Origin: a virus
DNA: 30,452 nucleotides
Direction: 5' to 3' (one strand)
Virus record (IMG/VR): IMGVR_UViG_3300020583_000031
Coordinates: 1 to 30,452 of that record
Shown here: piece by piece, positions 1 through 30,452 of the stretch
Position numbering within the stretch: the first letter of the stretch is position 1
How the letters are laid out: each line of letters opens with the position of its first letter
Translations under genes and position numbers: made by a program
The notes under the pieces: generated by a model
Databases searched by the model: none
Told to the model about the DNA's origin: nothing
What the model saw: only the letters and a program-made list of their open reading frames with translations

Positions 1-205
1 CGGCGGATGCGGTGCCGAACGTTACCGCGACGCGGGTTGTCGATCCCGCACTGATCGAAGTGGTGCCGGCCGTTCCGGGGTCAGCAGTGTGTAGCTGAAC
101 GTAGACGCTGCCTGAGGTGGCGTATGCGTTTGCCGCCACTGCGGTGCCGGCGAAGATTCCTAGCGCGGCGTTAGCGACCGTGCTTGAGAAGCTGTAGGTG
201 GCCAT
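1..205 (-). CDS. Minor tail protein, N-terminal part (runs off left edge)
   Basis: An ATG at 205 opens a frame that stays open to the window edge, giving about 68 residues beginning MATYSFSSTVANAALG. It contains the phrase YVQLHTADPGTAGTTS. From memory this looks like small minor tail or fibre-type proteins of actinobacterial phages, which often carry a 'LHT-DPG' motif near the start. The 114-residue tail protein at 7226-7570 has a loosely similar stretch (IGLCTGAPGST). The SD is AAAAGGA about 10 nt upstream. The start overlaps the stop of the small upstream gene by one base (TAATG), suggesting translational coupling. The C-terminus and exact function cannot be seen. Confidence 0.7.
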   Translation of the reverse strand, partial: MATYSFSSTVANAALGIFAGTAVAANAYATSGSVYVQLHTADPGTAGTTSISAGSTTRVAVTFGTASA

Positions 206-294
206 TAGTTGTTTTCCTTTTCATCGTTGTTTTCTTCGGTGGTGATGACGACGGCGGTGGCTGTGACTTCGGCGTTGATGAGAAACGGTTGCAA
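205..294 (-). CDS. Very small tail-operon protein (29 aa)
   Basis: A TTG start at 294 gives a 29-residue protein beginning MQPFLINAEVTATAVV and ending in an acidic, Asn-rich tail (EENNDEKENN). An AAAGG SD lies seven bases upstream, and the stop overlaps the next ATG by one base (TAATG). Codon composition resembles the neighbouring genes and the other frames do not look coding. A rho-independent-type hairpin separates it from the gene upstream. I do not recognise a function. Very small beta-rich proteins at this position occur among phage minor tail genes, but that parallel is inferred. The non-ATG start and short length limit certainty. Confidence 0.5.
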   Translation of the reverse strand: MQPFLINAEVTATAVVITTEENNDEKENN

Positions 295-317
295 CGGAGG
301 GCCTTTCGGTGGGCATG

Positions 318-348
318 AAAAAACCCCGCCCGACATATGCGGGTGGGG
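318..348 (-). terminator. Rho-independent terminator or attenuator
   Basis: On the minus strand CCCCACCCG pairs with CGGGCGGGG (one A-C mismatch) around a seven-base loop and is followed directly by TTTTTT. It sits between the tail gene ending at 367 and the small gene starting at 294. It may stop, or only reduce, transcription of the genes to the left, since those genes have no obvious promoter of their own. Confidence 0.6.
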
Positions 349-366
349 CTGGATGGGGTTGGGGGT

Positions 367-672
367 TTAGCCGGTGTACAGGGAGGCGAAAGATGCTTCG
401 GGGCAGATGGTGACGATGGAGTTGTTGGTTAGGATGACGTAGTCGCCAATTTTCGCGGTCGCGCTGGTATTCGACTGCGTGTTGTTAACCAGCAGCGTCC
501 AGGAGGCGGTACCGGATGCGTTCTGCGAGTTGATCGTTCCGCCGTAGGCGGTCGAGTTGAGGCCGCCGCCGGGTGAAATGTATTGGAGGGCGGTGAGCAT
601 GTCTGCGGGGGCTTGGATTTGGAAGCCTTGGATGGTTGCGGTGATCGGAGTGAGGGTTGTCAGTGTTGACAT
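367..672 (-). CDS. Small minor tail-region protein (101 aa)
   Basis: The ATG at 672 is preceded by AAAGGAAAG at good distance, which favours this start over a longer frame that would overlap the end of the PE-PPE gene. The 101-residue product begins MSTLTTLTPITATIQGFQIQ and is rich in Thr, Ser and Asn with short beta-like stretches (TASWTLLVNN, IGDYVILTNNS). There is no signal peptide or membrane segment. It lies 17 nt after the PE-PPE tail gene and before a terminator, so it closes that transcription segment. The likely role is a tail accessory or fibre-tip subunit, inferred from position; I recognise no family. Confidence 0.7.
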   Translation of the reverse strand: MSTLTTLTPITATIQGFQIQAPADMLTALQYISPGGGLNSTAYGGTINSQNASGTASWTLLVNNTQSNTSATAKIGDYVILTNNSIVTICPEASFASLYTG

Positions 673-689
673 GCTTTCCTTTGCGTTGG

Positions 690-3600
690 TTAGATGACGA
701 CGGCGATCCCGGTGTAGGGGACGCCGCCAGTAGCGGTGAAGGTGGTCGATGCGGTCGCATCGCTGATGGTCAGGACGCCCGCGCCGGACGTCCCTAGCCA
801 GTTGACAAGTGAGCGGTTGGTGCCCCCGCTGGCCGAGGTGATGTTGGTCTGCCAGTCCATGAATCCCTGGACGATCATTTGGCCGGTTGTGCATGTCACC
901 GACTGCGTCAAGCTGCCGGAAGTGACACTAACCGTTTGCGGGGTGCCCACCGATCCAACCCCGGTGTAGGAGACGGAGTTGCCTGCAAGGTAGGCGCTGG
1001 AAGAAGACCCCGTTACCGTTACCGTCTGAGCGCCCCCCGGCGCACTAGCGAGGCTGTAAAGGTATTCGATGTTTCCGTTGTTGTCGGTTTTCGACGTGAG
1101 TTGCGTCATTGCGGTGCCGCCGTATGTCACCGACGACACCGTTCCGGTGCCGGCCGGCACCGCGGCGAATACGAACACATAGGCGCCGCTGGCCGCTGTG
1201 TGCGCCCACGAAATCGACGCCACCGATCTGCCGGAACTGCCCGCGCCGGTCGCGTTGTAGCCCAGCGACGCCGATACGGTACCAGCAACCGACACCGACG
1301 GGGTGGCTGTGACGGCTACGTTGCCGGGTTTGACGGGCACCATTGCTGCCGTCACTGCTGGGGTTACCGAGAGGGTGACGGTGTCGCGCCAAACGGTTGC
1401 CCCGTTGACAGCCATAGTCGGGGTTGCGGTGACGGTGACGGTGACGGGTTTGATCACTGCCGCCACCACACTCACCGACGGCGAAACCGACACGGACACA
1501 GCCGCAGCGGTGCTTGCGGCAACCGAAACAGACGGTGTCACAGACACAGTGGCTGCGGCAGACTCGGTGATACCCCCTGCGGCAGACACGCCCGGGGTGG
1601 CCGACAGCGCCGCCGCAATATTGAGGACAGTGTCACCCACCACGCCAACCGACGGGGTGACCGTTACGGTCGCGGACGCGAACTCGGTCACCACCCCAGA
1701 CACCGACACCCCCGGTGTCACCGTTGCGGCAACTGCGGCTTCGCGGTACACGACCGCCGCCACCGACACACTCGGGGTGACCGTGGCATACACGCTGGTG
1801 TCGTCGCTTGTCGCGGACGCCACCGACGGGGTGACCGTGATCGCCGAGGAGATCTCGGCCGTGGCGGACGTTGAAACCGCCGGTGTGACTGTGATGGCTG
1901 CCGTCGCGAATTCCGTCAACCCCGCCGACACGGTCACCGCAGGGGTGACTGTGACAGGGACCGCGCCGGCCCGGGTAACCACGGCTGTCGCCGACACGCT
2001 TGGGGTGACCGTCGTGGCGGCAGAATTGACCACGGTGGACGCCCCCATCGACACCGACACCGTCGGTGTGACCGTAATTGCGACGGGGAGGGGGGAGAAC
2101 AGTGCTACATCGATACCGGCCCAGTAGGTGGAAGCGGTGCTGCCGGTGAATGTTTGAGTGGTCGTGGCATGGTTGATTGTTAACGCCGCAGAGGAGGTCG
2201 AATCGTAGTAGCTGTAGTCTGCGGTGCCGCCCGACGTGGTAACGGAACCGGCCGGCTGGTGGAATCCGAAGCCCTGCAGAATCAACGTGCCGGGGAGGGC
2301 CAGAGTCGCGCTCTGCGTGGGCGTCGACTCGGAGCCACTGTCCTGCGCGTAGCCCGGGGTCCCCACTGCAGCAACGTTATTGAACGAGATGGAGTTACAG
2401 ACCGCGTAAAACGGGTTATTCCCCCATGTGGCGACGACATTCTCCGACGAACCGGTCCCGGCATGTGCTAGGTGATAAAGGAACAGATAGCCAGCATGCG
2501 AGGTATCGTTGGCGGCGATTTGGGTCATCGCTACCCCGTTATACGTCACCGCAGTAGGCAGGTAGCCGGTGGTGGTTGTCGGGTTGGCGATGTACACGAA
2601 TAGGTCGGCGCCCGAAGCCGCGGTGTGAGCCCATGTCACCGAGCTGGCGTCCGCATCGTTGTTTGCGCCTGGCCCGACCGCGTCGAGGGTCGGCCCCAGA
2701 ATAATCAGACTGCCCGACACCGACACCGTCGGTGTGACCGACACCGCCGCCGACCCGACCGCGTTAACAGCCGACGAAACGCTCGGCGTCACCACGCCAG
2801 CCACCGCGGCCGGCTTCAACACCGTCGCCGCAGACACGACAGACGGGGTGACCGACACCGACGCATTGGCGATCGCGATATTGGTGACTTCCGCAGCCAC
2901 GCTCACCGACGGGGAAACCGTCACAGTGACAGCAACGTCCTTGACGACACCCGCCGCCACCGACACCGACGGGGTAACCGTCTGCGCCACACCAGCCGAC
3001 ACCAACAGCGCGGCCGTAACCGTGACGGACGGCGTCACCAACTGGCTTATCAAACCGAACTCGTGCGCGTTCGCCGACACCGAAACCAAAGGCGTCACAG
3101 TCAAAGCCAACGCCGCCCCAATGTGGCCGGTGCTGGCCGACACCGTGGGCGTAACCACGATGTTGCAGGAGACGTTGAGCTCAGCCCACCAGCCCGTCAC
3201 CGGCGCCGGTGGCACAGCGACCGGGAATGGCTCGACCCCCCAGCCGCTGTTGTTGCCGTAGTCCGGCATCGGAATCTGCACGGGCCGCGTATAGGACTGC
3301 TCGATCTGGATGCGGAGCTGTTGATCGGTCTGCGGGAATGTTCCGCCAGTCCCCAACATCGGCACCGGGTAGGTTGGGCTCCAGACCCAGGTGATGTTCC
3401 CGTCAGGCAAAGACAGGTTCACCGGGTCGGAAGGGGTGACGGACATGTATCCGGTCCCCGCGACACCGAGCCCGGTGTGGATCAGCGCCAGGCCGGCCAG
3501 GACGTTGGTCATGGTGTTCGAATACGCCGTGCTGGCCAGCACATTCGAGACGCTCTGAAAGGCGCCCGAAATGTAGTTGGCGTCACTGCCGACATATGAC

Positions 3601-4103
3601 AGGTCGACCAGCGCGTTGACAATCGCTGTCGCCGTCGGGAAGTCGCCGATGGGGTCGTACTGGCGGACGAAATCGACCACGGTGAACGGGGTGTTGTCGG
3701 GCTTGCCCCCGTTGTAGCCGACACTGCTGAAAACGCTGCGGTTGTAGGCGAACCCGCCGTATTTCCGGTTGGCGTTTCCGATCAGCAGGAACGACACATT
3801 GGCAGGGCTCACGGTGGTGGTGGGGCCGTAATTCGTCAGCCAATAGTCGGCGATCTGGCAGCCCTCGGAGTATCCGAAGACCAGGATCTGCCCGGATGTG
3901 CCGTTCAGTTTTGTGTCCAGCAGGCCGGCGCCGCTGACTATGTTCGCCGTCGTCGAAACGTTGTTGTTGTACGGCAACGTGTAAACGGTGTCGGTGGTGG
4001 CGGCGACGGTGCCGTTCAACAGCTGCGAATACCCCGACGTGTGAGAGATGTACGGAGTGACGTCGGTGCCGTACGGGTTGAGCAGGATGACGGTCTTGCT
4101 CAC
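690..4103 (-). CDS. Minor tail protein with N-terminal PE-PPE-type serine hydrolase domain and VTPSVSV repeats
   Basis: 1137 residues, GTG start at 4103. Residues about 1-290 form an alpha/beta-hydrolase-like module with GYSEG (Ser79 as likely nucleophile), YDPIGDFP (Asp150/Asp154) and a candidate His209. This pattern matches the mycobacterial PE-PPE domain, a serine esterase fold normally attached to host PE and PPE proteins. Then come about 22 copies of a degenerate beta repeat around VTPSVSV, in blocks of about 8 and 14. Two related domains of about 190-200 residues follow the blocks (near 470-675 and 945-1137), both with SWAHTAASGA and a T(Y)xGxAMTQ phrase. I infer a tail fibre or baseplate protein with a lipolytic or esterase head acting at the mycobacterial cell envelope. 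A strong SD lies further upstream in front of an eight-codon micro-ORF whose stop overlaps this GTG. Catalytic activity is inferred only. Confidence 0.85.
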   Translation of the reverse strand: MSKTVILLNPYGTDVTPYISHTSGYSQLLNGTVAATTDTVYTLPYNNNVSTTANIVSGAGLLDTKLNGTSGQILVFGYSEGCQIADYWLTNYGPTTTVSPANVSFLLIGNANRKYGGFAYNRSVFSSVGYNGGKPDNTPFTVVDFVRQYDPIGDFPTATAIVNALVDLSYVGSDANYISGAFQSVSNVLASTAYSNTMTNVLAGLALIHTGLGVAGTGYMSVTPSDPVNLSLPDGNITWVWSPTYPVPMLGTGGTFPQTDQQLRIQIEQSYTRPVQIPMPDYGNNSGWGVEPFPVAVPPAPVTGWWAELNVSCNIVVTPTVSASTGHIGAALALTVTPLVSVSANAHEFGLISQLVTPSVTVTAALLVSAGVAQTVTPSVSVAAGVVKDVAVTVTVSPSVSVAAEVTNIAIANASVSVTPSVVSAATVLKPAAVAGVVTPSVSSAVNAVGSAAVSVTPTVSVSGSLIILGPTLDAVGPGANNDADASSVTWAHTAASGADLFVYIANPTTTTGYLPTAVTYNGVAMTQIAANDTSHAGYLFLYHLAHAGTGSSENVVATWGNNPFYAVCNSISFNNVAAVGTPGYAQDSGSESTPTQSATLALPGTLILQGFGFHQPAGSVTTSGGTADYSYYDSTSSAALTINHATTTQTFTGSTASTYWAGIDVALFSPLPVAITVTPTVSVSMGASTVVNSAATTVTPSVSATAVVTRAGAVPVTVTPAVTVSAGLTEFATAAITVTPAVSTSATAEISSAITVTPSVASATSDDTSVYATVTPSVSVAAVVYREAAVAATVTPGVSVSGVVTEFASATVTVTPSVGVVGDTVLNIAAALSATPGVSAAGGITESAAATVSVTPSVSVAASTAAAVSVSVSPSVSVVAAVIKPVTVTVTATPTMAVNGATVWRDTVTLSVTPAVTAAMVPVKPGNVAVTATPSVSVAGTVSASLGYNATGAGSSGRSVASISWAHTAASGAYVFVFAAVPAGTGTVSSVTYGGTAMTQLTSKTDNNGNIEYLYSLASAPGGAQTVTVTGSSSSAYLAGNSVSYTGVGSVGTPQTVSVTSGSLTQSVTCTTGQMIVQGFMDWQTNITSASGGTNRSLVNWLGTSGAGVLTISDATASTTFTATGGVPYTGIAVVI

Positions 4104-4126
4104 AACAGAATCTCCGGAAGGATCAT
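4100..4126 (-). promoter_or_regulatory. Possible coupling micro-ORF ahead of the PE-PPE tail gene
   Basis: ATG at 4126 starts an eight-codon frame (MILPEILL) ending in TGA, which overlaps the GTG start at 4103 (GTGA). The strongest SD in this gap (GGAGGGA, 4134-4140) is spaced for this ATG. Only a weaker CGGAG lies before the GTG. It may serve to deliver ribosomes to the downstream start; this is inference. Confidence 0.35.
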
Positions 4127-4166
4127 TAGTTGTTCCCTCCGTTAGTTAGTGTTGGAGCGGTCAGGG

Positions 4167-4337
4167 TTACAGCAAGCTTGCGGCCCGCGCCCCCAGGGCG
4201 AGGATTTGAGCGATCAGGGTTGCAAGCGACACATCGCCAGCCGTTATCTCGGCGTTGAGTGCAGCGATAGCGGCCTGTAACCAGGCCGGATCGTCGGCGT
4301 TGGTCGGAATGGTCGGAATAACTGGGATAGCAGACAT
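4167..4337 (-). CDS. Small tail-region protein (56 aa)
   Basis: ATG at 4337 with SD AGAAGGGA eight bases upstream gives a 56-residue protein. It starts MSAIPVIPTIPTNADDPAWL, then has an Ala/Leu-rich amphipathic helical region (LQAAIAALNAEI) and ends ARAASLL. It contains no Cys and no clear transmembrane segment. It lies in the gap between the large glycine-rich minor tail protein and the PE-PPE tail protein, in the same direction and about 40 nt from the upstream gene. Position and helix content suggest a small structural or chaperone-type accessory of the tail. No family is recognised. Confidence 0.65.
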   Translation of the reverse strand: MSAIPVIPTIPTNADDPAWLQAAIAALNAEITAGDVSLATLIAQILALGARAASLL

Positions 4338-4374
4338 TTATGTTGTCCCTTCTGTCATTTATTTGTGTTACCGG

Positions 4375-7224
4375 TCACGCTTGCCTCGCGAGAAGCCAGA
4401 CGCCGCCAGCAGCGCCAGCCCCCGGCGAGTATTGGGCATTAGGGGCACCCCCGGCGCCCACCGTGACAGAGACCGTGGCGGAAGTCGGTTGGTAGGTAGC
4501 GGCATTGAACGACCCCGGATGACCGCCGTAGCCGTAGAAGTCGAAATATTGGGCGCCCCCACCACCGCCGCCGGCTGGCGATCCGGCGGTTCCCCAGTTC
4601 GCGGTGCCGCCGCCGTAAGCGTTGATGCTGTTCCAGTTGTAGTTGCCTGGGCTACCGCCGTAGTAGGCGGTAGAGCCTTCAGCGACATCGCCCGATGCGC
4701 CGCCTGCCCCAGCAGCGCCAGTCAGCGTCTGCGAACCACTCGCCGTGGTCACCGTGATGGTCGTGCCACCTCCAGCGCTGCCGCCTCCAGCCGCGCCAGC
4801 ACCACCGCCACCGCCACCACCGAGCACGATCGCATCGAGGTAGTCGGTCCCCAGCCGGAACCAAGGAGGCAGCGTGTATGTCTGCGTTCCCGCGCTCCCG
4901 TAGTAGCTTTGGATCGGCTGCTGGTACAACGGAGGAATGCTTGGCGCACCAACACCCAACCCGACATAAGGGGCCTTGCCGGTCCAGCCAACACTGGCTG
5001 CGGGAATCGTGGAAGCCGCTGAAGACCAACTCTGGGTGAAGCCAATATTTTGAATGTTCGCGGTGGGATGATTGTTGGTGGCGGACGATGCCAGCCCGGC
5101 CAACGTATAGGTACCCGCTGTTCCCGTGACCTGAAACTCAACGGCGATAACGTCGCCCGCATTGACCGAAATTAGATCGGCGGTGGGAAAGTCGTAGATG
5201 TTCCACTGTGCAGTACTTGCCAGGGCGGTGACCAGGTTCGCTGACGTGAACAGTAGATCCAGGTTCCCGCTGCTGTCCATCTTGTAGAAGTTGATGTAGA
5301 GACCTGTCGGCGGGTGGCCCGCGGTGTAAAACCCAACCCACTGAACAAAGCCCAGCGTTTTGGCCTGGGTCATGCGCACGCAGGTGCCGGCAGAGGAGGT
5401 GAACGGTGTAATGCCAGCAGTGGTGGAAGCGGTTGCGTAGTCGAAGTTCGATGTGACCGTTTCTTCAAGCCCAGCCGACACCGGGTTATTGTTCACCGCG
5501 CCGAGGATGTTTTGGTTCGCGAGGCTTGTCGCCGCCGCCGTGGAGGCATTCTGCGCAACCGTCGCCGCCGCCGCCGCTACCGAGGCGGGCGTAGAGGTTC
5601 CCGCGGTCACCGTGGTGGTAATGCCAAGCGCCGCCTCGAGCGAATCCCAACCGTTCTGCAGGATCGCGCCCAAGCTCGTGCCGCTCTGGATACCCGTCAC
5701 CGCCGCCGAGGGAACCTGCGTCGTCGGAGTATTCCCCGACAGATTTGACGTCTGAATTCCCAACAGACCCATCAGCCCGTTCCACGAATCCTGCCAAGCG
5801 GTCGTTGACGTCAAACCGTTGACCGACTCGAATGGCGTGAAGACGGCGTTGATGTCCGCCTGCAAATTGGCCGCGCCCGTGCTGGATTGCACGTTCGTCG
5901 CCGACATCTGCCCCGTGGTGGGGCTGATCCCCAGCAGCGAGTTGATCAGCTGCTGGATAGTGAAGATCTCGTTCGACGCCAAGCCGGAAACGGTGGTGGT
6001 GTAGGTGTTCCACGCGGACTCCACCGCGGTGATGAACGTCGACCACGACGTATAGCCGGTGATGTCGGACAGGACCGACTGCAGAAACGTTGAGAACGCC
6101 GCATTGCTCGCGTTGCTGTCAGACTGCAACGTCGACAGATCATTCTGAATCGACGCGATCAAACCGCCCGAGAGGGTGGCCGACACCGCGCCGAACCACA
6201 CACTCCCCGCTGTCGCGGTCGAATCCAACGCCAGCCGGACCTTGACCCCGTCAACCCCGCTGCTGGGAACCGTGTAGTTCCCCGACAGCGTGCCGGCGAC
6301 AGAACCCGATGGCGGGTTAACCCACGACGTGGTCGCACCCGTGGGGGCGGCCGAGGTTACGACCGGCGTCACCGCGACCTGAGTGTTCCCAAGGAACGTA
6401 ATGACATCCAGCTCGATCGGGGTACCGGTATAGGTCAGACCGGAGGTGAGGATGTTCGCCGACAGCGCTAAAACCTGGCCGCCCGACACACTGATCGGGT
6501 TGGACCTCAACCCCTGCGCGGTGCCGTTGGCAACGACCTTCGCCGCGCCTGGCGCCGTGTCCCCACTCGGCGGGGTGTAGTACACCGTGGAATCCCACGA
6601 CCACTGCCCGCCCGGAGACAGCGAGATCGCCGCCTGAAAATCCGGGTTGGTCAACAGGTTTGGCGTTGTGCTGTTCACCGCGGTCGCCGCAACCGCGCCT
6701 ACCGACTTGGTGGGGATCAGGCCCCACAGGTTGGAAGCGTTGAGGGGAGAGTTTGGCTCGAGCAGGGTCTGCAGCCAGGACACCAGGCCAGTCGCGGTCT
6801 GTTGCGACAGGCCCAGGTCTTCGAGGACTGTTGTCCAGTTCGCGTACGCATTACTAGCGTTCGAGTCGATTGCAGTAATGAAGTCCGTGAAATCCTTGAC
6901 CGTCGCCTTATCGAGGTTGTCGAGAGTGGCAACCCAGTTGTTCCAGGCGTTGGTGATTTCGGTCGTCAACGACGTTAAAAGGTTTGTGCTGCCGGAGAAT
7001 AAGCTCTCAAGTTCCTGCGCCCAGGCGAGCAGATTCAACCCAGTCGCATTATCGACCTGAGTCAAAAAATTGTTGACAGCCTGATCAATCAGCTGCGCCT
7101 CAACCTCGGCCAGATTAGGAGTCGGCTGGGCAATAATCTTCGCCAACGACCCGGCGCCGATTGTGTTGAGCGGATTGTTTTGGACCTGCGCCAGCTTGCG
7201 GAACAGGTCAAGTTCGCGAGGCAA
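4375..7224 (-). CDS. Large minor tail protein with carbohydrate-binding-like and glycine-rich C-terminal domains
   Basis: 949 residues from a TTG at 7224, one base after the previous stop (TAAG-TTG); the SD is weak, so expression is probably coupled to the upstream gene. The N-terminal 170 residues are helical with repeated short W-containing segments (AWNNWVATLDN, AYANWTTVLED). Residues about 185-350 resemble a beta-sandwich carbohydrate-binding module (NPDFQAA, then alternating beta strands). A second helical stretch follows, then another beta domain around 600-790. The last 150 residues are a glycine-rich domain (GTDYLDAIVLGGGGGGG and GAGGA loops, ending GGVWLLARQA) of the type common at the end of mycobacteriophage tail proteins. 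A copy ends the protein at 8870-10687. Likely part of the tail tip or side fibres that contact the host surface. Confidence 0.8.
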   Translation of the reverse strand: MPRELDLFRKLAQVQNNPLNTIGAGSLAKIIAQPTPNLAEVEAQLIDQAVNNFLTQVDNATGLNLLAWAQELESLFSGSTNLLTSLTTEITNAWNNWVATLDNLDKATVKDFTDFITAIDSNASNAYANWTTVLEDLGLSQQTATGLVSWLQTLLEPNSPLNASNLWGLIPTKSVGAVAATAVNSTTPNLLTNPDFQAAISLSPGGQWSWDSTVYYTPPSGDTAPGAAKVVANGTAQGLRSNPISVSGGQVLALSANILTSGLTYTGTPIELDVITFLGNTQVAVTPVVTSAAPTGATTSWVNPPSGSVAGTLSGNYTVPSSGVDGVKVRLALDSTATAGSVWFGAVSATLSGGLIASIQNDLSTLQSDSNASNAAFSTFLQSVLSDITGYTSWSTFITAVESAWNTYTTTVSGLASNEIFTIQQLINSLLGISPTTGQMSATNVQSSTGAANLQADINAVFTPFESVNGLTSTTAWQDSWNGLMGLLGIQTSNLSGNTPTTQVPSAAVTGIQSGTSLGAILQNGWDSLEAALGITTTVTAGTSTPASVAAAAATVAQNASTAAATSLANQNILGAVNNNPVSAGLEETVTSNFDYATASTTAGITPFTSSAGTCVRMTQAKTLGFVQWVGFYTAGHPPTGLYINFYKMDSSGNLDLLFTSANLVTALASTAQWNIYDFPTADLISVNAGDVIAVEFQVTGTAGTYTLAGLASSATNNHPTANIQNIGFTQSWSSAASTIPAASVGWTGKAPYVGLGVGAPSIPPLYQQPIQSYYGSAGTQTYTLPPWFRLGTDYLDAIVLGGGGGGGAGAAGGGSAGGGTTITVTTASGSQTLTGAAGAGGASGDVAEGSTAYYGGSPGNYNWNSINAYGGGTANWGTAGSPAGGGGGGAQYFDFYGYGGHPGSFNAATYQPTSATVSVTVGAGGAPNAQYSPGAGAAGGVWLLARQA

Positions 7225-7225
7225 C

Positions 7226-7570
7226 TTAGGACGCGGTCGCTAAAGGCGTGATCGTGATCGTCGTCTGCCCCGACGCAACCTGCGGACTGATGGCACACCA
7301 GTCCACCATCGTGTTACCCGTCGACGCCGAGCACATGATCATGTAGTTGTAGGTTCCGGCCGGAACATTCAACGTCACCGACCCACCAATCGCCGTCGCA
7401 CCCGACACAGTCCACGACGTTTCCTGACGGGCATATGCGGGGCTGCCACCGGTAGCTTCATTAGCGGGGGCATTCGTACTACCGGGCGCGCCGGTGCACA
7501 AACCGATCCAGCTGCCGAGCGCACTGTAATCGGTGATCATCGTCTGCGCGGTTGGTGTCACATTAGTCAC
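7226..7570 (-). CDS. Small minor tail protein (114 aa)
   Basis: GTG at 7570, with GGAGG nine bases upstream on the transcript just after a terminator-like hairpin. The product starts MTNVTPTAQTMITDYSAL and contains IGLCTGAPGSTNAP, then beta-strand segments (SVTLNVPAGTYNYMIMCS, TTITITPLATAS). The pattern resembles small beta-sandwich minor tail proteins of actinobacterial phages, and the leftmost gene in the window has a comparable LHTADPG phrase. Its stop lies one base before the start of the 949-residue tail protein. Probably a fibre or tip component. Confidence 0.75.
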   Translation of the reverse strand: MTNVTPTAQTMITDYSALGSWIGLCTGAPGSTNAPANEATGGSPAYARQETSWTVSGATAIGGSVTLNVPAGTYNYMIMCSASTGNTMVDWCAISPQVASGQTTITITPLATAS

Positions 7571-7587
7571 TACGTTTTTCCTCCATG

Positions 7588-7615
7588 AGAAAAGCCACCA
7601 GACTTCTGGTGGCTT
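7588..7615 (-). terminator. Hairpin terminator or attenuator between tail genes
   Basis: A perfect 10-bp stem, AAGCCACCAG / CTGGTGGCTT, with a four-base loop is followed on the minus strand by a short T-run (CTTTTCTC). It is directly followed by CATG and the SD of the 114-residue tail gene. It lies after the stop of the 393-residue tail protein. Confidence 0.7.
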
Positions 7616-7645
7616 GCGGGTTTATTCGGTTATGCAGGAACGGGT

Positions 7646-8827
7646 TTAGCTGCCTAGGGTTACGGTCCACGCCTCCAGCGTCACCTTCGTGCCCAGTGAA
7701 CCGTAAATCGCCGCATTCACAGCACCTTCCGTCGTCACCGGCGTCGCCATCACAAACAACTGAGAGTTCGCCGACGTGTAGTTATAAACCGCCGCAAGCC
7801 CCTGGTTCACCAAATTCACATACAAGGTGCCCTGGTTCCCGGTGTGGTTCGCAGGCACCAAAGCTGTTGCGTTCGTTGGTGTCATCGCCGTATTCGCCGA
7901 CGCGGACGACGAGGTTTGCGGGACGATGGTCACCACCCCACTGAAACCATTCCCATACCCCGTCGCCACCAACGTCCCATTCGACGGATCGCCCAGCAAA
8001 ACCTCGACACCGATCAGCAGCGGGTTGGTCGACAGTTCGATACCGGTCACCTCGAGCTGCCCGAACACGATCGGTTTCCACGCCCACGGATTCGGCGGCA
8101 CCGAAAACGTACACACAGTCTGATTACTGGTGCTAATACCGTTGTAGGAGGTGAACGCCGACTCCGGAACCGTATACGGCAACGGCGACATCGCCCCCAC
8201 CGTCATCGGCTGCCACACCGGCAAACCATCATTATATTGACCGTTAAACCCGAGCACCTGGCCTGCGGTCGGCTGCGTCGACTCATTCACATCCGGGCAC
8301 GCCGCCAACGACGCCGCCGGCCCCTGCGGACCCCTAGGTACAGCCAAATAATACGTCCACGACGGGTTTGAAACCGTGCCCGCGTTCACCACATACGACG
8401 TTTCATTCGGGTCGATCAAAATCACATTCGGCGTAATCAGCGGAACCGGGCCGATCGGACCCTGCGTGCCGAACGGCAACACCCGATAGTACGAACCCCA
8501 CGCGATGTAGGCGGCCGACGACACCACATTGCCGTTATCGTCCGTCTGCTCCACCAGCCAGTAATCGCCAATCGTCTGCTCCGCGACAGCCGGTAAAGCT
8601 GACGGGCTCGAGAACACATCCAGCTGCAGATTCAACACGAACTCCGGTGACCCGGCAGGTCCCTGCGGACCCACCAACGCGGGCACTACCGCCGTCGCCT
8701 CATCCGCCGACACCTCTATCGTGATTGTATTCAGGTTCGGTGTCGTACCATCTGTCACAACCGCGTAGATGTGGACGTTCGATTGCACCGATTGCAGATA
8801 AACCACAGTGCCGAGTGGAGTGGTCAC
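7646..8827 (-). CDS. Minor tail protein with collagen-like Gly-Pro segments (paralogue of the next gene upstream)
   Basis: 393 residues, GTG at 8827 with GGGAGAA upstream. It aligns by eye along its whole length with the first 400 residues of the 605-residue protein encoded just upstream. Shared phrases include RVLPFGTQGP, NPLLIGVEV, GTLYVNL and YGSLG.KVTL. Short collagen-like triplets (GPQGPAG, GPIGP, RGPQGPAAS) separate three beta-rich sections. It lacks the glycine-rich C-terminal domain of its paralogue. Likely a fibre or tail-tip subunit. The pair is best explained by tandem duplication with gain or loss of the C-terminal domain. A hairpin terminator follows its stop. Confidence 0.8.
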   Translation of the reverse strand: MTTPLGTVVYLQSVQSNVHIYAVVTDGTTPNLNTITIEVSADEATAVVPALVGPQGPAGSPEFVLNLQLDVFSSPSALPAVAEQTIGDYWLVEQTDDNGNVVSSAAYIAWGSYYRVLPFGTQGPIGPVPLITPNVILIDPNETSYVVNAGTVSNPSWTYYLAVPRGPQGPAASLAACPDVNESTQPTAGQVLGFNGQYNDGLPVWQPMTVGAMSPLPYTVPESAFTSYNGISTSNQTVCTFSVPPNPWAWKPIVFGQLEVTGIELSTNPLLIGVEVLLGDPSNGTLVATGYGNGFSGVVTIVPQTSSSASANTAMTPTNATALVPANHTGNQGTLYVNLVNQGLAAVYNYTSANSQLFVMATPVTTEGAVNAAIYGSLGTKVTLEAWTVTLGS

Positions 8828-8869
8828 GTCAGCGTTCTCCCTTGAATCTCATTAAGTCCCGACACTCCT

Positions 8870-10687
8870 TTAGGCTTTCCGCGCGACAATCCACGCAGCA
8901 CCCGACGCGCCACGACCACCCGCGGCGAACACTTGATCCGCGCCGGCACCACCACCACCGGGCCAGCCACCCGCAGCACCACCCGACGTGGCTTGCAGGC
9001 CGCCGTAATACGTTTGACCCTCAAAGGTTTCATTACCAGGTGACGGCCCATACCAGCCCGTACCCCCGTAGCTACCGCCACCCGTATAGGTGCCCCCAGC
9101 GCCCGCGGCCGCTGAAAGTTTCGCGGTAGTACCGTCTTTAATTTCGACGGCGGTGCTGCTGCTGCCCCCGGCAGTCGTCGTCGAACCTGCACCACCCTCA
9201 CTGATAATGACCGTCAGAGAGCCAGAGGACAGGGATTGAATGGTCGTGGTGGCCCATGCCCCGGCAGCGCCAGGTCCGCCAGCGTCAAAATCGTTCGCTG
9301 TGCTACCGCCACCACCAGGACCGACAGCGATCAAGTCCAGATAGTCGGTGCCATTGGTCCACCACGACGGCGGCGTATAGGTGTAGGTGCCGTTCGACCG
9401 GAATGCCTGTGTCACCGGCGAGAACTCCACGCCGCTAACCGACAATGTGCCACTGCCTTTGAATTCTGCCTGCACATCGACAGCAAGGCGGGCGCTGAGC
9501 GTCACCTTGATGCCAAGCGACCCGTACACGGTCAAATCCAGGGCGGCCTGCGAGGTCGCCGGGCACGCCATCACAAACAACTCCGCACCCTGCGGGTTGT
9601 AATCATAAATCGCGGCGATACCGTCATTCAACAAATTCACATACAAGGTGCCTGCTGCGCCGCCGTGGCCGCCCTCAACCAAACCGACCGAGTTCCACGG
9701 CGTCATCGCAGTAGACGGCGACGACGACGACGACGTGTGCGGAAAAATCGATACCACACCGCCGGGGGTGTTGCCGAAGCCGCGTGCCACCAACGTCCCC
9801 ACACTAGGATTCGGGGAACCCAAATAAACCTCGACACCGATCAGCAGCGGGTTGAGCGACAACTCCGCCTCAAACATTTGGATCTGCCCAAACACAATCG
9901 GTTTCCAGTTCCACGCGTTCGGCGGAACACTGAACGTTGCGATCGTCACATACGAGGCGAACGTGATACCGAACGCTGCCGTGAACGCCGACTGCGGCAC
10001 CGTATAGCACTGCGGGACAATGTCCCCCACATTCTGCGGAGCCCACAACGGAAGCGATTGCCCACCGTACTCGACATGCTCACCAGTGCACGTCACAAAC
10101 TGGCCGACAGTCGGGGGGGATGACTGGTCGAAGTCGGCCATCGACGCCAACGGCGCACACGGCCCCTGCGGACCCGGCGGAACCGACAACTCCATCGTCG
10201 CCAAATACGGTGACGCAGATGTCCCCTCACCGGTCACAACAAGCTGCGACGTTTCATCGGCCCCGATCAGCGACACATACGGAGAAATCACCCCATACGG
10301 TCCCGGAGGACCCTGCGTGCCGAACGGCAACACCCGAAACTCAGTACCAAACCAAATGTAGGCGCCAGACGAAATCACCGCCCCACCAGGACCCGTCACA
10401 TCAATCAGCCAATACCGGCCGATATCCGCGTTGGTGTTCGTCAAATCTGTTGGTAGTTGGCTTGGGTCGCCGAACACTTCGGGCTGCAGCATCAACGGGA
10501 ACTGCGATTCGCCGGCCGGCCCAGTCGGACCTACGAGCGGGCCAATCGACACATCCGAAATACCGGGGCCGACCTCAGCCGAAATCGTCAACGCACCCGA
10601 CGTGGACTGCGTGACAACCGCGTACGTATCGTTTTTGGCTAGCGCGGACTGGAGGTAGTCGAGCGTCTCAAGCTGTGGGGACGTCAC
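8870..10687 (-). CDS. Minor tail protein with collagen-like segments and glycine-rich C-terminal domain
   Basis: 605 residues, GTG at 10687 overlapping the upstream stop (GTGA). The N-terminal region carries GPTGPAG and GPPGPYG triplets. The middle section (about 220-400) contains NPLLIGVEVYLG and GTLYVNLLNDG, shared with the downstream paralogue. A linker (about 405-425) leads to a glycine-rich domain with TYTYTPPSWW, GTDYLDLIAVGPGGGG and the ending GAAWIVARKA. That domain closely resembles the end of the 949-residue protein at 4375-7224. Such glycine-rich ends are typical of mycobacteriophage minor tail proteins and are thought to be surface-exposed. Probable role: host-surface contact at the tail tip. 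Confidence 0.82.
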   Translation of the reverse strand: MTSPQLETLDYLQSALAKNDTYAVVTQSTSGALTISAEVGPGISDVSIGPLVGPTGPAGESQFPLMLQPEVFGDPSQLPTDLTNTNADIGRYWLIDVTGPGGAVISSGAYIWFGTEFRVLPFGTQGPPGPYGVISPYVSLIGADETSQLVVTGEGTSASPYLATMELSVPPGPQGPCAPLASMADFDQSSPPTVGQFVTCTGEHVEYGGQSLPLWAPQNVGDIVPQCYTVPQSAFTAAFGITFASYVTIATFSVPPNAWNWKPIVFGQIQMFEAELSLNPLLIGVEVYLGSPNPSVGTLVARGFGNTPGGVVSIFPHTSSSSSPSTAMTPWNSVGLVEGGHGGAAGTLYVNLLNDGIAAIYDYNPQGAELFVMACPATSQAALDLTVYGSLGIKVTLSARLAVDVQAEFKGSGTLSVSGVEFSPVTQAFRSNGTYTYTPPSWWTNGTDYLDLIAVGPGGGGSTANDFDAGGPGAAGAWATTTIQSLSSGSLTVIISEGGAGSTTTAGGSSSTAVEIKDGTTAKLSAAAGAGGTYTGGGSYGGTGWYGPSPGNETFEGQTYYGGLQATSGGAAGGWPGGGGAGADQVFAAGGRGASGAAWIVARKA

Positions 10688-10974
10688 TTCTCAAACGTCA
10701 CTTTCGGTTTCACACTCCACAACTCCTCAAACAGGGGGGCCGTCATCTCCGACGGCATCGGTGCCTGCACAACCTCGAGGCGTGGGGAGAACTTCGGCAG
10801 CATCGCCGCGAACATTGTTCCCGCAGCCCGCTGCATCGCCATGAGGTCGGCTTCGCGGTTCTTCACTTCACGCACAGCGCCGACCGCGCCATCACGCAGG
10901 GCAGATTCTTTCTCGCTCTCGCTGAGGGGGCGATACATACCCGATTTTCGTTGTGCGCCTTGATATTTGGTCAT
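10684..10974 (-). CDS. Small tail-region protein (96 aa)
   Basis: 96 residues starting MTKYQGAQRKSGMYRPLSES. The sequence is mainly helical and charged (ESEKESALRDGAVGAVREV), with a possible C-terminal beta stretch (LWSVKPKVTFEK). It overlaps the Gp37-like gene by four bases at its start and the collagen-like tail gene by four bases at its end (GTGA), so it is firmly inside the tail operon. Small proteins of this kind often follow the second baseplate gene in mycobacteriophages. The function is unknown; assembly or accessory roles are possible. Confidence 0.75.
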   Translation of the reverse strand: MTKYQGAQRKSGMYRPLSESEKESALRDGAVGAVREVKNREADLMAMQRAAGTMFAAMLPKFSPRLEVVQAPMPSEMTAPLFEELWSVKPKVTFEK

Positions 10975-12956
10975 CCGAAGATGGTCCCTTCTCCGAGGAA
11001 CGCACTGAAGCCTTGGTAGACGGCTTGCATCGCGCGCACAGCCCGTGCTACCGGGTCATGCTTATCCCGGTCATCCCCGATCGACATGGACACAATCTGG
11101 GCTGTCTTGCGGTCGTATTTGTGGCGTACCGCGGTGATCTGGTCGACGTAGATGACGCCGCCCATCTCAAAACCGGCCCGCTCCCCTAGCAGCACGTCCT
11201 GGCCGACGATCCACGGGGCACCGTTGCGGATGTCGGTGGTGAAGCCGTAAAACGGGCGGGTTTTATAGTTGGCTTCCGCCAGCGTCAGCCAGCCTGCCAA
11301 CGTGTACGCCGTACTCGAGCCGCGGTCGAAATACTCTTGGAACTGTAGGTCGCCGGCCCACACCGCGCGCACGGGGTCGGTGTAGCGTTCCCACGCAAAC
11401 AGGGTGTTGTCCAGCTGGCCCTGATACAGGTTGTCGAGGCCCATGGTCAACGGTGTCTGCCATGAGAATGTGGCTGGGCCGCCCCACGTTTCGCCGGCAG
11501 ACAGGATGATCACATCCGCCAACTGCGACAACGCATACTTGATCAGAAAATCCTGAGTTTGGTTGACAATCGCCGGGCTACGCCCACCAGTCATCACCGT
11601 CAAAACGGGCGCCTTGTGGATGTTGACCTCACTCTTGACCATCCCGTTGAACGTGCCCTCACGCCAAATCACCTTCGGCACAGAGGGCGCCTCACCCAAC
11701 AACGTTTGAATCAAAGGCACGTCCGGTGCCGCAACATCAATGACCGGCTCCCCGTCAAGGGTTTCGCCGGTGTCCACGTTGAACAGGGTCGCGGTGATCA
11801 AATCGTCTCCGGTGACGGAGATCAGATTCAACAATCCATCGAGGGCCGTACCTGTCGGACCCGTCTGACCCGACTGGTCTTCTAGACTGAACACCACGCA
11901 GTTGCGGGTCGGTGCCGCCAGCGAAGCAACATCATTACCAATCAGGTTGACCAAGTCCGCGGCCGAATTCAGCCCCAGCAAGTCCAGGACGTCGGCGCCG
12001 ATCTCGGCGGCGCCGGTGATCAAATCAGCCAGCTCTGTCTGCGGCGAATCCGGGTCGGTCGTCAAATACGTGTACGCCCGGCACACCACACCCGCATCAG
12101 ACAGCATGTCGTTCATGGTGGAATGCCAGTCCGTCCACGTCGCCCCCAACACAGTCCAACGCGACTGATCCAAAATCGGATTGACGAACGCCACCTGAAT
12201 CGGCCACGACAACGGGTCCAGGTTCTCGCCAGAGGTAAGCCACGCAGCGGGGTTGAACGCGTTCGTGATGGTGTTCAACCCCGGCACGAAGATGCGGGCC
12301 AGGTTGATGAACATCGAAAGCATCAGGATCGACCTGGTTGGTCCTGGTAGCACCCACATCTGCGGCAGCTGAATCTCCGGCGCAAACACGGGGTTCGCAG
12401 CGAACAACAGCTTCTTACAATGCTCTCGCATCGCAATCGCCTGCAACTCGAGGGTTGCAGTGCCGTCCTCGTTATTGCAGATGTTGATCTCGGTGATCTT
12501 GCCGCCCCACCGGGTACGCCAATCCGGCGCCGTCGGAATCGGATCCACCAACAAATGCAGATCCTCATAGATACTGTTTTCGTTGATGATCCAGTTCGTC
12601 AACCAGTTAGAGAACTGGATAACACACTTCCCCTTACCGGAGTCGGCCATCAACTCCTCAACCTCGCAAGAGATTTCGGAGCCGCCGCCGATGTCGCCGA
12701 TCGTGGCAACAATGTTCAAGTTCTTGTCCGCAATCCGCACCAACGGGGCTTGGTTCGCGGACGCCACCTTCAAGTTTCGCTTGTTGTTGAGGTACTGGTA
12801 GCACTCCATAGGATCAGTCGACAGATCCGGGGCACCTGTGTATCCGACCGGCTGGAACACGGACTCGAGCCACTGTGAGAAGTCAAGCGCCAACGGCCCC
12901 AGCGGGGTGTTGGCTATGGTGGAATTCTCGGGGATACCAAACAGCGACTGTGTCAT
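10971..12956 (-). CDS. Gp37-like (Tal-type) baseplate / minor tail protein
   Basis: 661 residues, beginning MTQSLFGIPENSTIANTPLG. Features such as GDIGGGSEISCEVEELMADSGKGKCVIQF, DLHLLVDPIPTAPDWRTRWGGKITEI and the late RPFYGFTTDIRNGAPW...LLGERAGFEMGG section fit the Gp37-like actinophage tail family, the counterpart of tail-associated baseplate proteins. A central helical insert (ADLITGAAEIGADVLDLLGLN) interrupts the beta-rich body. The gene starts four bases inside the end of the Dit-like gene and ends overlapping the 96-residue gene, giving the usual TMP, Dit, Tal order. It probably forms part of the tail-tip hub. Identification is by motif memory and synteny. Confidence 0.82.
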   Translation of the reverse strand: MTQSLFGIPENSTIANTPLGPLALDFSQWLESVFQPVGYTGAPDLSTDPMECYQYLNNKRNLKVASANQAPLVRIADKNLNIVATIGDIGGGSEISCEVEELMADSGKGKCVIQFSNWLTNWIINENSIYEDLHLLVDPIPTAPDWRTRWGGKITEINICNNEDGTATLELQAIAMREHCKKLLFAANPVFAPEIQLPQMWVLPGPTRSILMLSMFINLARIFVPGLNTITNAFNPAAWLTSGENLDPLSWPIQVAFVNPILDQSRWTVLGATWTDWHSTMNDMLSDAGVVCRAYTYLTTDPDSPQTELADLITGAAEIGADVLDLLGLNSAADLVNLIGNDVASLAAPTRNCVVFSLEDQSGQTGPTGTALDGLLNLISVTGDDLITATLFNVDTGETLDGEPVIDVAAPDVPLIQTLLGEAPSVPKVIWREGTFNGMVKSEVNIHKAPVLTVMTGGRSPAIVNQTQDFLIKYALSQLADVIILSAGETWGGPATFSWQTPLTMGLDNLYQGQLDNTLFAWERYTDPVRAVWAGDLQFQEYFDRGSSTAYTLAGWLTLAEANYKTRPFYGFTTDIRNGAPWIVGQDVLLGERAGFEMGGVIYVDQITAVRHKYDRKTAQIVSMSIGDDRDKHDPVARAVRAMQAVYQGFSAFLGEGTIFG

Positions 12957-13999
12957 CGGCTTCTCTTGTAGCGCTGAGAAAGCATCACCGTGATCACCGC
13001 ATCCGGATTGGTGTGCTGCACATTAAATGTCGTCACACTGTTCGGGGGCACCGTGTACAGGAACCGGACGTAGCCGCGTTGCCACCACGGCTCACTGCTC
13101 GTGTCCAAAAACGTCAGAAAATAGTTCAGGATCTCCGAGGACTGCAGAAAGTCATACAGCACATTGTCTGCAGGGTCGTTCGCCGCCGACAGCGTCTGAT
13201 TCGCCGGGTCTGTGTCACACAAACCCGGACCATCCGAGGTGACCATCGGCGGCAACGCCACCATCGTCGTCGAGTTATTGTCTTGGACGGTTGCAATCCC
13301 AACCCCGTCAATCATGTACTCCACGTAGGTTGGTAGGTCGCCGCGGTTCGCCAACGTCACCTGCCCGCCGTACACACCAGAAGCGCTAGGCTGACCCGAC
13401 TGCGCGGCATACCACGTTTTGTAGACCGCCGGCTTCGTGTAGTAAGGGCGTTGGGCGATCCAGTTGATGTCCCACATGGCCATGTTGTTGCCGAATGCAA
13501 CCGGGTCCATCTTCTGCGCAGTATCCACAGTTTTGAACGGGCGCACTGGAATCCAACGCCAACCGGTGAACCGTGTTTTGACGCCGAGCCAGCCGTCTTG
13601 GGTTTCGTCTTGGCCGTTCCACCATCGGTTGTCGCACATCTGGTGTTGGTAGGTGGAGAAGTTTTCGCCGCCGATCACCACCCGAAGGTTGATCAACCGC
13701 TTCAAATAGTTTTGCCGTTGAATGGTCGCCCCGAACTGGTACGCACCCTCCTGGATGACCTGCTCGAACGGGAACTGCTGCTCCCCCTGTAACTGCTGAC
13801 CCAACGTGACGCCCTCCGAGCCCGCGCCCGGGCCGGCGAGGTGAAAGATGTTGCCATTCGGGTCGATATAGATAACCTGCGTCGTCAACGCCTGCAACTG
13901 CTGCGGGATGCTGTAGAAGTCGCTGTAGGTCGCCAGGATGCTGGGCGGAATGTATCCCGCGGTGTTGTTCAACGGTACGGGGTCGATGGGGGCAGTCAC
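12953..13999 (-). CDS. Distal tail (Dit-like) minor tail protein
   Basis: 348 residues from a GTG three bases after the tape measure stop. It begins MTAPIDPVPLNNTAGYIPPS. It contains VIYIDPNGNIFHLAGPGAG and EGVTLGQQLQGEQQFPFEQ near the start, then INLRVVIGG and a Trp-rich stretch (NRWWNGQDETQDGWLGVKTRFTGWRW). The start region, which states DPNGNIFHLAGP followed by an early QL-rich turn, matches first minor tail proteins immediately after tape measure genes in actinophages. It should form the ring connecting tail tube to baseplate. The next gene overlaps its stop by four bases. Confidence 0.8.
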   Translation of the reverse strand: MTAPIDPVPLNNTAGYIPPSILATYSDFYSIPQQLQALTTQVIYIDPNGNIFHLAGPGAGSEGVTLGQQLQGEQQFPFEQVIQEGAYQFGATIQRQNYLKRLINLRVVIGGENFSTYQHQMCDNRWWNGQDETQDGWLGVKTRFTGWRWIPVRPFKTVDTAQKMDPVAFGNNMAMWDINWIAQRPYYTKPAVYKTWYAAQSGQPSASGVYGGQVTLANRGDLPTYVEYMIDGVGIATVQDNNSTTMVALPPMVTSDGPGLCDTDPANQTLSAANDPADNVLYDFLQSSEILNYFLTFLDTSSEPWWQRGYVRFLYTVPPNSVTTFNVQHTNPDAVITVMLSQRYKRSR

Positions 14000-14002
14000 T
14001 TG

Positions 14003-16618
14003 TTATCCGCCTCCCGGCCCGACCGCATACGGTAGACCACCGAACGACGCACGCGAATACGTGGTCGCATTCATGCGCTCCTGCATCGGCCCTACCAGTT
14101 GGTCGGCGTCAGCTAGATGATTGCCTTGCACGATGATTCGGTTGTCATACGTCACCGGTGCGTGATGGTTAACCGACATGCTCGTACCGGAATTGGCTGT
14201 CGGAACACTACTTACCGAGGACGGGCTGAGTGGGACGACACCACCAGTGGCGAACTTCCCCGCATTCACCGAGGCCATAAAATTGGCGCCGTACTTGTTC
14301 ACAGCCGCCGTCTTCATCACGAACTCGCCCGGCGACAACCACGCCGGAACAGTGTCCGTACCAGATGGTCCACCGGTGGCGAAATGCCCGAACACGAGTT
14401 GACCTGAGCGGCCATCAATAAGATTATCGCCCCTCCAAACAAACGGATTATCCTTCGTCGCGTACATCGACTCATTTGAGAACGTGGTGTCGTACGGAGT
14501 TTTGAAGGTGTCCGGAAAATGAGTGCCGGGGCCGGCCCACTTCTCGGCGCTGCCGCTCGTCATCGCGCGCCAGTACCCGCGCATATCATAGTCTTGGATC
14601 TTGGCGTTCGGGTCAGTCGGAACGTTGTTTGTCTTTACCCAATCACGAAACTTCTGTTCCTGATCAGCCGTTAGCCCCGTGGTGTAATTCGTTCCAGAAG
14701 GCTTAGCGAATGAACGATTATGCAAATACGCACTTGCGTAATTGTCGGGTCCTTCCGCCTGAAATAACGCGCCCTTGTCCATGCCGGGCTGAAAACCGAA
14801 TGGAGACGGAGGTACTGGGCCGCCGCCGGCGTATTTGGCTGTCATTCCCGGTATCCACGGCGTCCCGGCATCCGGCTTAAACCCGGGAAGTATCTGCGCG
14901 CCAGCCGACGGCAAAGGCGTATATCCCGCACCCGGGGGCGCACCTAGCGTCGGCATCTGCCCCGCACCCGGAGCCGTACGCGTCCAGCCCGAAACGTCAG
15001 GCGGCTTCAACCCACCCTGTGGCGCGAGAGGCTGGCCATGCGGCTCGAGCCCCGCAGCAGCCGCACCCATTTTCACGATGCTCGGCATGTTCGCCGCAAG
15101 AGCACTACCTATACCCTGGCCGCCACCTCCGCCGCTGCCACCGTTGGGTGCACTGTCCGGAGTACCGCCCAGCCCGCTGGGAACGTCGCTCAAGCCGCTA
15201 CCTGTGGGGGCGCCACCGAGGGCACTCATACCGCTACCAAGCCCCGCAGCAAGACCACCAGCACCAGGTGCGCCGCCGGCCATCTTCGAATCAGTCCAAG
15301 CATTGGCCATACCAATGCCCATCGACGCCAAACCCGTAGCCATCTTCACAATCCCCCAATCCAGGGGACTCTTACCGCCCAACACATTCCCAAACCCAAG
15401 ATCAGACATCAGGCCCGTGAGAGCGCCGCTGGCGAACTGCTGCGCCTGACTCTCAGTGCTGCCCTGACCACCCCGGCCACCACTACCGCCGGTGCCGGCG
15501 TGGAAGTCGCCGCGCTGAGCATCATTCAGCTTTCCCTGCGCCTCATCACGCTCACGATGGGCCTTCTGAAGCTCCGCGTCGAGCTTGTCCCGCTCCGACT
15601 GCTTCGCATCAGACTTCAGTTCGCTCTTACGTTCCTCAAGGACATGAATTTGGTTGTCCAGATCGGTAACGCGGCCCTGCGCAGCCGTAACCTTCTCGGG
15701 GTTAGGCGTGTAGAAGCCGCCCCCACCGCCGCCACGACCCCCAACGCCGCCACCGCCAAATGCGCCGCCGCCCATACCGCCCATGGCGCCCATGGCGCCG
15801 CCACCACCAGAGCCGCCGACACCTTCGCCATACAGGTTCGGCAAATACATGTGGTGATCAAACTGCGAACTCGACGCCCCAACACCCCCGCCGATAAGGA
15901 AATTACCGTGCGAGCCACCGGCTTCGGCGTTCTCGCCATCCGACAACGTCATCGCGGCGTGGCCATCATTCGGCGCATTGCCGTGGTTATACCAACCCAC
16001 CGAAATAGTGCCAGGACCACCGATACCAGACACAAAGCCCCGCGCAGCCAACCATTGGCCCATGTTCTGGGTCGACGGCAAACCACCACCCATCCCAGTG
16101 GCAGCCTCAACCACACGCCCAACCATGCCGCTACAATCCGTGCGCGTGTGTTGGTTGTAGGGAGTGCCAGACATCGACATCGCGGCCTGAACATCCGGGC
16201 CGACCTCACCACCATCTACGCGGCGAATAGCCTTACGGAAAGCGTAAACCGCTGACTGGCCGCCCAAAGCGTCCACCTCATCAGCAGTCAAAACATGCTC
16301 ACCCGGCGCCAACCAAGCCGGAACAGAATCCTTACCCTTAGGACCAGACCCATCAATCGCGCCACCATCAGCATGCGTCAGCTGATTAAAAAGCCCCACA
16401 CCGCCAGCGATACCGCCGCCGACAACCGCGCCCAAACCCGTACCAACAATCGGCACAACAGAACCGATGGTCCCACCAACAACGGCACCCTTCGCAACAT
16501 CCGTACCGACAACAGCGGCGCCATGCAAAAAGCCGGACGGCCCAGCCGCGGACTGCGCCGCATCACCCGCCATGTCGGCACCCGCAAACGCAAGCCCACC
16601 TTTAGCGAGCTTGCCCAA
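14003..16618 (-). CDS. Tape measure protein, C-terminal portion (different frame; NlpC/P60-like motif)
   Basis: This frame is open from about 16708 to 14003. The frame can be read from a TTG at 16618, but no convincing SD lies there. The sequence continues sensibly from the N-terminal part through GAAEEAAATKGDLLRG. It is therefore best read as the rest of one tape measure gene of about 1440 codons. After a hydrophobic Gly/Val-rich stretch there is a motif DCSGMVGRVVEAATG (Cys near 16135) followed about 58 residues later by NDGHAAMTLSDG (His near 15960). This is like NlpC/P60 peptidoglycan hydrolase motifs known in mycobacteriophage tape measures. Gly-rich linkers, a coiled-coil segment near 15500-15700, and two copies of a DxVPAWLxPGE motif (near 16320 and 14340) follow. 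Confidence 0.8.
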   Translation of the reverse strand: MGKLAKGGLAFAGADMAGDAAQSAAGPSGFLHGAAVVGTDVAKGAVVGGTIGSVVPIVGTGLGAVVGGGIAGGVGLFNQLTHADGGAIDGSGPKGKDSVPAWLAPGEHVLTADEVDALGGQSAVYAFRKAIRRVDGGEVGPDVQAAMSMSGTPYNQHTRTDCSGMVGRVVEAATGMGGGLPSTQNMGQWLAARGFVSGIGGPGTISVGWYNHGNAPNDGHAAMTLSDGENAEAGGSHGNFLIGGGVGASSSQFDHHMYLPNLYGEGVGGSGGGGAMGAMGGMGGGAFGGGGVGGRGGGGGGFYTPNPEKVTAAQGRVTDLDNQIHVLEERKSELKSDAKQSERDKLDAELQKAHRERDEAQGKLNDAQRGDFHAGTGGSGGRGGQGSTESQAQQFASGALTGLMSDLGFGNVLGGKSPLDWGIVKMATGLASMGIGMANAWTDSKMAGGAPGAGGLAAGLGSGMSALGGAPTGSGLSDVPSGLGGTPDSAPNGGSGGGGGQGIGSALAANMPSIVKMGAAAAGLEPHGQPLAPQGGLKPPDVSGWTRTAPGAGQMPTLGAPPGAGYTPLPSAGAQILPGFKPDAGTPWIPGMTAKYAGGGPVPPSPFGFQPGMDKGALFQAEGPDNYASAYLHNRSFAKPSGTNYTTGLTADQEQKFRDWVKTNNVPTDPNAKIQDYDMRGYWRAMTSGSAEKWAGPGTHFPDTFKTPYDTTFSNESMYATKDNPFVWRGDNLIDGRSGQLVFGHFATGGPSGTDTVPAWLSPGEFVMKTAAVNKYGANFMASVNAGKFATGGVVPLSPSSVSSVPTANSGTSMSVNHHAPVTYDNRIIVQGNHLADADQLVGPMQERMNATTYSRASFGGLPYAVGPGGG

Positions 16619-18321
16619 CGCGCCCCGCAGGAGATCACCCTTCGTTGCGGCAGCCTCCTCCGCGGCACCAACTCGCCCATAGCCTTCGTCGCCGGATTCA
16701 ACACCGACTCAACAAGGTTAATTGTCTTGAGCCCCACCCACGCCGCACCAAGAGCACCAACAGCTAGGGTGACGTCCTTGAGAATCGCGGGATGCTTGGC
16801 CATCGCATCGCCAACCGTCTTAGCGACATTCGCCACCTGAGTCATCACCGGAACAAACACGGTCCCAATTTCGATCGCCGCAGCGCCGAACGCCGCCTTC
16901 GCGTCAGCCATCTTCGCATTCAACGTCGACTGAGTCTCGTTGAAACCCTTAACCGTCCCATCATGCTCACGGGTCGTCTGGTCGATCTGCCTGATCTTCT
17001 CGTTGGTGGCATCCGTGGCAGTGCCTGTGAGCTGCATCGCGATCCGGGCAGTCTCCTGATTACCAGTCGCCAACGCCAACGCCTGCATAAAAGTCTGGAT
17101 GTCGCCCTGCCCAGTTTTCAACGCAGTCGAGTAACCCGTGACCTTGTTATTCAACCCAACCCACTGCTGCAACTCGTTGGCCTGCTCAACATCCAAACCG
17201 CCGCGCGTCTTACGGAAATCCTTATACGACAGGGTGCCCGCTTTGATGGCCTCGGCGACACTCTTCACTGCGGGAGGCATCGCGTCGAACATCTTGTTCG
17301 CGGCGGCAGTTGCCTGCTCGCTCTTGTAGAACGTGTCTATCATGACCTGCTGCTGCGGGTTCATGTGTTCACGAATCGTGTTCGCGATCAACTGCAGCGT
17401 GCCCGCCAGCCCGCGCTGCCCGAGCTTCTCTTTCACGTCGTTGGCGTTGAGGCCGAGTTGTCCCATCTCATCACGCATCTTCGCGCTCGGGTTCGACAGC
17501 GTCGAGTACGCGCGGGCCATGTTCTGCGCGGCTTGCGCTGCGCCAGTACCCGACTGGGTGATCTGCGCCAGCGAACCATACACGTCAGACAGGCTCGCCC
17601 CCACCGCGGAAGCAAAAGGTTCGACCGAGTGCAGTGCACCCGAGAAATCTTGGAAGTTCGTCTTGGCCATACCGACCGCCGCAACCATCTTCGACATAAC
17701 GTCAGCGGCTTTTTCCTGCCCGAAACCAAAGTCGCTCATCGACGTCGTCAAACCACCAAGAACCTCTTTAAGGTCCGCGTTCTCCGACTTCGCGCCCTGC
17801 GCCGCAGCTTTCAACACATTCACACCGTCAGCGCCGCGATACCCGGCCTTCTCCACCGTGTACATCGCGTTGGAAAGATCCCCCGCCGAATACCCCACCT
17901 GGCCGGCTAACTGCAAGATACCGTCAGAGACGGCCTGCATACCCTTCGCCGTCTCACCCGCAGAAGCAACGAGACGCACCTGAGACGCCTGAAAATCACC
18001 GGCCTTCTTCGTGGTTTCCACCAACGCCGCACCGAAACCGGCCACCGCTGCAACACCAGCAGTGTTGAAAACCTGCATCGCCCTACTGGCGCCATCAGCG
18101 CTACCAGTGATAGCGCCCGTCAACGCCTTCCAGCGCGTCGCCAGCACATCGAGAGAACGACCACCACCAAACGCGCCAGAGAGATCCGCGGCAGACTTGA
18201 ACGCTGCCGTGAAAGCCGCCGCACCCTCAGCACCAGCCTTAGCCAGCTGGCCTTTGACCTGGCTGGTTTCGGCCATGACCGGAACCCACAACGCAGCAAG
18301 GTTAATATCCCCGTCAGCCAT
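16378..18321 (-). CDS. Tape measure protein, N-terminal portion (frame breaks near 16670)
   Basis: ATG at 18321 is preferred over a GTG six bases earlier because GGAGG is then correctly spaced. The protein begins MADGDINLAALWVPVMAETS and shows the standard tape measure opening, with alternating helices and phrases such as GFGAALVETTKKAGDFQASQVRL. It continues GVNVLKAAAQGAKSENADLK, then FGQEKAADVMSKMVAAVGMAK and MARAYSTLSNPSAKMRDEMGQLG. It is coding-like down to NPATKAMGEL near 16670. The remaining frame to 16378 is Arg-rich and does not look coding, while the -1 frame continues the tape measure. Either a single-base loss, a sequencing or assembly error, or an unusual -1 frameshift is responsible. 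It sets tail length and is threaded in the tail tube. Confidence 0.85.
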   Translation of the reverse strand: MADGDINLAALWVPVMAETSQVKGQLAKAGAEGAAAFTAAFKSAADLSGAFGGGRSLDVLATRWKALTGAITGSADGASRAMQVFNTAGVAAVAGFGAALVETTKKAGDFQASQVRLVASAGETAKGMQAVSDGILQLAGQVGYSAGDLSNAMYTVEKAGYRGADGVNVLKAAAQGAKSENADLKEVLGGLTTSMSDFGFGQEKAADVMSKMVAAVGMAKTNFQDFSGALHSVEPFASAVGASLSDVYGSLAQITQSGTGAAQAAQNMARAYSTLSNPSAKMRDEMGQLGLNANDVKEKLGQRGLAGTLQLIANTIREHMNPQQQVMIDTFYKSEQATAAANKMFDAMPPAVKSVAEAIKAGTLSYKDFRKTRGGLDVEQANELQQWVGLNNKVTGYSTALKTGQGDIQTFMQALALATGNQETARIAMQLTGTATDATNEKIRQIDQTTREHDGTVKGFNETQSTLNAKMADAKAAFGAAAIEIGTVFVPVMTQVANVAKTVGDAMAKHPAILKDVTLAVGALGAAWVGLKTINLVESVLNPATKAMGELVPRRRLPQRRVISCGARWASSLKVGLRLRVPTWRVMRRSPRLGRPAFCMAPLLSVRMLRRVPLLVGPSVLLCRLLVRVWARLSAAVSLAVWGFLIS

Positions 18322-18339
18322 GGTCACCCCCTCCAGTCA

Positions 18340-18741
18340 TCAAACAATCTGCTTCTCAGTAGCAGCCAACTCAGCAGCCCGCGCCCGATCCCGGGCACGA
18401 CGCGCCTCAAATTCCTCACGCGTCTGCGGAGTCAACCGCGGCGACCCATCCGACTTAATCGGACCCGGGTCAGCCTCAACCGCAACACCAGGACGCATAT
18501 AGCGTTGCGGCAACTCCGTCAAACCAGCCTGCTGCTCAGCCCAATTCGCGATCAGATGATCAGTCTGCGACCAACCACCCTCAACCGCATAACGCACAGC
18601 ACTCCCCGGCGGGGAAGCAATCACAATCGACACAAAATCGCCGAACTCAATCGGCGCAGCACCGTGATAACCAAGAGAATTCAGGTCGCGGACAACAGCG
18701 TGCCGGTATTTGCACACAATGTCGACGACCGTCAGGATTCC
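18340..18741 (-). CDS. Tail assembly chaperone, frameshift extension (T part)
   Basis: This frame has no good start of its own: GTG at 18717 lacks an SD, and the frame is open upstream to the slippery site. A -1 shift at GGGGGAA (18738-18744) joins the upstream chaperone to GILTVVDIV, then CKYRHAVVRDLNSLGYHGAAP. The extension has about 134 residues and ends with a charged helix (TREEFEARRARDRARAAEL). A G plus GT pair made by -1 frameshifting is a conserved arrangement before the tape measure gene. These proteins are thought to hold the tape measure during tail assembly. The tape measure start lies about 20 nt downstream. Confidence 0.78.
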   Translation of the reverse strand, partial: GILTVVDIVCKYRHAVVRDLNSLGYHGAAPIEFGDFVSIVIASPPGSAVRYAVEGGWSQTDHLIANWAEQQAGLTELPQRYMRPGVAVEADPGPIKSDGSPRLTPQTREEFEARRARDRARAAELAATEKQIV

Positions 18742-19085
18742 CCCACCGATGCCCCACCAATATCCTTGGCCCAGGCGTTCACCAACTCCAACGCCTCATC
18801 ATCACCCAACTCGAACACACGCTCCTGCACCGCATCCGGCACACCAGCACACTCCAACGCGAACATGATCTGTCCAACGAAGTTGCGTTTGTTCATCTGG
18901 TAGGCGAACCAAAAATGCTTGTCCTTCGGCACAGCCTTCGAACCGTGCGGCAACACAATCGGCTCGCCGCCGGCCTTCGGCTCCCACGTGAACACGTCCG
19001 CGTCAACCCCGGCCTCATCAAGGACCGGGGCTTCCACAGATTCAGTTTCAGAAGCGGCTTTCGGGGTGGCTGGTTTAGTAGCCAC
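18732..19085 (-). CDS. Tail assembly chaperone (G part)
   Basis: 117 residues from GTG at 19085, just after the tail tube stop. The first 30 residues are Ala/Glu/Pro-rich (MATKPATPKAASETESVEA). The rest is a compact helical region with FTWEPKAGGEPIVLPHGSKA, KHFWFAYQMNKRNFVGQIM and DDEALELVNAWAKDIGGA. This composition and position match G-type tail chaperones. Near its end GTG-GGG-GAA-TCC-TGA contains the slippery sequence. Most ribosomes would stop here and a fraction would shift -1 into the T part. The SD is weak, so coupling from the tail tube gene is likely. Confidence 0.82.
   Translation of the reverse strand: MATKPATPKAASETESVEAPVLDEAGVDADVFTWEPKAGGEPIVLPHGSKAVPKDKHFWFAYQMNKRNFVGQIMFALECAGVPDAVQERVFELGDDEALELVNAWAKDIGGASVGES
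18738..18744 (-). other. Programmed -1 frameshift site GGGGGAA
   Basis: On the minus strand the zero frame reads GTG GGG GAA TCC TGA. Slipping back one base gives GGG GGA ATC CTG and bypasses the TGA, leading into the T-part frame. The P-site GGG re-pairs perfectly; the A-site GAA to GGA needs a middle G-U pair. The location six codons or fewer before the G-part stop is typical. Confidence 0.7.
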
Positions 19086-19087
19086 GT

Positions 19088-19714
19088 CTAGCTGCCACCC
19101 AAACCGGAACCACCAGTGGTGACACCGTCATTCACGTACAAGTAGCCGTGGTTCCCGCTGCTGTCCGGGAACGCCTTCAACGTGGCGTCAACCGAAGTAA
19201 GGGCCTTGTTCGTCAAGTCCACATCACCAAGCTGGGTGATACGGCCGATCGGAATAACCACGCGGATCAAAGCCTCAAAGCCAGCGGCAGTGAAGTAGTA
19301 GCCGTCAAACACCCACGACAGGGTGTCCAGGATTTGCGAGTTCATCTGAACCGCAACCTCAGTGCCGTTCACGTTCGTCGCAGGCGTCACCGTCAAGTTA
19401 CTGTTCCGGTACGCAGCCGCCAAAACGTTGGAGTCCAGGAACTGGTACAGCTTGAACGACATGGTGCGCGAGTACTTTTCCTGCAGAGTGGAGATCAGGT
19501 CGCCACCCCACACAAACACGTCAGTGTTGGAGCGGTCTTCCTTCTGCTTCAAACCGTTCTCGTCGACATAGCCGAGGTCGGTGAACCCAGAGTTCAGCGC
19601 CACATACGAAGAGGTCGGAAGTGCGGTACCGACTGGTGCGTACAGCACGGAACCGGTGATTCGTGGTGAGGGTGCAATTGTTTGCTTGACATTGTCGGCG
19701 GAGGCAGTAGCCAC
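19088..19714 (-). CDS. Major tail (tube) protein
   Basis: 208 residues, GTG at 19714 with AAAGGA upstream. The sequence starts MATASADNVKQTIAPSPRIT. It has the features of siphovirus tube subunits: YAPVGTALPTS, FTDLGYVDENGLKQKEDRS, DVFVWGGDLISTLQEKYSRTMSFKLYQ and LTSVDATLKAFPDSSG, with a Gly/Ser C-terminus. In mycobacteriophages the major tail subunit directly precedes the tail chaperone pair, as here. A hairpin lies between the upstream tail terminator gene and this start and may set expression or protect the message, fitting a highly made structural protein. Confidence 0.88.
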   Translation of the reverse strand: MATASADNVKQTIAPSPRITGSVLYAPVGTALPTSSYVALNSGFTDLGYVDENGLKQKEDRSNTDVFVWGGDLISTLQEKYSRTMSFKLYQFLDSNVLAAAYRNSNLTVTPATNVNGTEVAVQMNSQILDTLSWVFDGYYFTAAGFEALIRVVIPIGRITQLGDVDLTNKALTSVDATLKAFPDSSGNHGYLYVNDGVTTGGSGLGGS

Positions 19715-19733
19715 AACAGCCGTCCTTTCATGA

Positions 19734-19765
19734 GAAAAGCCACGAACCCCCCGGGCCGCGGCTTT
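19734..19765 (-). terminator. Hairpin terminator or attenuator before the tail tube gene
   Basis: On the minus strand AAAGCCGCG pairs with CGTGGCTTT (one G-U pair) around a 12-nt GC-rich loop, followed by TTTCTCATG. The flank GTGGCTTTTCTCATG is shared exactly with the hairpin at 7588-7615. The tube SD follows at once. It may act as partial terminator or as an mRNA 5' stabiliser. Confidence 0.6.
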
Positions 19766-19814
19766 CGATTTGGTATTCAGTTATATATTCGGTTGTTATC
19801 CAGTTGGATTCGGG

Positions 19815-20261
19815 CTAAGAGCCCCCCACTAGTCCAGGAACACGCCAAGTCACCGCGGCGCGATAACGGGTCAAACTAATCACGTTCGGATCCGACAGCC
19901 TGTGCGGCGGAATCGAATTCACCACCCGCGACACGTAATAACCAGACACCGACTGGCCAGTCGCCGCCTTCGCCCACTTATACGCTGTGCGGCAAATCTG
20001 CGACGCCTGAACCTCATTCGGCGAATACCCATGAAGCAACAACGTCATGTCGTACTCGAACACGTTCGGGCACGCCCCACCCGCAGCCTCAAGCCGCAGA
20101 AAACCGTTGATCGTGTCCGCCTGCTGCCCAGGATTCGGCAGGCGGGTGGCGATCGGCGTCGTCCCCATATACGGGGTCAAGTAGTACAAGCCCAGCCATT
20201 CGATGTCGGCGGGCTCGAGGACCGGGTCGATAAACCCAGACGGAAACCCGGGATTCGTCAC
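19815..20261 (-). CDS. Tail terminator protein
   Basis: 148 residues from GTG at 20261, overlapping the upstream stop (GTGA). It contains DIEWLGLYYLTPYMGTTPIA, then RLEAAGGACPNVFEYDMTLLLHGYSPNE, QASQICRTAYKWAKAATG, YYVSRVVNSIPPHRLSDPN and the closing YRAAVTWRVPG. Those features fit the alpha/beta fold of siphovirus tail terminator proteins, which cap the tail tube and join it to the neck. Its position just before the tail tube gene is the usual one. The assignment rests on pattern and synteny. Confidence 0.75.
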   Translation of the reverse strand: MTNPGFPSGFIDPVLEPADIEWLGLYYLTPYMGTTPIATRLPNPGQQADTINGFLRLEAAGGACPNVFEYDMTLLLHGYSPNEVQASQICRTAYKWAKAATGQSVSGYYVSRVVNSIPPHRLSDPNVISLTRYRAAVTWRVPGLVGGS

Positions 20262-20593
20262 CGGCCATCCATCGCCACAGCAGCCTTCAACAACACCGAG
20301 TCAGCCAGCTCCAAGTGGATACCGCCCCCATTAGCCGGCGCCACATAAGCACGGGCACGAGACTCACCGCCCGTAGACAAGATCACCCGGAAGTCATCCG
20401 ACTTCTCAATCAAGTCCTTGCACTCATTGGCCTTCGCCACCAAATGATTGACGACGATCGGCATGTGGCGGATCGCCCGGTCAATCTCGATCATGTCACC
20501 CGGGTCATACCCGCCAGCCAACGAGGCAGCCGCAACAAACCCGCCACCGCCCGCAGCCGCGGTGAAGATAACGTTGACACCACCACCAGGCAT
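20258..20593 (-). CDS. Neck / head-tail joining protein (HK97 gp10-like position)
   Basis: 111 residues, ATG at 20593 with one-base overlap with the upstream stop (TAATG). Gly/Ala-rich N-terminus (MPGGGVNVIFTAAAGGGG) is followed by EIDRAIRHMPIVVNHLVAKANECKDLI and a beta region with VILSTGGESRARAYVAPANG, HLELADSVLLKAAVAMDGR. The order connector, stopper, this gene, tail terminator suggests a gp10-type neck protein or a minor head-tail connector. No single motif decides this. Confidence 0.65.
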   Translation of the reverse strand: MPGGGVNVIFTAAAGGGGFVAAASLAGGYDPGDMIEIDRAIRHMPIVVNHLVAKANECKDLIEKSDDFRVILSTGGESRARAYVAPANGGGIHLELADSVLLKAAVAMDGR

Positions 20594-20991
20594 TAGGTGA
20601 CCCTCCGAACCCTGATAACGCCGCCAAGAATCTTGTTCAACAACGGAAACGGACCCAACCGGTTATCATCCGGATACGACTCAACATGAAACGCGGTACC
20701 CCCGACAGGATTACCGTCACCATCAACACCCGTAGCGCCGATGAGGACCAGGTCCCTCTCTGAATACACCGTCACGTCCGCGACGCCGATCTCCAACACA
20801 GTCTCAACCCGCGCAAGATAATCCACATCCACAATCTCGTGGCTGGAACCGCGCCGACCGAACTGGGCGACCCCCTGCACCTTCCGCGCAACCCACGCCG
20901 CATAAGACTCAGTCGGGTTACCGTGGGCATCATTCACACCCTCAGTCCACGCCGCATGATAAATCGTGATCGGCGTCGGAATCGTGCTCAT
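20593..20991 (-). CDS. Head-closure / head-tail connector protein
   Basis: 132 residues from ATG at 20991, overlapping the small upstream gene by four bases (ATGA). It begins MSTIPTPITIYHAAWTEGVN and is mostly beta: a TIYHAAWTEG opening, VARKVQGVAQFGRRGSS, RVETVLEIGVADVTVYSERD and FHVESYPDDNRLGPFPLLNK. This fits head-closure (stopper) proteins that plug the portal after DNA packaging. The family is usually named by profile search, which I cannot run. Confidence 0.65.
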   Translation of the reverse strand: MSTIPTPITIYHAAWTEGVNDAHGNPTESYAAWVARKVQGVAQFGRRGSSHEIVDVDYLARVETVLEIGVADVTVYSERDLVLIGATGVDGDGNPVGGTAFHVESYPDDNRLGPFPLLNKILGGVIRVRRVT

Positions 20992-21116
20992 GACAGCGCC
21001 ATCACGGTCGCTTCGACCTGACCCTCACTAATCCAGCCCAGATCCAACAACATATCGGCAACGACAGGAGCTAAAAGGCGACTCCACGCAGCACTATCGT
21101 CGAGGTCAGGGATCAC
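20988..21116 (-). CDS. Small neck-region protein (42 aa)
   Basis: GTG at 21116 gives 42 residues starting MIPDLDDSAAWSRLL and continuing APVVADMLLDLGWISEGQ. Its start overlaps the upstream connector stop (GTGA) and its stop overlaps the next ATG (ATGA). Such double overlap strongly supports a real, translationally coupled gene. It appears helical and acidic. I do not know the function; it may be a small neck or assembly subunit or a modifier of its neighbours. Confidence 0.7.
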   Translation of the reverse strand: MIPDLDDSAAWSRLLAPVVADMLLDLGWISEGQVEATVMALS

Positions 21117-21685
21117 GGGCGAACCAAACCACCAAAAGAACGCAACCTGTACCGGCCCAACCGCTCCTTCTGCTGCGGCGACAACGCCACACCCACAGAA
21201 TCCTTCAAATTAAACCGGTACTGCACCGTCTCAACCATCGACGCATTCGACGCCGGCAACTCCATCGCCGTCGCCAACACCTCAAAAATCACAGCCTTCA
21301 CATCCGGCGGAGTCTCCTCGTAGCCGTGCGTGAAAGACACACACGCAGACGGGTCAGGTGCCCGACCCCACGCAGTCGGCAGCGAGTGAGGGTGCATGCG
21401 CAGCCAACCCTTCGGCTCTTGCCACGTGTAATCACAGCCCTCAGTGAGCGTCTGCCCTTCAACGCTGACATCCGTCACCGCGGTAACAAACGTTGAACCG
21501 AGCAGCACCAAACCCTGCTGTCCCAACCAACACCGCTTACCCACCACAGAGACAGTCGGCGCGATGTGCCAGCCGCAAAAACGGCGCACCTCAGCACACA
21601 CCATCTCCAAAAACGTCGCCTGATCCCCCGCCTGCCAACCAGCAAGGTCAGTGTCGGCGTCAGCTACCAGCGGCGCTATCGACAT
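21113..21685 (-). CDS. Head-tail connector / adaptor protein
   Basis: 190 residues from ATG at 21685, with GGAAGG seven bases before it. The body contains FLEMVCAEVRRFCGWHIAPT, a stretch typical of gp6-like adaptor proteins that sit under the portal, then VGKRCWLGQQGLVLLGSTFVTAV and VEGQTLTEGCDYTWQEPKGWLRM. It ends with FTHGYEETPPDVKAVIFEVLATAM and a Gln-Arg-rich helix. The phrase GYEETPPDVKAVIFEVLATA is characteristic of this connector group. The start overlaps the upstream gene by 26 nt. Confidence 0.8.
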   Translation of the reverse strand: MSIAPLVADADTDLAGWQAGDQATFLEMVCAEVRRFCGWHIAPTVSVVGKRCWLGQQGLVLLGSTFVTAVTDVSVEGQTLTEGCDYTWQEPKGWLRMHPHSLPTAWGRAPDPSACVSFTHGYEETPPDVKAVIFEVLATAMELPASNASMVETVQYRFNLKDSVGVALSPQQKERLGRYRLRSFGGLVRP

Positions 21686-21953
21686 CCGAAACCTTCCGAG
21701 GACGACCAGGCTTGCGCGGAACAGCCGTCTCAGCGGCGGGCTCTAGGTCTTTACGCTCCAGCTCAGGCTCAACATGCGCGGCAACATCCACCACCGCAGC
21801 AGGTTTCGTGAGACCAAGCGCGGCCTCTAACTCGGCCTTCTGCTCAAGCAGATACGGAGTCGTCCCCGCACCAACAGCCTCACGTTCAGCGAGCTGATCG
21901 TTCACCGCTTTAAGGTGATCCCTCAGGGGATCGCGGAACTTCGGCTCAGACAC
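21660..21953 (-). CDS. Small post-capsid protein with AT-hook-like tail (97 aa)
   Basis: I choose GTG at 21953, giving MSEPKFRDPLRDHLKAVNDQ, because the region before it is hairpin and SD (GGAAAGAAG) rather than coding. The first part is coiled-coil-like (VNDQLAEREAVGAG, YLLEQKAELEAALGL). The C-terminus is basic with PRKPGRPRK, resembling an AT-hook. In actinophages a small gene of uncertain role often follows the capsid gene. DNA-binding or head decoration are possible and neither is shown. It overlaps the connector gene by 26 nt. Confidence 0.7.
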   Translation of the reverse strand: MSEPKFRDPLRDHLKAVNDQLAEREAVGAGTTPYLLEQKAELEAALGLTKPAAVVDVAAHVEPELERKDLEPAAETAVPRKPGRPRKVSDVDSAAGS

Positions 21954-21979
21954 TAAATTCTTCTTTCCCTTGAAATGAG

Positions 21980-22009
21980 TGTGGGGCCAGCCAAAAGGCT
22001 GACCCCACA
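21980..22009 (-). terminator. Strong hairpin after the capsid gene
   Basis: TGTGGGGTCAGCC pairs with GGCTGGCCCCACA (13 bp, one T-G pair) around a TTTT loop, about 14 nt after the capsid stop. Downstream sequence has no T-run (CTCATTTC), so it may be a processing or attenuating hairpin rather than a full terminator. It would separate high capsid output from the following neck genes. Confidence 0.6.
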
Positions 22010-22022
22010 ACACATCTAGCTA

Positions 22023-23438
22023 CTAGCTACCCCAGGTAGGAGGCGTGAAGCCGGTGATCTGGACCACAGAGTTCGGGTACCGCGACAGGAAGGCGCAGTA
22101 ACTCGAAACCTGCAGCAGCACACTCAATTGAGCGGCCAGCGGCTCGCGGAACGCCTCAGCGCGAAGACCCGACTCGTACAGCACGAGGTCACTCGAGCGG
22201 ACCACGTAGATCGCGTCCTGGTTCGACCCGGTGCCGCCCGTGGTTGAAATGTTCGGGTCGGCGATCACGGGAATGCCTTGGATACGGCCGACGACAGCCT
22301 CCGGTGCGACCCGGTCCAAAACGCCAGCCACGTTCATGGGGCTGTTAGCGTCAGGCAGGAACAGCGGACGGTCCGTGGTGTCCAGCAGCGACAGGAACCA
22401 GCCCCATCGACGCGGGTGCATCAAGATCGCGTCCGGTGGTGCGAAACGGCTCGTGTAGACGGACTGGATCGCGTTCGCGATAGCCGCATACGTGTACTGG
22501 ATTGTCAGACCACCAGTAGCAACCGTCTGGATACCAGAGAGGGTGTTCAGACCCTGGATCTGGCCGCTGGAACCGGAACCGGCGTACAGCGCCGCGTCCA
22601 AGAACTGGGCGTGTGCAGCCGTCAGGTCACCGAAGACGACGGTGTCGATGGGGATGCCGGCCTGGTCGAGCAGCTGGCGAGCGACCGTCTGGTTTCCACC
22701 GATGGTGCACACGTTGGCGGTCACGTAGCTGTCAGTCAGGTCAGTCTCACCAAGCGCGCTGTTCTGAGTGGCCTGCCAGCCAACAGCGGTACCGGTGCTG
22801 ATCTTAGGAACGTTGACCTGCATCGTGCCGTGCGGCAGCGCCTCGTTCGGGATGATGTCAGCGAACGGACGACCCGGACGGGCGTACTTGATCCACTCGG
22901 CCAGCAGGTACGCGGGCGGAGTGAAAGTGCCACCATCACCGGCACCGGACGTGGTGTTCAGACCGAGGCGGTACTCCTGGTACTCAGGCAGCGTACGAAC
23001 GTCCTGCTGGTGACGACGCAGACGGTCCTGCGCTTCGCCGGCAAGGTCGCGTCCCATAGCGATGTCAGCCAGATCCTTGAAGAAGGACCGCTGTGAACCC
23101 TTGGTGTAAACGGCCTGCTCGGTGACGGACTCCAGCTTGGAGGTGGCGCGCTGAGCGATGGCCGCACCGGTGCGCAGATCGGCCCGACGCTGGTTTTCCT
23201 CGTCGAGATCCTGGATCAGCTCGTCCTTGGCCTTCATCTCAGCGTCAATGCGCTTGATGTCGGTGACGTGGCCACGGAATTCACGGTCCTCGTCGTCGTT
23301 CAGGACTTCGCGGTTCTCAGTCTTGGCGACCTTGACGATAGCGTCGCGCTTCGACACAACAACTTCGCGCTCTTTGGCGAGGTCATTGCGGGTGGTGATA
23401 AGTCGTGACAGATAGGACGACTCTTGTTCCTGTTCCAC
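22023..23438 (-). CDS. Major capsid protein, HK97 fold with delta domain
   Basis: 471 residues, GTG at 23438, with AAAGG eight bases upstream. Residues 1-110 are charged coiled coil (KEREVVVSKRDAIVKVAKTE, DDEDREFRGHVTDIKRIDAE), the internal scaffolding (delta) domain usually removed by the prohead protease. The mature shell begins around residue 125-150. Typical HK97 shell features follow: LTDSYVTANVCTIGGNQTVA, DAALYAGSGSSGQIQGLNTL, AILMHPRRWGWFLSLLDTTD and YVVRSSDLVLYESGLRAEAF. The end TGFTPPTWGS is also typical. It has its own promoter and leader and follows the protease with a nuclease gene between them. Confidence 0.93.
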   Translation of the reverse strand: MEQEQESSYLSRLITTRNDLAKEREVVVSKRDAIVKVAKTENREVLNDDEDREFRGHVTDIKRIDAEMKAKDELIQDLDEENQRRADLRTGAAIAQRATSKLESVTEQAVYTKGSQRSFFKDLADIAMGRDLAGEAQDRLRRHQQDVRTLPEYQEYRLGLNTTSGAGDGGTFTPPAYLLAEWIKYARPGRPFADIIPNEALPHGTMQVNVPKISTGTAVGWQATQNSALGETDLTDSYVTANVCTIGGNQTVARQLLDQAGIPIDTVVFGDLTAAHAQFLDAALYAGSGSSGQIQGLNTLSGIQTVATGGLTIQYTYAAIANAIQSVYTSRFAPPDAILMHPRRWGWFLSLLDTTDRPLFLPDANSPMNVAGVLDRVAPEAVVGRIQGIPVIADPNISTTGGTGSNQDAIYVVRSSDLVLYESGLRAEAFREPLAAQLSVLLQVSSYCAFLSRYPNSVVQITGFTPPTWGS

Positions 23439-23511
23439 TTCGGGAACCTTTCTGTGTAGGCGCCCGATATGGAAAGACCTGCTGGGCGCGGTTAATTGGC
23501 TGCGCTCACCA

Positions 23512-23531
23512 GCAGGTCGGGTGTCCGTTGC
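23512..23531. repeat. Direct repeat copy near capsid start
   Basis: Perfect 20-nt match to 23553-23572, followed by a single mismatch and three more matching bases. Confidence 0.9.
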
Positions 23532-23552
23532 GTGCTAGTCGCTAGATAATTT

Positions 23553-23572
23553 GCAGGTCGGGTGTCCGTTGC
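23553..23572. repeat. Direct repeat copy far from capsid start
   Basis: Partner of the copy at 23512-23531; 41 nt between copy starts. Confidence 0.9.
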
Positions 23573-23595
23573 ATGCAGAACTATCTCTAAGCGCA

Positions 23596-23625
23596 TTATG
23601 GCACTCGGTGCCAAAATGTGTCAAC
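23596..23625 (-). promoter_or_regulatory. Sigma-70-type promoter for the capsid gene
   Basis: Minus-strand TTGACA (23620-23625) and CATAAT (23596-23601) are separated by 18 bases. This is close to the primary-sigma consensus. The expected start of transcription is near 23589, about 150 nt before the capsid start. It overlaps the end of the nuclease gene. A 15-bp palindrome TGGCAC-TCG-GTGCCA (23600-23614) lies in the spacer and touches the -10, so it may be an operator. Confidence 0.7.
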
Positions 23626-23630
23626 ACCGG

Positions 23631-24170
23631 CTAGCGGCCGACGTGTTGGACGTTCAGTACTGGCAGAAACTTGCGAATTAGAGCCACCTCTAATTCGTCC
23701 ATATGTTCTTTGGATTTGCACCGGTAGGTGCGTATCCCCTTTATCAAGTGCTTGCGGTCACGGTTCCGCAAGTGGTCGCCCAATCGCCCGTAGATGTTCT
23801 CGGACTGACCGACGTAGATTGGCACGTCCTCGTCGTCGCCGAGCAGCATGTAAACAAAGCAGCCTTTGGGATCGCTTGGGCCACCATGTCGCGTGTCACT
23901 ACGAAGCCACCCGGCCAACTTGCGCTCTGCCTTATTGCGTTCGTCTCGAACAGCGCAAGGAACCGCCTCTATGCCTAACCGCTCACGCTCATCGGCTATT
24001 CGGTCGCGCAATCCTTCGATAGCTGCTGATAGCGCCCGGAACTCATCGCCGACCGATGCAGCGTATTCTTCGGAAGATCCGTTGGGCAGTAGCCGACGCC
24101 TAGCCTTACGCAGTTCATCTATCTGCCGTTCTAATATCGTCAACTGTGGGGCGACAGACCCGTTAGACAT
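23631..24170 (-). CDS. GIY-YIG family endonuclease, free-standing homing-type
   Basis: ATG at 24170 is preceded by GGAGAAAAG; a longer frame to 24200 would cross a regulatory hairpin and is rejected. The 179-residue protein has an N-terminal helical region with RQIDELRKARRRLLPNG and FRALSAAIEGLRDRIADERE. A C-terminal GIY-YIG domain (about 103-173) follows: FVY (105-107), YVGQS (119-123), YGRLGDHL with Arg129, and an acidic EVALIRKFLPVLN helix with Glu161 and Asn173. The GIY element is replaced by FVY, a common variation. Such stand-alone nucleases spread by cutting phage DNA lacking them, which fits its position between protease and capsid. DNA repair or exclusion roles cannot be ruled out. 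Confidence 0.85.
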   Translation of the reverse strand: MSNGSVAPQLTILERQIDELRKARRRLLPNGSSEEYAASVGDEFRALSAAIEGLRDRIADERERLGIEAVPCAVRDERNKAERKLAGWLRSDTRHGGPSDPKGCFVYMLLGDDEDVPIYVGQSENIYGRLGDHLRNRDRKHLIKGIRTYRCKSKEHMDELEVALIRKFLPVLNVQHVGR

Positions 24171-24173
24171 CTT

Positions 24174-24220
24174 TTCTCCAGGGTTGACGAAGGCCCCCAC
24201 CCTGGAGAATGGGGGCCTTC
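24174..24220 (-). promoter_or_regulatory. Mutually exclusive hairpins controlling the nuclease start
   Basis: On the minus strand GAAGGCCCCCA pairs with TGGGGGCCTTC (11 bp; 24189-24199 with 24210-24220). Its whole ten-base loop TTCTCCAGGG (24200-24209) is exactly complementary to CCCTGGAGAA (24174-24183), which contains the nuclease SD. Hairpin A leaves the SD free; hairpin B sequesters it. No T-run follows hairpin A. Confidence 0.7.
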
Positions 24221-24262
24221 TAGCCGCGGGTAATTAAGCCGCGGTTGCTTATCTTGGGGGTA

Positions 24263-25450
24263 TCAGCTAGCGAGGCGTTCAGCGTCCGCGAGCGACAGCG
24301 GCTCTGGCGAATCCTCCGGTCGGCACATCCGCACAGCGTCAGCCACGCTGATGTTGCCCGGCGTCGCCGACTCACGTACAGCGTCAACCAAGGTGAGGTT
24401 CCGCAACGGGTTATCTGAGTCGGCGGGAACGTCGGTGGTTCCGGCCGGCGGCGCACAACCAGCAGCATCCGCAACCAGATCGTGGACGGCGCGGGCGAGC
24501 GAGTCACCTCCACCGTCGTTGTCGGCGTCGAGGGCGTCGTCTTGCCAGCCGGGTCCGTCGACTGCGCGGCGAACTATCTCGATGATTTCCTGCGCGTTCT
24601 TCTCATCGTCGCTGATTTCGATGCCGAACTTCTTCGCCGCGGCACGGATGCGGGCCTTGATCTCGATCAGCTCGGCGGCGTCATATTCCTTCTGATTCTT
24701 CGGCATATTGATGTACGACCAAGCAGCCTGGACATGCTCTTTGGTGTTGATCGGGTACTTGCCGTTTTTTGGGTCCGCGTAAGCCACATCGCCGTAAGGC
24801 TTGTCGTCGGCGCGGGCCTGCTCGAGCGCAGCCATCGCGCGGTCGACCTGGTCCGCCATGCCCCGCAGTTCGGCCATCTCTTCGTCGCTGAACTCTTCAC
24901 GTGCCAACAGTTTTACGGCGGAGCGCAACCCCACGGAGGTGAAGGGGTTGGCGCCGAAGTTGACGATGCTGACATCGCCTTTGTGGAGAGAGACCTCATC
25001 GAGTGAACGGACGGTGTCGTTTTCAGTCCACGTGTTCTTTCTGACCCGGAACGCGAACGACATTTCGTCGTAGTCCTTGCGGTCCAACTTGATGAACACA
25101 GATTTCGCCTGCGGGTCGCGCAGATCCAGATCGAATCGAGGAATCAGACCCGTGCTGTCGGTCGCCAATGCGAGTGTGCCACTCTTTGTTCGGGCTAGTG
25201 GTCCACCGACGTGGTTCTCTAAGACCACAACATCTGGATTTTCTGATAACGTCCGCTTGAACGCACCCCGATCGACGAACTCGGTCCAGCCAACACCAGA
25301 GTCCGGTCCGCCGAGGATGTCGTATCCCTTGTCGAAGACAGATGCATAGCCCTCGACGTGCGCGGTGCCATTCTTCTCTTTGACATCGAACTCCGCTATG
25401 GGAACGGACCTGCGTTCCGGGATGTCGATTAGTTCGTCGCGGCCGGTCAT
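24263..25450 (-). CDS. HK97-family prohead protease with C-terminal DUF6582-like domain
   Basis: 395 residues, ATG at 25450 overlapping the portal stop (ATGA). Residues 1-185 form an S78-type protease: EGYASVFDKGYDILGG, ENHVGGPLART with likely catalytic His80, and KDYDEMSFAFRV with likely catalytic Ser131, then EVSLHKGDVSIVNFGANP. Residues about 215-290 (YGDVAYADPKNGKYPINTKE, AELIEIKARIRAAAKKFG) match the DUF6582 module often attached to actinophage proteases. A long Asp/Ala-rich end follows, with two LSLADAxRL-like repeats. The protease matures the capsid by removing the delta domain. Confidence 0.9.
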   Translation of the reverse strand: MTGRDELIDIPERRSVPIAEFDVKEKNGTAHVEGYASVFDKGYDILGGPDSGVGWTEFVDRGAFKRTLSENPDVVVLENHVGGPLARTKSGTLALATDSTGLIPRFDLDLRDPQAKSVFIKLDRKDYDEMSFAFRVRKNTWTENDTVRSLDEVSLHKGDVSIVNFGANPFTSVGLRSAVKLLAREEFSDEEMAELRGMADQVDRAMAALEQARADDKPYGDVAYADPKNGKYPINTKEHVQAAWSYINMPKNQKEYDAAELIEIKARIRAAAKKFGIEISDDEKNAQEIIEIVRRAVDGPGWQDDALDADNDGGGDSLARAVHDLVADAAGCAPPAGTTDVPADSDNPLRNLTLVDAVRESATPGNISVADAVRMCRPEDSPEPLSLADAERLAS

Positions 25451-26823
25451 GATTCCTCCATTGGTTCACCGTCTTCGGTGGGGAAGTCGTAGTATTCAGT
25501 TCGTCCGTCCCTGTCGAGTCGGCACAACTTTTCGACTAGGTTGCGGCTGGCGCCGATTCCTGGCGCCTCGGGCTCCTGCCCGCCGCCCCCACCGGGGGTT
25601 GTGCCGCCTTCAACAACTTTCGGCATCGGCGTCACAGCCGGATCAAAACCGAGGGGTGCGAAGTTCATCGGCTGGATATAGCCGTCACCGTTCTTGATCG
25701 GCGGCAGGTTAAGGCGTTGACGTCCCTCGTCTGCGCTGAACAAGCTCGCTTCGCGGGCAAGTTTGATCGCCTCAACCTGGGACTTGAAGTCACCACGCAG
25801 CAAGGCGGACGGGTCGAACTGGACGACACGCCCACGAGGGAGGAAGGCGCTGATCGCGGATTCGATGCAGGTTGTCCAGCCCATCAGCGAATAGGTGTGG
25901 AAGCCGAGGTTCATGGATTCGATGCCGGTGCCCCACGAGGTGGCTTTTTCCTGGTCGCCGATCAGGTGTGGTGGCACACCGTAAAGGCGTGCGATGTCGG
26001 AGATTTGGAACTGCCTGGTCTCGAGGAACTGGGACTCTTCGGGGCTGATGCTGATCGGTTTGAAATCGAACCCACCCGACAGCACCGCGGGGTGACGTCG
26101 GCCGGCGTGGCTGTTCAGCCACTCAGCCTGGACTTGTTCGACTTCTTCATCGGTCAACGTTTGGTCGGTGCGCAAAAGTCCTGACGGGTTCGCGGAGTCT
26201 TTGAAGTAGCGGTGGCCGTATTCTTCAGCGGCTAGGGTGATTCCGATAGCGCGGGCGCCCTGCGAGATGGGTGACAGGCCCCACGGTTCGCCGGGCAGTG
26301 TGAATCGGCGGATGTGGATGATGTCCTCACGCGGGACACGCTCCCCCAACACCCGATAGATCGGGTCGTACCACTCGAGAACATTCACCCGGCGTTCGAG
26401 GAACACGTAGTCCGGGTGGATGGGCAGCAGGCCTGTCGGGTTGCCTTCGTTGTCGCGGCCGGTGACGAGGTGGTAGGAGTTGCCGCGCAACGCCAGCGAG
26501 GCGACGACCATCCATTTCCACTCAAACAAGTCCATGTCCGCGCACGGCTGCCGAATAACCGTGGGTGTCGGATAAACCCGGTGTGAAATGTTGTCTTTGT
26601 CGCGTTTGCACACATACCAGGGCATCGCGGCGATCGTGTCCGCAAGGACACGCACACAGGCGAACACAGCCATCGACTGCATCGCGCGCAACTCACCGAA
26701 GGTGTCGGGGTACATGCCGTCGTAGCCGCCGGGCGCGAACGCCGAAGGCAGACCCAGCACCCGCTGCTCAGGCGTAGCCCGTTGCTCCCGGAGCTGTGGT
26801 AGAAGTCGCGCGAACAAACTCAC
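25447..26823 (-). CDS. Portal protein, HK97 family
   Basis: 458 residues from GTG at 26823 overlapping the upstream stop (GTGA). It begins MSLFARLLPQLREQRATPEQ. Portal features include MQSMAVFACVRVLADTIAAMPWYV, SLALRGNSYHLVTGRDNEGNP, LPIHPDYVFLERR, EDIIHIRRFTLPGEPWGLSP and LEEYGH-like helices. Later come LETRQFQISDIARLYGVPPHLIG and a C-terminal Gly-rich tail (GGTTPGGGGGQEP). It forms the dodecameric vertex ring through which DNA is packaged and to which the neck joins. The protease follows with a four-base overlap. Confidence 0.92.
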   Translation of the reverse strand: MSLFARLLPQLREQRATPEQRVLGLPSAFAPGGYDGMYPDTFGELRAMQSMAVFACVRVLADTIAAMPWYVCKRDKDNISHRVYPTPTVIRQPCADMDLFEWKWMVVASLALRGNSYHLVTGRDNEGNPTGLLPIHPDYVFLERRVNVLEWYDPIYRVLGERVPREDIIHIRRFTLPGEPWGLSPISQGARAIGITLAAEEYGHRYFKDSANPSGLLRTDQTLTDEEVEQVQAEWLNSHAGRRHPAVLSGGFDFKPISISPEESQFLETRQFQISDIARLYGVPPHLIGDQEKATSWGTGIESMNLGFHTYSLMGWTTCIESAISAFLPRGRVVQFDPSALLRGDFKSQVEAIKLAREASLFSADEGRQRLNLPPIKNGDGYIQPMNFAPLGFDPAVTPMPKVVEGGTTPGGGGGQEPEAPGIGASRNLVEKLCRLDRDGRTEYYDFPTEDGEPMEES

Positions 26824-27140
26824 CGCTTCTCAGGCTCCCTGTACGGCAGGCGCGGTATGCCTGCAACGAAACTGAGCGCCACAAGACCCACACCGCCGGC
26901 GATCAAACCGATTCCGGGCGAGTACCAGGCAGCACCGGCCGAAATCGCTGAAATACCGGCGATTTCACCCGTTGTGGACAGGATTTCACGCCAATTCCAG
27001 CCAGAATCGGTGGTTTCGGGCGTGTTTTTGGTGCGCGGAAACGGTACGGGGCCTTTCGGCCAGTTCGCGCGCTGACCAGTCGGCTCATTTTCGACGGCGT
27101 GCAGCCGTCCAGCTGTGCCGATCCCGTTGTCAGCGCTCAC
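26820..27140 (-). CDS. Small membrane protein in the packaging operon
   Basis: 106 residues, GTG at 27140, eleven bases inside the end of the large terminase gene. The first 50 residues are polar (MSADNGIGTAGRLHAVENEP, RTKNTPETTDSGWNWREIL). Then two probable hydrophobic helices follow, about 55-75 (GEIAGISAISAGAAWY) and 77-95 (GIGLIAGGVGLVALSFVAGI). It ends with a short basic tail. Small membrane proteins occur between terminase and portal in some actinophages. The function is unknown; superinfection exclusion or membrane association of packaging is a possibility only. Confidence 0.7.
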   Translation of the reverse strand: MSADNGIGTAGRLHAVENEPTGQRANWPKGPVPFPRTKNTPETTDSGWNWREILSTTGEIAGISAISAGAAWYSPGIGLIAGGVGLVALSFVAGIPRLPYREPEKR

Positions 27141-28719
27141 GAGCCCGATTCTCCAATTTGTTCATGTCCCATCCATGCACCCGCGGCACAGCCGGCAGAT
27201 GATTCAAACCCCACACCGCCCCGATCGCAGCCAACAAAGGCGCAACATCGGTCGGTGACTTACTATGATCAACAACCCAGCCCCCGCCAGGCTGATTACG
27301 TTCCACCGCCGATGTGGCGGCAGCATCCAAACCGCTGTGCGGCAGATGCAACACGGTGGAATCCCGCAACCTGTCAAACATCTGACCGTGACCGGCCGAT
27401 ATTTCGGTGCCTTTCCACTCCACAATCGGCAGACGCGCGTCCTGCAAATCCTTCAACAGCGCACCCACTGGGGATGCTGCACCGGAGCGAACCACGACAG
27501 CCGTGTAGGTTTTGCGTTGCTCTTTCAGATAGTCGACAACCCAGTCGGTGCCGGCCCGGTCTTGGGCGACACCAACGACAGCCACACCATCAGTGGTTAA
27601 ACCGGCGCGGGTAACGTATGTTTGTTCGCGTCGGTTTGAAACTTCAACGCATACACAGATTTTCGCGCCCACACCCGGTTTGGCGGTTTCGTCGCGGGTT
27701 GTTTCCCACGACCCCTCCGGAAACGGGCCACCAACACCAAGCGTGGTTTCACGGCAACAAATCTCAGCCTCAGCGATATGCGCCGGCGACGTCCTAAGAC
27801 CGGAAATCAGAGCACGATAAGTGATGCAATTCTCCGTGACCTCCGTGTGGTTACACGACGGATTGGCCTGCATCAACCCCTCAGGGTCATTCCGCGGCAA
27901 GCCCGGTGGCATCGACCACTCAAAAAAACCGGTGTCGAACTCAACCTCAGGCATGTCCTCAAACTCGGGCAGTGCGGCGATCTCGCCGAGGATCTCGCCC
28001 TGGACATCCTCGTCGCCATCCGGCCAGCCAAGTTCACGGTGCGCGAGTGCCCGCAGATACCGCAGCACCACGCCGAAAGCGTCTGGGGCGTTAGAGAACG
28101 CCCAACACTGCGCCCGCGGCCGGGCGTTCATCGTGTTGGTGACAGCCGCCCACGAATCCCACGACTGATGCTCCCGCAACTCGTCCATCAAAATCAGATC
28201 ACCGGAGAAACCACGACCACCGCGGCGGGTAGCCGCAGCAATCCGATACTCCGACGTCAACTCACGCCCAAGCTCGTTGTGGATGATCTGGAACTGCTTC
28301 GGATGACCAAGATAAATCCCATCAGCCGGGATCATCTCCGCCAACTCTTCATCCGCCTGGGCGAGTGATACGGCTTCTTTCCAAACCTTCTCAGCGTTGG
28401 AGAGATCCTGCGCCGTACCGATGACCGTCCGCGACTTCAACGCATACATGTGCCACAACGCCAGGACGATCAAGACCATCGTTTTGCCCGACTGCCGGGC
28501 CACCTCAACGACGACCACACGCCACCTATAGGTGGCGTCTGGGTTCAACTCCAGGGCGTGTTTCAGCAGCCACTCTTGCCAGGGGAAAAGCCGCATGTGC
28601 AGCATCTCTTCGGCGAAGGCGATCGCGGCGAACCCATGCGAAGTCTCAGGGGTTAGTTCACGCCGCGGTGGCGTGAAGACGCGTGGCTCGGTTTTACCGA
28701 GCAGGGTTGATGTTGTCAT
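27130..28719 (-). CDS. terL: Terminase large subunit
   Basis: 529 residues, ATG at 28719; the SD is poor. The N-terminal ATPase has Walker A ARQSGKT (74-80), an adjacent motif GTAQDLSNAEKVWKEA (about 101-116), and Walker B LILMDE (175-180). The C-terminal RNase H-like nuclease contains GVAVVGVAQDRAGTDWVVDYL with the likely first catalytic Asp and a later acidic helix. It cuts concatemers and packages DNA into the prohead through the portal. It is separated from the small subunit gene by a cassette on the opposite strand, an unusual layout. Confidence 0.93.
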   Translation of the reverse strand: MTTSTLLGKTEPRVFTPPRRELTPETSHGFAAIAFAEEMLHMRLFPWQEWLLKHALELNPDATYRWRVVVVEVARQSGKTMVLIVLALWHMYALKSRTVIGTAQDLSNAEKVWKEAVSLAQADEELAEMIPADGIYLGHPKQFQIIHNELGRELTSEYRIAAATRRGGRGFSGDLILMDELREHQSWDSWAAVTNTMNARPRAQCWAFSNAPDAFGVVLRYLRALAHRELGWPDGDEDVQGEILGEIAALPEFEDMPEVEFDTGFFEWSMPPGLPRNDPEGLMQANPSCNHTEVTENCITYRALISGLRTSPAHIAEAEICCRETTLGVGGPFPEGSWETTRDETAKPGVGAKICVCVEVSNRREQTYVTRAGLTTDGVAVVGVAQDRAGTDWVVDYLKEQRKTYTAVVVRSGAASPVGALLKDLQDARLPIVEWKGTEISAGHGQMFDRLRDSTVLHLPHSGLDAAATSAVERNQPGGGWVVDHSKSPTDVAPLLAAIGAVWGLNHLPAVPRVHGWDMNKLENRARER

Positions 28720-28763
28720 TTTCTAAGGAAATTCTTGGCGAGGAAGTCTTGCGGCAGACCCTG

Positions 28764-28789
28764 CTGTAGGTACAGCCTGTAGGTACAGC
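28764..28789. promoter_or_regulatory. Tandem 13-bp operator
   Basis: CTGTAGGTACAGC occurs twice back to back (28764-28776 and 28777-28789). Each copy contains the inverted repeat CTGTA-GG-TACAG. It lies in the 86-nt divergent gap between terL and the RHH gene, directly before the latter's SD. RHH proteins typically bind adjacent short inverted repeats and repress their own genes, so this is the likely autoregulatory site. Confidence 0.7.
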
Positions 28790-28805
28790 TAGTAGAGAGG
28801 TCAAC

Positions 28806-28952
28806 GTGCCCCCCACACCGCTCCGCAACATCCGCATAGACGACGACCTATGGAACGCTGCGCTAGCCAAAGCCGAAAACGAAGGAAGCAACCTCTCCGA
28901 AGTCATCCGCGAATGGCTCGAAACTTGGGTCAAGAAAGGAGATCCCCAATGA
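28806..28952 (+). CDS. Small ribbon-helix-helix regulator (48 aa)
   Basis: GTG at 28806 has SD AGAGAGG five bases upstream. The 48 residues begin MPPTPLRNIRIDDDLW and end WVKKGDPQ. LRNIRID forms the expected DNA-contacting strand, DDLWNAALAKAENEG the first helix, and NLSEVIREWLETWV the second. This is a classical RHH (CopG/Arc-type) pattern. The stop overlaps the next start (ATGA). The gene lies just after the tandem operator, consistent with autorepression. It may also control terL on the other side, though that is speculative. An antitoxin role is a possible alternative, but the next genes do not look like a toxin. Confidence 0.85.
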   Translation: MPPTPLRNIRIDDDLWNAALAKAENEGSNLSEVIREWLETWVKKGDPQ

Positions 28953-29536
28953 CCATCACCGAACTAGACTTCCCACACATGGACGACGAGGACACAACCC
29001 TCGCACCATCAGAAGACAAAACCGAAGCCGTCCACGCCTGGTCCCTCACAGAAACCACCGACCTCGACGCACCCACCGAGCGCTACAGCTGGGGCACAAC
29101 CTGGCTCAACGCCGGCGCATTCATCGCAGCCTCAACCATCGTCGCGGTCATAATCGGCGTACTCGGATGGACAATGCTCAACCATTCAGATCCGGCGCCA
29201 CAACCAACAGCAGCCGAACCAATCCCCACCGCACCCGACGTAATCGTCCCAACCCCGCCAGCACCAACGCCAATACCAACGCCAGCGCCCCAAACACCCG
29301 ACGAGAAATTCATCGCCTGGCTCAAAGCCGACAACCTCTACCCCGACAACCCCACCAAAAGCATCTACAACGCACACGCCACCTGCGACGACTTCAGCCG
29401 AAACATCGAATACCCACGAATCCTAGAAGACCAAAAGAAAAACTCAGGACTCCCAGCATTCGCGGCAGCCGACCTCATCAGCATCGCAGTCAACGCCTAC
29501 TGCCCCCAATACGCACAAAACCTCTTAACGAAATGA
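28949..29536 (+). CDS. Membrane-anchored DUF732-like protein
   Basis: 195 residues from ATG at 28949, coupled to the RHH gene (ATGA). An acidic cytoplasmic N-terminus (MTITELDFPHMDDEDTTLA) is followed by one membrane segment near residues 53-76 (AFIAASTIVAVIIGVLGW). A Pro/Thr/Ala-rich linker comes next, then a C-terminal region of about 70 residues with TCDDFSRN and YCPQYAQNLL. The TCDxF...YCPQ spacing matches DUF732, a mycobacterial secreted-protein family with a probable disulphide. The membrane-anchor form is unusual in my memory. The stop overlaps the next ATG (ATGA). The role is unknown; placement on the cell surface suggests conversion of the host or interference with other phages. Confidence 0.8.
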   Translation: MTITELDFPHMDDEDTTLAPSEDKTEAVHAWSLTETTDLDAPTERYSWGTTWLNAGAFIAASTIVAVIIGVLGWTMLNHSDPAPQPTAAEPIPTAPDVIVPTPPAPTPIPTPAPQTPDEKFIAWLKADNLYPDNPTKSIYNAHATCDDFSRNIEYPRILEDQKKNSGLPAFAAADLISIAVNAYCPQYAQNLLTK

Positions 29537-29871
29537 GACCAGCAATGATCAAACTACTCGCAGCCCTAGCTACCGCCGCCATACTCACCGCAGCCACAGC
29601 CCACGCCGACGGCCCCGACGACCAATACATCAGCGCCCTCAAAAACCACGGCGTCACCACCGCCGACCGAGGACAGTTAATCGCCGACGCCCACCAAACC
29701 TGTGATGCATTCAACCAAGGCGGCATCGGCCTCGGAATAAGCCCCCGAGGATTCGCCCTACTCCAACTCAACAACGCACTATCCGCACAAGGATTAAACC
29801 CGCACGACGCCCAACAAGTCATGATGGACGCAACCAGGGCATACTGCCCCCAATTCGCGCCACCGCAATAA
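29533..29871 (+). CDS. Secreted DUF732 protein
   Basis: ATG at 29533 overlaps the previous stop (ATGA); another ATG at 29545 is possible. The N-terminus is a signal peptide (KLLAALATAAILTAATAHA) with probable cleavage after AHA. The mature part has DDQYISALKNHGVTTADRGQ, then HQTCDAFNQGG and ATRAYCPQF, the DUF732 pattern with one Cys pair. The C-terminal PPQ is short. The gene ends five bases before the end of the small terminase gene on the other strand. DUF732 proteins are common in mycobacterial genomes and of unknown function, so the gene may have been picked up from a host. Confidence 0.88.
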   Translation: MRPAMIKLLAALATAAILTAATAHADGPDDQYISALKNHGVTTADRGQLIADAHQTCDAFNQGGIGLGISPRGFALLQLNNALSAQGLNPHDAQQVMMDATRAYCPQFAPPQ

Positions 29872-29876
29872 GGCCG

Positions 29877-30320
29877 CTAGGCTCCCGAAGCCTTCGACGT
29901 CATCGCCTGCACAGAAGCCAGCCGGCCCTTACGCCGAGCCGAACCCTTACGCAAATCCTCAAGAATCGCCGTCAACCGGGCAGCTGCTTGAGGCTGTTGC
30001 GCCAATGCCAACGGATTATCCAAAATCCTGGCCATCGCCAACGCAGCCTGCGCAGCACCCTTACGAGTCTCCGCAGAAGTCAACGTGGCCAGCTCCTCGA
30101 GCACAGCCTGCACAGCAGAACCATCCGAAGGTGCCTCAGCCACAACCAACGGAGCCGGCCCCGCCACACCCTTCGGCCGACGCCCAGGCGCACCAATCGA
30201 CGTCACGGTTGCACCAGCCGCACGCGCCTTATGTGCACGCCGATACTCGGACTGGGCAGCCTTACAACCAGCGCACCGGCAACCATCGGCATACGACTGC
30301 CGAGTACCATGATCCGCCAT
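29877..30320 (-). CDS. Terminase small subunit, probable
   Basis: 147 residues, ATG at 30320 with AGAGGA upstream. The start HGTRQSYADGCRCAGCKAAQ contains a CxC..C group likely to bind zinc. After a basic Ala/Pro linker there is a helical region (AVQAVLEELATLTSAETRKG) and LARAMARILD-like helices, ending with basic GSARRKGRLASVQAMTSKA. Small terminase subunits of mycobacteriophages often show this Cys-rich N-terminus and Arg/Lys end. It would recognise phage DNA for TerL. The normal TerS-TerL adjacency is broken by the opposite-strand cassette. Confidence 0.65.
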   Translation of the reverse strand: MADHGTRQSYADGCRCAGCKAAQSEYRRAHKARAAGATVTSIGAPGRRPKGVAGPAPLVVAEAPSDGSAVQAVLEELATLTSAETRKGAAQAALAMARILDNPLALAQQPQAAARLTAILEDLRKGSARRKGRLASVQAMTSKASGA

Positions 30321-30452
30321 TGACGTCCTCTATCGCATCTTTATGCAGCCCTACGCAAATGCGCGCCACAATAAAGTACCTGTTACCCGTAACCGGCACC
30401 CTCAGTTTTACAACGTTACCGCAAAATCGCCCGCGGGATAAAGTTTGGAGCG
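30321..30452. other. Noncoding edge region with a small palindrome
   Basis: No convincing gene is visible in these 132 bases. A perfect inverted repeat GTTAC-CC-GTAAC lies at 30382-30393 upstream of the small terminase, and an AT-rich stretch with possible -10-like TACTTT (minus, 30373-30378) is next to it. No clear -35 could be found. It may hold the regulatory region of the late operon. Confidence 0.4.

Follow-up and report, generated by a model that had tools for sequence, protein, structure and literature searches.

DUF732 genes have already been noted in phages; they have turned up both in a toxicity screen of phage genes and close to whiB genes of phages (PMC7474061, PMC8612146). In Troll4 (cluster D1 mycobacteriophages), the gene of the secreted DUF732 protein gp76 follows, after 3 bp, that of gp75, a small protein listed by the authors as DNA binding, and both proteins inhibit growth when overproduced, with a toxicity index of 4 (PMC7474061). 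Troll4 gp75 has no Pfam match and is not established as an RHH protein. Girr gp54 also inhibits growth and is thought to act early in lytic growth (PMC11075535); its gene has a weak match to the DUF732 region (E 0.7, tblastn with the protein of contig L020, described below). The DUF732 genes of StevieRay, Rialto, Girr, and Troll4 all lie in the early or rightward region.

A second group has a membrane anchor. Phayonce gp31, TChen gp43, and prophiGD17-2 gp2 (phrog_13315) carry an AWS motif, one transmembrane (TM) segment, a Pro-rich linker, and a C-terminal DUF732 domain, and are transcribed against the late genes. Full-length relatives of this type stand beside the integrase in Phayonce, TChen, Henu3, and M. 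abscessus prophages, and others adjoin integrase-like genes in two host loci (L047, L051). Sbash gp38 has the N-terminus and TM segment in common with this family and a different outer domain; Sbash genes 37–39 form an operon that RNA-seq finds expressed in the lysogen (PMC6426596).

Further systems resemble the locus described here in design. Sbash gp30/gp31 and Butters gp30/gp31 (PMC6426596, PMC7542560) are prophage-encoded pairs, each with a membrane protein as one of its two members. Ltp, a superinfection-exclusion lipoprotein made by the temperate S. thermophilus phage TP-J34, is phage-encoded and anchored outside the membrane by way of a flexible spacer, and has a small repeat domain; the likeness is one of architecture only, and Ltp serves here only as a comparison of how such a protein works (PMC3952083).

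DUF732 proteins are a large mycobacterial surface family for which a literature search gave no function. Their repeated uptake by phages, beside the integrase or at the terminase junction and under small regulators of their own, provides a compact and testable handle on the domain. In the locus described here, an anchored DUF732 gene of the Phayonce type, likewise transcribed against the late genes, lies not at the integrase/repressor module but between terS and terL, behind an RHH gene and ahead of a secreted DUF732 gene. Troll4 gp75-gp76 matches the small regulator and the secreted protein; unlike this locus, it has no membrane-anchored DUF732 protein and lies among genes of the same direction. 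In the Sbash and Butters pairs, one protein is cytoplasmic and of the DUF4747 type and the other spans the membrane four times, whereas here a one-pass and a secreted protein both carry DUF732. Ltp differs in its lipid anchor, its sequence, and its location in the lysogeny module.

Position and layout of the cassette

The window, which is the whole stretch of DNA analysed, is a virus record of 30,452 bases held as linear. According to the open reading frame list and homologues, its recognisable genes are all on the minus strand, except for three plus-strand genes at 28806–29871, which encode in order a 48-aa RHH protein, a one-pass membrane DUF732 protein (TM-DUF732), and a secreted DUF732 protein (Table 1). 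An earlier sequence-only reading had described such an antisense trio with these identities, and both points are borne out. It had also placed ATGA overlaps at both junctions. The first is a true overlap (28949–28952), while the second is one only if the third gene starts at 29533; the start at 29545 leaves an 8-base gap.

Table 1. Coordinates of the cassette, its putative operators, and the flanking genes in the window.
Feature	Position	Strand	Basis
Terminase large subunit (terL), flank	27130..28719	-	phrog_9 E 2.4e-56; 56% identity to phiT45-1 gp2
Operator-like inverted repeat CTGTA-GG-TACAG, copy 1	28764..28775	+	Pattern search
Operator-like inverted repeat, copy 2, tandem, 13-bp period	28777..28788	+	Pattern search
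RHH (Arc-like) small regulator, 48 aa, GTG start	28806..28952	+	phrog_6506 E 1.5e-18; mycobacteriophage relatives
TM-DUF732 protein, 195 aa	28949..29536	+	PF05305 E 3.5e-9; phrog_13315 E 1.1e-12
AWSL motif, residues 30–33	29036..29047	+	Alignment; also in integrase-adjacent phage and host proteins
DUF732 domain of membrane protein, residues 118–187	29300..29509	+	Pfam; AlphaFold
Secreted DUF732 protein, 108 aa	29545..29871 (alternative ATG 29533)	+	PF05305 E 2.3e-11
Putative small terminase (terS), flank	29877..30320	-	phrog_37967 E 7.7e-23; 38% to phiT45-1 gp1

The same reading set the cassette between two terminase genes. The identity of terL is firm, and the terS label is putative, resting on position and on the 38% identity to phiT45-1 gp1, which itself carries the annotation "hypothetical". 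In phiT45-1, an M. abscessus phage, the terS-like gp1 and terL overlap directly with nothing between them, so that the cassette is an insertion; this supports the proposal of a compact antisense moron. The stop codons of the third gene and of terS are only 5 bases apart, which leaves no room for a terminator and counts against the explanation favoured below.

The window is a fragment, and no integrase gene was detected in it; one is present in phiT45-1 and in the 43-kb contig L023, whose terL is 76% identical, and the phage lineage is therefore probably temperate. Its relatives suggest that the hosts are probably mycobacteria.

The window and contig L019 end at the same base (window 30420–30452), and the contigs of several relatives (starts of L019, L021, L022, and L108) open with a similar CCGAACTTT-like sequence ahead of terS, as would be expected of natural genome ends (cos).

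From 28806 to 30320, third codon positions are strongly strand-skewed regardless of coding direction. The plus-strand cassette genes have 1–6% T and 7–14% G at this position, and the minus-strand terS has 8% C and 5% A, while the terS genes of L022, L023, and phiT45-1 are without such skew. The skew in both cassette and terS hints that the cassette has long been resident at the junction.

The regulator and the two DUF732 proteins

The first gene matches the phrog_6506 profile ("Arc-like repressor") over residues 1–46; its match to Pfam RHH_1 (E 0.0039) is below Pfam's cut-off. Upstream of it lie two perfect 12-bp copies of CTGTAGGTACAG, the first of which coincides with the position (28764) where the sequence-only reading has the cassette begin, and the pattern CTGTANNTACAG is found twice in the window, both times at this place, versus 0.01 expected by chance. 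It is likely that the RHH protein regulates its own gene through these tandem operator-like repeats, as had been proposed from the sequence, and a related cassette (L021, below) has an inverted repeat inside its promoter spacer. No consensus promoter was seen before the RHH gene in the window, which counts against the explanation favoured below.

The RHH family itself is not tied to DUF732. A profile search finds phrog_6506 in 17/397 genomes. Loci with this family, 19 in hosts and 6 derived from phages, were checked for DUF732 genes, and none has one within about 1.5–2.5 kb; in the host genomes, the DUF732 profile did detect a positive control. The recurring arrangement is a small gene for a DNA-binding protein next to a DUF732 gene, as in the window, L021, L138, TChen gp43-gp42, and Troll4 gp75-gp76.

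Both downstream proteins belong to Pfam DUF732 (PF05305), with scores of 37.4 and 44.4 bits against a curated cut-off of 22.4, and two cysteines are kept in each domain, in agreement with the Cys-paired domain read from the sequence. The membrane protein has an acidic N-terminus with the AWSL motif, one TM helix, a Pro-rich linker, and then DUF732. Its single hydrophobic segment spans residues 55–78, and AlphaFold predicts a helix at 51–78 and a confident C-terminal domain in a model of moderate quality (mean pLDDT 62). The secreted protein consists of an N-terminal signal-like stretch followed by DUF732, modelled as four helices, again with moderate confidence (mean pLDDT 71). Both DUF732 domains would lie outside the membrane, one anchored through the Pro-rich linker and one free.

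By its profile match and its alignment with phage and host proteins, the membrane protein is a member of a known but undescribed mycobacterial family. Among 397 genomes of a single mycobacterial genus, 259 match the phrog_13315 profile at E <= 1e-4, many of the matches being partial, and with Phayonce gp31 as query, tblastn hit 33 mycobacteriophage records. When the phage collection was searched directly with the window's own two DUF732 proteins, nothing matched, nor did a genome scan reveal any relative of the membrane protein; relatives were reached via PHROGs and Pfam and via the terminase junction.

A PDB fold search with both moderate-confidence models gave no significant match (best E 0.76 and 2.8), and searches of solved structures found no DUF732 relative; weak matches to Ohr and DotF structures (E about 0.04) were treated as chance. 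A known anti-phage defence system was also rejected, as PADLOC models assigned 0 families to the three cassette proteins.

Recurrence at terminase junctions and in host genomes

The junction was surveyed by two terL-guided scans of viral contigs and by a profile census for DUF732, terS, and RHH. Three short metagenomic contigs carry cassettes of the same plan at the terS-terL junction, all antisense to the terminase genes. L020 has TM-DUF732 and secreted DUF732 genes with no regulator, and about 12 bp separate its divergent starts. L021 has a different RHH gene (33% identical; Pfam RHH_1 E 7.6e-10) followed by TM-DUF732. In L138, whose terL is 53% identical, three ATGA-joined genes at 548–1449 encode a membrane protein of 60 aa, an HTH protein, and TM-DUF732. 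Cassette-facing promoters occur in L021 (TTGACA-16-TATCGT, with the inverted repeat CCCTA-GA-TAGGG within the spacer) and in L138 (TTGACA-16-TAGACT); these are consensus matches only, one each versus 0.3 expected per region, though both agree in direction.

In L022 and most other relatives in which terS was found, the junction is empty. The junction of L023 (4567–5991) holds genes for a fibre-like protein (Pfam Gp80 E 2.2e-18) and an alpha/beta hydrolase, both in the late direction. Another contig, L017, is filed as uncultured Myxococcales and may be a mis-binned actinophage contig; its terL is 53% identical to the query.

The exact RHH-DUF732-DUF732 triplet, for which the sequence-only reading had suggested a wider search, was not found outside this phage in the viral contigs or the junction census. 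L019 carries it and was rejected as a second case, since it is identical to the window over all 8,461 of its bases and is not independent support. L020, L021, and L138 share plan, junction, and strand with the window but differ in partners, which suggests that regulators are replaced.

This replacement bears on whether the cassette is a toxin-antitoxin-like addiction module, in which the RHH protein would be the antitoxin, the DUF732 membrane protein the toxin, and the prophage would be stabilised. The RHH-first order and overlapping genes fit such a module, as does the growth inhibition by overproduced phage DUF732 genes (PMC7474061, PMC11075535). However, the 48-aa RHH protein has little beyond its DNA-binding domain and almost no tail, and so no obvious part to bind a toxin. 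Moreover, the same type of DUF732 gene stands beside an unrelated RHH gene in L021, an HTH gene in L138, and no regulator in L020; a specific antitoxin should not tolerate being swapped or lost in this way. A type II system with an RHH antitoxin was accordingly rejected, as the protein has almost no tail and the regulator is not conserved with DUF732, and addiction of this kind is very unlikely.

Membrane and secreted DUF732 genes occur together in the window, in L020, and at the chromosomal host locus L075, where the secreted gene comes first, 11 bp from the membrane gene; in prophiGD17-2 gp2, two DUF732 domains are fused in one protein. In each of the host genomes G044 and G104, three pairs of DUF732 genes share a strand and have starts within 800 bp (0.04–0.06 expected under random placement), while two other genomes in the same count have no tandem pairs. 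The earlier view that a membrane-held and a free version of one domain may work together gains from these neighbours and this fusion. The pairs, fusion, and tandem genes support joint action of the two domains but do not prove it.

Possible roles of the cassette

On the best explanation, which has a probability of about 0.5, the cassette is a moron that a temperate actinophage carries in antisense and that regulates itself; its expression would be separate from that of the late genes and would most likely take place in the lysogen. That it is a lysogen-expressed surface moron has even or very slightly better odds. The RHH protein may bind the two operator-like repeats and cap expression of the cassette, since overproduction of phage DUF732 proteins slows the growth of mycobacteria; the growth inhibition by Troll4 gp76 and Girr gp54 would fit such an autorepressor. 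The anchored and free DUF732 domains may then cooperate, with the cell wall or an incoming phage as their target. A lysogenic role, suggested earlier from the sequence, is made plausible by relatives that adjoin the integrase and by the Sbash gp38 operon (PMC6426596), which together with the orientation of the cassette favour expression from the prophage. The L020 cassette, with no regulator gene and little space between its divergent starts, and the relatives in early regions count against this explanation, and the latter argue for a lytic role in some phages.

Such a lytic role would be host takeover, in which DUF732 proteins made early inhibit host growth or cell-wall synthesis and the RHH protein shuts them off later or in the lysogen. 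The toxicity of Troll4 gp76 and its neighbour gp75 (PMC7474061), that of Girr gp54 (PMC11075535), and the rightward early positions in StevieRay and Rialto all suit it. But the cassette stands alone among late genes instead of belonging to an early operon, the proteins closest to it in full-length architecture are encoded beside the integrase, and a relative sharing its anchor is expressed in the lysogen (PMC6426596), so that host takeover is rather unlikely here.

Within the favoured reading of a lysogen-expressed moron, the likeliest benefit would be that other phages are excluded at the DNA-entry step, in the manner of Ltp. Relatives suggest that the cassette alters the surface of the infected cell; exclusion as its specific benefit, which the earlier reading had named along with envelope change, is put forward tentatively. 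It competes with lysogenic conversion, in which the proteins would simply add to the host's DUF732 surface repertoire, serving in uptake, stress, or encounters with other organisms, and would play no part against phages. DUF732 genes do abound in mycobacterial genomes (9–28 matches in each of the twelve examined), and L075 holds a similar membrane/secreted pair on the chromosome. Yet the papers searched offer no function for host DUF732 proteins, and the integrase-adjacent position of the phage relatives is also home to mycobacteriophage defence genes (PMC6426596); conversion without exclusion is improbable.

If the cassette does exclude phages, it would represent an envelope-level defence in mycobacteria and would be relevant to the choice of therapy phages. 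A bolder and speculative version, for which the odds are low, is a two-part exclusion device: tethered and free copies of the domain would assemble in the mycobacterial cell wall and keep the DNA of other phages from entering, a small, interchangeable DNA-binding protein would hold them at a non-toxic level, and surface cassettes of this kind would land repeatedly at the terS-terL junction.

The anchor of the membrane protein also occurs apart from DUF732. At L102 3507–4211, L063, L065, and L069 (Sbash gp38 and host loci), an AWS-motif N-terminus and TM segment are joined to other outer domains, as if the anchor could take interchangeable ones.
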